From NCBI GenBank assembly GCA_016177765.1, contig JACOUP010000008.1:501021-565020 (forward strand): 64,000 nucleotides of DNA, given 5' to 3'. Every line of letters starts with the position of its first letter. The stretch's first letter is position 1. The notes beneath the pieces are model-generated. The model did not search any database, had not been told where the DNA came from, and worked only from the letters and a program-made list of their open reading frames with translations. This DNA is from Deltaproteobacteria bacterium. Lineage in GTDB: Bacteria > UBA10199 > JACPAL01 > JACOUP01. Position numbers and translations under genes: made by a program. This document shows positions 1 through 64,000 of the stretch, piece after piece.

Positions 1-415
1 TACCTGTGGAAGAATGACAAGAGTGACAACCGCGGCCTGAAAAGAGCTTTTCCCCGCGGACCGTATTCCCGGCCTGGTCAAAGTAATGAACATAGTAAAG
101 GTAGGCCACCAGACTTTCCACCTCGGCCCCTGTCAGCCTTGGCCAGATGACCTTCATCTCTGCCATCTTGGCATTCATCGTCGGGGCATGGTTTAAGAGG
201 TCACCGGCAATGGCCAACTGGGAACCGCCGATGTCGACACGACCCAAGTCATGCCCGACATGCCCCCCCTCCCCCAGGATCGCATGGCACCGGAAACACC
301 CTTTCTCCGAAAAGAGCCGCGCCCCTTCCGCTGGATTATTCGGGAAACTTGGCTGTCCAAAGGCAGTCAGAGGAGAAAGAACAATCAAACAAATAAAGAG
401 ACAAAGATAACTCAT
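1..415 (-). CDS. dihaem c-type cytochrome, 3' end outside window
   Basis: The reading frame runs from ATG at 415 off the left edge, about 138 residues. A signal peptide (hydrophobic YLCLFICLIVLSPLTAFG) is followed by two class I haem sites, CFRCH near residue 40 and CHSCH near residue 134, so the protein is exported and binds at least two haems c. Its ATG shares one base with the stop of the upstream NrfD-like gene (TGATG), making it the last visible gene of the Qrc-like operon. It resembles the mono/dihaem cytochromes that accept electrons from alternative complex III-type enzymes. The acceptor role is inferred from position; the rest of the gene is missing. Confidence 0.85.
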   Translation of the reverse strand, partial: MSYLCLFICLIVLSPLTAFGQPSFPNNPAEGARLFSEKGCFRCHAILGEGGHVGHDLGRVDIGGSQLAIAGDLLNHAPTMNAKMAEMKVIWPRLTGAEVESLVAYLYYVHYFDQAGNTVRGEKLFSGRGCHSCHSSTG

Positions 416-1758
416 CACCCTTCCCTCCCACTGAGACTCGGTTCTTCTGCACCCGGCAGGTATCCTTTCACCCGTTCATGAACCTCTTGGAGTGAACTCT
501 CCCGTCCTTCTTCAATCTCCCAGATGGAAACAATCGGAAAAATCTTGGTAAAGATCATATAAAGGAGGATGAAGGCGGCAAAACAGCCGGCGGTGATCGC
601 CAGCTCGACCAAGCTCGGATGGTAGCGCCCCATGGTGTAGGGTAGGCGTGGATTAACAAGACTCGGGACGACAATGGTGAAACGCTCCAGCCACATTCCG
701 ATAGTCACTAGGCCAGAGGCGATAACAGTCCCCGAGACGGTCCTGGTTTTTCGGTTGGCCAGGATAATCAGGGGACCGATAAAACAACAGACCACCATCG
801 TCCAGAAATAGAAGGCGTAAGGACCGAACAGTTTTGAACGAAAGATCTCCATCTCCCGCGGCTCGTTGCCGTAAAAGACGGTTAAGTGTTCGCAAAAGGT
901 GAAATAAAACCAGAGCAGGCTCATCACCAGAAGGAGAATCCCCAGATAGTTAAAGTGAATTTTTTTCAGGTACTCTTCCAGATGGTAGGCCTTCCGGATG
1001 ATGGCCATCGCGATAATCAAGGCGGCAATCCCTGAAAAAATAGCCCCGACGACAAAATAGGGGCCGAAGATGGCCGAATGCCACATCGGTTGGATCGTCA
1101 TGGAAAAGACGTAGCTGACGACCGTGTGCACCGAAATCGCCACAGGGATCACAACGACGGCCATGATGGAGATCAAGACCTCCAGAATCCGCTTCTGCCG
1201 GGGTGTCTCCTGCCAGCCGAGGGCCAAAATTCGGTAAAACCGCGGCCACTTGAGGCCGCAATCACGGAGCCGGGCGATATCCGGAATCAGGGGAAGGTAC
1301 AGGTAGATGCAGGAGGCGGTGAGATAGCAGGTGATGCTCGTCACATCCCAGAGGAGCGGCGAGGTAAAGTGCGGGTGACGGAGTACATTCAGCATACGGT
1401 CGGGGCGGCCCAGGTCAATCAAGATATTCCCGACACCAAAGAGGAGGACCATCACGGTAATCACCTCTGCTGATCGCGTGATGGCACGACGCCATTCCGC
1501 CTGGGCAATACGGAGGATGGCGGAGATCAAGGTCCCGGCATGAGAGATCCCAATGAAGAAGACAAAGTTGGTAATGTAGAGCCCCCAATAGGTCGGGCGG
1601 GAGAGCCCGGTCACCCCGAGTCCCCCAAAAAATTGGTAGAGGTAGGCCCCAACGCCGACCAACCAGACCGAAAAGAGGATGCCGGCCGTGATCCAGAACC
1701 GGCGGGTCGTCTCCAACACCGGCTTGAGGAGGACGAGATCCATCTCGTTCGTCTTCAT
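415..1758 (-). CDS. NrfD/QrcD-like integral membrane quinol-interacting subunit
   Basis: 447 residues with about ten hydrophobic segments, the usual size of NrfD/PsrC family subunits in Qrc and alternative complex III (ActC/ActF). The N-terminal motif region GISHAGTLISAILR and the HFTSPLLWD stretch are typical of the family. It lies directly after the Fe-S subunit, whose stop overlaps its start by 4 bp. In such complexes this subunit binds menaquinol in the membrane and passes electrons to the periplasmic Fe-S subunit. The gene order multihaem - molybdopterin - Fe-S - NrfD equals qrcABCD, so I infer a quinone-coupled periplasmic oxidoreductase; the direction of electron flow cannot be read from sequence. 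Confidence 0.85.
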   Translation of the reverse strand: MKTNEMDLVLLKPVLETTRRFWITAGILFSVWLVGVGAYLYQFFGGLGVTGLSRPTYWGLYITNFVFFIGISHAGTLISAILRIAQAEWRRAITRSAEVITVMVLLFGVGNILIDLGRPDRMLNVLRHPHFTSPLLWDVTSITCYLTASCIYLYLPLIPDIARLRDCGLKWPRFYRILALGWQETPRQKRILEVLISIMAVVVIPVAISVHTVVSYVFSMTIQPMWHSAIFGPYFVVGAIFSGIAALIIAMAIIRKAYHLEEYLKKIHFNYLGILLLVMSLLWFYFTFCEHLTVFYGNEPREMEIFRSKLFGPYAFYFWTMVVCCFIGPLIILANRKTRTVSGTVIASGLVTIGMWLERFTIVVPSLVNPRLPYTMGRYHPSLVELAITAGCFAAFILLYMIFTKIFPIVSIWEIEEGRESSLQEVHERVKGYLPGAEEPSLSGREG

Positions 1759-2444
1759 TCGACACCCCCCTCAGTCAGGTAAATTACCTTCGGTTCCGTC
1801 CCGAGGTCCTCCATCAAGCGAAAGGCCCGTCGGCTACGGACCAGTTGGGAGACCTCGCTTTTTGGATCATCGAGATCCCCAAAGAACATCGCCTGGGAGG
1901 GACAGATTTCAACACAGGCGGGGAGATAATCCTCCGAGATCATCTCTCTCCCCTCCACGCGGGCCTTTTCCCTCCCCTTCTGAAGCCGGTGGGAACAAAA
2001 GGTACACTTTTCAACAACCCCTTTTGGACGAACCGAGACATCACGGTTCTTCATCGGGCGCATCTCTTCCGGCCACTGCGGGTTCCGCCAGTTAAACTCC
2101 CGGACGGTGTAGGGACAAGCGGTGGTGCAATACCGGCAACCGATGCAACGGGCAAAGATCTGTCCTACAATCCCTTCCTCACTCTTGTAGGTGGCGGAGA
2201 CGGGACAGACCTTGGTACAAGGAGGGCGATCACAATGCTGACAAGGGAGGGGAAGGAGTCGAAGCCGGAGATGCGGGTACTCCCCTTCCTTCATCGGAAG
2301 GAGACGGAGCCAATGGATCGACCGTCCCTGTTCGTGCAACTGCGGGGTGGGGGGAGCGACATTATTCTCCGACTGACAGACCACCACGCAGGCCTGACAG
2401 GCGGTACATTTATCGAGATCAATCACCATTCCCCACCGAGTCAC
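1755..2444 (-). CDS. 4x[4Fe-4S] ferredoxin subunit (QrcC/DmsB-like)
   Basis: 229 residues with four cysteine clusters: CTACQACVVVC near residue 13, CQHCDRPPCTKVCP, CIGCRYCTTACP, and a CTFC with CVEICP. This is the arrangement of DmsB/PhsB/QrcC electron-transfer subunits. The start is GTG at 2444 with GGAGGAG five bases upstream. There is no signal peptide, so export as a partner of the Tat-dependent catalytic subunit is expected. It sits between the molybdopterin-family gene and the NrfD gene and should wire haem/catalytic subunits to the membrane quinone site. Family assignment is firm, complex assignment rests on gene order. Confidence 0.9.
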   Translation of the reverse strand: MTRWGMVIDLDKCTACQACVVVCQSENNVAPPTPQLHEQGRSIHWLRLLPMKEGEYPHLRLRLLPLPCQHCDRPPCTKVCPVSATYKSEEGIVGQIFARCIGCRYCTTACPYTVREFNWRNPQWPEEMRPMKNRDVSVRPKGVVEKCTFCSHRLQKGREKARVEGREMISEDYLPACVEICPSQAMFFGDLDDPKSEVSQLVRSRRAFRLMEDLGTEPKVIYLTEGGVE

Positions 2445-2456
2445 AATCTCCTCCTT

Positions 2457-2483
2457 GTACGGGCGGGGTGACCCCGCCCCTAC
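2457..2483. repeat. GTAGGGGCG-type palindromic repeat (family D), copy 1
   Basis: A near-perfect palindrome (GGGCGGGGT-G-ACCCCGCCC core) ending in CCCCTAC. It fills almost the whole gap between the molybdopterin-family gene and the Fe-S gene. Related 28-bp copies lie at 15008 and 17490. As RNA it could form a strong hairpin inside the operon and tune relative expression of the two subunits. Confidence 0.7.
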
Positions 2484-4724
2484 CTAAACCCTGTAGATCT
2501 TCACCGCCGTGATCCTCTCACGTGGCATCTCTGCGGTTGCCCAATCACCCTCCTGAATTTTTCGGACATTCTCCCCGATCCCTGCCGCATAACGCCCCAT
2601 CGCCGTGTGACCGAACCCGAACGGCATCGCCACCACCCTCGGGTGAACCCCTTCGTAGACCTTCGCAACCACCTTGATCCGTCCCACCGGGGACTCGACC
2701 CAGATCATTTCCCGATCCTTGACCCCGAACCGTGCCGCCGTCTCCGGATGGATCTCGGCCCAGCTCTTCCAGCCGATCTGGAGATGTGGCCCGGCGATAT
2801 CGGCAAGCCAGGCCTGTCCGGCGTTCCTCCCCCCGGTAAGGGCCATCAGCGGATAAGCCTGGAGGGTGAGTGGAAAATCGTCCCGACTTTTAGGGGGAAC
2901 CGCCGGAGGCAAGTCGGTCGCAAAGGCAAACTTCCCCTCCGGATTCGCAAAGACCCTCCCCCACTCCTCATAGGTGTAGGATGGGTCCCACCATCCCCCT
3001 TTTTCCTTCAAGCCTTTCTCAAAATCCTCAAGACTCTGGTAAGAGGGGGACCACCAGCCGCTACGAGCGAGGAGGGAGGTCCATGAAGATTCAAAGGAGG
3101 TCCCAAAGAGATCCCCCCTCTGGGAATCGTATATATTTTTGAGCCCCTCTTTGAGAAAATCCTGAAAGCGGTCCCAAGGAAGGGCGCTGGATACCGGTTC
3201 TCCGAGCCTCTTTGCCAACTGCAGGATCAGATCCCCTGTGTGCCGGGTCTTGTAGAGTGGGGGACGAACCGGTTGGGAGAGACCAACAAATGGGAATCCC
3301 TGCATGGTGGAGGCGGGGCAATCCTGATCCCTTTCCAAAAAGTGGTGATCCGGCAGGACGAGGTCGGAGTAAGCGGTGGTCTCGTCCATGAAGGGGGAAA
3401 AACTGACAAGAAGCGGGATCTTGTCAAGCGTCTCCCGCATTTTTTCCGGCTGGGGTGAATCACCCTGTGGGTTTGAGAAAAGGGGGTTGGTGTAATAAAA
3501 GAAGAGGAGTTCTAACTGGGCAATGGCGTTTCTGACGACCGGCTGGAATTTTTGGTGCTTCACCCAATAGTCGGCCTCTTGGGGGATGAGGACACCACCG
3601 GGGACGTTGATGCTCCCGACCAAGGCGTTCAGGGTATGGATCGCCAGCTGGTCTTTCGGTTCGAGGCGGCCGCAGACGGCAATGGCCGGTTTTGCGGAGG
3701 CGAATTCGCGCGCCAGACGGATGATGGTGTCGATCGGAACACCGGTTAACTCCGCCATTTTTTCGGGGGGGTAATTTTCCAGGATGGTGTTTTTGAAATT
3801 ATTGAAACCACTGCTGTGGCTTCCGAGATACAGACCGTCATAGAGCCCCTCCTTCAGGAGGATCGCCGCCAACCCCAGGGCGAGCAGTCCTTCCGTCCCC
3901 GGCTGGATCGGGACCCAGAGATCCGCCTTGGCCGCTGTTACCGAAAGGTGTGGGCCGATATGAACGACCCTTCCGCGAGAAGCCGGGTCGCCCCGGCGCA
4001 AGGTCGCCCACCCCCGAAGATTTTCCACCGGGGAACGACCCGCCTCGAGAAGCGGCGCCGAAAAGGAGAAAAGGATTTTTGCCTTTTCAAGGGCATAGGT
4101 CGGTTCTGCCGAGAGGCCGTGACTCTTTTCTATCGCCTCCACGGGCCCCTGCCAGGTCGCAAAACTGTTATCAAAATAATTGGGGGAACCGTACGCCTCG
4201 AGGAATTTATCAAAAAGGGTCCGCATCAGTCCCCGGTAACGTCCCCCGAGGATTCCCACCTTGTGGGATTCCTTTTTTTGGCGGAGACGGGCGAGCGGTT
4301 CCGTCACCGCGGCGATCGCCTCTTCCCAGGAGATCTCCTGCCATTTCCCCTCACCTCGGTGACCGGCTCGTTTTAATGGTTGCCGGATCCGGTCCGGGTC
4401 GTAAAAGGATAAAATCCCCGCCACCCCTTTGGGGCAGAGGGTCCCCCGATTGACCGGATGGAGGGGGTTGCCGGCAATCGACACAGGCCAGGAACCAAAT
4501 TTGCGGACACGGATCCCGCAAGAGCCGGGACAGAGCTGACAAACGGAGGTCACCCAGCTCTCCTCCCCCCGTTCAATCGCCTGTTCGATCTCCTTGAGGA
4601 CAGCGGCGGTCAAGAGACCCGACTGCGCCAGCATCAGAAAAAAAGAGCTGAGAGTGGCATTTTTCAAAAAATCCCTGCGGGTAAAACCACCTTCAGGGGC
4701 TCGCGTCTTTTTTATCGGTGACAT
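2484..4724 (-). CDS. molybdopterin oxidoreductase-family catalytic-type subunit (QrcB-like), Tat-exported
   Basis: 746 residues from the chosen ATG at 4724, which has GGAGG ten bases upstream and overlaps the preceding cytochrome gene by 13 bp; a longer frame opens at 4772. A twin-arginine signal (TRRDFLKN, residues 15-22) is followed by a [4Fe-4S] motif C62-x2-C65-x3-C69 with C97 (GTLCPKG), then the long molybdopterin-family body to the C terminus. In Qrc and alternative complex III the homologous subunit has lost molybdenum and acts as an electron conduit. Whether this one keeps the cofactor needs comparison with active enzymes. One 15-bp repeat unit is translated at residues 419-424. Confidence 0.85.
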   Translation of the reverse strand: MSPIKKTRAPEGGFTRRDFLKNATLSSFFLMLAQSGLLTAAVLKEIEQAIERGEESWVTSVCQLCPGSCGIRVRKFGSWPVSIAGNPLHPVNRGTLCPKGVAGILSFYDPDRIRQPLKRAGHRGEGKWQEISWEEAIAAVTEPLARLRQKKESHKVGILGGRYRGLMRTLFDKFLEAYGSPNYFDNSFATWQGPVEAIEKSHGLSAEPTYALEKAKILFSFSAPLLEAGRSPVENLRGWATLRRGDPASRGRVVHIGPHLSVTAAKADLWVPIQPGTEGLLALGLAAILLKEGLYDGLYLGSHSSGFNNFKNTILENYPPEKMAELTGVPIDTIIRLAREFASAKPAIAVCGRLEPKDQLAIHTLNALVGSINVPGGVLIPQEADYWVKHQKFQPVVRNAIAQLELLFFYYTNPLFSNPQGDSPQPEKMRETLDKIPLLVSFSPFMDETTAYSDLVLPDHHFLERDQDCPASTMQGFPFVGLSQPVRPPLYKTRHTGDLILQLAKRLGEPVSSALPWDRFQDFLKEGLKNIYDSQRGDLFGTSFESSWTSLLARSGWWSPSYQSLEDFEKGLKEKGGWWDPSYTYEEWGRVFANPEGKFAFATDLPPAVPPKSRDDFPLTLQAYPLMALTGGRNAGQAWLADIAGPHLQIGWKSWAEIHPETAARFGVKDREMIWVESPVGRIKVVAKVYEGVHPRVVAMPFGFGHTAMGRYAAGIGENVRKIQEGDWATAEMPRERITAVKIYRV
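3453..3467. repeat. 15-bp palindromic unit (family A), one copy in the Qrc-like catalytic subunit
   Basis: GGGTGAATCACCCTG, one mismatch to consensus. Read on the minus strand it contributes Q-G-D-S-P in a loop-like stretch of the molybdopterin-family protein. Confidence 0.75.
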
Positions 4725-5227
4725 AAAATACAATCCTCCGAGGCCCCCTTCTGCCGATGACAGCCAAGACAATCATCCATTGAAAGCTCCACTGGCGCCC
4801 GTGAAGGGGGCGTCACCCTCTCCGGCATCTTGCCATGACACGCTTCGCAAGCAACTTTGCCAAACGTGACATGCCGTTGATGAGAGAAGTAGACATGGTC
4901 CGGCAGACGGGTCAGCCTCTGCCACGGAATCTCTCCCCTCTCTTCTCCATAGAGGCGGACCTTTTCCTCTTCAGGGTTTTGGGAGAGAGGGGTGCTGTGA
5001 CAACCGAGACAGATCTCGGCCGTGGGCAAGGTGGCGAAAGGGGTTGTCTCCACCCCGACATGGCAATGGGTACAATCGAGCCCGAGACCGGCCACATGGA
5101 CCTTGTGATTAAAGGCGATCGGCTGAGAGACCCCTCGGAATCGGAGAAGGAGAATAACCACGATCAGGAGCAGAAGCCCCAAGGCAACAAAGATCCCCCA
5201 CCGCTTTTTGAAAAGTGCCGTTTTCAT
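4712..5227 (-). CDS. membrane-anchored pentahaem cytochrome c (QrcA-like)
   Basis: 171 residues: an N-terminal membrane anchor (residues 11-28) and five CXXCH sites (CTHCH, CLGCH, CEACH, CLGCH, CILCH), the last near the C terminus. The FNHKVHV and FSHQRHV stretches supply distal histidines as in class III (c3/c7) cytochromes. It is the first gene of the Qrc-like operon and overlaps the catalytic-subunit gene. QrcA proteins exchange electrons with soluble periplasmic cytochromes, and that role is inferred here. A TGAT-N4-ATCA box lies about 74 bp upstream of the start. Confidence 0.88.
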   Translation of the reverse strand: MKTALFKKRWGIFVALGLLLLIVVILLLRFRGVSQPIAFNHKVHVAGLGLDCTHCHVGVETTPFATLPTAEICLGCHSTPLSQNPEEEKVRLYGEERGEIPWQRLTRLPDHVYFSHQRHVTFGKVACEACHGKMPERVTPPSRAPVELSMDDCLGCHRQKGASEDCILCHR

Positions 5228-5294
5228 TGTCAGGATTTGAACTCTAATCTAAAGGAGAGAAACTAGATCACTATGATACCTGTCAGTGAAGGGG

Positions 5295-5308
5295 ATGATC
5301 CTGATCAT
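5295..5308. promoter_or_regulatory. FNR/DNR-type operator before the Qrc-like operon
   Basis: ATGAT-CCTG-ATCAT, a perfect 5+4+5 palindrome matching the FNR-family core TGAT-N4-ATCA. It is centred about 74 bp upstream of the pentahaem gene start, with a TATCAT sequence at 5278-5273 (minus strand) as a possible -10. It overlaps the last codons of the small membrane gene. The same arms occur at 11536, in front of the cytochrome-porin operon. Confidence 0.6.
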
Positions 5309-5409
5309 AAGGCATGCCGACTCTCAAGATAAGCCACAACAAGGAGCGAAACCAAAAAGAGGATCGTCAAGGCCCCCACAACCCGTCTCTTGGCGTTGAG
5401 CGATAACAT
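5305..5409 (-). CDS. 34-residue single-span membrane peptide after cytochrome b
   Basis: The ATG at 5409 follows the cytochrome b stop with no gap (TAGATG), and GGAGG lies about ten bases upstream inside cytochrome b. The product has a basic N terminus (LNAKRR), one strongly hydrophobic span (GALTILFLVSLLVVAYL) and a short charged tail. Position, ribosome site and composition argue for a real small subunit, comparable in kind to the single-helix peptides of bc1/b6f complexes, although I recognise no family. Translational coupling to cytochrome b is likely. Confidence 0.6.
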   Translation of the reverse strand: MLSLNAKRRVVGALTILFLVSLLVVAYLESRHAL

Positions 5410-6480
5410 CTAAACGAGCGCCTCCCAGATGGTGAGGACAAGGAGGGTTATCACCCCGATGACCCCCAGAAAAATGGAAAGATCCCTCCCGGGAAATTTT
5501 TTCACGAGGAACCGATCAATAAACGGCCAAAAGAGAAGGACCATCGCGGCAACACCGGTCCCCAGGACACCCACCTGCAACGAGGTCAGTTTGAGCCACC
5601 GAAAGGTAAAGTAAAAATACCATTCCGGCTTGATATGTTGCGGCGTCAGGAACGGGTCGGCCGGCGGCCCTAGGCCGGCCGGGAAGAAGACAACCAATAA
5701 GGTGAGAAGGAGGGCGATGAAGAGGGCGATAATTGTTTCCATCAGGAAGTGATCCGGAAAGAACGGAAAATGTTTTTTCGGTTTCCCCTTGTCCTCCTCA
5801 AACTGGTATTCGGTGACCCCAATCAAGCGAATGAGCGCAATATGCATTGTGAGCAGCAGGGTGATCGTTAGCGGCAACAGGGCGATGTGAAAGATGAAGA
5901 ACCGTGTCAGCGTATTTTCCTCGACCGAATCCCCTCCCCTCATAAAACGGGCCAGGTATTCTCCGATCAGGGGAACATTCTGGGTGATGTTGGCCGCCAC
6001 GGTCGCCCCCCAATAGGAGAGCTGTTCATAGATCAGGGAATAGCCGGTGAATCCAAAACCCAAGGTGCAGAAGAGGAGCCCGCAACCGAACATCCAGTTC
6101 AGTTCGCGCGGCTTCCGGTAGGCCCCGGTGAAAAAGATCCTCATGACATGGAGGATAACGGCAATGATCATCAGTTGGGAGGACCACTTGTGGATGCTCC
6201 GGATCACCCAGCCAAAGGAGATGTCGTAGGTGATATGCTGAACGCTCTCATAGGCATGCCCCGGATCCGGCACATAGTAAAAGGTGAGCAGGATCCCGGT
6301 CACCACCTGGATAATGAAGAGATAGGCCGGCGTCCCCCCCAGGCAGAACCACCATCTCTTGAGGTGATGAGGAACCGGTTCGCTCGAGACCTTTTCGAAA
6401 AATTCACCGGGGATCGGCGCCGAGGTGGCGAGCCACCCTTTAAAGATATTGAAGGCTCTTGAGTGAATCACCCTTCTCAC
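5410..6480 (-). CDS. cytochrome b of a bc-type quinol oxidoreductase (b6-like spacing)
   Basis: 356 residues with about eight helices. Haem-ligand pairs are H97/H111 (13 residues apart) and H198/H213 (14 apart), the second being the spacing of cytochrome b6. The quinol-site motif PEWY is near residue 285, so the b6 and subunit IV parts are fused. The start is GTG at 6480, with GAGGAAG just upstream in the preceding gene. It works with the Rieske and pentahaem proteins encoded immediately upstream, oxidising quinol at the periplasmic face. A one-mismatch 15-bp repeat unit lies at its N terminus (residues 3-7). Confidence 0.93.
   Translation of the reverse strand: MRRVIHSRAFNIFKGWLATSAPIPGEFFEKVSSEPVPHHLKRWWFCLGGTPAYLFIIQVVTGILLTFYYVPDPGHAYESVQHITYDISFGWVIRSIHKWSSQLMIIAVILHVMRIFFTGAYRKPRELNWMFGCGLLFCTLGFGFTGYSLIYEQLSYWGATVAANITQNVPLIGEYLARFMRGGDSVEENTLTRFFIFHIALLPLTITLLLTMHIALIRLIGVTEYQFEEDKGKPKKHFPFFPDHFLMETIIALFIALLLTLLVVFFPAGLGPPADPFLTPQHIKPEWYFYFTFRWLKLTSLQVGVLGTGVAAMVLLFWPFIDRFLVKKFPGRDLSIFLGVIGVITLLVLTIWEALV
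6461..6475. repeat. 15-bp palindromic unit (family A), one copy at the cytochrome b N terminus
   Basis: GAGTGAATCACCCTT, one mismatch to consensus. It is read in a third frame here, giving R-V-I-H-S directly after the GTG start. Confidence 0.65.
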
Positions 6481-7292
6481 TGATCTTCCTCCTCATAATT
6501 CTTTAAAAGCAGGATCAAGACAACAATAAGGAGGATTAAAAAGCCGGCAAAAAGGCTCCCCACCCACCACCGCGTGTGGATTTTTTTCTTGAAGGCCTCG
6601 ATCTCCCCCTCCATCTCCCCCAGCTCCTTCAAGACACCGGTCGTCTTGACCTGAATTTCTGGAAGGTCCAGCGTGTGGGTCATCTGATGGAGCGAGTTCC
6701 GGAGCGAGAACAGTTTTTCCTCCAGACGCTTGACCGGCATCCCGCGCCGTTCCACATAACGAATCGTCTCTTTCTTCTCCTGGAGTCCCAGCTCCGCCGA
6801 GACAAAGGCTTTTCTGATCTTCTGGGCATTTTTAAAACTGTGGCACTGGGAGCAGAGCGGTTCGGCAATCAGCTCCAACGAGGCCTTCTGGACATCGTGG
6901 CTGTGGTGGCAGGTAACACAGTTTGGTCCGGTGCCGTGGAGAGAAGCGGCATAGTGAGCGCTCTTCATGTAGTTTTCCTTGACCCCCACATGGCAACGCC
7001 CGCAAAATTCCGCAATCTGGTTTGGCTTAGGAGCCCCCACAAACCCGGAGGCCGGGTCCATCGCCTTTCCTTCATCGCCGGGATCGCCGCCATGGCACCC
7101 CTCACAGGTGTTCCCCATCTTTTTGTGGATGCTCTCCTCCCACAGGGTTACCGGAACGGCTAGCTTATCCCCCATCGCCTGATGACAGGAGATACAGACA
7201 GACTCCGTTTTGGTTTCTTCGGCAAAAAGACTCCCCTCGCCCAAGACTATCAGGGTCAGAACCATCAAAAAAATCCCCTTTAAGAAACCCAT
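6477..7292 (-). CDS. pentahaem cytochrome c with coiled coil and C-terminal membrane anchor
   Basis: 271 residues from ATG 7292, which overlaps the Rieske stop by 13 bp and has AAGGGGAG upstream; the longer frame to 7436 is a Rieske shadow. A signal peptide (GIFLMVLTLIVLGEGSLFA) precedes five CXXCH sites (CISCH, CEGCH, CGRCH, CVTCH, CSQCH). Then comes a charged helical region of about 100 residues that looks coiled-coil, and a C-terminal span (VGSLFAGFLILLIVVLILLL). Lying between the Rieske and cytochrome b genes, it probably replaces cytochrome c1 as the high-potential exit of the bc complex. That function is inference from operon position. Confidence 0.85.
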   Translation of the reverse strand: MGFLKGIFLMVLTLIVLGEGSLFAEETKTESVCISCHQAMGDKLAVPVTLWEESIHKKMGNTCEGCHGGDPGDEGKAMDPASGFVGAPKPNQIAEFCGRCHVGVKENYMKSAHYAASLHGTGPNCVTCHHSHDVQKASLELIAEPLCSQCHSFKNAQKIRKAFVSAELGLQEKKETIRYVERRGMPVKRLEEKLFSLRNSLHQMTHTLDLPEIQVKTTGVLKELGEMEGEIEAFKKKIHTRWWVGSLFAGFLILLIVVLILLLKNYEEEDQ

Positions 7293-7702
7293 ATCTCCCC
7301 TTCCTTGACTTCCACGTTCAGACGCTCCAACCCCTTGGGAGGAGGACCAGACAAGACCGATCCATTGGAACCAAACTTGGCGCCGTGGCAGGGGCACAAG
7401 AATTCGTTTTTGCCCCCTTCCCAGGTCACCAGACAACCGAGGTGGGAACAGACGAGTGAAAAGGCGGCATACCCCTCCTTGGAGTTGATCGCCACGGCAG
7501 GGATCCCTCGGACATGAAAACGTTTCATCCCCCCCGGCGGGAGCTCACTCAGCGGAATCTTGACAATATCCCCCCCCTTCTTTCGGGAGGGAGGTTGCAG
7601 ATAGGAAAAGACAGGGTAGAGGAGGCCGCCGGCAAAGATCGTCCCTAGGAAACCGAGACAGTAATGGAGAAATCGTCTCCTTTTTTTTAAAAAGGTTTCC
7701 AT
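7280..7702 (-). CDS. Rieske [2Fe-2S] protein
   Basis: 140 residues. One N-terminal membrane span (residues 11-33) anchors the soluble domain. Cluster motifs are C85-S-H87-L-G-C90 and C103-P-C105-H106-G, with ligands C85, H87, C103 and H106 and the usual disulphide cysteines C90 and C105. This is the high-potential Fe-S subunit of the bc-type complex whose cytochrome b follows two genes later. It is compact compared with mitochondrial-type Rieske proteins, closer to b6f-type. Only 9 bp separate it from the upstream pentahaem gene, so the two are co-transcribed. Confidence 0.95.
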   Translation of the reverse strand: METFLKKRRRFLHYCLGFLGTIFAGGLLYPVFSYLQPPSRKKGGDIVKIPLSELPPGGMKRFHVRGIPAVAINSKEGYAAFSLVCSHLGCLVTWEGGKNEFLCPCHGAKFGSNGSVLSGPPPKGLERLNVEVKEGEIWVS

Positions 7703-7711
7703 AGAATCTTT

Positions 7712-8854
7712 TTATTTCTCGGGAAGGGTGGTCTTTTCCTCGCCAAGAATAACTTTCATCTCCGTTTCGTGGATAATCCTTGGCTGGTATAAATAGTAGA
7801 GACTTAACCGGATTTCAATCTTCTTCCCTTCCGGGGCATAAAAGGTAAAATCCTCCGCCCTGACCTCTCCCGGTTCCAGCCGGTTGTCCTGGGAGACCTT
7901 GACCGCCTTGAGGAAGAGGTCCGCATCCTTGGTGATGACCTCCCCCTTCTTGTCTACCAGAATCTTTTGAAAGATCCGCTCCGCAGCATAGAGCGGGGCC
8001 CCCCCGACAAAGGCCTGCAGGCGCAAAACAAGTTTCCGCGTCGGCATCCCGGTCGGAACCTTATGACCGCTCCCAACATTTTCCAGATAAACAGTCGCGT
8101 GGATCTTGTCCCCCTCCCGCCGACTCTCACCGATCCTCAAGGTCACCGCCTTCCGGACCTGTTCAATCGAGTGCCCCCCCGCCGCCTCATGGCTGTTGAT
8201 GTAAATTTCCTGTGTCGGTTTCACCCGTGGGGGAACTACAAGCCCCTTGAGCGGGGGCATATGACAGGACTGACAGGTTTTTCCCTCCTTGGGTGAAGCA
8301 CCCTTGGCCTGCGGGCTTTTTTGCCACTCCGAAAAGGTCTCAAAGAGGGGGGCTCCATTCTTATTGGTATACTCGTGGCAACTGCCGCAGAGGCGAGACT
8401 GTTCGAAGAGATCGGAATAAGAGACCTCATGGGCCGGGGAGGTGATTCCTTTCAACGGCCCCCATTTCTTTTTGCCGATCACGACCGTCAAGGGATCGGC
8501 CGCCCCTGGTTTGGACTCCGTGACACTGTGGCAGAAATCGCAGGTGACCCCTTCCAGGGTGATCGGGTTGGTCAGATGGGTATCACGCGTCTGCCGCACG
8601 GTGGGGGCATGGCAGGAAAGACAGAGGAAATCGGTCTGGCCACCTGTCTGCCGTGAGGTCTCCAGAAAGATTGGGTAAAAAACAGGGTCAGTGACGGCAT
8701 TGGCATGCATCGATTCCTTCCATCCTTCATAAATCGCGACATGACACTCCCCGCAAACTTTCGCCGAGGTGAATCCCTCCTTGGCGAGCTCCGGAGAGGC
8801 GTGGAGGGCCCGACAGATTAAAAATAGCGAGAGGACCAACAGAAACCTTTTCAT
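7712..8854 (-). CDS. periplasmic pentahaem cytochrome c (c554-like family)
   Basis: 380 residues from ATG 8854, which forms an ATGA overlap with the octahaem gene and has GGAGG five bases upstream. A signal peptide ends near ALHA. Five CXXCH sites (CGECH, CLSCH, CDFCH, CGSCH, CQSCH) fill the first 220 residues; the CGECHVAIYEGWKESMHA opening is characteristic of the cytochrome c554/hydroxylamine-oxidoreductase-related family. The C-terminal 150 residues are haem-free and carry the GHKVPTGMPTR motif common in that group. It probably shuttles electrons in the periplasm; an enzymatic role cannot be excluded. A 15-bp repeat unit is translated at residues 183-188. Confidence 0.85.
   Translation of the reverse strand: MKRFLLVLSLFLICRALHASPELAKEGFTSAKVCGECHVAIYEGWKESMHANAVTDPVFYPIFLETSRQTGGQTDFLCLSCHAPTVRQTRDTHLTNPITLEGVTCDFCHSVTESKPGAADPLTVVIGKKKWGPLKGITSPAHEVSYSDLFEQSRLCGSCHEYTNKNGAPLFETFSEWQKSPQAKGASPKEGKTCQSCHMPPLKGLVVPPRVKPTQEIYINSHEAAGGHSIEQVRKAVTLRIGESRREGDKIHATVYLENVGSGHKVPTGMPTRKLVLRLQAFVGGAPLYAAERIFQKILVDKKGEVITKDADLFLKAVKVSQDNRLEPGEVRAEDFTFYAPEGKKIEIRLSLYYLYQPRIIHETEMKVILGEEKTTLPEK
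8291..8305. repeat. 15-bp palindromic unit (family A), one copy in the c554-like gene
   Basis: GGGTGAAGCACCCTT, one mismatch to consensus. Minus-strand translation gives K-G-A-S-P just before the fifth haem site. Confidence 0.8.
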
Positions 8855-9513
8855 TGAACCCTCCAGAGGTGAGGTTTGTGGCACTCCGTACAGGCGGCGT
8901 CTTTTTTCATCCTTCGATGGGACCCCATGCCAATTTTCTGATGGCATTCGAGACAGGTCTCTCGATTAGGCAACAGACTTTCCCTCTTGGCGAGAAAGTT
9001 ATGACAGCTGGTGCAGTGGATGAAGGCCATCTTTTTCCCAAGACCCTCTGTCTTATCGGGGTGGCAGTTGAGACAGGAATCAGTGGGTTTCAGAAATTCA
9101 TGAACACCGCCCATATGACAGTCCAAACAATCAATTCTTAATTTTTCAAAGTGAACCCTGTGCCCTGCGGTCTCCCCAACTAATTTCCACTGGGGATCCT
9201 GGCTTAAGTGACACTGGGCACAAACCTTGTGATCTAATTCGGGGTGATGAACGACTTGCCGGGGCCTTTTCGTCAAATAAAACCAAACCTGATGAACACT
9301 GGCCGAAAGAGACTGATGATGACACTCGTGACAAGTAACAAGATGATGGGGAGAAGTCGACCACTTTTTGTAGGCCGTCTCCATAATATGGCACGACTGG
9401 CAGAAGCGGGCATCGTGCTGAACGTAATCGTAGGAACGGTAGAACCCGCCCCCCACAACCATCGCTAATACCACCCCTACCCCGATAATGATCCTGCCAC
9501 GGAGGCCCTTCAC
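8851..9513 (-). CDS. octahaem NapC/NrfH-type membrane cytochrome
   Basis: 220 residues. An N-terminal anchor (IIIGVGVVLAMVVGGGF) leads into eight CXXCH sites: CQSCH, CHECH, CAQCH, CLDCH, CLNCH, CTSCH, CLECH, CTECH. The first half resembles the tetrahaem quinol dehydrogenases NapC/NrfH, and four more haems follow in a shorter repeat pattern. Such proteins carry electrons between the membrane quinone pool and periplasmic partners. It sits between the monohaem cytochromes and the c554-like gene with minimal spacing, so it belongs to the same operon. Quinol oxidation by this protein is an inference from its N-terminal half. Confidence 0.88.
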   Translation of the reverse strand: MKGLRGRIIIGVGVVLAMVVGGGFYRSYDYVQHDARFCQSCHIMETAYKKWSTSPHHLVTCHECHHQSLSASVHQVWFYLTKRPRQVVHHPELDHKVCAQCHLSQDPQWKLVGETAGHRVHFEKLRIDCLDCHMGGVHEFLKPTDSCLNCHPDKTEGLGKKMAFIHCTSCHNFLAKRESLLPNRETCLECHQKIGMGSHRRMKKDAACTECHKPHLWRVQ

Positions 9514-9523
9514 TACAACCTTT

Positions 9524-9805
9524 CTATTTCAATGTCCGGATATACTTGACCACATCCCCCACTTCCTGATCGGTTAGTTTACCCTTATAGGAAGGCATCT
9601 TCCCCTTTCCCCCATGGATCACCTTGGTCAGATCGGCCTCCGACTTTGAGGTGTCAAAAGGGGCCACCTTCATGGCGGCGTTCCCCTTCCCCTCCGCCCC
9701 GTGACACCCCTTGCACTTCTGATAGATCGCCGCCCCATCCGCATAAACAAACCCGACCACCATGAAGAAACCAAGAACCGCAAAAACCGCGGATGCTTTT
9801 TTCAT
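9524..9805 (-). CDS. small class I cytochrome c, paralogue 1
   Basis: 93 residues: signal peptide ending near VYA, one haem site (CKGCH near residue 33) and a likely distal Met in GKMPSY near residue 70, the layout of monohaem class I cytochromes. It is about three-quarters identical to the next gene upstream, so the pair is a tandem duplication. It is probably a soluble periplasmic electron carrier linking the porin-cytochrome, bc-type and Qrc-like parts of the island. Confidence 0.92.
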   Translation of the reverse strand: MKKASAVFAVLGFFMVVGFVYADGAAIYQKCKGCHGAEGKGNAAMKVAPFDTSKSEADLTKVIHGGKGKMPSYKGKLTDQEVGDVVKYIRTLK

Positions 9806-9840
9806 AACCCCTCCTGCCCGAACTTCCTTAAGCCAAAAAA

Positions 9841-10119
9841 CTATTTTAAACCGCCTTTAATATACTTGACCACATCAGCAATCTCCGGATCGGTCAGCTT
9901 GCCATGGTAGGAAGGCATCTTCCCCTTTCCCTCATGGATCACCTTGATCATGTCAGCATCGGATTTGGAAGTGTCATAAGCGGGGACCTTGATCGCCGCA
10001 TTCCCCTTCCCCTCCGCCCCGTGACACCCCTTGCACTTCTGATAAACCGCCGCCCCATCGGCCCAGACCATCCCCGACCAGAGCAGGACGGCACCGGCCA
10101 AAACTATCGCCTTCTCCAT
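9841..10119 (-). CDS. small class I cytochrome c, paralogue 2
   Basis: 92 residues from ATG 10119, chosen over an ATG at 10143 because GGAGG lies six bases upstream and the signal peptide then starts cleanly (MEKAIVLAG). One CKGCH site and GKMPSY with the likely Met ligand. Near-copy of the neighbouring cytochrome; differences cluster in the APF/PAY loop and the C terminus. It follows the cytochrome-porin gene by 40 bp and is likely its immediate periplasmic partner, an inference from order. Confidence 0.92.
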   Translation of the reverse strand: MEKAIVLAGAVLLWSGMVWADGAAVYQKCKGCHGAEGKGNAAIKVPAYDTSKSDADMIKVIHEGKGKMPSYHGKLTDPEIADVVKYIKGGLK

Positions 10120-10159
10120 AAATCGCCTCCTTTTGAAAACCACGGTTAATCACCAACAA

Positions 10160-11416
10160 CTAGAAATTAAGCTGCGTCTCCGCCCGGAGTTGGTGGGCCA
10201 TATTTTGAACCGAGCTGTCCGTGGCCTGATACTCCGCCGAGACCCTCAGGAATTTCTGGAAAGACCAGGCAATCCCCCCTGTTCCCATCCAGGTTTTGGA
10301 AGTCCCCCCGGCCTCCGCCTTGTTGGTCACATCGTCATAATCAAAACGGACCACCGCATAGAGGTTGTCCTTGATTCTCTGGTCCAGCTCCAGGAAGGAA
10401 AACCAGGAGAAGCTGTTGTCAGCGGAGACCAAGGCGGCCGTGGCGGAACCGATCCCGCTCACAAACTGGTTATCTAACCCCATTCCCACGCCCACAAGAG
10501 GCTTGAGTCCGATAGAATCAAAGGTGTAATCGCCAAAAAGATAGGCACGGTGGTACTTGGTATTGGCAGCGCCGGCGACATCCACCCCCTTGTCGTTAAC
10601 CGGATTCGGAGCCCGTCCGTAAACATAAAGAAGAGAGACACTGCCATCGCTCTCCGGAATCATGTACTCCAACAGGGCCGCAAGATCTTTGTGGTTGTTC
10701 GGATCTTCATTATCCAGAACGCTTCCCCCTGCCGCTTCAAGACCATTGGTCACCTGGACGAGCCCTGTAAAATTATGGTAAGAATAGCCTGCCTCGGCCC
10801 CTACCCCGTCATGACGCGGCCGGAAGCCGTTGACCCGAACGTCAAAAACACGGGGATTATTCAGACCTATCGGACGATCCAATCCCCCGTAGCCTACCCG
10901 TGAAAACTGGTGAAACTGACCCACCCGTGAAAAGAAGAAACTATCCGACCCTCCAAAGTTAAGATGGATGGAACCGACCTCCAAAAAGGCATGCCCCTCT
11001 TCCGGTTCGAAGGGAAGTTCAAAGAAGAAAGCCACGTTTCGCGACACCGGACCGCTGTAAAACAGGGTCACATCATGCATTTCAAAGTCAAAATCAGCCT
11101 TGGCCCCCGCGGTCTTCTGAAAGTTGACCCTCGCCCGACCCCTGGCAGAAAAATAATTCGTCATCTTGGCCATCTCATCCCAGGAAAGATCCGACTCCTG
11201 CTTGTCAAACTCGTCCGGCATCCGGTACCCCAACCTTCGAAACTTGTGCCCCATCGGATTGAGCCGGGGAATCATCGTGTGGCACATGGAACAGTCGGCG
11301 CTATACCGCCGCGCCCAGGCGGGAATCGCATGGGCCTCATTCTCGAAGACTCCGGCCACCAAGATAAAGATGGCCAGTCCGAACCCGAGAAGCACTCTTT
11401 TCAGGCTTGTCCTCAT
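10160..11416 (-). CDS. outer-membrane cytochrome-porin fusion (Cyc2-like)
   Basis: 418 residues from ATG 11416 (strong G-rich ribosome site; the frame extends to 11455). A signal peptide ends after NEAHA. The mature N terminus AIPAWARRYSADCSMCH carries a single haem site followed by PRLNPMGHKFRRLGYRMPDE. The remainder alternates polar and hydrophobic residues and ends in phenylalanine (ETQLNF), the signature of an outer-membrane beta-barrel. This plan, one haem domain plugged to a porin, is that of Cyc2-type iron-oxidising cytochrome-porins. I infer electron transfer across the outer membrane; iron as substrate is unproven. It leads the cytochrome operon and has two FNR-type boxes upstream. 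Confidence 0.75.
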   Translation of the reverse strand: MRTSLKRVLLGFGLAIFILVAGVFENEAHAIPAWARRYSADCSMCHTMIPRLNPMGHKFRRLGYRMPDEFDKQESDLSWDEMAKMTNYFSARGRARVNFQKTAGAKADFDFEMHDVTLFYSGPVSRNVAFFFELPFEPEEGHAFLEVGSIHLNFGGSDSFFFSRVGQFHQFSRVGYGGLDRPIGLNNPRVFDVRVNGFRPRHDGVGAEAGYSYHNFTGLVQVTNGLEAAGGSVLDNEDPNNHKDLAALLEYMIPESDGSVSLLYVYGRAPNPVNDKGVDVAGAANTKYHRAYLFGDYTFDSIGLKPLVGVGMGLDNQFVSGIGSATAALVSADNSFSWFSFLELDQRIKDNLYAVVRFDYDDVTNKAEAGGTSKTWMGTGGIAWSFQKFLRVSAEYQATDSSVQNMAHQLRAETQLNF

Positions 11417-11514
11417 AACCCCCCCTTTCATAATAATAAGGTTGAAACGTTTCATCGCAAAACGAACCTCGGTAGAATACGCGGTAAAACTACCTCATGC
11501 CCCGTCCAAAAAAA

Positions 11515-11526
11515 TGATTTCAATCA
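11515..11526. promoter_or_regulatory. FNR/DNR-type operator, proximal box of the cytochrome-porin operon
   Basis: TGAT-TTCA-ATCA, centred 22 bp (two helical turns) from the second box at 11537-11548, on the gene side. Same-face spacing supports cooperative binding. Confidence 0.55.
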
Positions 11527-11535
11527 GGTAAGATC

Positions 11536-11549
11536 ATGATTCTCATCAT
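11536..11549. promoter_or_regulatory. FNR/DNR-type operator, distal box of the cytochrome-porin operon
   Basis: ATGAT-TCTC-ATCAT, a perfect 5+4+5 palindrome with the same arms as the box before the Qrc-like operon. It lies about 125 bp upstream of the cytochrome-porin start. The encoded FNR-like protein at 11986-12696 is the obvious candidate regulator. Confidence 0.6.
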
Positions 11550-11571
11550 TTGTAAATCATTTTGGAACCGG

Positions 11572-11895
11572 TTAGCAGTATGGCAGTAACTGCGATTTGG
11601 AGATAAAGACCACCTGGCAATTCTGGGAGGCGGTGCAGGTGCAACAGTAGGGGTTCTCCTCGAAGAAATGAGAGAGCCCCAGGACCTCCCCCTCTGAAGA
11701 AGAAACGTGGTGTTCTGCACGGCAGGAACCGCTCTCCCTGGTATAACGAACCTTCCCTGATTGAACAATGAAGAGACCGTAGGGGATGTGCCCTTCGTAG
11801 AAGAGGACCTGCCCTTTCCGAAAAGAAAGCGGCTGTCCCTGTTTTAAGAGTTCGTTCCAGTGGGTCTTGAGCGAAAGAAGGGTTTCCTCCTGCAT
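11572..11895 (-). CDS. stand-alone cyclic-nucleotide-binding-type sensor domain, no DNA-binding domain
   Basis: 107 residues covering only the beta-roll of CRP/FNR proteins (PLSFRKGQVLFYEGHIPYGLFIVQSGKVRY), ending at a stop after LLPYC where the long helix and helix-turn-helix would normally begin. I find no remnant of the missing domain downstream. The second half is cysteine-rich (CRAEHH, PYCCTCTASQNC). It may be a decoy or partner of the complete FNR-like regulator next to it, a redox/metal sensor, or a truncated gene. A TGAT-N4-ATCA box lies 58 bp upstream. Confidence 0.65.
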   Translation of the reverse strand: MQEETLLSLKTHWNELLKQGQPLSFRKGQVLFYEGHIPYGLFIVQSGKVRYTRESGSCRAEHHVSSSEGEVLGLSHFFEENPYCCTCTASQNCQVVFISKSQLLPYC

Positions 11896-11953
11896 ACCCC
11901 TGAGGGTAGGAAATCAGCCCTCAATGGAAAATGACAAGACGCAGGAAAAAATA

Positions 11954-11965
11954 TGATTATGATCA
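11954..11965. promoter_or_regulatory. FNR/DNR-type operator upstream of the sensor-only gene
   Basis: TGAT-TATG-ATCA, 58 bp upstream of the 107-residue gene and just beyond the 3' end of the FNR-like regulator gene. Fourth box of this type in the island. Confidence 0.5.
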
Positions 11966-11985
11966 GGCCTCAGAGCATTTTTGCT

Positions 11986-12696
11986 CTAGACTTCAATCCG
12001 GGCGGTTTCGAGAAGTGCCTTCGGGTCAAGGATGGTGATCTCCCGCTCCTGAACATCGATCAGCCCATCTTTTTTAAATTCGGAGAGGAGGCGGATCGCC
12101 GTCTCCTGCGTGATGCCGATCATCTCCCCCATCTCTTCGCGGGAGAGTTTGAGGTCGATCTGTATCCCCTTCTTAACCGTTTTCCCATAGGTCTCTTTCA
12201 GGATCAGGAGGAGTTCCGCCATCCGTTCACGAACGGAACGCTGGGCGATGCTGGTCGCCAGATCTTCCGCCTGCCGGAGTTCCTTGGCCAGCTTTTTAAT
12301 GAGATTCACCGCCAGTTCCGGATTTTTTGAAATTAACGGGAAAAAGGCATTTTTGTCGATGCAGCAGATCGTCGCCTCTTCCAGCGCCTCCGCCGTGGCA
12401 TGGTAAGGTTCTTCGGCAAAGAGGGAACGATACCCCAGAAGGGCCCCCGGGCCGGCGATCCTCACAATCTGCTGGCGCCCGTCGATCCCTGTCTTGTAGA
12501 GCTTCACCCGGCCGGTAAAAACACAATACAGGCCATAGGCCTGGTTTCCCTCATAAAAAATGGTCTGCCCTTTTTTATAATAATTGGTCGTCTTGTGCTG
12601 GTCGCATTCATGAAGGGACTCCCCCTCAAGGGAACAGAGGACCCCCAAGATACGGGACTTACAGGTTTCACAATCCAGCCTTGGCGTTTTGTTCAC
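11986..12696 (-). CDS. CRP/FNR-family transcription regulator, FNR-like
   Basis: 236 residues. The N terminus has cysteines C9, C12, C21 and C31, reminiscent of the FNR iron-sulphur ligand region though the spacing differs; CC near residue 110 could supply another ligand. The central beta-roll (residues 35-120) and dimerisation helix are followed by a helix-turn-helix whose recognition helix reads TQETAIRLL. Its Glu and Arg match FNR E209 and R213, which contact TGA in the half-site. It should bind TGAT-N4-ATCA boxes and control the adjacent cytochrome operons in response to oxygen or redox state. The signal sensed is inferred. Confidence 0.85.
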   Translation of the reverse strand: MNKTPRLDCETCKSRILGVLCSLEGESLHECDQHKTTNYYKKGQTIFYEGNQAYGLYCVFTGRVKLYKTGIDGRQQIVRIAGPGALLGYRSLFAEEPYHATAEALEEATICCIDKNAFFPLISKNPELAVNLIKKLAKELRQAEDLATSIAQRSVRERMAELLLILKETYGKTVKKGIQIDLKLSREEMGEMIGITQETAIRLLSEFKKDGLIDVQEREITILDPKALLETARIEV

Positions 12697-12777
12697 TTGA
12701 GGGTCCTTCTTTTTCAGGAAAAACCTATTGAGTCAAGGGTGTTCTGTCTATAAAATCTCTTCATTCTTCAACGACTT

Positions 12778-13269
12778 TCACGCGTGCCTGGCACCAGCCA
12801 TTCTCTTTGTACCAGGCACCGGTCTGGTTCTTAATTTTTTAAAAAAAATCTGGAGTCGTCGAAGGGCCTCGGGTGCCAGAACGCCACCGATGACCGGCAT
12901 CTTCTGAAAATAAGGGTCTCGATGCATCGGCCAGACCGACCCGCAGGCCCCCGCCTTCGGGTCGGGTGCCGCAAAAAAGACACGGGAGACACGGGCCTGA
13001 TGCATCGCGGAGAGACACATCAGGCAGGGCTCCAGGGTGACATAAATTTCCAATCCCGGCATCCGCCAACTTTTTAGTTTTCTGGCCGCTTTTCTTAAAA
13101 GAAGGATCTCGGCATGCCCGACGGGGTCCAAGGTTTTCTCCCGGATGTTATGGGCACAGGCCAAAACCTTACCTTGATAGACAGCTACGGCACCGATCGG
13201 GACCTCCCCCTTTCGGGCCGCCTTGTCGGCCTCCCGAAGGGCGACTTTCATCCCTTGTTCATCATTCAT
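12778..13269 (-). CDS. tadA: tRNA adenosine deaminase (nucleoside deaminase family)
   Basis: 163 residues from ATG 13269, which overlaps the end of the upstream lactonase gene; an ATG six codons on (KVALREA) is also possible. The zinc site is HAE near residue 58 plus EPCLMC near residue 88, the CDA-fold signature, and the overall sequence matches TadA, which makes inosine at the tRNA wobble position. The final residues (PVPGTKRMAGARHA) are encoded by a REP-like palindrome, so the natural C terminus may have been replaced. No strong ribosome site is seen, consistent with coupling to the upstream gene. Confidence 0.85.
   Translation of the reverse strand: MNDEQGMKVALREADKAARKGEVPIGAVAVYQGKVLACAHNIREKTLDPVGHAEILLLRKAARKLKSWRMPGLEIYVTLEPCLMCLSAMHQARVSRVFFAAPDPKAGACGSVWPMHRDPYFQKMPVIGGVLAPEALRRLQIFFKKLRTRPVPGTKRMAGARHA
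12784..12819. repeat. REP-like inverted repeat at the end of tadA
   Basis: GTGCCTGG at 12784-12791 pairs with CCAGGCAC at 12812-12819; the left arm continues as the small palindrome GTGCC-T-GGCAC. It encodes the last residues of tadA and may act as a transcription or mRNA-stability hairpin. Confidence 0.6.
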
Positions 13270-14209
13270 AATACTCTGGGAATTTTTTGAGCGAAGGCCA
13301 GAGGGTAGGGTCATGGCCGGGGATCACCATGACCTCGAGGTTGTTCTCAGTAAATTTTCGGATCTGACCCAGGCTCTCCCACTCCTTGGCCTCATCATGT
13401 TGGGTTAGATAACGGGCAAAAAAACCGCGGCGGGCCGGTTTTTGATAGTTCTCGGTGGTCCAAGCGGCATCCGCAGTCAGGAGCATGCTTTTGCCGGATG
13501 GAAAATTGAGGAGGAGCGACCAGTGGCCAGCGGTATGACCCGGCGTCGGGATCAGGATGATCGAACCGTCGCCAAACAGGTCATGGGCATGTTCAAAATT
13601 TTGGTACGGCGGCGTTACTTTATCATTGATCGGGGCGATCCGCCTCCGTTCCGATTCCCACTGGGAGGCGATATACCCTTTACGGAAATTAGACCAATGC
13701 CCCCCCTGCGCCGCCTCCCATTCAGACTGGGAGACAAAAACGGTCGCCCTCGGGAAATCACGGATCCCGCCGGCATGATCACTATGAAGGTGCGACAGGA
13801 GGATAAACCGGATGTCGTCCGGGAAAAGATTGATCTGTCTTAATTGTGAGACCACCGAATCCTCAGGCCTCCAGTCAAATTTGAGGAAAAAGGGAATCAG
13901 CTTTTCCGGAAAAGAGAGAAAATCCTCTTTTGTTTTTGTCCCAAAACCGGCGTCGAAGAGGATCCAGGCGGCCGGGTGACGGATCAGATAAACGGGGACG
14001 GGGGGCTCCACCGGTTTCCAGGGACCGCCAGCGACCATCTGTGCATAATTGGCCCTGAACCGGCCGGTAGAAAGGCAATAGAGATGCAAGGTGTGCGGCG
14101 GTGGATTTTTCATGGGAACAATCCCTTCGTCCTGTGCCAAGGCTGAAAAACCGGAGGCCAAAAAGAAAAGGACCGCCAGAGCCGCCATTGACTTCCCTCG
14201 CCTCACCAT
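13262..14209 (-). CDS. exported metallo-beta-lactamase-fold hydrolase (lactonase-like)
   Basis: 315 residues from ATG 14209, with GAGGGG upstream. A signal peptide (AALAVLFFLASGFSALA) directs export. The zinc motif HLHSDHAGG is near residue 145, then PGHTAGH, an Asp in LLTADAAW, and a late PGHDP, the set of dinuclear-zinc hydrolases of the N-acyl homoserine lactonase group. The substrate could be a lactone or another ester; quorum quenching is only a possibility. Its start is 15 bp from the divergent pabB start, leaving no room for separate promoters unless they lie in the genes. Confidence 0.8.
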   Translation of the reverse strand: MVRRGKSMAALAVLFFLASGFSALAQDEGIVPMKNPPPHTLHLYCLSTGRFRANYAQMVAGGPWKPVEPPVPVYLIRHPAAWILFDAGFGTKTKEDFLSFPEKLIPFFLKFDWRPEDSVVSQLRQINLFPDDIRFILLSHLHSDHAGGIRDFPRATVFVSQSEWEAAQGGHWSNFRKGYIASQWESERRRIAPINDKVTPPYQNFEHAHDLFGDGSIILIPTPGHTAGHWSLLLNFPSGKSMLLTADAAWTTENYQKPARRGFFARYLTQHDEAKEWESLGQIRKFTENNLEVMVIPGHDPTLWPSLKKFPEYYE

Positions 14210-14224
14210 GTTTGGATCCCCCTC

Positions 14225-15598
14225 ATGTCTGTTAAAGAAATCCCTTACTGCGACCCCTGCTCTATCTTCCCCCTCTTTAAAGATCAACCCTTTTCAATCC
14301 TGCTCGATTCTTGCGGGCTCGGGCGTTATTCATTGATCGTTTTTGAACCAAAAGAGGTCATCCGGGAAAATCCGTTTCCACTCCTAAAAAAATATTTAAA
14401 AACAAACCACCAGGATAAAAATTTAAATTTTCCCTTGGGTGAATCACCCTTGGGTGAATCACCCTTTAGCGGCGGTTGGGTCGGTTACCTGGGGTACGAT
14501 CTTTATCCCCTTTTGGAAACACGGATCCCTCAACCTATGCCTCAAAAAGATTCGCTCCCTCCTTGTTTACTCGGTTATTATGATAAGGGGATTTGCTTTG
14601 ATCATCTTCAAAAAAAGATGTTCGTCTTTTCCGAAAACCACGAATCTCAGATCACCGAAATTCTTAAAACAGCCCCCTCTCCCTCGATGGGAGAGGGTCA
14701 GGGTGAGGGTGATCGCGGGGTCACCCTCCCCTTCATCCCCTCCCATCAAGGGAGGGGGGATAAAATTGATTTCCTCTCTAACTTTACCCATGAAGAATAC
14801 CTGAGAGCGATCCGGAAGATAAAAGATTACATCGCCGCCGGTGATTGTTACCAAGTCAATCTTTCTCAGCGTTTCCAAACGAAGTACGGGGGCGACCCAT
14901 GGGACCTCTACCTCCGGTTGAGAGAGGTCAGTCCAAGCCCTTATGCCGCTTACTTAAACGGCGGTGATTTTCAGATCCTCTCCTCCTCCCCTGAGCTGTT
15001 TCTTAGGGTAAGGGCAGACGGCGGTGCGCCCCTACTTGTCACCACCCGTCCGATCAAGGGGACCCGGCCCCGAGGGAAAACACCGGAAGAAGATGCCCGA
15101 CTGAAAGAGGAGTTGGTCATGAGCCGGAAGGACCGGGCGGAACTCTTGATGATCACCGATCTTGAACGAAACGATCTGGGGCGGGTCTGTAAAAAAGGGT
15201 CTATTCAGGTTAGCGAACTCTACCGTGCCGAATCTTTTTCTAATGTCCATCACTTGGTAGCCACGATTGAAGGGGAGCTTGAAGAAGGGAAAGATGCGGT
15301 CGATTGCCTCAAGGCCTGTTTTCCGGGAGGTTCGATTACCGGGGCCCCCAAGATCCGGGCGATGGAGATTATTCGCGAGCTGGAAACAGTCCCCCGCGGG
15401 GTCTATACCGGCGCCATCGGATTTATTGGGGACGATCAGTCGGCCCACTTCAATATCGCGATCAGGACCCTCACCCTAAAGGAGGGAAACGCCTTTTTTC
15501 ATAGCGGCGGAGGGATTGTCGCCGATTCTGACCCGGAAGCGGAGTACCAGGAAACTTTGGCCAAGGCCTCGGGGATCATGAGGGCGCTAGACCGATGA
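14225..15598 (+). CDS. pabB: aminodeoxychorismate synthase component I
   Basis: 457 residues of the chorismate-binding family. Signature stretches are GDCYQVNLSQRF, the SSSPELFL region, TRPIKGTRPRG, DLERNDLGRVC and the C-terminal GGGIVADSDPEAEYQET. It makes 4-amino-4-deoxychorismate from chorismate for folate. The gene holds three families of translated repeats: two 15-bp units (residues 71-81, GESPLGESP), an 85-bp three-hairpin element (about residues 150-178) and a 28-bp palindrome (residues 262-270), all in frame. The next gene, pabC-like, overlaps by 4 bp (ATGA), and the two match the halves of bifunctional PabB-PabC proteins. Confidence 0.92.
   Translation: MSVKEIPYCDPCSIFPLFKDQPFSILLDSCGLGRYSLIVFEPKEVIRENPFPLLKKYLKTNHQDKNLNFPLGESPLGESPFSGGWVGYLGYDLYPLLETRIPQPMPQKDSLPPCLLGYYDKGICFDHLQKKMFVFSENHESQITEILKTAPSPSMGEGQGEGDRGVTLPFIPSHQGRGDKIDFLSNFTHEEYLRAIRKIKDYIAAGDCYQVNLSQRFQTKYGGDPWDLYLRLREVSPSPYAAYLNGGDFQILSSSPELFLRVRADGGAPLLVTTRPIKGTRPRGKTPEEDARLKEELVMSRKDRAELLMITDLERNDLGRVCKKGSIQVSELYRAESFSNVHHLVATIEGELEEGKDAVDCLKACFPGGSITGAPKIRAMEIIRELETVPRGVYTGAIGFIGDDQSAHFNIAIRTLTLKEGNAFFHSGGGIVADSDPEAEYQETLAKASGIMRALDR
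14437..14466. repeat. 15-bp palindromic units (family A), two tandem copies in pabB
   Basis: Two perfect consensus copies of GGGTGAATCACCCTT in direct tandem, preceded by a remnant TCCCTT. Read in frame 2 they give G-E-S-P-L repeated. Confidence 0.9.
14674..14758. repeat. three-hairpin repeat element (family C), copy in pabB
   Basis: About 85 bp with three self-complementary blocks: CCTCTCCC/GGGAGAGG, GGGTGA/TCACCC and CCCTCCC/GGGAGGG. A close copy is at 35757-35840 in hemW. Here the plus-strand reading is translated without stops. Confidence 0.85.
15008..15035. repeat. GTAGGGGCG-type palindromic repeat (family D), copy 2, in pabB
   Basis: 28 bp, four differences from the copy at 17490-17517. 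It is translated within pabB as part of R-V-R-A-D-G-G-A-P-L. Confidence 0.75.
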
Positions 15599-16227
15599 TA
15601 CCGACCCTTTTTGAAACACTTCAATTCCGCAAGGGAAAGATCCTTTTCCTCAAGGAGCACTTGACCCGACTCCTCCGCTCTGCCCGTCACTTTGGTATTG
15701 AGCGAGCCAAGGTGAGAGTGACCCTGCAACCTCACCATTTCTTTCCTCCTTCCCTCTATCAAAGAGGGGCCAAACTTATCATCGCCCGCTCCGTAAAGAA
15801 TGACTCACCACTGCGATCATCCCACAAGACATTGCCACGCCAGACAAAAGAAAAAGCGGCCGAGGAGGCGAAACGAAAGAAGGCCCACGAGGCGATCCTC
15901 CTGAACAAGGCTGGCCGGGTCACCGAGTGCAGTTCCTCCAACATCTTCCTTGTGAAAAATGGAAGGCTCATCACCCCTCCCCTTTCCGAGGGGCTCTTGG
16001 ACGGCATTACCCGTCAAAAAGTTTTTAAAATTGGCCGACGGCTGAAGATCCCCACCCGAACCTGTCCCGTTTCGCGGAAGGAACTCTTCGGGGCCGATGA
16101 GGTCTTTATCACCAGTTCCCTCAAAGGGATTTTACCGGTTCGAAGGATTGATAGAAAGGAAATCGGAAAAACCCCTGGGCCGGTCACAACCCGCTTGATG
16201 AAGGCGTACAAGAAAAAAACCGGTTGA
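15595..16227 (+). CDS. pabC: class IV aminotransferase-fold lyase (4-amino-4-deoxychorismate lyase-like)
   Basis: 210 residues, shorter than free-standing PabC (about 270) and starting directly at the LFETL strand that begins the PabC half of bifunctional PabB-PabC proteins. The Schiff-base lysine is probably in SSHKTLPR near residue 80. The substrate-loop signature CSSSNIFLVKNG follows near residue 125, and the C-terminal FITSSLKGILPV stretch fits the family. It would release 4-aminobenzoate from aminodeoxychorismate. Overlap with pabB indicates coupled translation. Its 3' end overlaps thiD on the other strand by 44 bp. Confidence 0.85.
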   Translation: MIPTLFETLQFRKGKILFLKEHLTRLLRSARHFGIERAKVRVTLQPHHFFPPSLYQRGAKLIIARSVKNDSPLRSSHKTLPRQTKEKAAEEAKRKKAHEAILLNKAGRVTECSSSNIFLVKNGRLITPPLSEGLLDGITRQKVFKIGRRLKIPTRTCPVSRKELFGADEVFITSSLKGILPVRRIDRKEIGKTPGPVTTRLMKAYKKKTG

Positions 16228-17023
16228 GGTACCGCCGCGCCCGGCGGGCCGACTCTTCAAAAGAAAAACCGGAGGCAAGGTTTGCCGTCAGGGCGGAGGA
16301 CAAAAGACAACCACTGCCGTGGAGGGAACCTGGGAGCCTCTTTCCCTTGATCGTCACAAACTTTTTCCCGTCAAAAAGAAGATCGGTCGGCGCCCCATCA
16401 AGATGCCCTCCTTTGATCAGGACCGCCTGCTCCTTTTCCTCCTCCGCCCCCCGCTTCATTGACCAGAGGATCATCTCGCCCGCCTTTTTCATCTCTTTCA
16501 GGTTTGTCACCGGATGATTGATCAGTCGTGAGGCCTCGCTTAAATTCGGGGTGACCACCGTCGCCAGAGGCATGAGGGATTCCTGAAGGAGCGCGATCCC
16601 TTCGTCGTCCAAAAGAATCCCACCGGTTGTCGAATGAAAGATCGTATCAAGGACAATAGGAATTTCACCCTTCGACAAGCTCAGGGTGTCCATTTTACTC
16701 CTATCTGGACATGGTGAGCCTGTCGAACCATTCCAATTTTTCAACCACGAGACTAGCTTCTCAACAATCGCCGCCGTCCCCAACATCCCGATCTTGATCC
16801 CTGAGATTTTTTGAGTCTCCACGGCGAGAAGCTGGTCCTCCAAAATTTCCGGAGAGACAGGATTCAGCGAAAAAAATGATTTTTCATTTTGCGCCGTGAG
16901 GGCGGTGATCACCGAAAGGGGCCTAAATTTCAGGTCGTGAAAGACAGTCAGGTCTCTCTGAACACCAGCACCGCCGGAAGGGTCCGAGCCGGCAATCGAC
17001 AATAATGTTGGTTGCTGTCTCAT
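16184..17023 (-). CDS. thiD: hydroxymethylpyrimidine/phosphomethylpyrimidine kinase
   Basis: 279 residues from ATG 17023. The N-terminal LLSIAGSDPSGGAGVQRD motif and the C-terminal LPGSLHGSGCLLSSALTANLA motif with the catalytic cysteine are diagnostic of ThiD, which phosphorylates HMP and HMP-P for thiamine. Residues about 99-118 (within NGSTGSPCPDRSKMDTLSLS) come from a palindromic repeat element inserted between core secondary-structure elements. The gene overlaps pabC on the opposite strand and lies in a minus-strand run with a DUF192 gene and thiE upstream. Confidence 0.93.
   Translation of the reverse strand: MRQQPTLLSIAGSDPSGGAGVQRDLTVFHDLKFRPLSVITALTAQNEKSFFSLNPVSPEILEDQLLAVETQKISGIKIGMLGTAAIVEKLVSWLKNWNGSTGSPCPDRSKMDTLSLSKGEIPIVLDTIFHSTTGGILLDDEGIALLQESLMPLATVVTPNLSEASRLINHPVTNLKEMKKAGEMILWSMKRGAEEEKEQAVLIKGGHLDGAPTDLLFDGKKFVTIKGKRLPGSLHGSGCLLSSALTANLASGFSFEESARRARRYLNRFFSCTPSSSGL
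16671..16727. repeat. inverted repeat element inside thiD (family G)
   Basis: 57 bp. Arms TTCGACAAGCTCAGGGTGTCC and the matching end GGACATGGTGAGCCTGTCGAA face each other around a 15-bp centre. It resembles the REP-like sequence widespread in bacterial genomes and is translated in frame. Confidence 0.75.
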
Positions 17024-17027
17024 AATG

Positions 17028-17076
17028 AAATCCCCCCTGCCCCCCTTTGACAAAGGGGGATTAAGGGGGATTTTTC
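17028..17076. repeat. CCCCCTTTGACAAAGGGGG-type repeat (family H), thiD leader
   Basis: Intergenic between the DUF192 gene and thiD. It contains a perfect CCCCCTTTG-A-CAAAGGGGG hairpin plus a second GGGGGATT block that can pair with AATCCCCC. This repeat type is common in many genomes; here it could end or attenuate transcription into thiD. Confidence 0.7.
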
Positions 17077-17533
17077 AAAGATTCAATACAATCCCATTCC
17101 CCACCGTAATCTGGTGAGATTCCGAAAATCCGGCATTAACCTCGAGGGCGTATCGGTACGGGGCGTCCGCAGAAATCAACGCCTCCGAGAATGGGGTCGT
17201 ATTTTTAGCAATCGAAATAATCTTTAGATCACTCCCGATAAAAATAATATCCAGCGGGAGGGGGGTATCTTTCATCCAAAAAGTTTCAGCGACATCCTGG
17301 TCAAAGACAAACAACATCCCGGCATCCGCGGCCAGGCTGGTTCGGGACATCAACCCCTGGCTCCTCTTGGCATCGGTGTCAGCAACCTCAACGGTCACCG
17401 TGAAGGAGCTTTGACTATTGGTCAGAATAACCTGCGATTGGGAGGTCGCCTCACTCCCGCAACGGCAGGAAACAATCAGGAATAAAAATGTAAGGGCGTA
17501 CGGCCGTACGCCCCTACCCGATCTTTTGAACAT
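17075..17533 (-). CDS. DUF192 family exported lipoprotein
   Basis: 152 residues from ATG 17533 (another ATG at 17554), both inside the 3' end of thiE. A lipoprotein-type leader ends at LIVSC. The mature part matches DUF192: the FTVTVEVADTDAKRSQGLMSR opening, then MLFVFDQDVAETFWMKDTPLPLDIIFI and a conserved C-terminal ALEVNAGF. The function of the family is unknown; it is usually a small secreted barrel. The basic n-region of the signal peptide (KRSGRGVRPYALT) is supplied by a family D palindromic repeat, so the repeat has become part of a working export signal. Confidence 0.8.
   Translation of the reverse strand: MFKRSGRGVRPYALTFLFLIVSCRCGSEATSQSQVILTNSQSSFTVTVEVADTDAKRSQGLMSRTSLAADAGMLFVFDQDVAETFWMKDTPLPLDIIFIGSDLKIISIAKNTTPFSEALISADAPYRYALEVNAGFSESHQITVGNGIVLNL
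17490..17517. repeat. GTAGGGGCG-type palindromic repeat (family D), copy 3
   Basis: 28 bp, GTAAGGGCGTACGGCC followed by its complement. It spans the end of thiE and the signal-peptide codons of the DUF192 gene. Confidence 0.8.
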
Positions 17534-18125
17534 ACCACGCCACCTCTTCGGCAATATCTTTGGCCTTCGTCAAACCGGAAATCATCGCGACGGCACTCGC
17601 CCCCGCCTGAATCACACCGTCAACATTCACCCGATGGATTCCGCCGATCGCCACAACCGGCACTTTGACCTGTCGGCAGACCTCATGCAGTTTTTCTAAC
17701 CCTTGTATCGGATGACCGGGTTGCTTTGTAGTTGTTGGAAAAATGGCGCCGAAGGCGACATAATCTGCCCCGTTCTGTTCAGCCACCAGCGCCTCTTCCA
17801 GAGAATGGGAAGAATACCCGATGATCCTTTCCGGTCCCAGTAGTTTTCTGGCCTCGATGATCGGGAGATCGTCCTTCCCCCCATGCCAGCCATCCGCCTT
17901 CACCTCCAGGGCCACTTCCAGGTAATCGTTCACAATAAAGGTGAAATCATAGTTCTTCTTCAGAGCCATGATTTGACGGGCCGTTTCAAAAGGGGGGGGG
18001 CCTTTCTTGTCTCTCAGCTGGAGGGTCCGGGCACCCCCTTTCAAATACTGCTCGGCAAGCCAGAGGTGAGAATATTGCGGTGTGAGGGAGTTATCGACGA
18101 TGGTATACAATCCTTGAATCTTCAT
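17514..18125 (-). CDS. thiE: thiamine-phosphate synthase
   Basis: 203 residues with the ThiE TIM-barrel landmarks: LYTIVDNSLTP, GGARTLQLRDK near residue 35, FIVNDYLEVALEVKADGWHGGKDD, IGYSSHSLEEALVAEQNGADYVAFGAIFPTT and VVAIGGIHRVNV. It couples HMP-PP and thiazole phosphate to thiamine phosphate. With thiD downstream and thiL at 31709 the window holds three thiamine steps. The 3-bp gap to the ZIP gene and the overlap with the DUF192 gene suggest one transcript. Confidence 0.94.
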   Translation of the reverse strand: MKIQGLYTIVDNSLTPQYSHLWLAEQYLKGGARTLQLRDKKGPPPFETARQIMALKKNYDFTFIVNDYLEVALEVKADGWHGGKDDLPIIEARKLLGPERIIGYSSHSLEEALVAEQNGADYVAFGAIFPTTTKQPGHPIQGLEKLHEVCRQVKVPVVAIGGIHRVNVDGVIQAGASAVAMISGLTKAKDIAEEVAWYVQKIG

Positions 18126-18128
18126 TTT

Positions 18129-18860
18129 TTAGTGCATCACCCGAAACAAAATAAACATCGCTGTCAACCCCATTAAAAAACCGACAAAGATGGAATTCCG
18201 GCGTGTCGCGTACTTATGAACCTCCGGCAGAAGGTCAGAAAGGGAAATATGCAAAAACGTCCCGGCCGAAAAAGCGAGGGCTGTTCCAGCAGTGGCTGAA
18301 TTTGGGGAAGAAACAAGCCCGCGAACCAGCAAGGCCCCCAACGGAACCATGACGACAAGAAGGAGATTGAACAGGACGATACGGGAACGGGGGTATTTTT
18401 CATGGATCAAGATCGAGGTCAGGGCGAAGGCCTCCGGGAGTTTATGAAAGAAGATTGTCAGAAAAACAATCAACCCCAAGCCGCTAACCAGAAGTCCGGA
18501 ACCCAGGGCGATCCCATCCGCCAGGGCGTGAACTGAAAGTCCAAGGATGGCGGTGATCCCCATGGAGTGGACCTCGCAATCGAGCGCCTCGCAAATGTGG
18601 ACCGTCACGAATTTTTCAAAGGTATAGAAAAAGAGAAAACCGGCCAAGACCCAGAAGGAAGAGAATTTACCCATCAACTCGTAGGACTCCGGCAGAAGAT
18701 GCATGAGGGTTGCCCCCAGCATGACACCGGCGGAAAAGGCGAGAAAGACCGGAAGATGATCCTTGGTCCAGGAAAGCGCCAGCGGGATCAGACTGCCACT
18801 AAAAACAGACACCGAGATCATCAACGAATAAAGAGAAAGACTCCCGACGAATGATTCCAT
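18129..18860 (-). CDS. ZIP family divalent metal transporter
   Basis: 243 residues, about eight hydrophobic spans. The ZIP metal-binding helices are clear: HALADGIALGSG (residues about 115-126) and FFHKLPEAFALTSILIHEKY (about 145-164), with an HLLPESYE segment in the second span. Such proteins import Zn or Fe into the cytoplasm; selectivity cannot be told. It lies 3 bp after the NtrC-type regulator gene and just upstream of thiE, in one minus-strand run. Confidence 0.9.
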   Translation of the reverse strand: MESFVGSLSLYSLMISVSVFSGSLIPLALSWTKDHLPVFLAFSAGVMLGATLMHLLPESYELMGKFSSFWVLAGFLFFYTFEKFVTVHICEALDCEVHSMGITAILGLSVHALADGIALGSGLLVSGLGLIVFLTIFFHKLPEAFALTSILIHEKYPRSRIVLFNLLLVVMVPLGALLVRGLVSSPNSATAGTALAFSAGTFLHISLSDLLPEVHKYATRRNSIFVGFLMGLTAMFILFRVMH

Positions 18861-18863
18861 GTT

Positions 18864-20336
18864 TTAATCCTCAACTTCCCTTTTTTTGACAAAAGGGGGT
18901 TCGATCTTGAGCTCCTTTATCTTTTTCCGGAGCGTGTTTCGGTTGATCCCCAAAATCCGGGAGGCGCGGATCTGGTTCCCCCGGCTTCTCTCCAAAATCA
19001 GTTCAAGGAGCGGTTTTTCCACCCGTTTCATGATCAGGGGATGGAGATCCTCCATATCATACGACCCCCATTTGGCAAGGAAGGAGGAGAGCTTCTTTCG
19101 GACAACCTCTTCCAGGGCAATCTCATCCATATCCGCCGAACCCAGGGTATCGGCCATGAACGGTTCCACCACTTCCGGAGTAATGGTGGTCCAGGGGCTC
19201 AAGACCATCGCTCGCTTGATGATATTCTCCAGTTCACGCACGTTACCGGGCCAGTCATATTTCTGCATCTTCCGAATAGCCTCTTTGGAAATCTTTTTCT
19301 TTCCGGTCCCCAGTTCCTCGGAGAACTTCTGGGCAAAAAAATCGGCAAGAACCGGGATATCCTCACGCCTCTCACGGAGGGGAGGAATTTTGACCGGAAC
19401 CACATTGAGCCGGTAATAGAGGTCTTCCCTGAACTTTTTCTCCTTCACCAGTCTTTCCAGATTCTGATGGGTGGCCGCGATGATCCGGACATTAACCGGC
19501 ACCCCGACGGCCGCCCCGACACGTTGAACCACCTTTTCTTGAAGGACTCGAAGCAATTTGGCCTGGAGAGGAACCGGCATATCGCCGATTTCATCCAAAA
19601 ACAGGGTTCCTCCTTCGGCCTCCTCAAAATAGCCGGCATGGTCCCTCTCGGCACCGGTGAACGCCCCACGGATGTAACCGAACAGTTCACTCTCCAGCAG
19701 GTCGCGGGGGATGGCGGCGACATTGACCGGCACAAACGATTTCCGGACCCGCAGGCTGTTCTGGTGAATCGCCCGGGCGATCAGCTCCTTGCCGGTTCCG
19801 GACTCTCCCTGAATCAGAACCGTCACGTCATTAGCCGATAATTTACCGATAATCTTGTAAATCTCCTTCATCGGCCGGCCCTGCCCGATGAGTGTACGGC
19901 CAGGATCGTGCTTCTCCTTCACCTCCTCTCGGAGTTGGGCAACCTCTTCCTCGAGCGACTGAATTTTCCAGGCTTTTTCGACCAGGATCTCGATCTCTTC
20001 AATGTCAAACGGCTTGGCGACATAATCAAAGGCCCCCCGTTTCATTGCCTCAACGGCATTTTTCATCGTATCCTGGGCTGTAATCATAATCAGGCGCGGC
20101 GGGTTGGGCAGGGTGCGCGTCCGATCCAGGACCTCAAGACCGGAGAGTTCGGGCATCCGGAGATCCACAAGGCCGGCAAAACAGGCCTGACTGGAAAGAA
20201 CGGCCAACGCCTTTTTGCCATCTTCGGCAAGGAGGACTTCATACCCTCGTGCCGTTAGGGCGTTGCTGAGAATGATCCTGACACTCTCTTCGTCGTCGGC
20301 CACGAGGATCTTTTTTGATTTTCCTTCAAGAGTCAT
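18864..20336 (-). CDS. sigma-54-dependent response regulator (NtrC family)
   Basis: 490 residues. A receiver domain (residues 1-125) has phospho-acceptor Asp in GLVDLRMPE. The AAA+ domain carries Walker A GESGTGKE, the sigma-54-contacting GAFTGA loop and Walker B GGTLFLDEIGD. A Fis-type helix-turn-helix (GNQIRASRILGINRNTLRKK) ends the protein. Phosphorylated by the kinase next door, it should activate sigma-54 promoters. Target genes are unknown; nitrogen control is the textbook role for this architecture but is not shown here. It overlaps the kinase gene by 11 bp. Confidence 0.93.
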   Translation of the reverse strand: MTLEGKSKKILVADDEESVRIILSNALTARGYEVLLAEDGKKALAVLSSQACFAGLVDLRMPELSGLEVLDRTRTLPNPPRLIMITAQDTMKNAVEAMKRGAFDYVAKPFDIEEIEILVEKAWKIQSLEEEVAQLREEVKEKHDPGRTLIGQGRPMKEIYKIIGKLSANDVTVLIQGESGTGKELIARAIHQNSLRVRKSFVPVNVAAIPRDLLESELFGYIRGAFTGAERDHAGYFEEAEGGTLFLDEIGDMPVPLQAKLLRVLQEKVVQRVGAAVGVPVNVRIIAATHQNLERLVKEKKFREDLYYRLNVVPVKIPPLRERREDIPVLADFFAQKFSEELGTGKKKISKEAIRKMQKYDWPGNVRELENIIKRAMVLSPWTTITPEVVEPFMADTLGSADMDEIALEEVVRKKLSSFLAKWGSYDMEDLHPLIMKRVEKPLLELILERSRGNQIRASRILGINRNTLRKKIKELKIEPPFVKKREVED

Positions 20337-21432
20337 GGGCCACTCTCAAGGTGACAGCAATCGTCGTTCCCTTTTCAAGGACACTTTTAATCTGCACCGT
20401 TCCCTTTTGTTCATGCACAATTTTTTGGGAAATCGCGAGTCCCAAACCACTCCCACTTTTCTTCGTCGTAAAAAAGGGGGTAAACGCCTTGTCCAGATTC
20501 TCCGGAGGGATCCCCACACCGGAGTCGTGGATCTCCACCGCCACCATCCGTGTACTGGTCTGGTTCTCACGGCGAATCCGATAATCGGTCATCATCTTGG
20601 AAACCACCCGCAGGGTCCCTCCTTTTGGCATCGCCTCGGCCGCATTTTTCACAAAATTTAAAAAGGCCTGTATCAGCCGGTCGGCATTTCCCCAAACAAA
20701 GGGAAGGCTGGGGTCATACTCCCGAATGACCGTCACTTTGGAGACACGACAATTTTTCTCTTCCAGTTTTAAAACCCTGTCCAGAATTTCATTAATATTG
20801 ACGGCCCCCATCGCCATCTCCTTCGGATTGGCAAAATCCAGAAGATCCCCAACCAAACGGTTGACCCGTTCTGATTCCCTCAAAATAATCTCACAAAATT
20901 CTTTCAACTTGTTCCCCGTACTGTGGCGGGAAATCAGCTGGGCCGCCCCCTTGATGCCGGAGAGCGGGTTTCGGATCTCGTGGGCCAGGCCGGCGGCGAT
21001 CGTCCCCATGAGCGCCAGCCGATCCACCTTTCTTTTCTGCTCCTCCAGTTTTTTTAAGGGGCTGATATCCTGAAATGCCAGCGTCCAGCCAAAAAAGGCC
21101 TCCGTGGGTGACACACCATTGTGTGACTCACCCTTTTCTTCCCAGAGGGGAGAGACCTGGATATCAAAAAAGAAAGGGTGACCGCTGGCAGAAAGCCAGG
21201 AAAGATCACGCACACTGCCGGAACTCATCTTTTCAAGGAGCCGCTCTACCGGCTCGCGAATCACCGGTTTTTCGGAAAAGAGTTCGGAGAAAGACAAACC
21301 CGGAATCGCCGCCGGTTCTCTTTCAGCCAGACGGGCCGCCATGGAATTACCGTAAACCACCTTCCGTGCCGCATCCAACACAAGGATCCCATCGGCAAGA
21401 CTGTTAACGATTTTTTCCCAAGCCAGAAACAT
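20326..21432 (-). CDS. PAS-domain sensor histidine kinase (NtrB-like)
   Basis: 368 residues, no membrane span, so cytoplasmic. An N-terminal PAS domain (about residues 8-125), HisKA with phospho-acceptor His in GLAHEIRNPLSG near residue 150, then HATPase motifs (FVKNAAEAM, HDSGVGIP, FTTKKSGSGLGLAI). Partner of the overlapping NtrC-type regulator. Two diverged 15-bp repeat units are translated in the PAS domain (residues 99-109, KGESHNGVSP). Confidence 0.92.
   Translation of the reverse strand: MFLAWEKIVNSLADGILVLDAARKVVYGNSMAARLAEREPAAIPGLSFSELFSEKPVIREPVERLLEKMSSGSVRDLSWLSASGHPFFFDIQVSPLWEEKGESHNGVSPTEAFFGWTLAFQDISPLKKLEEQKRKVDRLALMGTIAAGLAHEIRNPLSGIKGAAQLISRHSTGNKLKEFCEIILRESERVNRLVGDLLDFANPKEMAMGAVNINEILDRVLKLEEKNCRVSKVTVIREYDPSLPFVWGNADRLIQAFLNFVKNAAEAMPKGGTLRVVSKMMTDYRIRRENQTSTRMVAVEIHDSGVGIPPENLDKAFTPFFTTKKSGSGLGLAISQKIVHEQKGTVQIKSVLEKGTTIAVTLRVAHDS
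21106..21135. repeat. 15-bp palindromic units (family A), two diverged copies in the histidine kinase
   Basis: GGGTGACACACCATT and GTGTGACTCACCCTT. Each has about three changes; together they keep the outer GGGTGA/TCACCC complementarity and the 30-bp length. Confidence 0.65.
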
Positions 21433-21510
21433 AAGGGTGCCTATTTTTTAGGCAGGCTAGTCCTTCTCGCTTTACAAAGGCAACCCCAAAATGATACGCG
21501 GTTGGCCCTG

Positions 21511-21999
21511 ATGCTCCGTTTTTTCTTCAATCGATCCAGCGGTTTTGTCCGGTTCCTGGAGACCTTGGGGGTTGTTGAGGCCGTCATCCTCCTGCAACTT
21601 TTTCACTGGAGAGAGGGGTTGACGGTACCCGAGTGGCTCTTTCTCTTTTTGTTGTTTCAATCACTCCTGATGAAGGTCTGCGACCTGATCCACTGGTACC
21701 CGGAACCGCAAAGGACGATCGGCATCGAAGTTCATTTTAAAAAGGCGATGGTCGCGATCGCCTACATCCTTTCCCTCTCTTCGTCTTTTATTCTGGCCGG
21801 TATTTTCCTCCCCGCGGTGATCATCGGCAACCTGTCCATGATGGTGTTTACCGTCGGGAACGTCGTCCTCCTCTGGCTTCATTTTCATGACAAGGAGGAA
21901 CTTCCAATCAACTGGTTTACACTGAATAGACACTTGAAAGAAGAAAAACCGGCAGAAGAGTCCGTTACCTCAACACAACCGTCCCGATCGCCGGCATAA
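21511..21999 (+). CDS. small multi-span membrane protein, unknown function
   Basis: 162 residues from ATG 21511; the open frame extends far upstream over the histidine kinase gene, so the start is uncertain and a TTG at 21502 is possible. About four hydrophobic spans (VVEAVILLQLF, LFLFLLFQSLLM, AMVAIAYILSLSSSFILAGIF, VIIGNLSMMVFTVGNVVLLWL) and a polar, charged C-terminal tail. I recognise no family. It is divergent from the kinase gene and 51 bp before the MNT/HEPN pair. The 78 bp between 21433 and 21510 hold a TGCCTA/TAGGCA hairpin but no clear promoter. Confidence 0.5.
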   Translation: MLRFFFNRSSGFVRFLETLGVVEAVILLQLFHWREGLTVPEWLFLFLLFQSLLMKVCDLIHWYPEPQRTIGIEVHFKKAMVAIAYILSLSSSFILAGIFLPAVIIGNLSMMVFTVGNVVLLWLHFHDKEELPINWFTLNRHLKEEKPAEESVTSTQPSRSPA

Positions 22000-22013
22000 C
22001 CAGTTTTTTTAGG

Positions 22014-22052
22014 TTGACAGGCCTTTCTATATGGTATATTAATATATCATAT
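22014..22052 (+). promoter_or_regulatory. promoter with 24-bp palindromic operator before the MNT/HEPN pair
   Basis: TTGACA at 22014-22019 with TATATT or TATTAA 15-17 bp downstream as the -10. A palindrome at 22029-22052 (11 of 12 base pairs match, centre TTAA) covers the -10 and the first two bases of the ATG. Binding here would block both transcription and initiation, as expected for self-repression by the winged-helix antitoxin encoded first. Confidence 0.65.
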
Positions 22053-22695
22053 GGAATTTAAAAATATCATTGAAAAACTGCTGGCCGACCCCATCAAGAT
22101 CCGTCTTTTTTCTGTTCTCTCCCAAAACAGAGGGGGACTCTCAGGAAGGGCCTTGGGCGTTCTCTGTTCCACCTCTTCCTTCAAAATACAACAGGTCGTG
22201 AGAGAGCTTGTGGCCCAAGGGGTCTTAACCGAATCGATTGCCGGGAGGTCCCATCTTTACCGACTGAACCTTTCCCACATCCTTGTTCAGGAAGTTATCC
22301 ACCCCTTGCTTCAGTTTGAAGGCAACCTCTTGAAACAACTGGGGGCCAAAATTCTTAAATCTCTCAACCCCAAACCTCTTGCGGTGATTATTTATGGAAG
22401 CGTTGCCAGGGGAGAAGAAACCGCTCAAAGTGATATCGACCTTCTCCTGATCGATCCTGAAAAAGGGAAGCTCCCAAACCCTGCCCCTTTTGCAGAAAGG
22501 ATTGTCCGGGCCTATGGTAATTTTGCCAGTTTTAAACGGATGACCGTCAACGAGTTACGGGAAAAGGTGCGACAAAAGGACCCCTTGATCCGTAATGTCG
22601 TCAAGGAGGGGCGGAGCCTTGCAGGTCTCCCACTCATGGAGGTATTAGACTATGGCCGCCAAAAAGATAAGCACCACCACTCTTCCCAAGAGTGA
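22051..22695 (+). CDS. winged-helix/MNT nucleotidyltransferase protein (antitoxin-like)
   Basis: 214 residues in two parts. Residues 1-85 form a winged-helix DNA-binding domain (LRGLSGRALGVLC-like region, FKIQQVVRELVAQGVL). Residues 105-200 form a minimal nucleotidyltransferase with the active-site motif GSVARGEETAQSDIDLLLI, where the two Asp bind metal. MNT proteins paired with HEPN proteins form toxin-antitoxin modules in which the MNT partner AMPylates or otherwise neutralises the HEPN RNase. The fused DNA-binding domain suggests it also represses its own promoter. It overlaps the HEPN gene by 44 bp. Confidence 0.82.
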   Translation: MEFKNIIEKLLADPIKIRLFSVLSQNRGGLSGRALGVLCSTSSFKIQQVVRELVAQGVLTESIAGRSHLYRLNLSHILVQEVIHPLLQFEGNLLKQLGAKILKSLNPKPLAVIIYGSVARGEETAQSDIDLLLIDPEKGKLPNPAPFAERIVRAYGNFASFKRMTVNELREKVRQKDPLIRNVVKEGRSLAGLPLMEVLDYGRQKDKHHHSSQE

Positions 22696-23062
22696 GTTCA
22701 AAAACTATTGGGGAAAGGCACTCCAATTTTATAACGCCATGAATCTTTGTCTTCAAGACCAGGAATGGGATGCTGTTTTGCTGAACGGTGTTCATGCGGC
22801 GATCAGTGCCAGTGATGCCTTGACCGTTTTTCTGACAGGAAAAAGAAGTTCCAGTAAACTTCATCAGGATGCCGTGGCTCTTCTCATCCATGCTGTTTCA
22901 GAAAACCAGGAGGACCGGAAAAACGCCTCCCGGCTTTCTGAAATTTTGAACGAAAAACACCAGATTGAATATGAACCGAGACGTTTTACGGAAAGAGAGG
23001 CCTTTGCCTTTGCGCAAAAGACTGAGCGGTTTTTCGAATGGGTCAAAAACCGGCTTCCTTAA
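22652..23062 (+). CDS. HEPN-domain protein (toxin-like partner)
   Basis: 136 residues, all helical in appearance. The ATG at 22652 has GGAGG nine bases upstream inside the MNT gene. The layout (FKNYWGKALQFYNAM, GVHAAISASDALTVF, a late KHQIEYEPRRF segment) fits HEPN proteins. The RX4-6H RNase motif is not in the most canonical form (RSSSKLH near residue 67 is one candidate), so catalytic competence is uncertain. It would be the effector of the module. Its stop overlaps the convergent kal stop by 4 bp. Confidence 0.75.
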   Translation: MAAKKISTTTLPKSEFKNYWGKALQFYNAMNLCLQDQEWDAVLLNGVHAAISASDALTVFLTGKRSSSKLHQDAVALLIHAVSENQEDRKNASRLSEILNEKHQIEYEPRRFTEREAFAFAQKTERFFEWVKNRLP

Positions 23063-23412
23063 CGGACCACAACCGTCCCGATCGCCCGTGTCACTAATTT
23101 CTTAGGGCGACCAAACTTATACGCCTCAAACTTCATCGTCCGTGAGCTGTTGCCAATCCGGACAATCGTAGCGGTCGCTTCAACGGTGTCACCGGCGTAG
23201 ACCGGTGCGAGGAACTCCACCTCCTGGTAGGCCCGGAAGAGTCCTTCGTTCTTCCCTCCCGACTCGCGAAGACAAAGCAGGGTCGCCGCATCCCCAAAGA
23301 GCTCAAGAATCTTCGCCCCCGCCACCAAGCCACCCGAATAGTGAGCGTCCTTTTTTCGAAGAGGCACCCGGACCTTTGCCTTCCAGCCGACTTTTGCTTT
23401 TTTCTTGCCCAT
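23059..23412 (-). CDS. kal: 3-aminobutyryl-CoA ammonia-lyase (hot-dog fold)
   Basis: 117 residues. ATG 23412 has GGAGG seven bases upstream. The sequence fits Kal-type hot-dog proteins (KDAHYSGGLVAGAKILELFGDAATLL, FLAPVYAGDTVEATATIVRIGNSSR). Kal removes ammonia from 3-aminobutyryl-CoA late in lysine fermentation. The identification is strengthened by the upstream kamD and kamE. Its first 110 bp lie inside the out-of-frame 3' end of kamE. Confidence 0.88.
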   Translation of the reverse strand: MGKKKAKVGWKAKVRVPLRKKDAHYSGGLVAGAKILELFGDAATLLCLRESGGKNEGLFRAYQEVEFLAPVYAGDTVEATATIVRIGNSSRTMKFEAYKFGRPKKLVTRAIGTVVVR

Positions 23413-24178
23413 CTTTTTGCCTCCGGATCAGTTCATGAACAATAAAACTGGCCACCTCTGAGGGTTTGGTCCCGGGACCAAAACCGGCATCAAACCCGAT
23501 CTCATGTGCAATCTTGTGGGTCATCCGTGGCCCTCCTACAACCAGAAGCGCCCTGTTCTTCACCTCCTTAAGAAGTTTCAGCATCTCCTTTAAATTTTTA
23601 ATATGCTGGTCTTGCTGTGTCACTAGTTGAGAAACCAAAATCGCCTCCGCCTTGAGTTTCATCGCCTGCTCCACCAATACCTTATTATCCACCTGGGCCC
23701 TGAGGTTGTGGACCTCAAAACAGGAATACGATTCCAACCCCTTGTCCCCCGCCAGCCCCTTCATCGAAAGGATCGCATCGATCCCGACCGTATGGGCATC
23801 GGAGCCGGTGGTGCCGCCGATCACAACAATCCGTCGCCCTTGGGTGGAACACCCTGGGGTGGAGCACCCCAATTTTTGGTGGGCAACCTCTTCGATCTCC
23901 TTGTGCGTGAGTCGCGGGATCTCCATCTTCGGGACAATAATTTTATCAAAATTAATCGTCAGTTTTGAAAACCCATAGACGACAAAGAAAGTGAACTCGG
24001 GACCGATCCCCTCCATGCAGGTCACCTGGACCTTTTCCAGCCCCATCTTTTCGGCATAAAGACGCGCCGCCTCCTTGGCGGCATCGGAGGGAGGGACCGG
24101 CAGGGTAAAACTGACCTGAACCCCACCATCCCCCAGATGGTCCCCATAAGGTTTCAAATTTTTCGGATCAGCGGCCAT
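23303..24178 (-). CDS. kamE: D-lysine 5,6-aminomutase beta subunit (cobalamin-binding)
   Basis: 291 residues from ATG 24178, which has GGAGG seven bases upstream and overlaps kamD by 11 bp. The B12-binding motif DAHTVG (DxHxxG) is near residue 130, followed by a Rossmann-type domain to about residue 260. With KamD it moves the terminal amino group of lysine or beta-lysine from C6 to C5 using adenosylcobalamin and PLP. Residues 103-112 (CSTPGCSTQG region) come from two 15-bp repeat units. A glycine/lysine-rich tail of about 35 residues reads through the start of kal in another frame. Confidence 0.93.
   Translation of the reverse strand: MAADPKNLKPYGDHLGDGGVQVSFTLPVPPSDAAKEAARLYAEKMGLEKVQVTCMEGIGPEFTFFVVYGFSKLTINFDKIIVPKMEIPRLTHKEIEEVAHQKLGCSTPGCSTQGRRIVVIGGTTGSDAHTVGIDAILSMKGLAGDKGLESYSCFEVHNLRAQVDNKVLVEQAMKLKAEAILVSQLVTQQDQHIKNLKEMLKLLKEVKNRALLVVGGPRMTHKIAHEIGFDAGFGPGTKPSEVASFIVHELIRRQKDGQEKSKSRLEGKGPGASSKKGRSLFGWLGGGGEDS
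23842..23871. repeat. 15-bp palindromic units (family A), two copies in kamE
   Basis: GGGTGGAACACCCTG and GGGTGGAGCACCCCA. Diverged from consensus but still palindromic at their ends. Confidence 0.75.
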
Positions 24179-25826
24179 GGTGTCGCCTCCCCCTAAATCG
24201 TTTCCTCGGCGCCCCTCCTCCTTCGGCCCTCGCGGGAACTCCCCTGGGGTGAACCACTCTGGCTTCATCCTCATCAGGGGTCTGTTTCTTTTCCAGCGCC
24301 TTCCAAACCGGATTAAAGTAGTGGTGATCCTGCCGTACCACACCGTCAAGACCACGCCCTCCCTCAACGGCACGAGACATGTTGGCAAAGAGACCGTTTT
24401 CAATCGCCTTCATCAGACCGCACTGTTCTACCTTCTTGAGGAGAGTATGAGTCTCCTCCAGCATCGCCCGGGCCCGCCGGATCACCTTACCGTTTGGGCT
24501 CCAATAGATTTCATCCCCCAGATGTCGGGCATTGTTAAAAATAATGTTGGCACTTTTTAGGCTCATAAATCGGTCCTGCAAAAACGGGTTGTGGATCGCC
24601 TCGGTCGCCATCCCCAACAACTGGATTTCCTGATGAGTCATGACCCCGACCAGATTGAAGAGGGCATCCAGGGTATGGCTAAAAAAGATGTCGCCAGTCT
24701 TGTGTCGTGTCGGCGGCATGTACTTGACCGGTGACTTCGAAAAAATCTCCCGGACCATTTCGGCCTGGGCAATCTCGTAGAGAAAACCGTCTTCGAGGGT
24801 CGGGTCCATTTCAAAGGCATGCCCCAGCCCCAACTGTTCTTCGGAAAGATTGGCCAAGAGCCCGAACTGCTCATTGATAAACTGGGAGGCCAAGACCTGA
24901 GGGAAGGCCCGGTACGACTCCGCCGTGGTGAGGTAATTGTCCTCGCCGGTGTTGATAATAATCCCGGCGCGGGCAATCACCAGGCGTGAAAAATACTGGT
25001 CGGTGAAGGTCCTCTTCATATTGATATCCCGGAAGAGAATTCCGTACATGGCATCGTTCAATAAAAAATCGAGATTTTCAAACGCCCCCATAACGGCAAT
25101 CTCCGGCATGCAAAGTCCGGAGGAATAGTTGGTCAACCGGATGTAGCGCCCGATCTTCTCCCCTACTTCATCCAATGCCTTTCGCATGATCCTGAAATTT
25201 TCCTGCGTCGCGTAAGTCCCGCCAAACCCCTCTGTTGTCGCCCCATGAGGGACATAATCCTGCAAACTTTGTGCCGTGGAGCGGATGACGGCAATGCAGT
25301 CGGCCCCTTGAAGGACAGCCGACTTGGCCTGTTCCACATCCTCATGAATATTGCCGGTCGCGACAATCAGGTATTTCAGGGGCCGATCTTCTCTCTTGGT
25401 TTGGTCGATCACCTTTTGCCGTTTCTCACGGGCACCATCCAATCGGCGCAGGCCCCGGATGACCGCACTCTGGAGAACCTGTTGAACTCGCTCAAAAGGG
25501 ACCTCCGGTGTTTCTCCAAGATTGACCCGGCCATCGGCAATCCGCAGGGCAAGACTCAAAGGAGAACTGGAACGGTGATGGGCCAAGGCGCGGCCAAACC
25601 AGGTGGAGATCCCCAAGGCCAGTTTTTCCTTCGGCAGACGGTCAACGATCAGATTGACCACCGGCATCGATTTGATCGCCTCCTCAATCCCCAGGAAGCG
25701 AAGGGTCGCCCGTTCGATAGAAACGGTGGTGTGGCGGTTGATAAATTCCTGAACCTGGCGGGTGATTTGCCGAGCCACATGGTGGCAGGATTCAATTTTA
25801 TCACGATCCAGATTCAGACGGGACAT
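24168..25826 (-). CDS. kamD: D-lysine 5,6-aminomutase alpha subunit
   Basis: 552 residues, the expected size of the large PLP- and cobalamin-binding TIM-barrel subunit. Typical stretches are YLIVATGNIHEDVEQAKSAV, GADCIAVIRSTAQSLQDYVP, YIRLTNYSSGLCMPEIAVMG and INTGEDNYLTTAESY. Co-encoded with kamE and kal in that order. The last 35 residues are basic and low-complexity (VVHPRGVPARAEGGG) and include one 15-bp repeat unit, so the tail may be an addition. Its ATG overlaps that of the divergent kamA by 2 bp. Confidence 0.95.
   Translation of the reverse strand: MSRLNLDRDKIESCHHVARQITRQVQEFINRHTTVSIERATLRFLGIEEAIKSMPVVNLIVDRLPKEKLALGISTWFGRALAHHRSSSPLSLALRIADGRVNLGETPEVPFERVQQVLQSAVIRGLRRLDGAREKRQKVIDQTKREDRPLKYLIVATGNIHEDVEQAKSAVLQGADCIAVIRSTAQSLQDYVPHGATTEGFGGTYATQENFRIMRKALDEVGEKIGRYIRLTNYSSGLCMPEIAVMGAFENLDFLLNDAMYGILFRDINMKRTFTDQYFSRLVIARAGIIINTGEDNYLTTAESYRAFPQVLASQFINEQFGLLANLSEEQLGLGHAFEMDPTLEDGFLYEIAQAEMVREIFSKSPVKYMPPTRHKTGDIFFSHTLDALFNLVGVMTHQEIQLLGMATEAIHNPFLQDRFMSLKSANIIFNNARHLGDEIYWSPNGKVIRRARAMLEETHTLLKKVEQCGLMKAIENGLFANMSRAVEGGRGLDGVVRQDHHYFNPVWKALEKKQTPDEDEARVVHPRGVPARAEGGGAPRKRFRGRRHHGR
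24247..24261. repeat. 15-bp palindromic unit (family A), one diverged copy in the kamD tail
   Basis: GGGTGAACCACTCTG, read as R-V-V-H-P in the third usable frame. Confidence 0.6.
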
Positions 25827-27213
25827 GGAGAATCTTTTTAACTGTTTCTCTTTATTTAATCAACAAATTCCATTAAGATTCCCCCTAGTGACTTTAGACC
25901 TTTCCCATCGGCAACTTCTTGGCGGTGAGTTTTGGCGGCAGATCCCCGCCTATGCCGATATCTCGGCAGAAACATTCAACGATCATAAGTGGCAACTCAA
26001 ACATTCCATTACGAGCGTAGCCCAGGTGCTGGACACCCTTCGCCAGATGGTCTGCCGGGAATTCTATGAAGATCTGGCGAAAGGATTTCACAGGGCACCG
26101 ATGGCGATTCGCATCTCCCCCTATATCATGAGTCTCATCAATTGGAACAACCCTTATCAGGACCCGTTGCGACTTCAGTTCCTCCCCTTAGCCAGCCGTC
26201 TGCTCCCCGATCATCCGGAGTTGAACCTCGATTCCCTCCATGAACAGGAAGATTCCCCCGTCCCCGGTCTCACACACCGGTACCCGGACAAGGCACTCTT
26301 CCTGGCACTGGATACCTGTCCTGTCTATTGCCGTTACTGTACCCGCAGTTACGCCGTCGGGTTGGATACGGACGAGGTGGAGAAGGTGGCGATGACCCAA
26401 AATGAACTCCGTTACCGGAAAATCTTCGACTACATCCGGAGCCAGCCACAGCTTGAGGATATCGTCGTCTCTGGCGGTGACGCCTACATGCTTTCTCCGG
26501 TCCGGCTTCGTCTGATCTGCGAAACGCTACTCGCCATGCCTCAAATCCGCAGAATCCGGATCGCCACAAAGGGCCTGGCCATTATGCCAATGAAGGTTCT
26601 CTCGGACCCGGATTGGTACGAAACGGTCCTGGAAATGGTTCGGAGAGGGCGGAAACAGCACACTGAGGTCTGCATTCATACCCACTTCAGCCATCCCAAA
26701 GAGATCACAGAAATCACCCAAAGGGTCATGGGGAAAATCATGGAAGACGGGATCATTGTTCGGAACCAGGCGGTCCTCCAGCGTGGGGTCAATGACTCGA
26801 GCGAAACGATGGTCCTGCTCGCCCGCCGACTCTCCTTTATTAATGTTCAATCGTACTATGTCTATATGCACGACCTGGTGCGCGGGGTGGAAGATCTTCG
26901 GACCTCTCTCAAAACCGGGCTTGAGATCGAAAAACAGGTCCGTGGGTCAACCGCCGGTTTTAATACACCGACGTTTGTCGTTGATGCCCCGGGCGGCGGT
27001 GGCAAACGGGCGATCCACAGCTACGAATGCTATGACCGTGAGACCGGCATCTCTGTTTACACCGCCCCTTCCGTCAAACCGGGAAAATTTTTCCTCTATT
27101 TTGACCCGCTCCATACCCTCTCCCCGCAGATCCAGAAGGACTGGTTTGATCCCAAAAAGAGAGAGATGATGAAGGAGGCGGCGTTAGGTGCCGCAAAAAA
27201 AGGAAATCGTTAA
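25825..27213 (+). CDS. kamA: L-lysine 2,3-aminomutase (radical SAM)
   Basis: 462 residues from ATG 25825; a GTG at 25888 is an alternative that would leave a spacer to kamD, and neither has a strong ribosome site. The radical-SAM motif CPVYCRYC is near residue 170. PLP lysine is in VVDAPGGGGK, and the Asp of that motif and the Asp of YMHDLVRG correspond to D330 and D293 of the clostridial enzyme, which hold the substrate amino group, so lysine specificity is likely. The product, beta-lysine, is what KamDE uses. Convergent with kdd, sharing TTAA at the stops. Confidence 0.92.
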   Translation: MENLFNCFSLFNQQIPLRFPLVTLDLSHRQLLGGEFWRQIPAYADISAETFNDHKWQLKHSITSVAQVLDTLRQMVCREFYEDLAKGFHRAPMAIRISPYIMSLINWNNPYQDPLRLQFLPLASRLLPDHPELNLDSLHEQEDSPVPGLTHRYPDKALFLALDTCPVYCRYCTRSYAVGLDTDEVEKVAMTQNELRYRKIFDYIRSQPQLEDIVVSGGDAYMLSPVRLRLICETLLAMPQIRRIRIATKGLAIMPMKVLSDPDWYETVLEMVRRGRKQHTEVCIHTHFSHPKEITEITQRVMGKIMEDGIIVRNQAVLQRGVNDSSETMVLLARRLSFINVQSYYVYMHDLVRGVEDLRTSLKTGLEIEKQVRGSTAGFNTPTFVVDAPGGGGKRAIHSYECYDRETGISVYTAPSVKPGKFFLYFDPLHTLSPQIQKDWFDPKKREMMKEAALGAAKKGNR

Positions 27214-28319
27214 CTGAGTCGTCTTTCAAACCAACCCCGAACCTCCGGCGATTCACGAAGGATGTTCAATGCCAACTCGGCATGGCCCGGGATGTACCCG
27301 GTCCCCATCATCAACCGGACATCATGGCTGACCCCTTCAGCCCCAAGGGTCGCCGCCTGGAAGTTCGTCGCCATATTGAAAAAATAGACGAGCCCGCCAG
27401 GATGACTGGCGAGGATGGCTGCCATCTCGGTCTTGGGAACATTCGCCGTATTGATCACCACATCCGCCATCTTCCCCTTGGTGATGGCCCGAACTTTTTG
27501 ATAAACCGCCACAGGGTCCTGGGCATCCACCAAGATCCCCTCATCGACAAAGGAGCAGTCTTCAAGTTGCGCCAGAGATTCACTATTTTTTTCAAGACAG
27601 AAGACAAAGCCGCTCTTGCCCACCTTTTTTTTGGCCTCATAGAGAGAAAGTATCCCCGCCTTGCCCGCCCCCAGGACCACAACGGTATCCCCTTTTTTGA
27701 CAATCCGTGGGACCGTCGCCGGCGCCCCACAGACATCCAGCACCGCCAGGGCGATCGGTTCCGGAATGTCAGCCGGCATCTTGGCAAAAACACCGGATTC
27801 GAAAAGAATCGCATGCCCGGAGACAGAGAGCTGTTCCTTCTCCACAAAAACCTGTTTGATCTCTTTCAAGAATAAAGGGGTCAGCGTGAGCGAAACGAGA
27901 GTCGCAATCCTGTCACCTACTTTTGGGAACGGGTCCTGTCTCGGGTTCCGCCCAGCCGTGCTCACCCGTTCCGCTCGGCCGGGCGCCCGACCCTCGCCAC
28001 CCGTCTCTAATTTCCTCCCAACCTCCCTAACCGTCCCCAACAGCATCCCGCCCGAATTCGTCACCGGATTGTGCATCTTGCCACGTCTCTCCACAATCCC
28101 CCGGATTTTTTCAGCTATTTTTTTTGGATCCTTCCCTACCTCCGCCTTGATCTGGTGAAAACTGGCTGAATCGATATTTAAAGTTTCCACATCGATTAAA
28201 ATTTCGTTGTCGTAGAGGGGGAGCGCAGGGTCTACCTTTTCAGCGGCCTGGGGAAGAGATCCCCGAGGAGAAAAAACACGATGCATCCCGAAGCGGTCAC
28301 CACCGGAGCGTTGAGGCAT
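27210..28319 (-). CDS. kdd: L-erythro-3,5-diaminohexanoate dehydrogenase
   Basis: 369 residues with an NAD-binding region (TVVVLGAGKAGILSLYEAKKK near residue 215) and Kdd-type sequence (ETLNIDSASFHQIK, NSGGMLLGTVREVG, GTGYIPGHAELALNILRE). It oxidises 3,5-diaminohexanoate, the product of the aminomutases, with release of ammonia chemistry downstream by Kce/Kal. Residues about 105-131 (ETGGEGRAPGRAERVS and onward) are a 77-bp repeat element also present in ggt. It lies 20 bp after the RNA methyltransferase gene, so it may be read from that operon. Confidence 0.92.
   Translation of the reverse strand: MPQRSGGDRFGMHRVFSPRGSLPQAAEKVDPALPLYDNEILIDVETLNIDSASFHQIKAEVGKDPKKIAEKIRGIVERRGKMHNPVTNSGGMLLGTVREVGRKLETGGEGRAPGRAERVSTAGRNPRQDPFPKVGDRIATLVSLTLTPLFLKEIKQVFVEKEQLSVSGHAILFESGVFAKMPADIPEPIALAVLDVCGAPATVPRIVKKGDTVVVLGAGKAGILSLYEAKKKVGKSGFVFCLEKNSESLAQLEDCSFVDEGILVDAQDPVAVYQKVRAITKGKMADVVINTANVPKTEMAAILASHPGGLVYFFNMATNFQAATLGAEGVSHDVRLMMGTGYIPGHAELALNILRESPEVRGWFERRLS
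27928..28004. repeat. 77-bp coding repeat (family B), copy in kdd (empty site)
   Basis: 74 of 77 bases match the copy at 43721-43812 in ggt once a 15-bp insertion there is removed. The insertion point corresponds to the junction 27947/27948 here, which is uninterrupted. Confidence 0.92.
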
Positions 28320-28339
28320 GATTTACCTATAGTGCGACC

Positions 28340-29464
28340 CTAGTTTTTCTGCAATAAAGAAACTGATTCGATATGGTATGTTTGTGGAAACATGTCTATC
28401 GGTTGGATTTTTTCGAGGCGGTAGCCGTGGCGGGTCAGGAATTGCAAGTCGCGGGCGAGTGTCGGCGGGAAACAGGAGACATAAACAATTTTCCGGGGGG
28501 CCAGTGAAACAATCTCTGAAAGGATCAGCTTTGCCCCCTTTCGCGGCGGGTCCAAAAGGAGAGAATCAAATTTTCTTTTCTGTCGGACAAGGTCTCTCAT
28601 TACTTTTTCCACCCGGTTATAAATGAACCGAACTTCATGACGAGGGACCTGTGAGACGGAAATCGCCTCCCCCGGCGACTGCTCCACCGCCGTCACCTTG
28701 GCCCCTTGTGCCGCAAGCGGAAAACTGAAATTGCCATTTCCGGCAAAGAGTTCCAAGACCTCCTCTCCTTCCCGAACAGCCATCAATCCAACCACCGCAG
28801 AGACAAGATTTTGATTCTGTTCGCTATTGACCTGCGAAAAGGCCCCCTTGCCGGTCTCCAACCGCACACTCCCCTCCTCCTCATCCACCATCAACTCCAC
28901 CTGCCACCCCCTTTTGCGAATCTCACGGGGGTTGATCGATTTCAGCGTCGCATTGATCCGTTCATCGGCAATCGGGCACTCTTCAATCGCAACAACCCCC
29001 TCCCCATCGGCCCTGTAAAAACCGATCTCCCCTTTGGGTGAAGCACCCTTGTCCCCGACGTTCAGTTGGATTCGATTCCGGTAGTGCCACACTTTGGGTG
29101 ATGGAATAATCGGGAGTAGCGGGGGTTCTTTGATCCTTCCTAATCTCTCCAAGGTTTCCTTGAGAATTTCCTGTTTCCAATAAAGCTGTTTTTCGTACGG
29201 GAGATGTTGCCATTGACAACCGCCGCAGGTGAAAAAATGCCGGCAGGGGGCGGCGACACGATCCGGCGAAGGGCTGACAATTTCCTGGATGGCGGCATAG
29301 GCATATCGTTTTTGGTCTTTAAAAATGGACACTCGAAGGGTGTCACCCGGGAGACCGAACGGGACAAAAATCACACGCCCCTCATGGCGGCCAACACCGT
29401 AGCCACCATAAGCCAGACGATCAATCACCAATGTGGGGTGTGATTCATTTTCGGGGGGCATCAT
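28340..29464 (-). CDS. RNA (uracil-5-)-methyltransferase, RlmD/TrmA family
   Basis: 374 residues. An N-terminal TRAM domain (residues about 8-60) is followed by an iron-sulphur motif C..CGGCQWQH near residue 75. The SAM-binding part has ELFAGNGNFSFPLA near residue 245, and the catalytic cysteine lies in VYVSCFPPTLARDL near residue 335. It methylates uridine in 23S rRNA (RlmC/RlmD type) or tRNA; the Fe-S motif favours the rRNA enzymes. One 15-bp repeat unit is translated at residues 138-143. ATGA overlap with the CNNM gene upstream. Confidence 0.92.
   Translation of the reverse strand: MMPPENESHPTLVIDRLAYGGYGVGRHEGRVIFVPFGLPGDTLRVSIFKDQKRYAYAAIQEIVSPSPDRVAAPCRHFFTCGGCQWQHLPYEKQLYWKQEILKETLERLGRIKEPPLLPIIPSPKVWHYRNRIQLNVGDKGASPKGEIGFYRADGEGVVAIEECPIADERINATLKSINPREIRKRGWQVELMVDEEEGSVRLETGKGAFSQVNSEQNQNLVSAVVGLMAVREGEEVLELFAGNGNFSFPLAAQGAKVTAVEQSPGEAISVSQVPRHEVRFIYNRVEKVMRDLVRQKRKFDSLLLDPPRKGAKLILSEIVSLAPRKIVYVSCFPPTLARDLQFLTRHGYRLEKIQPIDMFPQTYHIESVSLLQKN
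29036..29050. repeat. 15-bp palindromic unit (family A), one copy in the RNA methyltransferase
   Basis: GGGTGAAGCACCCTT, identical to the units at 8291 and 32857. Minus-strand reading K-G-A-S-P. Confidence 0.82.
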
Positions 29465-30684
29465 CCTTCTTCCAGGATAACCTCGAGGATGCTCCTCGCC
29501 GTTGATCGCTTGATCATAAAGTTTAATTCGCCATGGTGGAGGATCTCCCCCTGCTGGGGGATCCGGTGAAAAGAGGCGAGCAGGAATCCGTTCAGTGTTT
29601 CGTAATTTCCCGGAGGCAGCGTGATGTGCAGTGTTTCCTCGATCTCTTTGAGACGGACCTGGCCAGAAAGCAGGTGCTGTTTTGGACCGATCCGCTGGAT
29701 GAGCGGGGTCTCCTCATCATACTCATCCTCAATTTCACCCACAATTTCTTCGACAAGATCCTCCAGGGTGACCAGACCGATGGTGGCCCCGAATTCATCC
29801 ACCACGATGGCAATGTTTTTCCCCTCCTTCTGAAAAATCTGGAGGAGTTCCCCGGCTGGCATAGAAGAGGGAACATAAAAGGGGGGCCTCATCATCTGGC
29901 TCACGGGAAAGTTCTTATCCGAGTAGAAAAGGAGTTCGGAGGTTTCCAGGATGCCGATGACGTTATGGACCCTCTTGTCATAGAGAGGAACCCGGGAATA
30001 CCCCTCCTCGGAGAGCTCCGCCATGACCTCGGCAACCGTCGCATCGCTCTTGATGGCATAGGCCTGGGAGAGAGGGGTCATGACCTTCTCCACGCGAATC
30101 TCGGTAAAATTGAAGAGGCGAAACAGAAGCCGCCTCTCCCAAATGAGCATCTTGGCCTCCCCCATATTCAAAAGATCCTTCAGCTCTTCCCGCGAAAGGG
30201 ATCCTCCACCACGGCCTTCCTCAACCACCTTCCCCAGGAGGAGGCGGGTGAGTCTGGAGAAGAAAACGACAAAGGGGTACAGGAGGTATGAAAAGAACCG
30301 TAACGGCAGGCTGATTCTGGTGATCCACAGATCCGCCCTGTTCTGGAAGAGGCTTTTGGGAATAAGCTCTCCAAACACCAGGATGACCGGTGAGAGGAGG
30401 AGTGTCAGGAATTCGTATTCCGCCCCCCAGCGTTGATGAATGAAAAAAGTGATGAGGAACGTGTTGGCCACCACAGAGAGATTGGTCCCCACAATGGTGG
30501 TTGAAAAAAGAAACTCGGGTTCGGAAACAAACCTCTGTGCCATCAGGGCCCATCGGGAACCGAGCGTCGCCGCGTGACGAAGGCGGATCTTGTCACAGGA
30601 AACCATCGCCATTTCCGAACCGGAGAAGAACCCCTCCAGTATGAGGAAGATCAAAAAGAAGGTAATCACCAGAACCCAGGTCAT
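29461..30684 (-). CDS. CNNM/CBS transporter-like protein with CorC_HlyC domain, paralogue 2
   Basis: 407 residues: DUF21/CNNM membrane domain (residues 1-185, about four spans), two CBS motifs (VMTPLSQAYAIKSDATVAEVM; VSQMMRPPFYVPSSMPAGEL) and a C-terminal CorC_HlyC domain (residues about 320-400). The family includes Mg2+/Co2+ efflux proteins such as CorC and YfjD/PaeA. It is preceded with a 4-bp overlap by a shorter paralogue lacking the C-terminal domain, and the two could form one heteromeric transporter. The ion is not predictable. Confidence 0.9.
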   Translation of the reverse strand: MTWVLVITFFLIFLILEGFFSGSEMAMVSCDKIRLRHAATLGSRWALMAQRFVSEPEFLFSTTIVGTNLSVVANTFLITFFIHQRWGAEYEFLTLLLSPVILVFGELIPKSLFQNRADLWITRISLPLRFFSYLLYPFVVFFSRLTRLLLGKVVEEGRGGGSLSREELKDLLNMGEAKMLIWERRLLFRLFNFTEIRVEKVMTPLSQAYAIKSDATVAEVMAELSEEGYSRVPLYDKRVHNVIGILETSELLFYSDKNFPVSQMMRPPFYVPSSMPAGELLQIFQKEGKNIAIVVDEFGATIGLVTLEDLVEEIVGEIEDEYDEETPLIQRIGPKQHLLSGQVRLKEIEETLHITLPPGNYETLNGFLLASFHRIPQQGEILHHGELNFMIKRSTARSILEVILEEG

Positions 30685-31712
30685 GAAACCCCCAATAGGT
30701 AGCGAAGCAGGTCATCCATCGTAATCAGCCCCACCAGGTTGTCTTGCTCTTTCAAAAGGGCCATATGCATCTTTTTGCTCTGAAATTCCCTCAACAAATC
30801 TTTCACGGAGAGACCCGGATCGATAAATAAGGGGGGGTTGAGAAAACGACGGAGCGAGAAGGATGTGCCACCCGAGGGTGCTCCACTTGAGGGTGATCCA
30901 CCCGAGGCCCCCGAATCTCTTTGAAGCGTTAAAAGATCCTTAATGTACAAAACACCGATGATATTCTGTTTCGTCCCCTCATAGACAGGGATTCTGGAGA
31001 AACGTCTCTTTTTCAGGACCGACAAAACAGCCTCCAGGCTGGTCTCAACGGGAAACGAGACAATCTGCTCTCTAGGGTGCCCCAGATCACCGACCTTTCT
31101 CTCGGAAAACTTGAACAGGTTGTCGATGAGCCTCTTCTCCAGGGGATCAACCCCTCCCCCTTCCCCCATGGTCACCAAGGCCCGGAATTCTTCCTCCATG
31201 ATCATCCGGCGCCCACCATGAATCGTGACCCCGAAAAGGAGATTGATCCGATCGGCGATGAAGACAAGAACCTTTCTGATCGGACGCGTCACTACGAGAA
31301 AGATCTGCAAGGGGAAGACGATGAGTGGGGCCAAAAGAGAGGCGGCACGAATGGCAATATTTTTGGGGACAATTTCACCAAACAGGAGGATGACAAAGGT
31401 GGTCAACCCGACTGAGATCAGGAAGAAGAGGGTCTTGTCGAGGAATTTGAAATAAGGAACCAGGATCTCGGTAGCCAGGATGGAGATGGCAATATTGACC
31501 AGATCGTTGCCCAAAAGGATGGCGGTCAGGACCTGTTTCGGATCAGACTGAAATTTTTTGATCAGGTTCGCTCCCAAGACCTTCGATTGAATCATCTTCT
31601 GGACCTGTTGCGATGAAAGTGAGAAGAGGGCGGTCTCCGCCATGGAGAAAAAGCTGGAAAACCCCAGAAGAAGGAATATCACCAGGAGGCTATTGGTTAT
31701 CGGCGGTGTCAT
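30681..31712 (-). CDS. CNNM/CBS transporter-like protein, paralogue 1
   Basis: 343 residues with the CNNM membrane domain (residues 1-180) and a CBS pair (residues about 200-335), but no CorC_HlyC domain. Three 15-bp repeat units are translated at residues 269-284 (SGGSPSSGAPSGGTS), forming a flexible Gly/Ser/Pro linker inside the CBS pair. It starts in an ATGA overlap with thiL and ends in one with the longer paralogue, so the proteins are made in step. Confidence 0.9.
   Translation of the reverse strand: MTPPITNSLLVIFLLLGFSSFFSMAETALFSLSSQQVQKMIQSKVLGANLIKKFQSDPKQVLTAILLGNDLVNIAISILATEILVPYFKFLDKTLFFLISVGLTTFVILLFGEIVPKNIAIRAASLLAPLIVFPLQIFLVVTRPIRKVLVFIADRINLLFGVTIHGGRRMIMEEEFRALVTMGEGGGVDPLEKRLIDNLFKFSERKVGDLGHPREQIVSFPVETSLEAVLSVLKKRRFSRIPVYEGTKQNIIGVLYIKDLLTLQRDSGASGGSPSSGAPSGGTSFSLRRFLNPPLFIDPGLSVKDLLREFQSKKMHMALLKEQDNLVGLITMDDLLRYLLGVS
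30861..30905. repeat. 15-bp palindromic units (family A), three diverged tandem copies in the CNNM gene
   Basis: Three 15-bp blocks ending at 30875, 30890 and 30905, each with the GGGTGxTCCACccGA pattern. The minus-strand reading is a threefold pentapeptide with Ser, Gly and Pro. Confidence 0.7.
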
Positions 31713-32701
31713 GGGTGAGATGAGAAATGATTATACCCTAAAACAGGGGGGGGGCTCACCCCTTTTTTTAAACCAATAATCTCAATATTTTCAATGGTTT
31801 TTGTGATATTCCCAATCCTGTAAAACCTTTTTAAAACCGTTCGATAACGGGGGGGGGCGGTGAAAAGGAGTTCATACTCCTCACCGCCGGTGAGCAGGAG
31901 TCTCTCGGTGGAAAGAGACCATTTCCGGGCCAGGGTTTCAAACCGTTTTATATGGGGGATTTTCTCCCATTCCAAGACCGCCCCAACGCGACTGGCCTTC
32001 AGGATATGGCGAAGATCCGAAAGAAGACCATCCGAGATATCGATCATTGCGTGAGGAATCCGATGCCGGGCCAGCCAGGCCCCTTCGGCAATGCGCGGTT
32101 CTGGATCGAGATGTGCCCGGAGGCAGGAGCGATATTCATGGCGCCCTCTAAAACGATTCTCCTTTTTCAAGAGTGCCAATCCCAGTGCCGAACGGCCAAG
32201 GGGACCTGTCACATAGATATCATCCCCTGCCTTCGCCCCTGAACGAAGGACCGGTGGGGCGAGAGTTTGGCCAACAACCGTCACCGAAAAAACCATCCCG
32301 CCCGGAGTGGCATTGGTATCCCCACCGGCCAGTTGTACTCCAAACTTCCGGGCGACAGCCCTGAATCCACGGAGTAGCTCGTCCAAAAAGGAAACAGGCG
32401 TCCGGGGAGGAACCGCCGCCGCCAAAAGGGTGTACAACGGCCTCCCCCCCATCGCCGCAATGTCCGAAAGATTGACAGAAAGAATCTTACGCCCCAACTG
32501 GTAAGGGGAAGTCCACTCTCTCCGAAAGTGCACCCCCTCCACTAGCATGTCAGTGGTCAGGAGGAGATCCCGAGAGCCGGATCGGATAACGGCACAGTCA
32601 TCCCCGATCCCAACCTTAAGACTGCCCCTCGGCGTCAAACCAGCCGCAATCTTCCGGATGAAGGCAAACTCCCCTCCGATTGAGGCGATTGTCCTTTTCA
32701 C
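31709..32701 (-). CDS. thiL: thiamine-monophosphate kinase
   Basis: 330 residues of the AIR synthase-like fold. Typical ThiL stretches are GIGDDCAVIR near residue 31, TTDMLVEGVHFRREW, VNLSDIAAMGGRPLYTLLAA, GGDTNATP, and AMIDISDGLLSDL near residue 218. It makes thiamine diphosphate, the active cofactor. Embedded in a minus-strand operon by 4-bp overlaps on both sides. Confidence 0.95.
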   Translation of the reverse strand: MKRTIASIGGEFAFIRKIAAGLTPRGSLKVGIGDDCAVIRSGSRDLLLTTDMLVEGVHFRREWTSPYQLGRKILSVNLSDIAAMGGRPLYTLLAAAVPPRTPVSFLDELLRGFRAVARKFGVQLAGGDTNATPGGMVFSVTVVGQTLAPPVLRSGAKAGDDIYVTGPLGRSALGLALLKKENRFRGRHEYRSCLRAHLDPEPRIAEGAWLARHRIPHAMIDISDGLLSDLRHILKASRVGAVLEWEKIPHIKRFETLARKWSLSTERLLLTGGEEYELLFTAPPRYRTVLKRFYRIGNITKTIENIEIIGLKKGVSPPPVLGYNHFSSHP

Positions 32702-34614
32702 TCGACTTCCCGAATCCCCTCGTCGGCCAGGGTCAAAAGAAAAAGCTTCCTTTTCAGCTCCCCCCCCTTTTCAGCGGTGATCATACCGGTGGCCCCCGAA
32801 AAATCTTTAAGCCGGCTCAAAAAATCCTTGATCTCTTCCCTCACAAACCTTCCCTTGGGTGAAGCACCCTTTGTGGTAGCGAGGATTATCTTGAGGGAGT
32901 CATAGGCATACGCCTCCAAAAAGGTCGGGTCCATCGCATAGGCCGCCTTGAAGGAATCGGTAAACTCATGAGTCGCCTTTCTGGAGGCATGGATAAAGAA
33001 CCCGTCCGGAAAAACGGCATTGGTCAACAGCTCGTTGTCGCCAGCGGCCAGTGAGGGGTGATCCCACCCAGCGGAGCCAAGGAGGAGGAGTCCCTTCATC
33101 TCCACGAACCGCATCGCGTCCGCAATCAAAAGGAGATTCTTATAGGTATCCGGGATGAAAAGGGCCTGAAACCCGTAGCCGGAGCCCAAACCGTAATGGG
33201 TCACCCCCATCTTGAGGTTCCGGAGGGGGGTCATGAAATCAGTGGTGTCCGGCAGGTAGGATTGTTTGGTTACAACCTTGCCGCCGCACTCGTTCACCTG
33301 TTCGGCAAAGTTTTTCTCAAACTCCTTCCCGACTGGTGTCTCCGGGTAGAGAATGGCATAGGTCCCGACCTTTTTCCGGCTACAGGCGTATTGAACGATA
33401 GTCGCCACCTGTTCCGAAACGGTGAGAAAATTCCTGAAGACATAATCGCCCCAGGAAACCGCCTCCCGGGGGGAGAGGGCAATCAAGGGAACTGCCAGAC
33501 GATTGGCCTCCTGGACTACCGTTTCGGTTTCGTCCCGGATCAAAAGGGCGACAACGGCCACCGCCCCTTCAGCCACCAACTGTTGCAGTTGGCCGACTGC
33601 CTTTTCGGCTTCCCCTTCGCCTGAATCGCGGACTATCAATCGGACACTGTTCGCAGAGTGAACCGTCACCTCACAAGGATCGAAGACCCCGGCGGCACAC
33701 TCCAGCCCCCTTAACACCGACTCGGCGGCAACGCTGAACCGGCCGGAGAGGGGGAGCAAGACACCGATAACCACCTCATCACCGGTCCCGGTCCTTTTTT
33801 CCGTCTCCGACAGCAGGGAACGAACCAGCGGAAGGTACTCATGTTTCGGATAGGTCTTGGCAAATTCTTGGGCGAGACTTTTGGCCTTGGCATAATTTCC
33901 CTTAGTATTGTGGGTCTGAATCAGTTTCCAGAGGATCACCCCACCAACCGGCCTCCCTGAAAAATTTTTGGCCCAATCCTGCAAACGGTCGGGGTCCTCA
34001 TTCCCCTCCCTGACCCATTTCTCAACAAAATCGACCACCTCCTGTTTTTCAACAATCCACGGGGCCCCGCCAACTTTTCCGGAAAAGGACGAGTCTTTAT
34101 AGGCGTCATAAAGGTTCAGGAAACCCAAGCTCTTTTCGTTCTCCGCCTCTCCCAGTTGTTTGGCGTCCTCAATCCAGAGAGAACCAATTCGGATACGAAG
34201 CCGGACATTGGCATACTTGTGTGGAATTTTACGGAGAACCGTCTTCGATTCCCCATACTCCTTCATCCGGGTGTGACAGACCGCCTCCTTATACATCGCC
34301 TGTGGCCCCAGATCAGGATCAAAAGAACGGGAGGTCACCTTTTCAAAAAACCTGAGCGCCTCGGAGAACTGGTTGGAGTGCAGATAGATCTCCCCCAACC
34401 GGTAATACGACCGGTCGGTCAGGCGATTGTACGGGTATTTGTCGATGAAGGATTGGAAACGGCCGGCCGCCTCGGAATAGTTGCCGACCTGATAGATCCT
34501 TTCGGCCTGCCGGTATTCTCGTTCGACAGCTGGCGTCACCTCGGCGGCGTACTTGGCCCGCGGCCCGACCGGCCCTCCGCCTCCGCAGGAAACGAGTCCA
34601 AGGAGGGCGACCAA
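32698..34614 (-). CDS. TPR/periplasmic-binding-fold lipoprotein (LpoA/LppC-like)
   Basis: At least 638 residues. From TTG 34614 the leader is short (VALLGLVSC lipobox); in-frame CTG at 34632 would give a better signal peptide (KSSLALVALLGLVSC) with GAGGTG upstream, so an unusual start is likely. Residues 30-280 form TPR-like repeats (AERIYQVGNYSEAAGRFQSFIDKYPYN). Residues 285-630 form a type I periplasmic-binding domain (VVIGVLLPLSGRFSVAAESVLRG). This is the architecture of LpoA, the outer-membrane activator of penicillin-binding protein 1A. A 15-bp repeat unit lies at residues 581-586. Confidence 0.8.
   Translation of the reverse strand: MVALLGLVSCGGGGPVGPRAKYAAEVTPAVEREYRQAERIYQVGNYSEAAGRFQSFIDKYPYNRLTDRSYYRLGEIYLHSNQFSEALRFFEKVTSRSFDPDLGPQAMYKEAVCHTRMKEYGESKTVLRKIPHKYANVRLRIRIGSLWIEDAKQLGEAENEKSLGFLNLYDAYKDSSFSGKVGGAPWIVEKQEVVDFVEKWVREGNEDPDRLQDWAKNFSGRPVGGVILWKLIQTHNTKGNYAKAKSLAQEFAKTYPKHEYLPLVRSLLSETEKRTGTGDEVVIGVLLPLSGRFSVAAESVLRGLECAAGVFDPCEVTVHSANSVRLIVRDSGEGEAEKAVGQLQQLVAEGAVAVVALLIRDETETVVQEANRLAVPLIALSPREAVSWGDYVFRNFLTVSEQVATIVQYACSRKKVGTYAILYPETPVGKEFEKNFAEQVNECGGKVVTKQSYLPDTTDFMTPLRNLKMGVTHYGLGSGYGFQALFIPDTYKNLLLIADAMRFVEMKGLLLLGSAGWDHPSLAAGDNELLTNAVFPDGFFIHASRKATHEFTDSFKAAYAMDPTFLEAYAYDSLKIILATTKGASPKGRFVREEIKDFLSRLKDFSGATGMITAEKGGELKRKLFLLTLADEGIREVE
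32857..32871. repeat. 15-bp palindromic unit (family A), one copy in the LpoA-like gene
   Basis: GGGTGAAGCACCCTT. Minus-strand reading K-G-A-S-P, same as in the c554-like and methyltransferase genes. Confidence 0.82.
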
Positions 34615-34621
34615 GGCAAGG

Positions 34622-35233
34622 CTACTTTTCAGGATTTTTTTCGTTTTTCACCTCGTGAGGTGCGGTCTGCGAAGGTGCGGCCGCCACACTCACCTTGGCC
34701 GGCCGAAGGAGTTTTTCATGAAAGAGGTATCCTTTTTGATATTCCCGAACGACCGTTCCTGGTTCCGCTTGCGTCGTTGGTTCCTGACTGATCGCCTCAT
34801 GGATCGCCGGATCGAACTGCTCCCCCACTGTCGGGACGGGGTGGAGCCCCACTTTTTTCAGAATCTTGTCCAGTTCCTTTTCGGTCAGGAGGACCCCCTC
34901 CCGCAAAACCTTGATATCAGAAACCCCCTCGCTATGTTGGAGGGCGAGTTCGAGGTGATCCTTGATTTGAAGAATCTCTTTCAAGAGCCGTTCGTTGCCG
35001 TACCTCAATAATTCCTCCCGCTCCCGATCAGCCCGTTTCCGGAGATTGTCCATCTCGGCCGCCAAACGGAGGTACTTGTCCCCGGCCTCGGCCAACTGTT
35101 TTTTCAACTCTTCGGTCTTGGAGGGTTCTGCGGGGGGCTCTTTTTCTAAAGGAGTCCCCCCTTTTTCCAGCCCTCCTAACTTGGAAGCGGCGTTAGCCTC
35201 ACGGGTAAATTTGGACCTGTCTCGATGTTCCAT
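34622..35233 (-). CDS. grpE: nucleotide exchange factor GrpE
   Basis: 203 residues. A charged N-terminal coiled coil (ELKKQLAEAGDKYLRLAAEMDNLRKR) leads to the GrpE core, with KVGLHPVPTVGEQFDPAIHEAI and the C-terminal VVREYQKGYLFHEKLLRPAKVSVA beta-domain diagnostic. It releases ADP from DnaK; dnaK and dnaJ are not in the window. It sits 20 bp after hemW and 7 bp before the LpoA-like gene. Confidence 0.96.
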   Translation of the reverse strand: MEHRDRSKFTREANAASKLGGLEKGGTPLEKEPPAEPSKTEELKKQLAEAGDKYLRLAAEMDNLRKRADREREELLRYGNERLLKEILQIKDHLELALQHSEGVSDIKVLREGVLLTEKELDKILKKVGLHPVPTVGEQFDPAIHEAISQEPTTQAEPGTVVREYQKGYLFHEKLLRPAKVSVAAAPSQTAPHEVKNEKNPEK

Positions 35234-35253
35234 GAACGATGGGGATAAACCAA

Positions 35254-36465
35254 TCAGGGGAGGAAATCAACAAAGACCTCATTGGCAAAAAGAACCCCTT
35301 TTGGCGTCAACACCAGCCGTTCCTCGGTAGAAGAGAGAAGCCCCTGGGCGACCCATTTTTTCAGGAGATCGGGGTAGACTTCCTCAACGCCTCTTTGAAA
35401 GAGGGATTCAAACCGTTTTTTCAAGATCCCTTCCTGGAGCCGAAGTCCCAAGAATAGAAACTCCCCGATCGCCTGCTGGGGCGAGATCGTTTCGGTAGAA
35501 CCTTCCCACTCCCCCGCCAGGTAAAGTTTCAGGTCACGAACATTGGTGCGGCGTTGTCGATTGATAAACGACGCGGCACTGACCCCAAACCCCAGATACT
35601 CCCCATACTCCCAGTAATTTAAATTATGGCGGCACTCCGATCCCGGTCGGGCAAAATTGGAGATTTCATAAGCCTGGAGACCTTTTTCTGCCAAAAACTC
35701 CCGCGTCTCTTGAAACATCCGGACCTGGTCCTCTTCGGAGGGAAGGTCTCCTTTGTCCCCTCCCCCTCGATGGGGGAGGGTTGGGGAGAGGGTGATCCTT
35801 GGGCCACCCTCCCCTTCATCCCCTCCCATCAAGGGAGGGGATTTTATAGGGTATAATTTCGCAAAAGGCGTCCCCTCCTCAATCGTGAGATTGTAGGCCG
35901 AGAGATGCGGCGTCTCCAACGAAGCGGCGATTTTTAAATCTTCCCTCCAGTCAGCCATCGATTGCCCCGGCAGACCAAAGATCAGGTCGATATTGATATT
36001 CTCAAAACCGGCGGCCCGCGCCTCCTGGACCGCGCGAAGGGAGTCTTGCCCCCGGTGATAGCGCCCCAATACCTTGAGAAACCGATCCTGAAATGACTGG
36101 ATGCCGAACGAAATCCGGTTCATCCCGAGCGAACGAAAATCGCGAAGCTTCTCCTCACCGACCGTCCCCGGATTCGCCTCAAAAGTGATTTCTGTCGTCG
36201 AAGAGTAATCGAAAAACTCGGTCAATCCCTTCAAAATTTTTTCCAGGAGGCTGGGGTGCAGGAGAGAGGGGGTCCCTCCCCCCAAAAAGAGGGTTTTCAA
36301 CCTCCTTTTTCCAAGACCCGAACAACGGGACCGGATCTCTTGAAGGAGACCCTCCACGTATTCCCCTTGCAGGTCCCAATCCTCATGCCCGCGCGGGAGG
36401 GAGTAGAAGTCACAATAGCCGCATTTGACCTCGCAAAAGGGGATATGGAGATAGACGGAAATCAT
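35254..36465 (-). CDS. hemW: HemW-type radical SAM haem chaperone
   Basis: 403 residues from ATG 36465 (frame opens at 36513). The motif CEVKCGYCDF near residue 11 has the HemW CxxxCxxC without the extra cysteine of coproporphyrinogen oxidase HemN. GGGTPSLL, EANPG, RISFGIQSFQ and DLIFGLPGQ follow. HemW delivers haem to respiratory proteins, which suits a haem-rich organism. Residues about 209-236 (KSPPLMGGDEGEG and onward) are an inserted family C repeat. Divergent from the parA-like gene with a 63-bp spacer. Confidence 0.9.
   Translation of the reverse strand: MISVYLHIPFCEVKCGYCDFYSLPRGHEDWDLQGEYVEGLLQEIRSRCSGLGKRRLKTLFLGGGTPSLLHPSLLEKILKGLTEFFDYSSTTEITFEANPGTVGEEKLRDFRSLGMNRISFGIQSFQDRFLKVLGRYHRGQDSLRAVQEARAAGFENINIDLIFGLPGQSMADWREDLKIAASLETPHLSAYNLTIEEGTPFAKLYPIKSPPLMGGDEGEGGPRITLSPTLPHRGGGDKGDLPSEEDQVRMFQETREFLAEKGLQAYEISNFARPGSECRHNLNYWEYGEYLGFGVSAASFINRQRRTNVRDLKLYLAGEWEGSTETISPQQAIGEFLFLGLRLQEGILKKRFESLFQRGVEEVYPDLLKKWVAQGLLSSTEERLVLTPKGVLFANEVFVDFLP
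35757..35840. repeat. three-hairpin repeat element (family C), copy in hemW
   Basis: About 84 bp, close copy of 14674-14758. Relative to its host gene it is inserted in the opposite orientation, and this reading too is free of stop codons. Confidence 0.85.
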
Positions 36466-36528
36466 CCCCTTCCCGCTCCTATTTTCCGCTTGAAAAGGCA
36501 ACCCTTTTACCATAGTCCCAAGGGTATC

Positions 36529-37386
36529 ATGTCACTCGCGGAGAAATTGAAAGAATTGATCGCGGTCGAAGGGGCGAAGTACGAAAAGGGAAACAAACGG
36601 GCCAAGGCGATCGCCATCTGTTCCCAAAAAGGAGGGGTTGGCAAGACAACCACCGCTGTTAACCTTGGGGCGGCGCTCGCCAGTTTTTACAAGAAAAAAG
36701 TGCTGGTCGTCGACCTGGACCCACAAGGCCACGTGGAAAAATCACTCGGCTCCCTGATCCCGGACGGCCTCGAGTACACCCCCCTTTCCAAGGTATTGAC
36801 CTCCAAAAAGGGGGAGGTGATGGAGGCGATCACCAAAACGGAGTTGGAAAATTTCTTCCTGACCCCGGGTGACAAGGCGTTGATGGAGGCAGAAAACATC
36901 CTTTCCACCAAGATCGGCAAGGAATTTATTTTGCAATCGGCCCTGGAAACGGCGCGGACCCATCATGACCTGATCCTCTTTGATTGTCCCCCTTCCCTCG
37001 GCAACCTGACCGTCAACGCCCTGGTCGCCTCTGACTACGCGATTGTCCCGTGCGAGATGAGCGTCCTCGCCTTTGAAGGGGTTGCCGATCTCCTGGAGAT
37101 GCTGGAGACGGTTAATGAACGATTGAACAAGAAACTGCAGATGTTGGGGGTCCTCTTCACCCGTGTCGATGGCCGCAACGTCACGATGAATGACCTGATT
37201 GCAGAAAACATGAAGAAGCATTTTAACGGCAAGATTTTCAAGACGATGATTGCCGTCAACACCGCCCTGAACAAGGCCCAGCTGGAAGGACAACCGGTCT
37301 TCCGCTTCGCCCCCTCCTCCACCGGCGCTGAAAACTATCAGGCGCTGGCCGAAGAGGTTTTAAAGAAGGCTCGCATCCCCTCCTAA
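36529..37386 (+). CDS. ParA/Soj-like ATPase
   Basis: 285 residues from ATG 36529 with AAGGG five bases upstream. A deviant Walker A, CSQKGGVGKTTTAVNLG near residue 33, the A' motif VLVVDLDPQGH and FDCPPSLGNLTVNAL mark the ParA/MinD superfamily, subgroup Soj. No parB lies beside it. It may segregate the chromosome or position another cargo. Convergent with nadC, sharing the 4 bp CTAA at the stops. Confidence 0.9.
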   Translation: MSLAEKLKELIAVEGAKYEKGNKRAKAIAICSQKGGVGKTTTAVNLGAALASFYKKKVLVVDLDPQGHVEKSLGSLIPDGLEYTPLSKVLTSKKGEVMEAITKTELENFFLTPGDKALMEAENILSTKIGKEFILQSALETARTHHDLILFDCPPSLGNLTVNALVASDYAIVPCEMSVLAFEGVADLLEMLETVNERLNKKLQMLGVLFTRVDGRNVTMNDLIAENMKKHFNGKIFKTMIAVNTALNKAQLEGQPVFRFAPSSTGAENYQALAEEVLKKARIPS

Positions 37387-38213
37387 CTTTCAATTTCAAA
37401 TGCTATATCCACCGCCGGGGCGGAGTGGGTGAGCGCCCCGATTGAAATAAAATCGACGCCGCTCTTGGCGTAATCAACGACATTTTCCAGCGTCACACCA
37501 CCGGAGGCCTCTGTCTTGACCCGGCCCGCGACAAGGGAGACCGCCTTTTCTAATTCCTTTGGGGAAAAATTGTCCAAAAGTAAAATGTCGGCACCAGCTT
37601 TAATCGCCTCTTCAATCTGAGTGATTGATTGAATCTCCACTTCGACCGGTACTTTATTGGGATTTTTCGCCTTGGCCCTGCCAATCGCCTCAGCGAGTGA
37701 ACAGCCTTGAAGATGGTTATCCTTGATAAGGAACCGGTCATAGAGCCCCAGCCGGTGATTTTTCCCTCCCCCCACTCGAACCGCATGCTTTTCCAGGGCC
37801 CTGAAACCGGGGGTTGTTTTTCGCGTATCCAAAATCTGCACCGGATATTTTTTGACCTTCTCCACAAACTGACGCGTGAACGTAGCAACGCCGGAGAGGT
37901 GCTGGAGGAAATTGAGGGCGGTTCGTTCTCCCTTGAGAAGGCTTTGGATCTTGCCCGAAATTTCGGCCAGTACTGTCTCCCCCTTGACCCCCTGCCCGTC
38001 ATGACACAACTCCTTCCAAGCGACAGTCGGATCAACGACGGCAAAAACCCGTCGTGCGATTTCTAGTCCAGAGACAACCAAATCCTGTTTGGCCAAGATA
38101 ATCCCCTTTTTTTGAATCGGCTCCGCTCCAAAAAGCGCGTCGGTGGTGATATCCCCACTCCCGATATCCTCCTGCAGGGCCAAGTCAATCAAGGTTTGGA
38201 TCCGGTCAGTCAT
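37383..38213 (-). CDS. nadC: nicotinate-nucleotide pyrophosphorylase (carboxylating)
   Basis: 276 residues. QPRTase landmarks: EDIGSGDITTDAL near residue 15, ERTALNFLQHLSGVATFTRQFV, ILDTRKTTPGFRALEKHAVRVGGGKNHRLGLYD near residue 130, LLLDNFSP and EASGGVTLENV. It makes nicotinate mononucleotide from quinolinate for NAD. Overlaps mtgA by 4 bp. Confidence 0.96.
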   Translation of the reverse strand: MTDRIQTLIDLALQEDIGSGDITTDALFGAEPIQKKGIILAKQDLVVSGLEIARRVFAVVDPTVAWKELCHDGQGVKGETVLAEISGKIQSLLKGERTALNFLQHLSGVATFTRQFVEKVKKYPVQILDTRKTTPGFRALEKHAVRVGGGKNHRLGLYDRFLIKDNHLQGCSLAEAIGRAKAKNPNKVPVEVEIQSITQIEEAIKAGADILLLDNFSPKELEKAVSLVAGRVKTEASGGVTLENVVDYAKSGVDFISIGALTHSAPAVDIAFEIES

Positions 38214-38974
38214 GGTCCCCCTCCAGGAGCAAGATCCTCAGTGGCAACACCATTTTCCTCCTCCGGCAATTCCGGAATCTCCGGGGCCTCTTCCGGGGGA
38301 GCTGTTTTGGTAACCGGCTTCTCCCCAATCCCCAGTCTTGTCAAGATGACTTGTTGACGACGTCGGACGGCAGGACTCGGGGGCCAGTCTCCCCAGCGCC
38401 GCGGATTGGGCAAAATCGCCGCCAGAAAGGCCGATTCCCCTGCGGAAAGACCGGACGCTGGTTTTTGGAAATAATAACGGGCCGCCGCCTCGGCACCATA
38501 GATCCCGTCCCCCCATTCTACAACATTCAGGTAGAGCTCCAAAATCCTCTCCTTGGAAAGAATCTGTTCCATCCTCAAGGCGATCAGGACTTCGAGCGTC
38601 TTCCGCAACAATGTCTTTTGTGGTGAAAGGTAGAGATTCTTGGCCAGCTGCATCGTGAGGGTGGAAAAGCCCCGGGCAAACCGCTGTCTTTTCATGTTCT
38701 TTTCAAACGAGGCCTTGAGTTCCTGAAAATCGATCCCGTGGTGATTGAGAAAGTTGCCATCCTCCGCCACAACCACGGCCCGGCGAAGGTTCGTTGAAAT
38801 CCGTGACAGCGGAACCCAGACCTGATCGACCTTCCCCCCACGCTCCATCATCAGGGCGGTTCGGCCGGGATTGACAAAGCGAAAGGAGGTGATCGGAAGG
38901 AGAGCCAGATACAGGGCCCCGGCAACGATCAGGCCAGAGAGGAGAAAAATGGCAAAAAGTTTAAGGAATGACAC
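38210..38974 (-). CDS. mtgA: monofunctional peptidoglycan glycosyltransferase
   Basis: 254 residues. N-terminal membrane anchor (residues 5-27), then the GT51 motifs EDGNFLNHHGID (catalytic Glu), GFSTLTMQLAKNLYLS and KERILELYLNVVEWG. It polymerises lipid II into glycan strands. A Pro/Glu-rich tail of about 45 residues follows the catalytic domain. Divergent from the HEXXH gene across a structured repeat element. Confidence 0.95.
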   Translation of the reverse strand: MSFLKLFAIFLLSGLIVAGALYLALLPITSFRFVNPGRTALMMERGGKVDQVWVPLSRISTNLRRAVVVAEDGNFLNHHGIDFQELKASFEKNMKRQRFARGFSTLTMQLAKNLYLSPQKTLLRKTLEVLIALRMEQILSKERILELYLNVVEWGDGIYGAEAAARYYFQKPASGLSAGESAFLAAILPNPRRWGDWPPSPAVRRRQQVILTRLGIGEKPVTKTAPPEEAPEIPELPEEENGVATEDLAPGGGP

Positions 38975-38987
38975 AGGGTTACCTTAT

Positions 38988-39055
38988 AGCATTTCAATCC
39001 CCGTAGGGGATTAGAAATACTTATGGTTGATTAATTTTTAATTAATCAACCATAG
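38988..39055. repeat. two-hairpin intergenic element, copy 1
   Basis: AGCATTTCAA, then a variable palindrome TCCCC-GTA-GGGGA, then a 24-bp segment (39011-39034) identical to 57974-57997. The latter begins a second hairpin with a 13-bp perfect stem (39023-39053). The flanks AGCATTTCAA and TTAGAAATACT are themselves complementary apart from a bulged A and one mismatch. It lies between divergent mtgA and the HEXXH gene. Confidence 0.75.
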
Positions 39056-39114
39056 CGGCACCCGGAGCCATTTTGCAAGCAACCTTTTGTCTTCAAGGCC
39101 GATGATTGCGGCGC

Positions 39115-40467
39115 ATGTCGTGCGCTAATCCAGTAGGGATCTTGCGGAGAGAACCAAAGGCGGAAATCATTCCGGCCCGGGGCAACCTTATCCCGGTGGG
39201 CCCCGACCAAAAGACCTACGATCAATTTCTTTCCGGCCGCTTCAACGTCGTCTTTGTCCCAACAAACTTTGATGTCTCAACACATTGGTTCACCAGGGAG
39301 AGGGCCGTAGCGATCGCCCAATCGATCATCGCCGATCCGAGGGAGGAGGCACGAGGAATTTTGGAGACAGCCCCCTTCGACAGTCCTGAAAACCGGGCCC
39401 GGCTCCAATTCTGGCTCTGGTGGCCTCGAAGAGGAGAACCGCTGACCCGAGGGGCGAGTGAGATGTGTTCTGCGGCGGAGGGTGGTTCACCCAAGGGTGA
39501 TTCACCCAATGGTATTGACACCGCTGATGCCCGGATCGAGGCGGCACTCCAGACCTACGAGGGGGTCACCGCACCGGCCATGGACCACCTGATTTTTGTC
39601 AATCTCTTGAACACGGAGTGCCGTCCCCAAGGGACATGGTTTGATATCAGCAGTGTTGAGCAGTTGCAGGCTGTTTTCCCGGCCCAGCTTTATGCCTCCC
39701 TGGATGCCAGAGGGGTACGGGATGCGGTTCTCTCCAATCCTGAGAATCTCTTTTCAGACCCTGAAAGATTGAAAGCCATCGTCCTGGGTGCGGTCAATTT
39801 CAGACAGTTGGCTGAGGACCTCTTCCACCGCTTCCGCTCGGCCCGTATTTATCTCCCAATCCCGCCAGCCGTTGCCGCGGGCCAGAGAGACCTGACCCCT
39901 CACGAGGTCCAGACCTACGCCGGTCACGAATTCCCACACGCGGCGGGGCATCTTGTCGACCTCTATCAGGAGGACCTTCACAAGAGGGGGAAATACCTCC
40001 CCGCCATGGGAAGTATCCTCGCCCTTCTTGACAGGGATTATGATCTGCTGGAACTCCTCGATCTCCAGGAGCCGCTGGAAGAAATAGCCCAACAATCAGG
40101 ATTCTCCGGACCGATCCCTACGGTGCGAGTCAATCTGCTGACAGAGCTTCTCCGGCGGCCGGAGGTGGAACAGGCGCTCGGTTCGCCACTTGGCTGGCCC
40201 CACTGTGCCACCAGTCCCGAAGAGGGAAGGGCTTGGGCCATGAAACTTGGCGTAAACAACCCCGAGGATTATTTTCAGGATGCCGGTTGTCTCTACTTTG
40301 GTTCCGACCCGAACAGAGGCCCGCTCTTCTACCGATCCAGTGACTCGGCGATGTATGATCCCAACAAACCGCTGGACCCTCTTGAAACGGCCGCGATCCG
40401 GTACCGCTTTGACTGTGAGTTGCCGGAAGAGCCCCCTGCCTCTTGTATTCCCCCCCCGTGGCGTTAA
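39115..40467 (+). CDS. unknown protein with HEXXH motif, putative zinc peptidase
   Basis: 450 residues from ATG 39115; TTG 39106 is possible, and a stop codon lies just upstream, so no signal peptide can be added. HEFPHAAGH near residue 271 matches the zinc-peptidase HEXXH motif. Much later, SDSAMYDPNKPLDPLETAAIRYRF resembles the Met-turn and following helix of metzincin-like peptidases, but the third ligand spacing is not canonical. No family recognised. Two 15-bp repeat units are translated at residues 122-131 ([11 protein letters not shown]). Function and location are open. Confidence 0.55.
   Translation: MSCANPVGILRREPKAEIIPARGNLIPVGPDQKTYDQFLSGRFNVVFVPTNFDVSTHWFTRERAVAIAQSIIADPREEARGILETAPFDSPENRARLQFWLWWPRRGEPLTRGASEMCSAAEGGSPKGDSPNGIDTADARIEAALQTYEGVTAPAMDHLIFVNLLNTECRPQGTWFDISSVEQLQAVFPAQLYASLDARGVRDAVLSNPENLFSDPERLKAIVLGAVNFRQLAEDLFHRFRSARIYLPIPPAVAAGQRDLTPHEVQTYAGHEFPHAAGHLVDLYQEDLHKRGKYLPAMGSILALLDRDYDLLELLDLQEPLEEIAQQSGFSGPIPTVRVNLLTELLRRPEVEQALGSPLGWPHCATSPEEGRAWAMKLGVNNPEDYFQDAGCLYFGSDPNRGPLFYRSSDSAMYDPNKPLDPLETAAIRYRFDCELPEEPPASCIPPPWR
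39480..39509. repeat. 15-bp palindromic units (family A), two copies in the HEXXH gene
   Basis: GGGTGGTTCACCCAA and GGGTGATTCACCCAA, in the reverse orientation relative to the consensus as written. They encode G-G-S-P-K and G-D-S-P-N. Confidence 0.85.
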
Positions 40468-40520
40468 CCAGCGGCAAATAAAGTTGCATCGAAAAGGGTT
40501 TTAGTGTAGTCGGCGGTCTC

Positions 40521-42053
40521 ATGCCTGAATCACTCCCTTTGATTATCCACTACGGTTGGCTGTCACTCCTGCCGATCGTCATCACGGTGGCCCTTGCCCT
40601 CTGGACCAAACGGGTCATCGAGTCACTGCTCGTCGGGCTCGCCATTTGCGCCGGGATCATTGACTATAGGGTAAACGGAATTTTCCACTCTCTGCTCTAC
40701 GCCATCCCCAATACGTTGGGAACGATCGCAGGGCATGCTGCCTCACCCACATTGGAGGGGTTCGGCATTGCTAAAAATTCGGGCCGTGGAGATCTATTGG
40801 TCAGCATCATCCTCCTCGGTTCGCTAATTACCGTTCTGGATAAATCGGGTGGGGCCCTCCACTTTGCGGAAAAGGCAACCCAGCGGATCAAAACAGAGGT
40901 CGGGGCGCTTCTCACCGCCTGGTTGATCGGGCTTTCAATTTTTACCAGCGCCTATTTCAGCATTCTCGTCACCGGGACGATGATGCGGCCGATCTTCGAC
41001 CGGATGAAGATCTCCCGCGAAAAACTGGCCTTCTATTGCGACGGGATGTCCGCCCCGACCAAGGCACTCCTCCCGGTCTCCGGCTGGATCGCCTACATGA
41101 CCGTGCTGGTTGAAGAAAACATCCCGTCGGTCGGTGCCGGCAACGGCCTGCAAGGGTTTGTCCAGACGATGCCTTATAATTTTTACTGTTGGGGGATGAT
41201 CCTGTTTGTCCTCCTCCTCTCTCTCAAGGTGATCCCCGATTTTGGACCGATGAAGGGGGCTGAAAAACGGGTGAAGGAGGAAGGGCTGATCCATAAACCA
41301 AATTCCAAACCGATGATCGATCCGAAGGCGGAAGAGGCTTCCAAGGAGATGGCCCGGAAGGGAGATACGTCCGACATGTTTCTTCCCCTATTGGTATCCG
41401 TCTTTACGCTTTTGATTCTGGGAATGTGGAACAATTATTACGCCAAGTGGTACCCGGTACTCCCCAAGATTTCCATTAATTCACTCCAGGTAATGAACCT
41501 CGCCTTTGCCTTGGGGATCCTCTCCGCCCTGGTAAAATATGTCTCCAAGAAGTTGATGACCTTTACCGAATTTATGGACATCGCGATTGAGGGGGGCAAG
41601 GCGGCGATCATCGGGGCGATCATTATCGTGATGGCGGTCACGCTCGGGGATATTATGAAGGCCAAGGCGCCCGAGGGACTGGGAACCGCCGTATTTTTGA
41701 TTGAAACACTGAAACCTTACCTCACCGCCAGCTGGCTCCCGGCGATCACCTTTTTGATCGGGGCAATGATGTCGTTCGCCACCGGCACCTCCTGGGGGAC
41801 CTGGGCGATCATGATGCCGGTCTCCGTCCCTCTGGCCCTCGGAACCGGGATGGACCCGTTTATCGTCGCCGGGGCGGTTCTTGCGGGGGGGGCTTTTGGC
41901 GACCACTGCGGACCGATCTCCGATACGACGGTCCTTTCTTCCATCGCCTCGAATACGGACCATGTGGAACATATCCGGACGCAGATCCCGTACGCGGCCG
42001 CCATCGGGGCGGTCTGTTTTATCCTTTATATCACTATCGGTTTTGCCCTCTAA
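40521..42053 (+). CDS. NhaC-family Na+/H+ antiporter
   Basis: 510 residues, about eleven spans. The family signature GGAFGDHCGPISDTTVLSSIASN is near residue 455, and FATGTSWGTWAIMMPV and TKALLPVSGWIAYM are also typical. NhaC homologues exchange Na+ for H+ or carry organic substrates (malate/lactate, arginine/ornithine and lysine in some fermenters). The last would suit the lysine genes but there is no direct evidence. It stands alone on the plus strand, 4 bp from the convergent ggt stop. Confidence 0.9.
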   Translation: MPESLPLIIHYGWLSLLPIVITVALALWTKRVIESLLVGLAICAGIIDYRVNGIFHSLLYAIPNTLGTIAGHAASPTLEGFGIAKNSGRGDLLVSIILLGSLITVLDKSGGALHFAEKATQRIKTEVGALLTAWLIGLSIFTSAYFSILVTGTMMRPIFDRMKISREKLAFYCDGMSAPTKALLPVSGWIAYMTVLVEENIPSVGAGNGLQGFVQTMPYNFYCWGMILFVLLLSLKVIPDFGPMKGAEKRVKEEGLIHKPNSKPMIDPKAEEASKEMARKGDTSDMFLPLLVSVFTLLILGMWNNYYAKWYPVLPKISINSLQVMNLAFALGILSALVKYVSKKLMTFTEFMDIAIEGGKAAIIGAIIIVMAVTLGDIMKAKAPEGLGTAVFLIETLKPYLTASWLPAITFLIGAMMSFATGTSWGTWAIMMPVSVPLALGTGMDPFIVAGAVLAGGAFGDHCGPISDTTVLSSIASNTDHVEHIRTQIPYAAAIGAVCFILYITIGFAL

Positions 42054-42057
42054 GAGT

Positions 42058-43836
42058 TTATTGCCCCACCGGCTTGCCGGTGCCCCGAGGGTCAGTCACC
42101 CCGGTCAACTGACCTCCCTGAGACACCACCACGTTCACATTCGCCCCATGGTCCTCCCACGGGTCCAAAGAATGCCCCTTCTTTTTGAGGGAAGAGAGTA
42201 TTTTAGGAGTCGACAATTTTTTCTCCAAAAGAATCTCATCCGGCAGGAATTGATGGTGGATACGAGGGGCTGCGACCGCCTGGCCGATCGGGCGGCGAAA
42301 ATCAAAATACTGAAGAAGCATCTGCAGGACCCCGGTAATAATGTGGGAACCCCCTTGGGCCCCGGCCGCCAAGACAACATGGCCCTCTTTGAAAACCAGG
42401 GTTGGGGACATGGAGGAGAGGGGGGTCTTGCCGGGGGCAATCGCATTCGCCTCGCTCCCGACAAGTCCGTACTGGTTGGGGACACCGGGGGCGATGGAAA
42501 AATCATCCATTTCGTTGTTCAGGATAATCCCGGTACCGGGCACCATCACCAACGCCCCAAAACCGGTATTAATTGTCTGCGTTGTGGCCACCGCATTGCC
42601 GGCTCTATCAACGATGCTCAGATGGGTGGTCCCGTGGGATTCGATGGGAGATAACGGAATCTCCTGACTGTCTGTTGCCTTTGTCAAATCAATGGATGCC
42701 GACTGCTTCTGGATATAATCAGGGGACAAGAGTCTCTTTTGGGGCACAGGGAAAAAATCCGGGTCCCCCAGATAAACCGCTCGGTCACGATAGGCCCGCC
42801 GCATGACCTCCGCCAAGAGATGTAAAAAATCGGGGTTTTTCGGTTTCATCTGCTCCAGAGGAAATGCCTCCAACATCTTGAGCATCTGAAGGATATGAAT
42901 CCCCCCCGAGGAAGGGGGAGACATCGAAACGATCCGGTACCCCCGGTACTCCCCCGAAACCGGTTCCCTTTCCTTGACCCGATAGTGCTGAAGGTCCTGC
43001 AGGTTCATGAGCCCCCCCTGTTGGCGCATCCAGGAATCGATTTTCCGAGCGATCACCCCTTCGTAAAACGGCCGAGCCCCCTCGTTGGCAATGAAACATA
43101 AGGTCTGGGCGAGATCTTTCTGTAAAAACAGTTCCCCCACTCTGGGGACCTTCCCATTCGGCATCAAAACATCTTTGAGGGCTGGATCTTTTTCTATCCA
43201 CTTTTTCTTTTTTTCAATCATCCGCTGAAAATCGGGATAAACCAAAAAACCCTCGTCGGCGAGGTGGATCGCCGGTTCCATGACGATCGCAAGAGGCAGT
43301 CGGCCGAAACGTTGATGGATTTCAACCAACCCGGCTACAACCCCCGGCACCGCCACGGCTCGAGGGCCCAGGTGGGATTCAGGAATCGGTTTTCCCTGGT
43401 GAAGGTAGATCGTACGGGTCACCTTGCGAGGGGCCCTTTCGCGAAAATCAAAGGCATGAGTTTTTTGAGAATCGGCATCATAATAAAGGAGAAAACCACC
43501 TCCGCCGATCCCAGTGGAATATGGCTTCACCACGGAAATGGCAAAAGAGGCAGCAACCGCCACGTCAATGATATTCCCCCCTTTTTCGTGGATAATCAGC
43601 CCTGCCTTTCCGGCCAATTTGTGGTCGGAGGCGATCATGATTTCCTTCCCGATTTTAGTTGGGATAGTAGCGGAGGCAACACCTACAACAACGAATAAGA
43701 AAACAATCAGCAACCCAAAGAACGGGTCCTGTCTCGGGTTGGGTGATTCACCCTTCCGCCCAACCGGGCTCACCCGTTCCGCTCGGCCGGGCACCCGACC
43801 CTCGCCACCCGTTCTCCTGAAAAAGACGGACATCAT
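42058..43836 (-). CDS. ggt: gamma-glutamyltransferase
   Basis: 592 residues. A precursor of the Ntn-hydrolase class: the catalytic Thr begins the small subunit in ESHGTTHLSIVD near residue 397, with TQTINTGFGALVM, DDFS and PLSSMSPTLVF after it. It transfers gamma-glutamyl groups from glutathione. The export signal is unusual: the basic MMSVFFRR start is separated from the hydrophobic core (FGLLIVFLFVVVGVASA) by about 30 residues encoded by a 77-bp family B repeat, itself interrupted by one 15-bp unit (KGESP). ATGA overlap with valS. Confidence 0.93.
   Translation of the reverse strand: MMSVFFRRTGGEGRVPGRAERVSPVGRKGESPNPRQDPFFGLLIVFLFVVVGVASATIPTKIGKEIMIASDHKLAGKAGLIIHEKGGNIIDVAVAASFAISVVKPYSTGIGGGGFLLYYDADSQKTHAFDFRERAPRKVTRTIYLHQGKPIPESHLGPRAVAVPGVVAGLVEIHQRFGRLPLAIVMEPAIHLADEGFLVYPDFQRMIEKKKKWIEKDPALKDVLMPNGKVPRVGELFLQKDLAQTLCFIANEGARPFYEGVIARKIDSWMRQQGGLMNLQDLQHYRVKEREPVSGEYRGYRIVSMSPPSSGGIHILQMLKMLEAFPLEQMKPKNPDFLHLLAEVMRRAYRDRAVYLGDPDFFPVPQKRLLSPDYIQKQSASIDLTKATDSQEIPLSPIESHGTTHLSIVDRAGNAVATTQTINTGFGALVMVPGTGIILNNEMDDFSIAPGVPNQYGLVGSEANAIAPGKTPLSSMSPTLVFKEGHVVLAAGAQGGSHIITGVLQMLLQYFDFRRPIGQAVAAPRIHHQFLPDEILLEKKLSTPKILSSLKKKGHSLDPWEDHGANVNVVVSQGGQLTGVTDPRGTGKPVGQ
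43721..43812. repeat. 77-bp coding repeat (family B), copy in ggt (filled site)
   Basis: Matches the kdd copy at 74 of 77 positions and carries exactly one 15-bp family A unit at 43741-43755. It encodes TGGEGRVPGRAERVS in the ggt signal region. Confidence 0.92.
43741..43755. repeat. 15-bp palindromic unit (family A) nested in the family B repeat of ggt
   Basis: GGGTGATTCACCCTT inserted between CGGGTT and CCGCCC. Flanks are continuous in the kdd copy. The unit ends in TT, the same dinucleotide that precedes it, as would follow from a 2-bp target duplication of a 13-bp palindrome. Confidence 0.93.
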
Positions 43837-46448
43837 GCTAGATTTTTTAAGGTTTCTTCAAACTTGGCCAGTTTGACACGAACGAGGGATTCCTTTTCGC
43901 GCTCCTGGGCCACAATCTCCGGCGGGGCATTGTTGACAAAATTAGACTGGGCTAGTCTGTTCTGAATCGCATTGACTTCCTGTTTCAGTTTTCCGATTTC
44001 TTTTGCCAAACGTTTTCTTTCATTCTCAAAATCGATCAACCCCTCCAGCGGAATAAAAACATCAAAACCAGCGCCACTCTCGTGAGCCATCCCTTTTGAA
44101 CTAACCTTCTCTGTTGTAACCTTGAGTGTCGAAACCCGAGCCAGCCTTTCAATAACTTTGGAATGATTTTGTAAAATAGCGGACAATCCCTTTCCTGAAG
44201 CAGAAAGGACAACCGGAATAGCCGCCCCGGGATTAATCCGGTTTTCACTCCGGATGGTCCGGATGGCGGTGACGACCTCTTTTAAGTGTTCTACCTCGGC
44301 CGATTCCTTCTCAAACCGGTAGTGGCCAGCCTTGGGAAACGAGGCCGTCATCAGACTCTCTCCCTCTGTCTTCAACCTCTGCCAGAGCTCTTCTGTAATA
44401 AACGGCATGATCGGGTGGAGGAGTTTCAAAACTTCTTCCAAAACAAAACGCAAGACCGGTTGGTGGCTCTCCGTTTTTGAAAATTCCAGATACCAGTCAC
44501 AGAAATCGTGCCAGAAAAAGTCGTAGAGGAGGTGCGCCGCTTCGTCAAACCGGTACTCCTGATAGGCTCGATCAACCTGTACTGTTAAATAATCAAGGGT
44601 GTGAAGAATCCATCGGTCATAAAGCCCCAAGGGTGGTTCACCCAAGGGTGATTCATCCACCGGTCCGACCTTTTCCCCCAAATTCATCAGGGCAAAACGG
44701 GAGGCATTCCAGATCTTGTTCGCAAAGTTCCGGTACCCCTCAATGGTTTTTTCCGAGAGCTTGATATCCCGCCCTTGAGCCGCAAGGGAGGCAAGGGTAA
44801 ACCGGAAGGCATCGGTGCCAAACTGGTCCATCACGGTCAGCGGGTCAATCACATTTCCCTTGGACTTGCTCATCTTCTGCCCCTGAATATCCCGAACTAA
44901 GGCATGAATGTTGACCTCCTTAAAGGGGACCTCCCCCATGAACTTCAACCCCATCATCATCATCCGGGCGACCCAAAAAAAGATGATGTCAAAACCGGTG
45001 ACCAGGAGGGCGGTCGGGTAGAATTTTTTAAGTTCAACACTCTTCTCCGGCCAGCCGAGGGTTGAAAAGGGCCAGAGGGCGGAGGAAAACCAGGTGTCGA
45101 GGACATCAGGGTCCTGTTCCAGTTTGGTGTTGCCACAATGGGGGCATTGCTTTGGGTCTTCACGAGACACAATAACGGGGCACTTTTCATTTTCGCAATA
45201 CCAGGCCGGAATTTGATGCCCCCACCAGATCTGGCGCGAAATGCACCAATCCTTGATATTTTCCATCCAGACAAAATAGGTGTTCTGCCAGTTCTCAGGG
45301 ATAAAACGGGTCTTCCCCTTCTTCACCGCCTCCATGGCAGGGGCGGCCAGAGGTTTTGCTTTTACAAACCACTGCAGGGAAAGATACGGCTCCACCACCG
45401 TCCGGCATCGGTAACAATGCCCCACATTGTGCCGGTGTTTTTCGATCTTTTCGAGAAATCCTTTTTCTTCCAGTTCCTGAACAATCTTTTTTCGGCATTC
45501 AAAGCGGTCGAGTCCTTTGAAATGTAGCGCTCCTTCATTCATATGCCCATCTTCAGTAAAGATATTGATCCGTGGGAGTTTGTGGTCGTTCCCGAGGGCA
45601 AAGTCGTTAAAATCGTGGGCCGGTGTCACTTTAACGGCACCGGTTCCAAACTCACGGTCGACCCGATGATCCCCAATGATCGGGATCTCTCGATTGACAA
45701 TCGGCAGGAGAATTTTTTGGCCGATCAACTTCTGGTATCTTTCATCCGAGGTGTTCACCGCAACCGCGGTATCCCCCAACATTGTTTCGGGGCGTGTGGT
45801 CGCTACGACGATTTCGCTGGAATACCTGATGTACCACAACTGCCCTTCCATCTCCTGGTGTTCGACTTCAAGATCCGAAAGGGCGGTCCGGCAACGGGGG
45901 CACCAGTTGATCAGGTATTTATCCCGATAGATCAGTTTTTCCTCGTAGAGAGTGACGAACGCCTCACGAACCGCCTTGGAAAGGCCGAGGTCCATCGTGA
46001 AACGTTCCCGCTCCCAATCACAGGAGGTCCCGAGCCGTTTCAGTTGGGTTAAAATTTCGCGGCCATATTTTTGTTTCCAGAGCCAGACCCGTTCAATGAA
46101 TTTTTCCCGCCCCAGATCCTGCCGCCTCTTCCCCTCTTTAGCCAACTCCCTCTCCACAACATTTTGCGTCGCAATCCCGGCATGGTCGGTCCCCGGGAGC
46201 CAGAGGACGTTGAACCCCTTCATTCTCTTATAACGGCAAACAATATCCTGCAGGGTTGAATTCAGGGCGTGCCCCATATGGAGCGAACCGGTTACATTAG
46301 GAGGAGGGATCACCATGCAAAACGGCGGGGATTTTGACGAGGCATCAGCATGAAAGTACCCCTTCTTCTGCCAGAAGGCGTACCACTTTTTTTCCACTTC
46401 ATGAGGCTCGTAAACCTTGGGAAGGGTCGTCTGATCAACCTCCGGCAT
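43833..46448 (-). CDS. valS: valyl-tRNA synthetase
   Basis: 871 residues. Class I signature PPNVTGSLHMGHALN near residue 50 and GQKMSKSKGNVIDP near residue 520; the editing domain and the C-terminal coiled coil (ENERKRLAKEIGKLKQEVNAIQNRL) are present. Two 15-bp repeat units are translated at residues 596-606 ([11 protein letters not shown]), at the junction to the anticodon-binding domain, so even an essential enzyme tolerates them there. Confidence 0.97.
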   Translation of the reverse strand: MPEVDQTTLPKVYEPHEVEKKWYAFWQKKGYFHADASSKSPPFCMVIPPPNVTGSLHMGHALNSTLQDIVCRYKRMKGFNVLWLPGTDHAGIATQNVVERELAKEGKRRQDLGREKFIERVWLWKQKYGREILTQLKRLGTSCDWERERFTMDLGLSKAVREAFVTLYEEKLIYRDKYLINWCPRCRTALSDLEVEHQEMEGQLWYIRYSSEIVVATTRPETMLGDTAVAVNTSDERYQKLIGQKILLPIVNREIPIIGDHRVDREFGTGAVKVTPAHDFNDFALGNDHKLPRINIFTEDGHMNEGALHFKGLDRFECRKKIVQELEEKGFLEKIEKHRHNVGHCYRCRTVVEPYLSLQWFVKAKPLAAPAMEAVKKGKTRFIPENWQNTYFVWMENIKDWCISRQIWWGHQIPAWYCENEKCPVIVSREDPKQCPHCGNTKLEQDPDVLDTWFSSALWPFSTLGWPEKSVELKKFYPTALLVTGFDIIFFWVARMMMMGLKFMGEVPFKEVNIHALVRDIQGQKMSKSKGNVIDPLTVMDQFGTDAFRFTLASLAAQGRDIKLSEKTIEGYRNFANKIWNASRFALMNLGEKVGPVDESPLGEPPLGLYDRWILHTLDYLTVQVDRAYQEYRFDEAAHLLYDFFWHDFCDWYLEFSKTESHQPVLRFVLEEVLKLLHPIMPFITEELWQRLKTEGESLMTASFPKAGHYRFEKESAEVEHLKEVVTAIRTIRSENRINPGAAIPVVLSASGKGLSAILQNHSKVIERLARVSTLKVTTEKVSSKGMAHESGAGFDVFIPLEGLIDFENERKRLAKEIGKLKQEVNAIQNRLAQSNFVNNAPPEIVAQEREKESLVRVKLAKFEETLKNLA
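44631..44660. repeat. 15-bp palindromic units (family A), two copies in valS
   Basis: GGGTGGTTCACCCAA and GGGTGATTCATCCAC. Minus-strand reading E-S-P-L-G-E-P-P-L. Confidence 0.85.
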
Positions 46449-46509
46449 CGCCTGTACCCATAGTGAATGAACCGTTGAAAGTCAAAAGGGAAAGATATAG
46501 GTTGAGAGG

Positions 46510-47589
46510 GTGTCTGTCGCCAAACTCCTAATCGCCGATTCTGAAACCAACGCCGACCTTCTTTGGGCGACCGATTTTTTCGTACCGGACCCGATCATCT
46601 ACTTTGAATGGCGCGGGAAGAAATTCCTTGTCGCCTCCGATCTGGAGTACTCGCGCGCCAAGAAGGAGGCGGCCGTAGACAAGGTTCTGTCCCTTTCAGC
46701 AATCGGTTCCCTCGACCGCGTTTTTAAAAAGTTCCGCATCAAAAACCTCCTCGTCCCCCTTTACATGGGGGTGGGCACCGTCAATCAGTTAAAAAAGAAA
46801 GGATACAAGATCACTATTAAGGAGGGCCCTTTTTTCGAAGGGAGGGCGATCAAGACCCAGGAGGAAAAAAGAAAAATTACGGCCTCCCTCCGAGCCACTG
46901 AACAGGCGATCGAAAAAGCTAGAGATTTCCTCCGTTCTTGTCGGATCCGCAAAAACCGGATTGTGCATGACGGTACGATCGTGACTTCCGAACTCTTAAG
47001 AAAAATCATTGATACGAATCTCTTTGAAAACGGGTTCATTCCCAAACAAACGATTGTTGCCTCGGGTCGACAGGCGGCCGATCCGCATTGCACCGGAACT
47101 GGCCCTTTAAAACCGAATGAACCGATTGTGATGGATGTCTTTCCCCGTTCCCAAAAAACAGGTTATTACGGAGATATCACGCGCACTGTCATCAAAGGAA
47201 AGGCCTCACCGGCTGTGAAGGCGATGTATGACGCGGTCAAGGCCTCCCAGGAGGCAGCTTTTCCATTAATCCGCCATGGTGTTGAGGCCGCGAAGGTCCA
47301 TCAAGCGGTCTGTGATGTTTTGGATAAAAGAGGTTTCCCGACAAAAACCGTGAATGGGCAACCTCAAGGGTATATCCATTCGACCGGTCACGGCTTGGGG
47401 TTAGAAATCCACGAACCACCCAGGATCAGTCGACTTTCTGAAAAATTAAAAAAGGGAAATGTGGTCACGGTGGAACCGGGGCTTTACTATCCGGACCGCG
47501 GCGGGATCCGGATTGAAGATGTGGTTTTTGTTACGCGAAACGGTTGCGAGAAACTGACCCACCTCCACCGGGAATTAGAAATCCCTTAA
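46510..47589 (+). CDS. M24 family metallopeptidase (Xaa-Pro aminopeptidase-like)
   Basis: 359 residues; GTG start at 46510. An N-terminal creatinase-like domain (1-140) precedes the pita-bread catalytic domain with metal ligands in MDVFPR, GDITRTV, HSTGHGLGLEIHE, VEPGLYYPDRGG and RIEDVV. It removes N-terminal residues before proline or splits Xaa-Pro dipeptides; which one cannot be told. Its 3' end overlaps the HipA-like gene by 15 bp on the other strand. Confidence 0.9.
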   Translation: MSVAKLLIADSETNADLLWATDFFVPDPIIYFEWRGKKFLVASDLEYSRAKKEAAVDKVLSLSAIGSLDRVFKKFRIKNLLVPLYMGVGTVNQLKKKGYKITIKEGPFFEGRAIKTQEEKRKITASLRATEQAIEKARDFLRSCRIRKNRIVHDGTIVTSELLRKIIDTNLFENGFIPKQTIVASGRQAADPHCTGTGPLKPNEPIVMDVFPRSQKTGYYGDITRTVIKGKASPAVKAMYDAVKASQEAAFPLIRHGVEAAKVHQAVCDVLDKRGFPTKTVNGQPQGYIHSTGHGLGLEIHEPPRISRLSEKLKKGNVVTVEPGLYYPDRGGIRIEDVVFVTRNGCEKLTHLHRELEIP

Positions 47590-48927
47590 AATTGACTCGT
47601 TGCTAGCAGTCAATTTCTTAAAATCCTCTGAAATCATCGAATGGTGTTGTACTTGATCCCAAAAATAGCGAGCGGCGGACAAGGCATCGTTCCATACAGG
47701 CATTTCGTCTGATCTTGGAGGGGTTGGAATCAAGGTTCTGTTGACCAATTGATTTTGTTGAGGCGCATAGATCATTGGGAGCATGTCATAGACCGGCGTC
47801 AGGCCGGCGATTTCTTCTCCGTTACAGAAAAAAGAGATGTTGCCATGATGCCTGTCGGAATTGCCAATTAACTTGCCAAACAGATCAAGCCAAACAATCT
47901 CTTGATAGGCGGCCTGATCAATTATTTTTTTGTTAAACAATGACTTTGCCGTATCCGGCCACGACTTAAGTGCACCAACAAACTCAAGATCCAGCGCACG
48001 TAGCGATACAACTCCAAAACGGCCTCCTGATCTGTTTCGGTCAAAACGTTCTACTTCCAAAAAGAGCCGGCCACCACCTCTTATTAAACAAGATTGAGGA
48101 GCCGCTTTCCCGTATTTTCTCAAAACTTCATGTCCTATATATTCGCAAACAAGTAAATCAGCTACCCGTTGGCTGACCGCATCTACAACGGGGGGAGAAA
48201 ATTTTACAATGACGGGAAGTAATCCGTTTTTTGTTTTGCGAATGGAAAGAAATTTGGGATGCTCTCCCGCGGCTGATGAGCCTGGTATCCCTTGAGACAA
48301 GACAAGTTCGGCAACATGCGGATAATGTTCTTCACGGAGAGAGTCATCGACGACATCCGTCCTCTCTATAAGGTTCGTTACATAATCCTGTTCAGATTTC
48401 TCTCCGATAATAAAGTTTCCAATGAGATCCCAGCCGCAACGAGCCAGATAAACGAGGCAATGATCGTCTGTCCAAATAGAAATATCATTTGGGAATCCCA
48501 GTTCCGGATAAAGTCGGGGAACAAGCCGACCTAAAAAACCAGAAGGCCGTAAGTCCTCAAAAAAATATGGGAGGTGTTCGTAGATTTTAGTCGAGAGTGT
48601 TTCAGTGTGCGACTCCAGATAGAAACCTTTTGGGGAAATTGGGTGTAGAGTGGCTATGCGGCTGAGTGTTCCCTGCTCATCGATAAGGCAAATGGGAATC
48701 TTGGGATCGCCCCAACTGCCAAGCCGATGACACGCATAAAGCGTTTGAGGCCCACGACCGATACGAATGATAGGGCCTTGACCGTAAGCAATCAGTCGAG
48801 AGAAGGCGGGCTGGCTAATGCTGAGGACCTCACAGAGGTTTTTAGCCTTCAATGGCCCCGATTGAGACAAATGTGTCAGGAGTTTCTTGTAGGCCAATTG
48901 TTGATTCACAACGGGTGCTTTCGGCAT
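47575..48927 (-). CDS. HipA-family kinase with N-terminal DNA-binding domain (YjjJ-like)
   Basis: 450 residues. An N-terminal winged-helix-like domain (1-70, LCEVLSISQPAFSRLI) is followed by the HipA kinase fold: SSAAGEHPKFLSIR loop near residue 220, FLEVERFDR, the catalytic KLIGNSDRHHGN near residue 360 and PVYDMLPMIYAP. The length and fused DNA-binding domain match the YjjJ/HipH subgroup, which lacks a separate HipB antitoxin, and none is seen here. Related kinases phosphorylate aminoacyl-tRNA synthetases to induce dormancy. Base composition is clearly more AT-rich than its neighbours, suggesting acquisition. Confidence 0.85.
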   Translation of the reverse strand: MPKAPVVNQQLAYKKLLTHLSQSGPLKAKNLCEVLSISQPAFSRLIAYGQGPIIRIGRGPQTLYACHRLGSWGDPKIPICLIDEQGTLSRIATLHPISPKGFYLESHTETLSTKIYEHLPYFFEDLRPSGFLGRLVPRLYPELGFPNDISIWTDDHCLVYLARCGWDLIGNFIIGEKSEQDYVTNLIERTDVVDDSLREEHYPHVAELVLSQGIPGSSAAGEHPKFLSIRKTKNGLLPVIVKFSPPVVDAVSQRVADLLVCEYIGHEVLRKYGKAAPQSCLIRGGGRLFLEVERFDRNRSGGRFGVVSLRALDLEFVGALKSWPDTAKSLFNKKIIDQAAYQEIVWLDLFGKLIGNSDRHHGNISFFCNGEEIAGLTPVYDMLPMIYAPQQNQLVNRTLIPTPPRSDEMPVWNDALSAARYFWDQVQHHSMISEDFKKLTASNESILRDF

Positions 48928-48961
48928 CTATTTAGAATAGATAAAATATAATAAATGTCAA
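48926..48961 (-). promoter_or_regulatory. leaderless promoter with palindromic operator of the HipA-like gene
   Basis: On the minus strand TTGACA (48961-48956), 16 bp, TATTCT (48939-48934), then ATG at 48927. The transcript should begin at or next to the start codon. A palindrome ATCTATT-TAG-AATAGAT (48926-48942) spans the -10 and the start codon, a fitting site for self-repression by the protein's own DNA-binding domain. Confidence 0.6.
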
Positions 48962-49026
48962 TAAAATTATAAACTTATATTTATAATAGAATACTTATAG
49001 AATAGACTTTAGGAAGGCTGATATAA

Positions 49027-49848
49027 CTACAAGTCTTTCAAAACCTCTCGCCTCTTCTCCCGATATTCTTTATCCGTAATCAGTTCTTCATTCCGCAGGT
49101 GATCCAGTTCTTTTAACCGTTCCCGAGGAGTCTTGCCTGCTTCTGCTTTAGGGGCTGGGGTTGTCGGCTGACTTTCCGGTTTCTTTTTTTCTGCGCCCTT
49201 TCCCTTTTTATTTTTCTTATCTTTATCGGTCCCTGCAATCAGAGCCGGCGGGTCTTTGGTGAAATCATAGGCGAGATTGAGAGTGATCTCTTCCTCCCCC
49301 TCAGCGGAAGGTTCCACACCGGGACCGTACTCCAGGGAAACATTGATCCCCCGGGCGTCGTTGATCAGGTGTTCTGAGCCCTTCCTTTGGTAATCCCCCA
49401 GAAGTTTGGCATAAAGTTTGGAAAACCGGATATGGAGCTTTCCCCCTTCCACAAACATCTTGGCGGTTGTCAGCCGGTCGTTCCGGATCAGGAATTTCGG
49501 GTTTTGATCAATGTAGGCAAAGGCCAAGAGTTCCTTTTCGTTCATCTGGTCAAAGGCGCGAATAAAGTAAGGGAGCAGGAATTCCACCGCCTTATCATTG
49601 AAAAGCCGCTCTCTGTCGACACTCTTCATGATAATTGCCTTCTTGCTGAACTTGATCGCCGAGAGTATTCCCCTCATTTGATTATCGTCAAAGTGATGGG
49701 GATGGGTGAGAGTCTGCTTTTTGAGGATCTTTTTGCCCGCCCCCTCAATCTTGATAAATTCCACCCTCCCTCTGTAAAGGTAATCGGAGGCCTGAGCAAA
49801 CAGCGGGACAACAAGAAAACCGATCAGCAAGAGAACCGCTTTTTTCAT
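49027..49848 (-). CDS. exported protein with C-terminal SHOCT domain, unknown function
   Basis: 273 residues. Signal peptide (KKAVLLLIGFLVVPLFAQA), then about 170 residues of mixed alpha/beta sequence with no recognised family, a lysine/proline-rich linker (residues about 200-235), and a SHOCT motif at the end (RERLKELDHLRNEELITDKEYREKR). SHOCT segments mediate oligomerisation. It is divergent from rsmD. The 99 bp downstream to the HipA-like gene are very AT-rich and contain that gene's promoter. Confidence 0.75.
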   Translation of the reverse strand: MKKAVLLLIGFLVVPLFAQASDYLYRGRVEFIKIEGAGKKILKKQTLTHPHHFDDNQMRGILSAIKFSKKAIIMKSVDRERLFNDKAVEFLLPYFIRAFDQMNEKELLAFAYIDQNPKFLIRNDRLTTAKMFVEGGKLHIRFSKLYAKLLGDYQRKGSEHLINDARGINVSLEYGPGVEPSAEGEEEITLNLAYDFTKDPPALIAGTDKDKKNKKGKGAEKKKPESQPTTPAPKAEAGKTPRERLKELDHLRNEELITDKEYREKRREVLKDL

Positions 49849-49930
49849 ATTAAGGATAACCTTTAGGATTTCTATTCAAAAGTGTCAATGAACCTTGTCT
49901 CACCCCTTTTTTTCAACTATAACCGGACCG

Positions 49931-50473
49931 ATGAAGATCCTTGGAGGTCAAGCAAAGGGGCGATCCCTCAAGAAACCGAAGAACAACAAGATCCGGCCGG
50001 CGCTAGCCAAGGTGAAGGGAGCGATTTTTAACATTCTGGGGGATATCGAGGGGACAAGCGTCCTGGACCTCTTTGCCGGAACCGGAAATATCGGCATTGA
50101 GGCCCTCTCACGCGGTGCCGCATGGGTCACTTTTGTGGACAATGAACCTCAGGCCTTGCGACTGATCCGTGAAAACAGCCAACGGACTGGCACGGAGGCC
50201 TCTTGCCAAATTGTAAAGGCGGAAATTCCCTGGGGTCTCAAAAAATTAAAAAATGACCATACTTATTCGCTCATCTTTGTCGATCCCCCCTACGACCAGA
50301 GGTTGGTCAACACCACCCTCCGTTTTTTGGCCCGTGAGAAAACCCTTGCTCCGGGGGGGATGATCATCGTAGAACACTCGCCGCGGGAAGGGGTGGTTCC
50401 TCCGGAGGGATTGCAGATCACGGATGAGCGCCGTTACGGACAAACGAATATTACTTTTCTGAAATATGCCTAA
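49931..50473 (+). CDS. rsmD: 16S rRNA (guanine966-N2)-methyltransferase
   Basis: 180 residues from ATG 49931; the frame opens at 49895 but the family N terminus MKILGGQAKGRSL begins here. The motif VLDLFAGTGNIGIEALSRGA near residue 45 binds SAM, and FVDPPYDQ near residue 115 is the catalytic N2-methyltransferase motif. It overlaps coaD by 8 bp, a frequent pairing in bacteria. Confidence 0.94.
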   Translation: MKILGGQAKGRSLKKPKNNKIRPALAKVKGAIFNILGDIEGTSVLDLFAGTGNIGIEALSRGAAWVTFVDNEPQALRLIRENSQRTGTEASCQIVKAEIPWGLKKLKNDHTYSLIFVDPPYDQRLVNTTLRFLAREKTLAPGGMIIVEHSPREGVVPPEGLQITDERRYGQTNITFLKYA

Positions 50474-50957
50474 AACTTCCTTATGCGCCGGTTCGTTTGA
50501 CCCGCCTACCAACGGTCACATCAACATCATCGAACGGGGTTTAAAACTCTTCGACAAGGTGATCGTCGCCGTTGCGGTCAATTCTTCAAAAAAAACAACC
50601 TTCACGGCTCCTGAACGGGTCGCCATGCTCCAAGAGATTTTCAAGGGGAGGAGCGGCATCGAGATTGACACCTTTGAGGACCGGTTGCTCGTCGACTATG
50701 CCCGTTTTAAAAAGGCAACGATCCTGCTCCGAGGGCTCCGCAATATCACCGATTATGAATATGAATGCCAGATGGCGCTCGCCAACAAGAAATTGGCCCC
50801 CGAAATTGAAACGGTTTTTATGATGACTGAATCACAATTTTCGCACTTGAGTTCTTCTCTTTTAAAAGAGATCGTTTTTCTGGGGGGTTCCGCCAATGAG
50901 ATGATTCCCCCCCTGGTTGAAAAGGCTTTAAAAAAACTAAAAAAAGGACCGAAATGA
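50466..50957 (+). CDS. coaD: phosphopantetheine adenylyltransferase
   Basis: 163 residues. The nucleotidyl-transferase motif GSFDPPTNGHINII is at residue 8; RGLRNITDYEYECQMALAN and the late HLSSSLLKE motif complete the family pattern. It makes dephospho-CoA. Overlaps rsmD upstream and the aminotransferase gene by 4 bp downstream. Confidence 0.96.
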   Translation: MPKTSLCAGSFDPPTNGHINIIERGLKLFDKVIVAVAVNSSKKTTFTAPERVAMLQEIFKGRSGIEIDTFEDRLLVDYARFKKATILLRGLRNITDYEYECQMALANKKLAPEIETVFMMTESQFSHLSSSLLKEIVFLGGSANEMIPPLVEKALKKLKKGPK

Positions 50958-52147
50958 AACTGGCCGCGCGTGTCAACAAGATCAAACCGTCACCCACCGT
51001 TGTGATTGACGCCAAGGCTAAACAGATGAAGGCTGATGGGATTGATGTCGTTGGCTTCGGCGCCGGTGAGCCGGATTTCGACACCCCGGAACCTATTAAG
51101 GAGGCGGCGATCCGTGCTCTGAAGGCTGGAAAGACCAAATATACCGCCGTCGGTGGGATCAACGAACTCAAAGAGGCGATCATTGCCAAATTAAAGCGGG
51201 ACAATCATCTCACGTACTCCCGTGATGAAATCATCGTCTCTGCCGGCGGCAAACATGCCCTTTACAACGCCTGCCAGGTGTTGTTGGAAGCAGGCGATAA
51301 AGTTATCATCCCGGCTCCTTACTGGGTCAGTTACCCTGATCAGGTCCTCCTGAATGAAGCCACCCCCGTCATCCTGGCCACTTCTGAAAAAGACGGGTTC
51401 CGTGTCACACCGGAGCAGCTTGAAAAGGCGATCACTAAAAAAACAAGGGTCTTTATCCTGAATTCCCCCTCCAACCCGACCGGATCGGCCTACAGTGAAA
51501 AAGAACTGGCGGTGATTGCCGAGGTCCTCGTCCGCCACAATATTATCTGTTACTCGGATGAGATCTACGAAAAGATCGTTTACGATGGCTTCCGCCATGT
51601 CAGCATCGCCTCATTCAACGAAAAGATTAAAAACCTGACCATCACCTTTAACGGGGCCTCAAAGGCCTATTCGATGACCGGTTGGCGGATGGGTTTTGCC
51701 GCCGGCCCGAAGGAAATTATCCAGGCGATGACCAAGGTCCAGGGACAGGTCACAACCAATATCAATGCCGCCACCCAATGGGCCTGCGTCGAGGCGTATA
51801 ATGGCTCTCAGGATTTCTTGAAAAGTTGGGTCGCCGAATTCAAGAAACGGCGTGATTATATCGTCAACAAATTTAACTCGATCCCTGGGGTGACCTGCAC
51901 CAATCCCCAAGGGGCTTTTTATGTTTTCCCGAATATCTCTGCCTATTTCGGCAAAAAATATAACGGCAAGACCATCAATGGCTCCGATGATCTCGCCAAT
52001 TATTTTCTCGAGAAGGCGCTCGTCGCCTTGGTCCCGGGAAGCGGCTTCGGCGCCGATCAACATATCCGCCTTTCCTATGCCACCTCGATGGAAAACATCC
52101 AGAAGGGGTTGGACCGAATCGAAAAGGCTTTGAAGGAATTGAACTAA
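50954..52147 (+). CDS. class I aminotransferase, aspartate aminotransferase-like
   Basis: 397 residues, fold-type I PLP enzyme. SNPTGSAYSEKEL, YSDEIYEKIVYDG and the lysine motif NGASKAYSMTGWRMGF near residue 235 are those of the Ib aspartate/prephenate aminotransferases. It likely interconverts aspartate and oxaloacetate; other amino donors cannot be excluded. Convergent with the aldolase-like gene, sharing CTAA at the stops. Confidence 0.92.
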   Translation: MKLAARVNKIKPSPTVVIDAKAKQMKADGIDVVGFGAGEPDFDTPEPIKEAAIRALKAGKTKYTAVGGINELKEAIIAKLKRDNHLTYSRDEIIVSAGGKHALYNACQVLLEAGDKVIIPAPYWVSYPDQVLLNEATPVILATSEKDGFRVTPEQLEKAITKKTRVFILNSPSNPTGSAYSEKELAVIAEVLVRHNIICYSDEIYEKIVYDGFRHVSIASFNEKIKNLTITFNGASKAYSMTGWRMGFAAGPKEIIQAMTKVQGQVTTNINAATQWACVEAYNGSQDFLKSWVAEFKKRRDYIVNKFNSIPGVTCTNPQGAFYVFPNISAYFGKKYNGKTINGSDDLANYFLEKALVALVPGSGFGADQHIRLSYATSMENIQKGLDRIEKALKELN

Positions 52148-53601
52148 CTCGCCGGGCGGAGGCTATTGGGAAGCGGCAGTGGGATATCGGCAATTTTGAC
52201 AAACTTCGCCACCTCCGCTTCACGACCGGAGACATTCAGTTTGTCAAAAAGGAATTCAAACTTGGCCTGGAGTTTTTCCATGATCCCACCCCTGGTTTTT
52301 TCAGGAAGAGACCAGATCTGCTTTTTGAAGGGACCGAACCCCTTCTTGCGCGTTTTATAGAGAAACTGTTCCTCGGTCTCCCCCTCCTTTTTTTCTCCTG
52401 CCATCTCTTTTCGGAGATAGGAGTAGATCTCCTGCTTTAACGCCTCGGGGAAGAGTTCATGGTTATAGATCATGTTCTGGAACTCGGTCGCCAGGTGGAT
52501 CTCGGTCGCTCCCACCTCGGGGAATTTGTCGAACAGTTCTTCCGGCAGGGTTGAGGCCCCATGCTGGACCGCACCAGCCATTCCATACTTCTTGCGCGCC
52601 ACCGCACCGATATTTTTCAAGACATCAAAATCGATCTTGACCTTGGCCACGGTCCCATCGGCCAGAGGGATCCCCCCGTGAGAGGTCCCTGTCTGCACGC
52701 TAATTTTTGTGATCCCCTTCGCACCCTTGGGTGAACCACCCTTGAGCGAATCGCTCTTGGGGGAACCACCCTTGGCCTTGCTGTTTTCCCTGGCAAGGGT
52801 CTCTTTGTACCCTTCCATATAGATTTCAAACTCTTCAACAGTCGAGTTTTTCCCGCCAACCTCACCAATTTCACCGCCGACGGAGATGGTCACCCCTCTC
52901 GGTTCTCGTTGACGGATGTAATTTGTGAAATCGGCGCAGAGTTCAAAGTTGACCCGTTGTTGTTCCTTCACTGTCGGCTGGGAGAGATCAACGAGGGTCG
53001 AGGTATCGATATCAATGTTAAAAAATCCGTAAGCGATCCCCTCGTCAATCAAACCACGAATCGCCTGAAGTTCAAATTCTGGCTCTTTAGCATATTTTTT
53101 CGCGCTGACCTGAAAATGGTCCCCCTGGATGAAAACCGCCCCTTTATACCCCTCTTTCACCGCCGCCGCTAAGACACAGGTGGCATACTCCGCCGGTGTC
53201 TGAAAGGTGTACCCCATCTCGGAACGGGCCAGCTCAAAGACTACCGGGAACGCTTTTTTCTTTATCTGCGCCTTGAAAATCGTCCTTGCCAGATCATAGG
53301 TCAGGCCCCGGATATTAATGGCCGGTGTTGTAAAATGACCGACCTTGCCTTGACCGATTGCCTCATACAAACTCTGGATGGAGGCGGGGTAAACGCCGGC
53401 CGCCCTGGCAATATTCCGGATCAGGGCGCGCGTCATATTTTTTAATTCCTGATCGACATTGAAAACGGCATTCCAGACAAGATCATCAATCAATTTTTGA
53501 TGGAGGTTTTTCCGAGACAAAATTTGGACGTTTTGCGCCGACTGGATCTTGAGACAATCTTTTAAGGAGGCCAACAACTCAGGAACGGTTTTGTATTCCA
53601 T
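52144..53601 (-). CDS. long class II fructose-bisphosphate aldolase-family protein
   Basis: 485 residues, longer than typical class II aldolases (about 300-350). Zinc-site regions are FIQGDHFQVSA, ISVGGEIGEVGGKNST, QTGTSHGGIPL and GAVQHGASTLPEE. An N-terminal helical region of about 80 residues and a C-terminal region of about 90 are extra. It probably cleaves fructose-1,6-bisphosphate or a related sugar. Three 15-bp repeat units are translated at residues 276-291 (GGSPKSDSLKGGSPKG) between two zinc-binding segments. Confidence 0.85.
   Translation of the reverse strand: MEYKTVPELLASLKDCLKIQSAQNVQILSRKNLHQKLIDDLVWNAVFNVDQELKNMTRALIRNIARAAGVYPASIQSLYEAIGQGKVGHFTTPAINIRGLTYDLARTIFKAQIKKKAFPVVFELARSEMGYTFQTPAEYATCVLAAAVKEGYKGAVFIQGDHFQVSAKKYAKEPEFELQAIRGLIDEGIAYGFFNIDIDTSTLVDLSQPTVKEQQRVNFELCADFTNYIRQREPRGVTISVGGEIGEVGGKNSTVEEFEIYMEGYKETLARENSKAKGGSPKSDSLKGGSPKGAKGITKISVQTGTSHGGIPLADGTVAKVKIDFDVLKNIGAVARKKYGMAGAVQHGASTLPEELFDKFPEVGATEIHLATEFQNMIYNHELFPEALKQEIYSYLRKEMAGEKKEGETEEQFLYKTRKKGFGPFKKQIWSLPEKTRGGIMEKLQAKFEFLFDKLNVSGREAEVAKFVKIADIPLPLPNSLRPAS
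52729..52773. repeat. 15-bp palindromic units (family A), three tandem copies in the aldolase-like gene
   Basis: GGGTGAACCACCCTT, GAGCGAATCGCTCTT and GGGGGAACCACCCTT, preceded by a partial unit CGCACCCTT. The middle unit has paired changes on both arms and remains a perfect palindrome. Confidence 0.88.
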
Positions 53602-53640
53602 AAAAATATCTCCTTAACTAGCGGCCTCAAGCCTGTCGCG

Positions 53641-54273
53641 TCAAGTGGAAAAAGCCTTTTGGGTCGATTCCTGAGGTCTTTTCAAAAAGGCCAGCCAGAG
53701 GGAAACAAAGGCGACGGGGATTCCGCAAACGGCATCCAGGATGTAATGCTGTTTGACCAGAACAATGGAGATCGTGATCAGCACCGCCATAGTCCCGATA
53801 AACCAGGCCTCTCTTCCCCCGTATTTCTTAATAAGGAGGTAGACCAAAAAGGCGTTGGAGGCATGGAGTGACGGAAAGCAATTATAAGGCAGGTCCAACC
53901 AATAGTAAAAATCCATGATCTCCATCAACCAGGAGACCTCCGGGTTAATGAGGGGACGCAAGTTATAACGGACGGGAAAAAGGACAAAGATTGTCAGATG
54001 AATCGTGACACAGATCAAAAAAGCCAAAATGGCCCTCTGAAAGAAGGAAAGACTCTGGATCCTAAGATAAAGGTAGATGATAACGAGATAGCTCGAGACA
54101 TAGACAAAAATAAACCAGGGGATAAAGGGGATTTTATCTTCACCCGGCAGCATCACGTCATGAAAGACACCCCGTTGAAAACTGAGATAGTTCACAACAA
54201 GATACCCACCAACATAGTAGATCACGGTTCCGATAAAAAGGAGCGCTTTATAAAAGCGTTCTCGAGGTGTCAT
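53641..54273 (-). CDS. PAP2-type membrane phosphatase/phosphotransferase
   Basis: 210 residues, about six spans. The PAP2 active-site motifs NCFPSLHAS near residue 135 and KQHYILD near residue 180 are present; the first motif's form resembles the inositolphosphotransferase/Aur1 subgroup. It probably acts on lipid phosphates at the outer face of the inner membrane. ATGA overlap with the AMMECR1 gene upstream. Confidence 0.88.
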   Translation of the reverse strand: MTPRERFYKALLFIGTVIYYVGGYLVVNYLSFQRGVFHDVMLPGEDKIPFIPWFIFVYVSSYLVIIYLYLRIQSLSFFQRAILAFLICVTIHLTIFVLFPVRYNLRPLINPEVSWLMEIMDFYYWLDLPYNCFPSLHASNAFLVYLLIKKYGGREAWFIGTMAVLITISIVLVKQHYILDAVCGIPVAFVSLWLAFLKRPQESTQKAFST

Positions 54274-54851
54274 GATTTCTTTTCTTCCTGGATTGTTTTT
54301 TCTCCAAAAACCTCCGCTGTAAAGGAAAAAATCAGGACCCCCCCCTTTTTCCAGACCTCCCGAGGCAATCCCGCCTTAACGCAGGTTTGTGCCAGAAAGG
54401 CCTCCGGATCCCACCCCCACTCTGTGGCCACCTGTGGAAGGAGCAATCCCCGGCGAGGACCTTGCACCACGTACAACCCATCCCGACCGACCACAATTTC
54501 CTCCACAGAATGAATCTCCTGAAAGGGAGAGAGAACGGAAATCTCAATATCCATCGCCGAAAGCTCTTCTGGAGAAACAGGTGGAAACCGAGGGTCCCCC
54601 GTCGCTGCGGCAATCGCCATCTTCTGGATGACAAGGAATAGCGGCTCGTCAGCCGCAAGATGGCCGATGCACCCCTTGAGTTTCCCCTCATGGTGGAGGG
54701 TGACAAAGGCCCCCTTTTTTTCCTTCAGAGATTCCAAAGGAGAAACAGCCGTCAGTTTTTTATTTTCAAAATAATCTTGCAATGTCTGTCGGGCAACCTG
54801 CAGGAGTTCCCTCTTCTCCTCCAAAGTCAGCATGGGGTGGGGGTTTACCAT
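54270..54851 (-). CDS. AMMECR1-domain protein
   Basis: 193 residues covering one AMMECR1 domain: GKLKGCIGHL near residue 60, AIAAATGDPRFPPVSPEEL near residue 83 and VGRDGLYVVQGPRRGLLLPQVATEWGWD. The family is widespread but without an established biochemical function in bacteria; it often sits with MEMO or radical SAM genes, which are absent here. It is divergent from coaC. Confidence 0.92.
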   Translation of the reverse strand: MVNPHPMLTLEEKRELLQVARQTLQDYFENKKLTAVSPLESLKEKKGAFVTLHHEGKLKGCIGHLAADEPLFLVIQKMAIAAATGDPRFPPVSPEELSAMDIEISVLSPFQEIHSVEEIVVGRDGLYVVQGPRRGLLLPQVATEWGWDPEAFLAQTCVKAGLPREVWKKGGVLIFSFTAEVFGEKTIQEEKKS

Positions 54852-54877
54852 ACTTGACCGTTAGAGACAACTGTGGG

Positions 54878-55435
54878 ATGAAGATAAAAATGCTTCTTAA
54901 AGGAAAAAAGATCCTGCTCGGTGTCTCCGGAGGGATCGCCGCTTACAAGGCCTGCGATCTGGTCCGCCGTTTCCGTGAAAAAGAGGCGGAGGTCTTTGTC
55001 GTGATGACCAAGGCGGCCCAGGAGTTCGTCACCCCGATGACCTTCCAAACCCTCTCGGGTCATCCAGTCGGCACCCATCTTTTCAGCCTCACCGAAGAAA
55101 GTGAGATCGGTCATATCGCACTGGCTGATAAGGCCGATCTTCTGCTGATTGCCCCAGCCACGGCTGATATCCTGGCCAAGATCAGCCACGGGATCTGCGA
55201 TGATCTCCTCACAACCATTGTCTCCGCGACAGAGGCCCCTGTTTTTTTGGCCCCCTCGATGAATCTGCGTATGTGGGAAAACCCGATCGTCCAGGAAAAT
55301 GTCACGAGGCTCAAAAAATTTCATTACCATCTCCTGGAACCGGCGGAAGGGTCCCTGGCCTGTGGTTATGAGGGGAAAGGACGTCTTCCGGAACCGGAAG
55401 AGATCATCCGTGAAATCGAGAAATTCTCTGGGTGA
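54878..55435 (+). CDS. coaC: phosphopantothenoylcysteine decarboxylase (CoaC half, separated)
   Basis: 185 residues from ATG 54878. The flavoprotein domain is complete: KKILLGVSGGIAAYKACDLVRR, LLIAPATADILAKISHGICDDLLTTI, APSMNLRMWENP and the substrate-recognition cysteine loop LACGYEGKGRLPEPEEI. In most bacteria CoaC is fused to CoaB. Here the frame stops at TGA 55433-55435, a stop lying inside the first of two 15-bp repeat units. The CoaB half follows in the +1 frame. Confidence 0.9.
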   Translation: MKIKMLLKGKKILLGVSGGIAAYKACDLVRRFREKEAEVFVVMTKAAQEFVTPMTFQTLSGHPVGTHLFSLTEESEIGHIALADKADLLLIAPATADILAKISHGICDDLLTTIVSATEAPVFLAPSMNLRMWENPIVQENVTRLKKFHYHLLEPAEGSLACGYEGKGRLPEPEEIIREIEKFSG

Positions 55436-56141
55436 ATCACCCTTGGGTGAACCACCCTTGCCACACCTAAAATCAGTAAGATCAAATAATTATTTCAAAG
55501 GTCTCCGGGTTCTGGTCACCGCCGGGCCAACGCGTGAGTTCCTGGATCCTGTCCGCTTCCTCTCCAACCCCTCTTCGGGGAAAATGGGGTACGCGATCGC
55601 CAATGAGGCCTCAGGGCTTGGGGCCAGAGTCACCCTGATTTCCGGGCCAATATCGTTGATTCCAATGCTGGACCAAAAAATAAAATTAATCCCTGTCACC
55701 ACGGCAAACCAGATGTATCGCGCCGTAATGAAAGAATACCATCAGGCCAGACTCATCTTTATGGTCGCGGCCGTGAGCGACTGGCGTCCGGCAAGAATCT
55801 CCCATAGGAAATTAAAAATTAAAAAAAGATGGCCCCTCTCTCTCGTCCCAACACGAGATATTCTTGAGGCGTTGGGCAGGAAAAAGAGGAAAAATCAGTT
55901 TCTGGTCGGCTTCGCCGCTGAAACTGAAAAACTGATCCCGAACGCCCGGGCCAAGATGAAAAAGAAAAATTGTGATCTGATGGTCGTTAACAAAGTAGGG
56001 GGACCTCATTCCGGTTTTGAGGACGAAAAAAATAGCGCCATTCTTTTGTCACGAAATTCAACAACCCCTTTTCCACTCACTCCTAAAAAAAGGCTCGCCC
56101 GACAGATCCTGCAGGCCGTTTCAAAAAGATTCTCAAAATGA
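55410..56141 (+). CDS. coaB: phosphopantothenate-cysteine ligase (CoaB half, separated)
   Basis: 243 residues if translation starts at GTG 55410, which has GGAAGAG upstream and overlaps coaC by 26 bp; other starts (TTG within or after the repeats) are possible. The catalytic domain begins with [31 protein letters not shown] near residue 30 and includes [11 protein letters not shown]. It condenses phosphopantothenate with cysteine. Residues about 8-17 ([10 protein letters not shown]) are two translated repeat units. A sequencing error or programmed +1 frameshift joining it to coaC cannot be excluded. Confidence 0.85.
55430..55459. repeat. 15-bp palindromic units (family A), two copies at the coaC/coaB junction
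   Basis: GGGTGAATCACCCTT and GGGTGAACCACCCTT. This is the only locus where the unit is met in its stop-containing frame (GGG TGA), and it ends coaC. Confidence 0.92.
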
Positions 56142-56168
56142 GAATTCTCTCTCAAAATGAGAGAGAAT
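56129..56168 (+). terminator. tandem hairpins after coaB
   Basis: Two adjoining perfect stems with AAA loops: ATTCTCA/TGAGAAT (56129-56145, includes the coaB stop) and ATTCTCTCTCA/TGAGAGAGAAT (56144-56168). No U-tract follows, so this is more likely an mRNA-end-protecting or processing hairpin than a classical intrinsic terminator. Confidence 0.5.
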
Positions 56169-56268
56169 GGCGTCTACTCCTTTAATTCAACCTATTGATT
56201 TAACTCATAAAATATGATTCACTGCCTTGGCACAAAGGTTGCTACCTTCAGTAAGGTAAGGGGGTTTT

Positions 56269-57021
56269 ATGCATCGTCATCCATTAAGGCTCTTTTTAAC
56301 CATCGCCTTCCTAACAGCCATTGGCTCGGTAGTCCTCGGTTGTTCCCCCAAAGGAGGCGGTTCGGATGCCCCTCCGCTTTCGATCCCGGCCAGTCTGCCG
56401 CGCGGGGAAGATACCAAGACCGAGGCCCAAGGGGACCCTTGTTACAACGTGACCTGCGGCGATGGTCTTGAGTGTGTTGAAGGACTCTGTATGCCAATCA
56501 AGACAGAAAATGAGACCGTCTCAGAGGAAAAAGCGGTCCCCAATCATCCCCCGATCATTGAAATCGTCCCTCCGCCGGCCAGCGGATCCACTCCGGTAAC
56601 CATCAACGCCTACGACCCGGACCAGGGGGATACCGTTCATCTCCGTTTTGACAGCTTGCCCCCTGACGCCCAAGTGCAGGTAAGCCCGGAGTCCAATCCG
56701 GTCCAGGCAACGGTTCTTCTTCCAACCCCTCTCGCAGAGGGACATAATTTTATCGTCTTTGCCGAAAACCGGGATGACAACGGGCTTGTCGTGGCCGCCA
56801 GCAACATAACCTATCCTGCCGGCGCCACCCCTCTTGTCGCTCCGGTTATCACACAACCCCCGACACTCCCGGCCTCAACAATGATGCCAACCATCTCCAC
56901 GGATGCCAGAACCATTCTCTCCTCCGGGAGCCAACGAAATCGGGCGATCGTCCCCTCCCAGGAAATTGTCAACGCCCTGAGACAGAGTTTCCGAGGAAGT
57001 GCTTCGCCAGCAAGACGCTAG
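56269..57021 (+). CDS. lipoprotein with a small cysteine-rich motif, unknown function
   Basis: 250 residues. Lipoprotein signal peptide ending in VVLGC (residue 25). A short disulphide-type motif CYNVTCGDGLECVEGLC lies at about 58-74, followed by a beta-rich region (ITINAYDPDQGDTVHLRF type, Ig/cadherin-like in flavour) and a Ser/Thr/Pro-rich tail. I recognise no specific family; the Cys motif resembles those of myxobacterial and other deltaproteobacterial surface proteins. ATG 56269 follows a G-rich ribosome site. Convergent with the phospholipase-like gene, sharing CTAG. Confidence 0.7.
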   Translation: MHRHPLRLFLTIAFLTAIGSVVLGCSPKGGGSDAPPLSIPASLPRGEDTKTEAQGDPCYNVTCGDGLECVEGLCMPIKTENETVSEEKAVPNHPPIIEIVPPPASGSTPVTINAYDPDQGDTVHLRFDSLPPDAQVQVSPESNPVQATVLLPTPLAEGHNFIVFAENRDDNGLVVAASNITYPAGATPLVAPVITQPPTLPASTMMPTISTDARTILSSGSQRNRAIVPSQEIVNALRQSFRGSASPARR

Positions 57022-57917
57022 GCGGTCCACTCGGGAAGCGTGGCATGCCGATTATAAATCCCTTCGCGTAGTTGTCTCTTGGCCAAGGCCAAAAAGTGGA
57101 CCGCCTCTTTTTCTGTCGATTTCCCGCGTAAATAATCTCTCCTCATCTGTCGCCTCAGCCTTGAGGCATAGGCGATCCGCTCCTTGCCGGTAGGATCCAC
57201 ACGGGTGCAGGGGGCCTTCTCCAAACGGGTCAGAAAGGTAATTACTGCCTGGACGGCCAGTCCCCGGAATTCTTTCGCATCGGCATCGGTCAGCGCCCAC
57301 CGGGACCGCCGGTCAATCCTCGCCATCATCCCCTGCCAGTGCCGGATCCGGTGAAGGGTCAGGATACTGTTAAAAATCCTTTTGTTGGTCCGGAAGGAAA
57401 AAAGGGTTCTCCTAATCATCCCCTGAAAGAGTGCGTCATCCTCCGAAAAATCCCCTTTGCCGATTTCGCGGGTTAAGGCCCAGACCTTTTTTGGGCGTTT
57501 GGCATCGAACCGCATCTCCCAATAAACATGCCCCAGGGTCCGTGTCCGGAAACTCTTCAAGGTATGGTAAGGGACAAAGAAATTGTGGGAGATAATATCC
57601 GCCGCCAAGTGTGCCAGATAGCCATAAGCGGCCGCCTTCTGGGCCTGGTTTTTGGCCGCCTTGAGGATCTGAAAACCAACCCTCCAGCTGTGGCAGTTAT
57701 AAATGGTGTCCACATAACTCTTCCCGACCGTGATATCGGCGGCCAGGGCCCCATAGAGAAAATCTTTCGGGCACAGTGAAAGGACTTCCTTGACGGAAGG
57801 GGCCAGAATCGCTATCTGTCTTAAGGCCTCCTGGGCGTAGTCCAGGTGGGCAATCGGCCCCCAGGCGTACGCGCTCAAAGGAAAGAGAAAAAACAGCATT
57901 AATGCCAAAAAGATCAT
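57018..57917 (-). CDS. zinc-dependent phospholipase C-like exported protein
   Basis: 299 residues from ATG 57917 (a TTG at 57941 is possible). Signal peptide (IFLALMLFFLFPLSAYA), mature Trp first as in secreted PC-PLC (AWGPIAHLDYAQEAL). Metal-ligand motifs of the Zn_dep_PLPC family follow: YGALAADI near residue 60 and AYGYLAHLAADIISHNFFVPYH near residue 100. The family ranges from secreted phospholipases to uncharacterised envelope proteins; the substrate is not known here. Divergent from the uracil-DNA glycosylase gene. Confidence 0.82.
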   Translation of the reverse strand: MIFLALMLFFLFPLSAYAWGPIAHLDYAQEALRQIAILAPSVKEVLSLCPKDFLYGALAADITVGKSYVDTIYNCHSWRVGFQILKAAKNQAQKAAAYGYLAHLAADIISHNFFVPYHTLKSFRTRTLGHVYWEMRFDAKRPKKVWALTREIGKGDFSEDDALFQGMIRRTLFSFRTNKRIFNSILTLHRIRHWQGMMARIDRRSRWALTDADAKEFRGLAVQAVITFLTRLEKAPCTRVDPTGKERIAYASRLRRQMRRDYLRGKSTEKEAVHFLALAKRQLREGIYNRHATLPEWTA

Positions 57918-57931
57918 GCCGGGGATGGTAC

Positions 57932-58003
57932 AGCATTTCAACTGTTAGCAGGTATAGTTATTTCTGCTAACAGTTAGAAATACTTATGGTTGATTAACCA
58001 TAG
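57932..58003. repeat. two-hairpin intergenic element, copy 2
   Basis: AGCATTTCAA, then a different palindrome (CTGTTAGCAG at 57942-57951 pairing with CTGCTAACAG at 57964-57973), then the 24-bp segment shared with copy 1 (57974-57997) and a short ATGGTT/AACCAT hairpin. It lies between divergent phospholipase-like and uracil-DNA glycosylase genes. Confidence 0.75.
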
Positions 58004-58025
58004 TCCCCAAGGAAGGAAAACTCAA

Positions 58026-58706
58026 ATGGATTCCCTGTCCCCTAAATCCCTCGTGATCAAGGCACTCAAGAAAAATCTGCAGGCTTTAAAGGATTCTGGC
58101 ATGACCCATATCCCCCGCCAAGAAAAAACCGTTTTTAAGGGCACTCCTCTTGTCAAGATCCGTGAGGAAATCGGCGACTGCACCCGCTGTAAACTTTCTC
58201 AAGGGAGGACCAAGATTGTCTTTGGTACCGGGAACCCGAGTGCCGCATTGATGTTCATCGGTGAAGGGCCGGGGCATGATGAAGATATCCAGGGGGAACC
58301 GTTCGTGGGTCGTGCCGGGCAACTGCTGACTAAAATTATTGAGGCGATGGGGCTGAAAAGAAGCGATGTCTATATTGCCAACGTTGTTAAATGCCGTCCT
58401 CCCAATAACCGGACCCCGGAACCGGATGAGATCGCCACCTGCTCCCCCTTCCTCATCAAACAGGTCTTGGCCATCGGTCCCAAGGTCATCGTCACTTTGG
58501 GCAATCCGGCAACCCAAACGCTCCTGGAAACCCAACAGGGGGTCACCTCACTGCGCGGCCGTTTCTTTAATTGGCAGGGGGTCTCCCTGATGCCGACCTA
58601 CCATCCCGCCTTTCTGTTGCGGAACCCAAACATGAAAAAACCGGTTTGGGAGGATATGCAGAAGGTGATGGAAAAATTGGGGCTCAAGCTGAAACAGAAC
58701 TCTTAG
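58026..58706 (+). CDS. uracil-DNA glycosylase, family 4 (Fe-S type)
   Basis: 226 residues from ATG 58026, with GGAAGG upstream. [23 protein letters not shown] near residue 87 is the catalytic region. Four cysteines (C..C in [20 protein letters not shown] and ATCSPF) hold a [4Fe-4S] cluster, and [11 protein letters not shown] near residue 200 completes the pattern. It removes uracil from DNA. The stop TAG uses the first two bases of a repeat array, and the end overlaps the diguanylate cyclase gene by 23 bp. Confidence 0.94.
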
Positions 58707-60192
58707 GTGATACCCCATTGGGCGAATCACCCTTGGGTGACTCACCCTTCGTAAACTCCGTATACGCCACCACACGATCACGCCCCTGTCCCTTCGCCTG
58801 GTAGAGGGCCACATCGGCATGGTCGACCAGATCGTCGGCCGATTGGGCATCCTCGGGATAACAGGAGAGTCCGGTACTCACTGTAAAATGTCCTGTCGGC
58901 TGCGTTTGTCGGTTCGGAAACGGATGCTGGCGGACCCACCCCAAAAGTTTATCAGAAACTGTCAAGGCCTGTTCCCGGTTCGTATTCGGCAGAAGGACCA
59001 AAAATTCCTCCCCCCCGAAACGGATGATCACATCTACCTCGCGCAGGTTTTCACGCAGAAGCCTGGCAAACTCCCGAAGGACAACATCCCCCTCCAGATG
59101 GCCGTAGGCATCATTGTACTTCTTGAAGGAATCGATATCGACCATCAAAATGGAGACAGGGCGCGAGAATCGCTTGGCCCGTTTGATCTCCATCGGAAGG
59201 ATCTGTTGGAGATAACGACGGTTGTACAGATCCGTCAGTTCATCCTTGATCGAGAGATCCTTGGTTCTGGCATAAAGATCAACATTGATCAGGGCAACCG
59301 CAATCTGGCTCGCCACCGCCTGGAGCATTTCCCTCTCCTCGTCCGAAAACTGGTTGACACCGGGCCGTGAGAAATTCATGACCCCCACCAGATTGTTTTT
59401 AAAGAGGAGGGGGATTGAGACAAAGGAACCATCCTCCTTCTTCTGCCCCTTGTAATGAAGATAACGGGGATCCTTTTTGGTATCACGGATGTAGATAATC
59501 TCCTTGGTCAAGGCGGCCATCCCGCTCACCCCCTCCCCCAGTTTGAAGGTCATGTCCTGGAGTTTGACCTCTTCTTTAAAACCAAAGGTGGTTCGGACGA
59601 TCAAGACCTCCTTTTTGGGATTCCAGAGGAGGATGGCGAACTCCTTGAAGCCAAGCCTTCTCGCAATAACGTCGGTCAGGACATGAATGAGTTCTTCAAA
59701 TTCCAAGGTGGCACTGATCGCCCTCGCAATATCATAGAGGAGAGTCAGACGCCGGTTTTTCTCCTCCAAAACCTCCTGATACTTTAGTTCCTCCTGCACC
59801 TGGATCAATTTTCTCTCCGTCTCCAGTTTGATGACATCCAGGGTGGTCATCCGCTCCATGAGCCGGTTAAAAACACGGGAGAGCCGGCCGATGAGGTCTT
59901 CCGAGAGGACAGGGGCGCGTACCAGAAAATCCTTTTCCTCCGCCGTCTGCATAATTGACATCAAGGTCCCCAGAGGACGGGTCACAAACCAATAGGTCAG
60001 TAAGAAGAGAGCCACCACCGTAAAAAGGGAGAAGGAAAAGAAAAAGAGGAGGATAAAACCAATCCTGCCAAACCGTTCGGCAAGATGAAACCCCGGATAG
60101 AGCAAAAGTTCCGCCAAGACAAAGAGGGAAATGGCTAAAAACAAGGCGACCCCCAGTATGATCTTCGTCTCTACGGAGGGCCTTCTGGACAT
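58684..60192 (-). CDS. membrane diguanylate cyclase (HAMP-GAF-GGDEF)
   Basis: 502 residues. Two N-terminal spans (about 10-30 and 42-68) are followed by a HAMP domain (RPLGTLMSIMQ and on), a GAF domain (about 145-300) and a GGDEF domain with active-site FGGEEF near residue 440. It should make cyclic di-GMP in response to a ligand of the GAF domain. After the catalytic domain, three 15-bp repeat units encode a C-terminal tail ([15 protein letters not shown]) that overlaps the uracil-DNA glycosylase gene. Confidence 0.92.
   Translation of the reverse strand: MSRRPSVETKIILGVALFLAISLFVLAELLLYPGFHLAERFGRIGFILLFFFSFSLFTVVALFLLTYWFVTRPLGTLMSIMQTAEEKDFLVRAPVLSEDLIGRLSRVFNRLMERMTTLDVIKLETERKLIQVQEELKYQEVLEEKNRRLTLLYDIARAISATLEFEELIHVLTDVIARRLGFKEFAILLWNPKKEVLIVRTTFGFKEEVKLQDMTFKLGEGVSGMAALTKEIIYIRDTKKDPRYLHYKGQKKEDGSFVSIPLLFKNNLVGVMNFSRPGVNQFSDEEREMLQAVASQIAVALINVDLYARTKDLSIKDELTDLYNRRYLQQILPMEIKRAKRFSRPVSILMVDIDSFKKYNDAYGHLEGDVVLREFARLLRENLREVDVIIRFGGEEFLVLLPNTNREQALTVSDKLLGWVRQHPFPNRQTQPTGHFTVSTGLSCYPEDAQSADDLVDHADVALYQAKGQGRDRVVAYTEFTKGESPKGDSPNGVSPKSSVSA
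58705..58749. repeat. 15-bp palindromic units (family A), three copies at the udg/diguanylate cyclase junction
   Basis: AGGTGATACCCCATT, GGGCGAATCACCCTT and GGGTGACTCACCCTT. They form the C-terminal tail of the cyclase and lie at the stop codon of the convergent glycosylase gene. Confidence 0.85.
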
Positions 60193-60288
60193 AGCCGATG
60201 ACTATCGGGGAAAAAGGGGGCTTTGTCAATTGATGACGCAGAAGGTCATCTTATTGATAACTCCAAACAACCATGATAGGGTGCCCCG

Positions 60289-61248
60289 GTGCTTCCGATC
60301 CCCCCATACCTGACCCGACTGGCGATCCTTTTGGTACTGGTTGCCGCCTGTGCCTCCCCTTTGAAGAGAGAGTCTATCCTGCTTCGGGTCGCCGTGGAGA
60401 AAGAGCCCCTCCAAGTCCTTGAAATTGAATTGGAAAATTACCTTCTGGGTGTCCTGGCCGGAGAGGTCCCCGAGGACTGGCCGATAGAGGCGCTCAAGGC
60501 CCAAGCGGTAGCGGCCCGGACCTATGCCCTCTACCGTCGATCAAATCCGCGAAGCGAACTCTATGACCTGGAAACCACTGTGGAAGATCAGGTCTTTAAA
60601 AACCCCTCCAAGGGTCACCCTTCACCCAAGGTTTCCAAAAGATTCCGGCAGGCGGTGGCCGAGACGGCCGGAGAGGTCCTTACCTCCGGAGAGATGCCAA
60701 CGCCGGAGGCCGGTCTCATCCCCGCCTACTACCACAGCTGTTGCGGGGGACAAACCGAGGCCGCCTCTTCAGTTTGGGGAGGACTTGACTCGGGACTGCC
60801 GGCACCGATCAAAGACCCTTACTGCAAGGCCTGCCCGAATTTCAGTTGGGAAGAAAGAATCCCGAAGGCAGAGATCACCCCGTTGTTATTTGAAACCGAA
60901 GGAGAAGAGGGCAAAGAAACAATGACTCTGACCATTCAAAACAGGGACCCCGCCGGTCGTGTACAACAGCTCTCGATCAGACAAAACGGCAAAAGCCGGT
61001 TGATCACCGCCAACGATTTCAGACGTACCGTCGGCTACCAAAGACTTAAAAGCAGCTGGTTCGACTTCAAAGAAGAGGAAGAGGCCTATATTTTCTCCGG
61101 GCATGGTTCCGGCCATGGGGTCGGGCTTTGTCAATGGGGGGCCAAAGGGATGGCGGAACGGGGATTCCCCTACTCCGAGATCCTGAAATTCTACTACCCT
61201 CAGGCGGTGATTCAACCATGGCAGAGAGCCCCGGTTGATTTCGAATGA
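60289..61248 (+). CDS. SpoIID/LytB-domain lipoprotein, probable lytic transglycosylase-type
   Basis: 319 residues; GTG start at 60289. Lipoprotein leader ends at LVAAC. The SpoIID domain shows VLEIELENYLLGVLAGEVPEDWPIEALKAQAVAARTYAL and SGHGSGHGVGLCQWGAKGMAERG near residue 275. SpoIID proteins cleave peptidoglycan glycan strands lacking stem peptides; outside spore-formers the same domain works in envelope remodelling. A degenerate repeat-like stretch lies at 60608-60631. ATGA overlap with queA. Confidence 0.88.
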   Translation: MLPIPPYLTRLAILLVLVAACASPLKRESILLRVAVEKEPLQVLEIELENYLLGVLAGEVPEDWPIEALKAQAVAARTYALYRRSNPRSELYDLETTVEDQVFKNPSKGHPSPKVSKRFRQAVAETAGEVLTSGEMPTPEAGLIPAYYHSCCGGQTEAASSVWGGLDSGLPAPIKDPYCKACPNFSWEERIPKAEITPLLFETEGEEGKETMTLTIQNRDPAGRVQQLSIRQNGKSRLITANDFRRTVGYQRLKSSWFDFKEEEEAYIFSGHGSGHGVGLCQWGAKGMAERGFPYSEILKFYYPQAVIQPWQRAPVDFE

Positions 61249-62051
61249 TGGATCTCTCCCTTTTTGACTATCACTTCCCCAAGGAATCCGTGGCGCAAAA
61301 ACCGCTTGAGAAAAGGGATGATTCCCACCTCATGGTTCTTGATCGGGGAGACCGGCGTTGGTCCCACCATTCGTTTCGTGGGGTCCCCCAATTTTTCAAA
61401 AAGGGAGACCTGTTGGTGATGAACAATGCGGAGGCCGATCTCGTCCCCTTTGAGGGAGGATTGGTTCCTCCCCTACCCCCTTATATCAAACGAAAACATC
61501 GGACCGATTTTACCGACGAGGACACTCAACGGTACCGAACCGTTTATGCCTCTGTCCCCGGTTCCAAGGCAGCCCCCACGGCCGGTTTTCACTTCACGGG
61601 GGAGATTCTGCAAAAACTAAAAGAGAACGGCGTGCAACAGGCCTTTCTGACACTCCATATCAGCCATGACACCTATAAACCGATCCGGACACAAAATATC
61701 CTGGATCACCCGATGCATGGGGAGGAATACCAGATCCCCGAAGAAACGGCTGACGCCGTCTTGCGGGCCAAACAAGAAGGCCGAAGGATCATCGCGGTTG
61801 GCACCACCACCGTCCGGGCACTGGAGTCGTGGGCTCTTGCCCCGGCGATAAAAACAAACCTCTTCATCACCCCCGGCTTCCGGTTTCAGATCGTCAACGC
61901 CCTCCTGACCAATTTTCACCGCCCCCGTTCCACACTCCTCGTGATGGTCTCCGCTTTTGCCGGAAGGGAATTTATCTTGAAGGCGTATGAAGAAGCGATC
62001 CGCGAAAAATACCGGCTCTTCTCCTACGGGGATTGCATGCTCATTATCTAG
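61245..62051 (+). CDS. queA: tRNA ribosyltransferase-isomerase QueA, short form
   Basis: 268 residues against about 340-350 for typical QueA. N-terminal LSLFDYHFPKESVAQKPLEKRD and the C-terminal half (YRTVYASVPGSKAAPTAGFHFTGEIL, LHISHDTYKPI, HGEEYQIP, GTTTVRALES, LLTNFHRPRSTLLVMVSAFAG) are excellent matches. The usual middle part after NDTRVIPARL (about 75 residues) is missing: MNNAEADLVPFEGG joins directly to LVPPLPPYIKRK. QueA adds the cyclopentene-diol precursor to tRNA in queuosine synthesis. Tgt, the preceding enzyme, starts at 63828 on the same strand. Activity of this form is uncertain. Confidence 0.85.
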   Translation: MMDLSLFDYHFPKESVAQKPLEKRDDSHLMVLDRGDRRWSHHSFRGVPQFFKKGDLLVMNNAEADLVPFEGGLVPPLPPYIKRKHRTDFTDEDTQRYRTVYASVPGSKAAPTAGFHFTGEILQKLKENGVQQAFLTLHISHDTYKPIRTQNILDHPMHGEEYQIPEETADAVLRAKQEGRRIIAVGTTTVRALESWALAPAIKTNLFITPGFRFQIVNALLTNFHRPRSTLLVMVSAFAGREFILKAYEEAIREKYRLFSYGDCMLII

Positions 62052-62542
62052 GGGCGGGGAGTTTCAGAAGAGGAACAGACCGCAACACACTGAGGGTCGG
62101 TAAAAAAGAGACTCGCCCTCTTGGGAGGATTGTTGGGATCAAGCGCGCACTGGGCGGTTGGGGGATTTTCAGGCGCTGAGACCTCACCAAAGACAAGGGT
62201 GACCCCTTCTTCTACCATCGTCACCGCGGGACTATAACATTCCCCCTCCTCCCGCTGTTCTGAGATCAGGATATTATTCGGGAGAATGACGGCAGTACGG
62301 CAAATTGGAAGGTTTTTGAAAATCCCGACCTTGTCTTCCAAGCGGTAGGTGAGCCGCCCCTCTTTTACCCTAATATAGAGATCGTAGGGAGGAGAAGGCT
62401 CCGACTTCTTCGTTCGGGAAGGTTCTATGCGGGAGTAGTGAAACTCTCCCTCTTTTGTCCGCCCAACATAGGTCAGCCGGATCGGAAAATCGTCATCGCG
62501 TTGGATGCGGCGGTCCTGAAGACAGGGGAATTGCTGGCCCAT
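62048..62542 (-). CDS. hypothetical protein, no family recognised
   Basis: 164 residues from ATG 62542 (AGGGG four bases upstream). No signal peptide or membrane span. The middle (YDLYIRVKEGRLTYRLEDKVGIF) looks beta-rich, and the C-terminal third has several cysteines (AQCALDPNNPP, DPQCVAVCSSS). It follows ispH by 43 bp on the same strand and ends convergent with queA, sharing CTAG. It could be a small uncharacterised domain; coding status is likely but not certain. Confidence 0.5.
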   Translation of the reverse strand: MGQQFPCLQDRRIQRDDDFPIRLTYVGRTKEGEFHYSRIEPSRTKKSEPSPPYDLYIRVKEGRLTYRLEDKVGIFKNLPICRTAVILPNNILISEQREEGECYSPAVTMVEEGVTLVFGEVSAPENPPTAQCALDPNNPPKRASLFFTDPQCVAVCSSSETPRP

Positions 62543-62585
62543 ACACCCCTATTCTCGGCAAGATCCGGGCTAAAGTTGCCTTTTT

Positions 62586-63779
62586 TTAAAGGGACTGACG
62601 AAAAGAAAGGACCTTTTCCACCACCTCCCCCATCACCTGGTTGGGGGTGGAGGCACCGGAGGTAATGCCGATTTGAAGAGGGCCTGACGGGAGCCAGTTT
62701 TCAGTCATGACAGTCTCAAACTGGCCAAACGGTTTGTGGCGGATCGCCTGGGGGGAAACAAGACAATCGGCGTCTTCAATATGATACGTGGTCACAAAGG
62801 AGGAGGCCATCTTGGCCAGATGATTCGTGTTGCTGGAATTGTAGCCGCCGATGACGACCATGAGATCCAGTTTTTCCTTTTTGAGATTCAGGATCGCATT
62901 TTGACGGTCTTCAGTGGCGCTGCAGATGGTATCAAAATTCCTGAAATGGTCATGGACATGTTTTTCGCCGTACCTCTTCACCATCGCTTCCTTCAATCGA
63001 TCGGCAATCGCCAGCGATTCGCTCATCAGCATCGTGGTCTGATTGGCAACACCGACACGCCGGAGGTCCTGGTCTGGATCAAACCCTGGGGAGACCGCCT
63101 TGGCAAATTTTTGGAGAAATATTTTCTTATCCCCTGAACGACGAATGTAGTCACAAACAGTCTCCACCTCCGGCATGTTCAAAACCACCAGATATTTCCC
63201 GTTGGGGTAGGCCAAAACCCGGGAACTGGTTGCCTGCGTCTCTTCATGATAAACCTTCCCATGAATCACCGCAGTAAATCCCTCCTCGGCATAACTCTCC
63301 ACCCTCTTCCAGACATTCAGGACCGACCCGCAGATGGTATCCACCAAGATGCATCCTTTTTCCTTCAGTTTTCGGATTTGTGAAGCGGTCGCTCCAAAGG
63401 CGGGAAGCACCACGACATCCTCTTTCGCCACCTCATCGTAGTCTGTCAGGAAACGAACCCCCATCTTCTGGAGGTTATTGTTGACACGGGGGTTGTGAAT
63501 GATCTGCGCAGTCAGGTAGATTTTTTTATCCGGAAAACGCTCGTGCGTCTCATAGGCCAGATCCACCGCTCTATCGACACCGTAACAAAAACCAAAAGAG
63601 CTGGCCAGATGAAAAGTCAGATCCCCGGCAGTCCAGAGGTTCCCGGCCGCCTGGATCTTGGAAACGATATCGCTGTAATAATCCTTCGTCAGCTGCCCCT
63701 TAATCTGTTCCTTCAAACCAAAGCTCTTCCGATGAATCTGGCCCGGATCAAAGCTCTCGGCCTTCAGGTGGGAAGTCAT
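62586..63779 (-). CDS. ispH: 4-hydroxy-3-methylbut-2-enyl diphosphate reductase, long form
   Basis: 397 residues, versus about 310 in Escherichia coli. The three cluster-binding cysteines are present: FGFCYGVDRAV near residue 64, LVDTICGSVLNVW near residue 150 and FDTICSATEDRQ near residue 288, with SSNTNHLA near residue 320. An N-terminal extension of about 50 residues and internal additions resemble the plant/cyanobacterial-type enzymes. It produces IPP and DMAPP in the MEP pathway. Divergent from tgt. Confidence 0.92.
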   Translation of the reverse strand: MTSHLKAESFDPGQIHRKSFGLKEQIKGQLTKDYYSDIVSKIQAAGNLWTAGDLTFHLASSFGFCYGVDRAVDLAYETHERFPDKKIYLTAQIIHNPRVNNNLQKMGVRFLTDYDEVAKEDVVVLPAFGATASQIRKLKEKGCILVDTICGSVLNVWKRVESYAEEGFTAVIHGKVYHEETQATSSRVLAYPNGKYLVVLNMPEVETVCDYIRRSGDKKIFLQKFAKAVSPGFDPDQDLRRVGVANQTTMLMSESLAIADRLKEAMVKRYGEKHVHDHFRNFDTICSATEDRQNAILNLKKEKLDLMVVIGGYNSSNTNHLAKMASSFVTTYHIEDADCLVSPQAIRHKPFGQFETVMTENWLPSGPLQIGITSGASTPNQVMGEVVEKVLSFRQSL

Positions 63780-63827
63780 AAGTAATCATTGAAATCGTAT
63801 TCCAGCTGTGAAATCAAGTGCAAACCG

Positions 63828-64000
63828 ATGCCCCCCTTCCGCCTCCTTAATAAGGAGAGAACCACCCAAGCCCGGAGGGGAGAAATAACAACTCCCCACG
63901 GCACGATTGCAACCCCTGTCTTCATGCCGGTCGGGACCGCCGCCACCGTCAAGGCGGTAACCTCGGAGGAGTTGGAAGCGCTGGGGGCCGAGATCATTCT
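63828..64000 (+). CDS. tgt: queuine tRNA-ribosyltransferase, 5' end
   Basis: First 57 residues from ATG 63828; the gene continues past the right edge. The sequence [19 protein letters not shown], then [19 protein letters not shown], is the diagnostic N terminus of Tgt, which exchanges guanine 34 of tRNA for the queuosine precursor. Together with queA it indicates queuosine biosynthesis. No clear ribosome site is seen; earlier in-frame starts (TTG) are possible. Confidence 0.9.

Follow-up and report, generated by a model that had tools for sequence, protein, structure and literature searches.

Around two cytochrome operons stand several copies of the palindrome TGAT-N4-ATCA, close to a gene for an FNR-type regulator. 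Are these boxes the operators of that regulator and, if so, how are they arranged? The window, that is, the whole 64,000-nucleotide stretch of DNA that was analysed, had been described in an earlier note as carrying a candidate FNR-type regulon with four such boxes.

Genes and boxes of the window

The relevant genes, whose starts are the output of a simple purpose-written caller, are the following.

415..5227, minus strand: Qrc-like operon with cytochrome, MoCo protein, FeS protein and NrfD (Pfam)
415-1758, minus strand: NrfD of the Qrc-like operon (Pfam)
1755-2444, minus strand: FeS protein of the Qrc-like operon (Pfam)
2484-4772, minus strand: QrcB-like molybdopterin protein of the Qrc-like operon
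4712-5227, minus strand: c7-type multihaem cytochrome of the Qrc-like operon (Pfam)
5410..11455, minus strand: cytochrome-porin operon with a porin, two mono-haem c cytochromes, three multihaem cytochromes (one NrfH-like), a Rieske protein and cytochrome b
10160-11455, minus strand: porin with one CxxCH, cytochrome-porin operon
11572..11895, minus strand: sensor-only gene encoding 107 aa, with a Crp/Fnr-type beta-roll but neither dimerisation helix nor HTH (PF00027, 2.4e-15)
11986..12696, minus strand: FNR-type regulator, 236 aa (Pfam and an alignment of 16 sequences)

The gene set of the first operon (cytochrome, MoCo, FeS, NrfD) resembles that of the Qrc menaquinone reductase, but its QrcB-like protein reaches only 309 bits with the QrcB model, under the curated cut-off of 440. 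The boxes and their partner sites, none of them assigned to a strand, are arranged as follows.

5274..5285: partner FNR-type box TGATACCTGTCA, a 7/8 match exactly 22 bp from the box at 5296, missed in the earlier note
5296..5307: FNR-type box TGATCCTGATCA ahead of the Qrc-like operon; its centre is 74 bp away from where the c7-like cytochrome gene (4712-5227) starts
11515..11526: FNR-type box TGATTTCAATCA, gene-proximal half of the exact tandem pair of the cytochrome-porin operon
11537..11548: FNR-type box TGATTCTCATCA, distal half of the exact pair, centre 22 bp from the box at 11515-11526
11932..11943: degenerate partner site (5/8), gene-proximal of the 11954 box by exactly 22 bp, likewise missed
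11954..11965: FNR-type box TGATTATGATCA, whose centre precedes the sensor-only ATG by 64 bp

All four boxes reported earlier were found in their places, in intergenic DNA ahead of the Qrc-like operon, the cytochrome-porin operon (twice) and the sensor-only gene. The site proper of the first occupies 5296-5307; the span originally given, 5295-5308, is the 14-mer ATGATCCTGATCAT. The two middle boxes, with centres at 11520.5 and 11542.5, do show the 22-bp spacing attributed to them. The accompanying chance estimate of about one copy per 64 kb was also sound, shuffling giving 0.87 per window; the window holds seven copies, and the maximum among 100 shuffles was three. Three copies absent from the original list (1164, 12111 and 53916) are all intragenic. 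The copy at 12111 was considered as an operator and rejected: it codes for the residues MIGIT in the helix-turn-helix of the regulator itself, and coding constraint accounts for its recurrence in relatives.

Enrichment, form and spacing of the boxes

Conservation was assessed in DNA around the regulator orthologues of 20 relatives from the same uncultured class of the former Deltaproteobacteria. These neighbourhoods contain 33 intergenic boxes versus 1.48 expected, and 11 coding ones versus 7.65 expected, the latter close to the chance level. When all spacers were compared, TGAT-N4-ATCA was the most enriched 4-base inverted repeat in this intergenic DNA, the same half-site with any other spacer reaching at most three copies. 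An equal density of the motif in coding DNA had been named as an observation that would speak against a regulon. In the window's own genome, 13 of the 77 boxes are intergenic, while intergenic DNA makes up about 8% of the sampled stretches, which were taken around the listed sites and contain all 77; the density is therefore not equal, but this excess is just about twofold, which counts against the regulon reading. Raw genome-wide counts of ATGAT-N4-ATCAT did not separate genomes with and without the regulator; such counts are uninformative because most copies are coding.

The classical E. coli FNR box is TTGAT-N4-ATCAA. The class shares its TGAT-N4-ATCA core but uses the form [AC]TGAT-N4-ATCA[GT], with the outer T present in just one of 92 half-sites and replaced by A or C, so that the full classical site is not the site of the class. 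Members of the FNR family differ in this detail of specificity, and the missing outer T is no bar to FNR-type function.

The boxes are usually paired, and the 22-bp spacing is a rule both in the class and in those Bacteroidota that have a related FNR. Among 46 class genomes, nine of 17 exact pairs lie at exactly 22 bp (binomial 1e-9, for one named gap out of 30); the genes that they precede include nitrate-reductase-type and porin genes. For 21 of the 33 intergenic boxes there is a partner at exactly 22 bp, versus 0.63 expected per distance; among coding boxes, used as control, the figures are 1/12 and 0/64. In the Bacteroidota, whose loci are partly near-duplicates (Chitinophaga), 7/15 exact pairs have this spacing and 42 boxes yield 37 partner matches versus 1.29 expected. 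The background of 100 genomes grouping with Flavobacteriales and Cryomorpha gave one of 31 pairs at gap 10. No 22-bp partner was found in the annotated regions of 11 E. coli FNR promoters, which hold 13 exact boxes. A search of the open-licence literature returned nothing on point for tandem or 22-bp FNR operators or for an HTH-less FNR, and no match to TGATNNNNATCA as text.

TGAT-N4-ATCA sites thus stand in promoters of respiratory genes, both inside and outside the window. Elsewhere in the same genome, a type II DMSO-reductase/nitrate-reductase-like (Nar-like) operon carries an exact 22-bp pair and coxB, of the cytochrome c oxidase operon, a single box. In relatives, the targets include cytochrome-NarG-like genes (G004 and G009) and a porin (G014).

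The regulator and the sensor-only protein

The regulator combines a cNMP-type beta-roll (PF00027, 4.6e-24) with a Crp-type HTH (PF13545, 1.3e-19), and its gene is the only HTH_Crp gene found above the cut-off in the genome, which is 96.5% complete. As the earlier note had recognised, it keeps the Glu and Arg of FNR recognition and an N-terminal cysteine set. Indeed, Q197, E198, I201 and R202, as well as C9, C12, C21, C58 and C111, are invariant in 16 aligned orthologues. Opposite C9, C12 and C111, the solved FNR also has cysteines in the alignment; the third cysteine follows at a spacing of x8 versus x5 in that protein, which counts against the FNR reading.

The regulator thus resembles E. coli FNR in its Crp/Fnr fold, its CxxC...C motif with a C122-type cysteine, its recognition Glu and Arg and its nitrate-reductase-type targets, but the class differs by the A or C flank, by the 22-bp pairs and by an Ile (I201) at the position of E. 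coli Ser212. The NCBIfam E. coli Fnr model (NF008365, 99.7/228 bits) and the Rhodobacter FnrL model (NF045989, 110.1/300 bits) both stay under their cut-offs. The latter is the best NCBIfam model for the regulator and covers it in full length (7-232), but at this score the regulator is no equivalog. DNR occurs among its solved relatives. DNR, NnrR and HcpR belong to the same Crp/Fnr family, but DNR is not known to have the FNR cysteine set, which is invariant in the orthologues of the window's regulator.

The sensor-only gene is present in 19 class genomes; none was found beside the Bacteroidota FNRs. Pfam, the AlphaFold2 prediction (pLDDT 88.7) and PDB matches to cyclic-nucleotide-binding domains agree on a CNB beta-roll fold. 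By-eye comparison with the family pattern shows that the Arg-Ser/Thr of the phosphate-binding cassette is missing, the stretch reading PYCCTC. A box precedes the gene in 19/19 tested genomes (16 exact, three at 7/8). The 22-bp partner position carries CTG-N7-TCATT, conserved across the class and, in most of these promoters, a degenerate site matching TG..TCA only. This element could be a core-promoter feature and not a second FNR site. A clear -10 element at a fixed position relative to the box was not found, weak TAnnnT matches being the only ones. Both points count against the reading proposed below.

Proposed regulation and its alternatives

It is very probable that the neighbouring FNR-type regulator does bind the four boxes of the window. 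We consider an FNR-type regulon on tandem operators a strongly favoured explanation, the boxes being the operators of the adjacent regulator; binding, oxygen response, cluster ligation, cooperativity and direction of regulation are what we infer. Same-gene conservation across the class, intergenic-only enrichment, targets of nitrate-reductase and cytochrome oxidase type and a sole detected Crp/Fnr-type regulator all support the regulon first proposed, whereas its picture of four single boxes gives way to one of mostly 22-bp tandem pairs. At low oxygen, the regulator would acquire an Fe-S cluster, probably on C9, C12, C21 and C111, and then dimerise, allowing the dimer to bind [AC]TGAT-N4-ATCA[GT]. 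It would activate the cytochrome-porin and Qrc-like operons, the type II DMSO-reductase/nitrate-reductase-like operon and its small sensor-only neighbour; the cytochrome c oxidase operon is probably also controlled, via its single box. Since centres 22 bp apart are separated by two helical turns, two dimers would be neighbours on one face of the DNA, where they probably bind cooperatively.

It is extremely improbable that the boxes are mere chance, an 8-base palindrome spotted by eye where the sequence happened to favour it. The 64 coding copies among the 77 of the genome do occur at about chance level, but independent genomes contradict chance by their conservation of the boxes, their specificity for one spacer and their 22-bp register. 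It is rather unlikely that each pair has a single functional FNR site, its strong box, with CTG-N7-TCATT of the sensor-only promoter serving as part of the core promoter or as the site of another factor. A strong box at -41.5 would place its partner near -19.5, under RNA polymerase, and the sensor-only partners are mostly degenerate, both of which favour this explanation; yet, where the two boxes of a pair are perfect, their distances peak at 22 bp in two phyla, the Qrc partner matches at 7/8, TG and TCA fall exactly at the positions predicted for a second box, and random coding boxes have no such partner.

A further alternative keeps binding by the regulator but replaces the signal by nitric oxide, nitrate or redox state, as in DNR, NnrR or HcpR, the cysteines then serving another chemistry. 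It would suit the nitrate-reductase-type operons among the targets and the extra invariant cysteine C58, and PMC1274295 describes these nitrogen-oxide regulators and FNR-like proteins with similar sites that answer to nitrogen oxides. However, the invariant CxxC-x8-C and C111 in 16 sequences, the alignment of three of these cysteines with the FNR cluster ligands and a cytochrome oxidase among the box-bearing operons argue for oxygen, and we hold a different signal to be distinctly unlikely.

If the regulon on tandem operators is correct, one regulator, one site and a list of target operons provide a testable transcriptional code for a respiratory class on which we found no experiments. More tentatively, and with real doubt, an FNR lineage shared by this class and Bacteroidota might act through two dimers bound to a fixed 22-bp tandem operator, giving more switch-like anaerobic control, with feedback in the class from the truncated FNR sensor-domain paralogue under the same operator. 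Such a strict rule in two phyla, if true, would give one of the best-studied bacterial regulators an operator architecture that is new; the missing outer T, combined with an Ile where E. coli FNR has Ser212, makes a direct specificity prediction, and the conserved HTH-less partner gene is an unexplained part of anaerobic regulation.

Tandem FNR sites are known from E. coli. Those of yfiD reportedly lie at -40.5 and -93.5 (Barnard, Green and Busby, 2003); this promoter likewise takes two FNR dimers, but the distance in the class is fixed at 22 bp. According to a passage in PMC11264516, the second of such sites lies further upstream and represses between -85 and -95. The E. coli narK, nirB and focA boxes stand at -66, -65 and -67, to be compared with box centres at -62 to -66 of the sensor-only start in 10 of 19 class genomes. 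For the porin gene of the window, the two centres lie 65 and 87 bp from the annotated start; the true start of the porin may lie some 39 bp inside the annotated gene.

FNR-type boxes of the window and their candidate regulator

The window carries seven copies of the FNR-type box TGAT-N4-ATCA against 0.87 expected, close to the chance rate of about one per 64 kb proposed in the earlier note, and seven copies were reached by no shuffle. The four boxes listed in that note are all intergenic, and the 22-bp centre-to-centre spacing of the two on the porin side is confirmed. Their centres are situated, in order, 74, 65, 87 and 64 bp from the annotated downstream starts, and the downstream genes are all on the minus strand. 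The boxes at 1164, 12111 and 53916 lie within genes.

Genes (identities from Pfam and NCBIfam) and box positions in the window
415-5227, NrfD, FeS protein, QrcB-like MoCo protein and c7 cytochrome
5274-5285, partner box of the Qrc promoter, 7/8 bases matching, at the 22-bp position
5296-5307, box
5410-11455, cytochrome b, multihaem cytochromes, Rieske protein, two small c cytochromes and porin-like protein
11515-11526, box
11537-11548, box
11572-11895, sensor-only cNMP-like protein
11932-11943, partner site of the sensor-only promoter, 5/8 bases matching, at the 22-bp position
11954-11965, box
11986-12696, Crp/Fnr regulator

The term porin-like reflects appearance, since this 431-aa protein with one CxxCH has no family match in Pfam or NCBIfam. 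A single Crp-type HTH gene exceeds the cut-off in the genome, a count subject to the 3.5% of the genome that is missing, and the adjacent regulator is therefore the natural owner of the boxes; one further cNMP-domain protein is encoded by a frame of 632 aa and contains two of these domains. It is very probable that the candidate boxes are the operators of this regulator.

Alignment of 16 class sequences revealed that C9, C12, C21, C58 and C111, as well as Q197, E198, I201 and R202, are invariant; the recognition Glu and Arg pointed out earlier correspond to E198 and R202. In a PDB profile search, the regulator family matches solved FNR end to end (5cvr and 5e44, FNR of Aliivibrio fischeri; 3e-33). 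C9, C12 and C111 coincide with the FNR cluster cysteines, though the third N-terminal cysteine is shifted, with a spacing of x8 instead of the x5 of solved FNR. A response to oxygen through an Fe-S cluster is predicted as likely. The regulator falls below the NCBIfam cut-offs for both FnrL and Fnr and is therefore of FNR type, the E. coli Fnr equivalog being excluded. Inside the regulator gene, the perfect box 12111-12122 encodes MIGIT of the protein's own helix-turn-helix; its recurrence in relatives is probably due to this coding role.

The window also contains an interspersed palindromic mini-repeat, TTGGGTG-N3-CACCCTT (GGGTGNNNCACCC), often as two tandem copies at 15 bp (3453, 8291, 14437, 14452, 23842, 23857, 29036, 30891, 32857, 39480, 39495, 43741, 44631, 52729, 55430, 55445 and 58735). 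Many copies lie within predicted genes and are read as VNHP-type peptides; 456 kb of the same genome contain about 100, and 294 kb from class relatives contain none.

Conservation of the box and of the 22-bp tandem in the class

The surroundings of FNR orthologues were collected from 20 class genomes, selected on protein similarity alone (47 kb intergenic, 263 kb coding). The earlier note had named equal density in coding DNA as a sign against a regulon; intergenic DNA holds 33 boxes vs 1.48 expected, whereas coding DNA holds 11 vs 7.65. With N runs set aside, TGAT-N4-ATCA tops the enrichment among all 4-base inverted repeats with spacers of 0-16 in the intergenic DNA, where the same half-site has at most three copies at each other spacer. 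In 91 of 92 class half-sites, TGAT is preceded by A or C, while the E. coli FNR consensus has T at this position. Ser212 of E. coli FNR helps to recognise this outer base, and the regulator has Ile instead, which we predict to be linked to the changed recognition.

Two exact boxes 1-30 bp apart were sought in 46 class genomes. Of the 17 pairs, nine are separated by a gap of 10, which places their centres 22 bp apart, two by a gap of 11 and one by a gap of 12. Assuming uniform gaps, 9/17 at one named gap has a probability of 1e-9; the gap was named beforehand from the earlier finding, and two of the nine pairs come from the genome under study, one being that finding itself.

Genes downstream of gap-10 pairs, among others
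cytochrome plus NarG-like operon (class genomes G004 and G009)
NarG-like gene (G014)
porin-cytochromes (G014 and the genome under study, G000)
fnr paralogue (G033)
histidine kinase (G008)

With a looser partner (6/8 bases), the relatives' 33 intergenic boxes give 21 hits at exactly 22 bp against a mean of 0.63 per distance; an exact pair contributes two hits, and the hits represent 20 distinct tandem promoters. Coding boxes have such partners in 1/12 and 0/64 cases. We are highly confident that the 22-bp rule is a real selected feature; that it means a cooperative pair of dimers is our proposal, with even chances of being right.

Bacteroidota, E. coli and promoter position

The nearest named relatives of the regulator are Deltaproteobacteria-labelled MAGs, followed by Bacteroidota regulators at ~44% identity. 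At the Bacteroidota loci, many of which are non-independent, being from Chitinophaga, the box is specific to spacer 4 (42 vs 4.45) and 37 partner hits occur at 22 bp vs a mean of 1.29. Genome-wide, 7 of 15 exact Bacteroidota pairs have the 22-bp spacing; in a background of 100 genomes of another Bacteroidota order, which may or may not carry this FNR, 1/31 pairs is at gap 10. A MAG titled Saccharospirillaceae (record L178) groups with Flavobacteriales and Cryomorpha genomes; its title looks wrong.

In seven regions of E. coli K-12 comprising 11 FNR-controlled promoters, none of the best sites is accompanied at 22 bp by a partner that scores at least 6, though for nrfA, frdA, napF and fdnG the best-scoring site may differ from the characterised one. 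None of the 13 exact boxes in these regions has a 22-bp partner. The tandem FNR sites reported for E. coli have a geometry unlike the 22-bp pairs (PMC11264516).

Either box of a pair may occupy -41.5. With the distal box there, distances would resemble those of E. coli (-64 before the ATG, compared with -66 for narK and -65 for nirB), and the partner box would lie under the polymerase. The proximal box at -41.5 fits the Bacteroidota pairs, whose boxes lie 52-57 and 74-79 bp ahead of the start.

The sensor-only gene and further candidate targets

Of 19 genomes, 16 have an exact box ahead of the sensor-only gene and the remaining three a 7/8 match; in 10/19 the box centre falls between -62 and -66 relative to the start. 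This promoter is the most constant predicted target of the regulator. Its 22-bp partner position holds a conserved CTG-N7-TCATT. Since the gene and fnr are divergent in some genomes, one box may serve both. In the sensor-only promoter of the relative G006 (record L042), three serial boxes lie at -85, -63 and -41 relative to the gene start, in steps of 22 bp.

The 107-aa product is a beta-roll (AlphaFold2 pLDDT 88.7) without HTH or long helix. Its PDB neighbours are cyclic-nucleotide domains, and it shares 32% over 82 residues with the sensor domain of the regulator. It is kept in 19 class genomes, mostly adjoining fnr, and was not found adjoining the Bacteroidota regulators. That it acts as a feedback partner of FNR is a tentative guess, rather unlikely to hold.

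The 1.92-Mb genome contains 77 boxes, 13 intergenic and 64 coding; this division comes from applying a codon-based gene caller, made for this analysis, to the surroundings of all 77. Seven of the 13 fall within 35 kb in the window's part of the contig (C8:478357-512985). Among them is the other exact 22-bp pair of the genome, at C8:478357 and 478379 (L109:12358-12391 = G000:C8:478357-478390), situated between a Rrf2-like gene and the gene that it precedes, which encodes a Tat-type type II DMSO-reductase/NarG-like molybdoenzyme and is accompanied by a beta subunit gene; a chaperone-like gene and molybdenum-cofactor genes follow downstream. The box at C8:486101 lies 42 bp ahead of coxB, in a cytochrome c oxidase operon. 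Elsewhere, the perfect box L121:3378-3389 (G000:C8:1129377) falls in 1.3 kb where no gene was called; a large beta-barrel-like protein encoded downstream of it contains nine CxxCH motifs.
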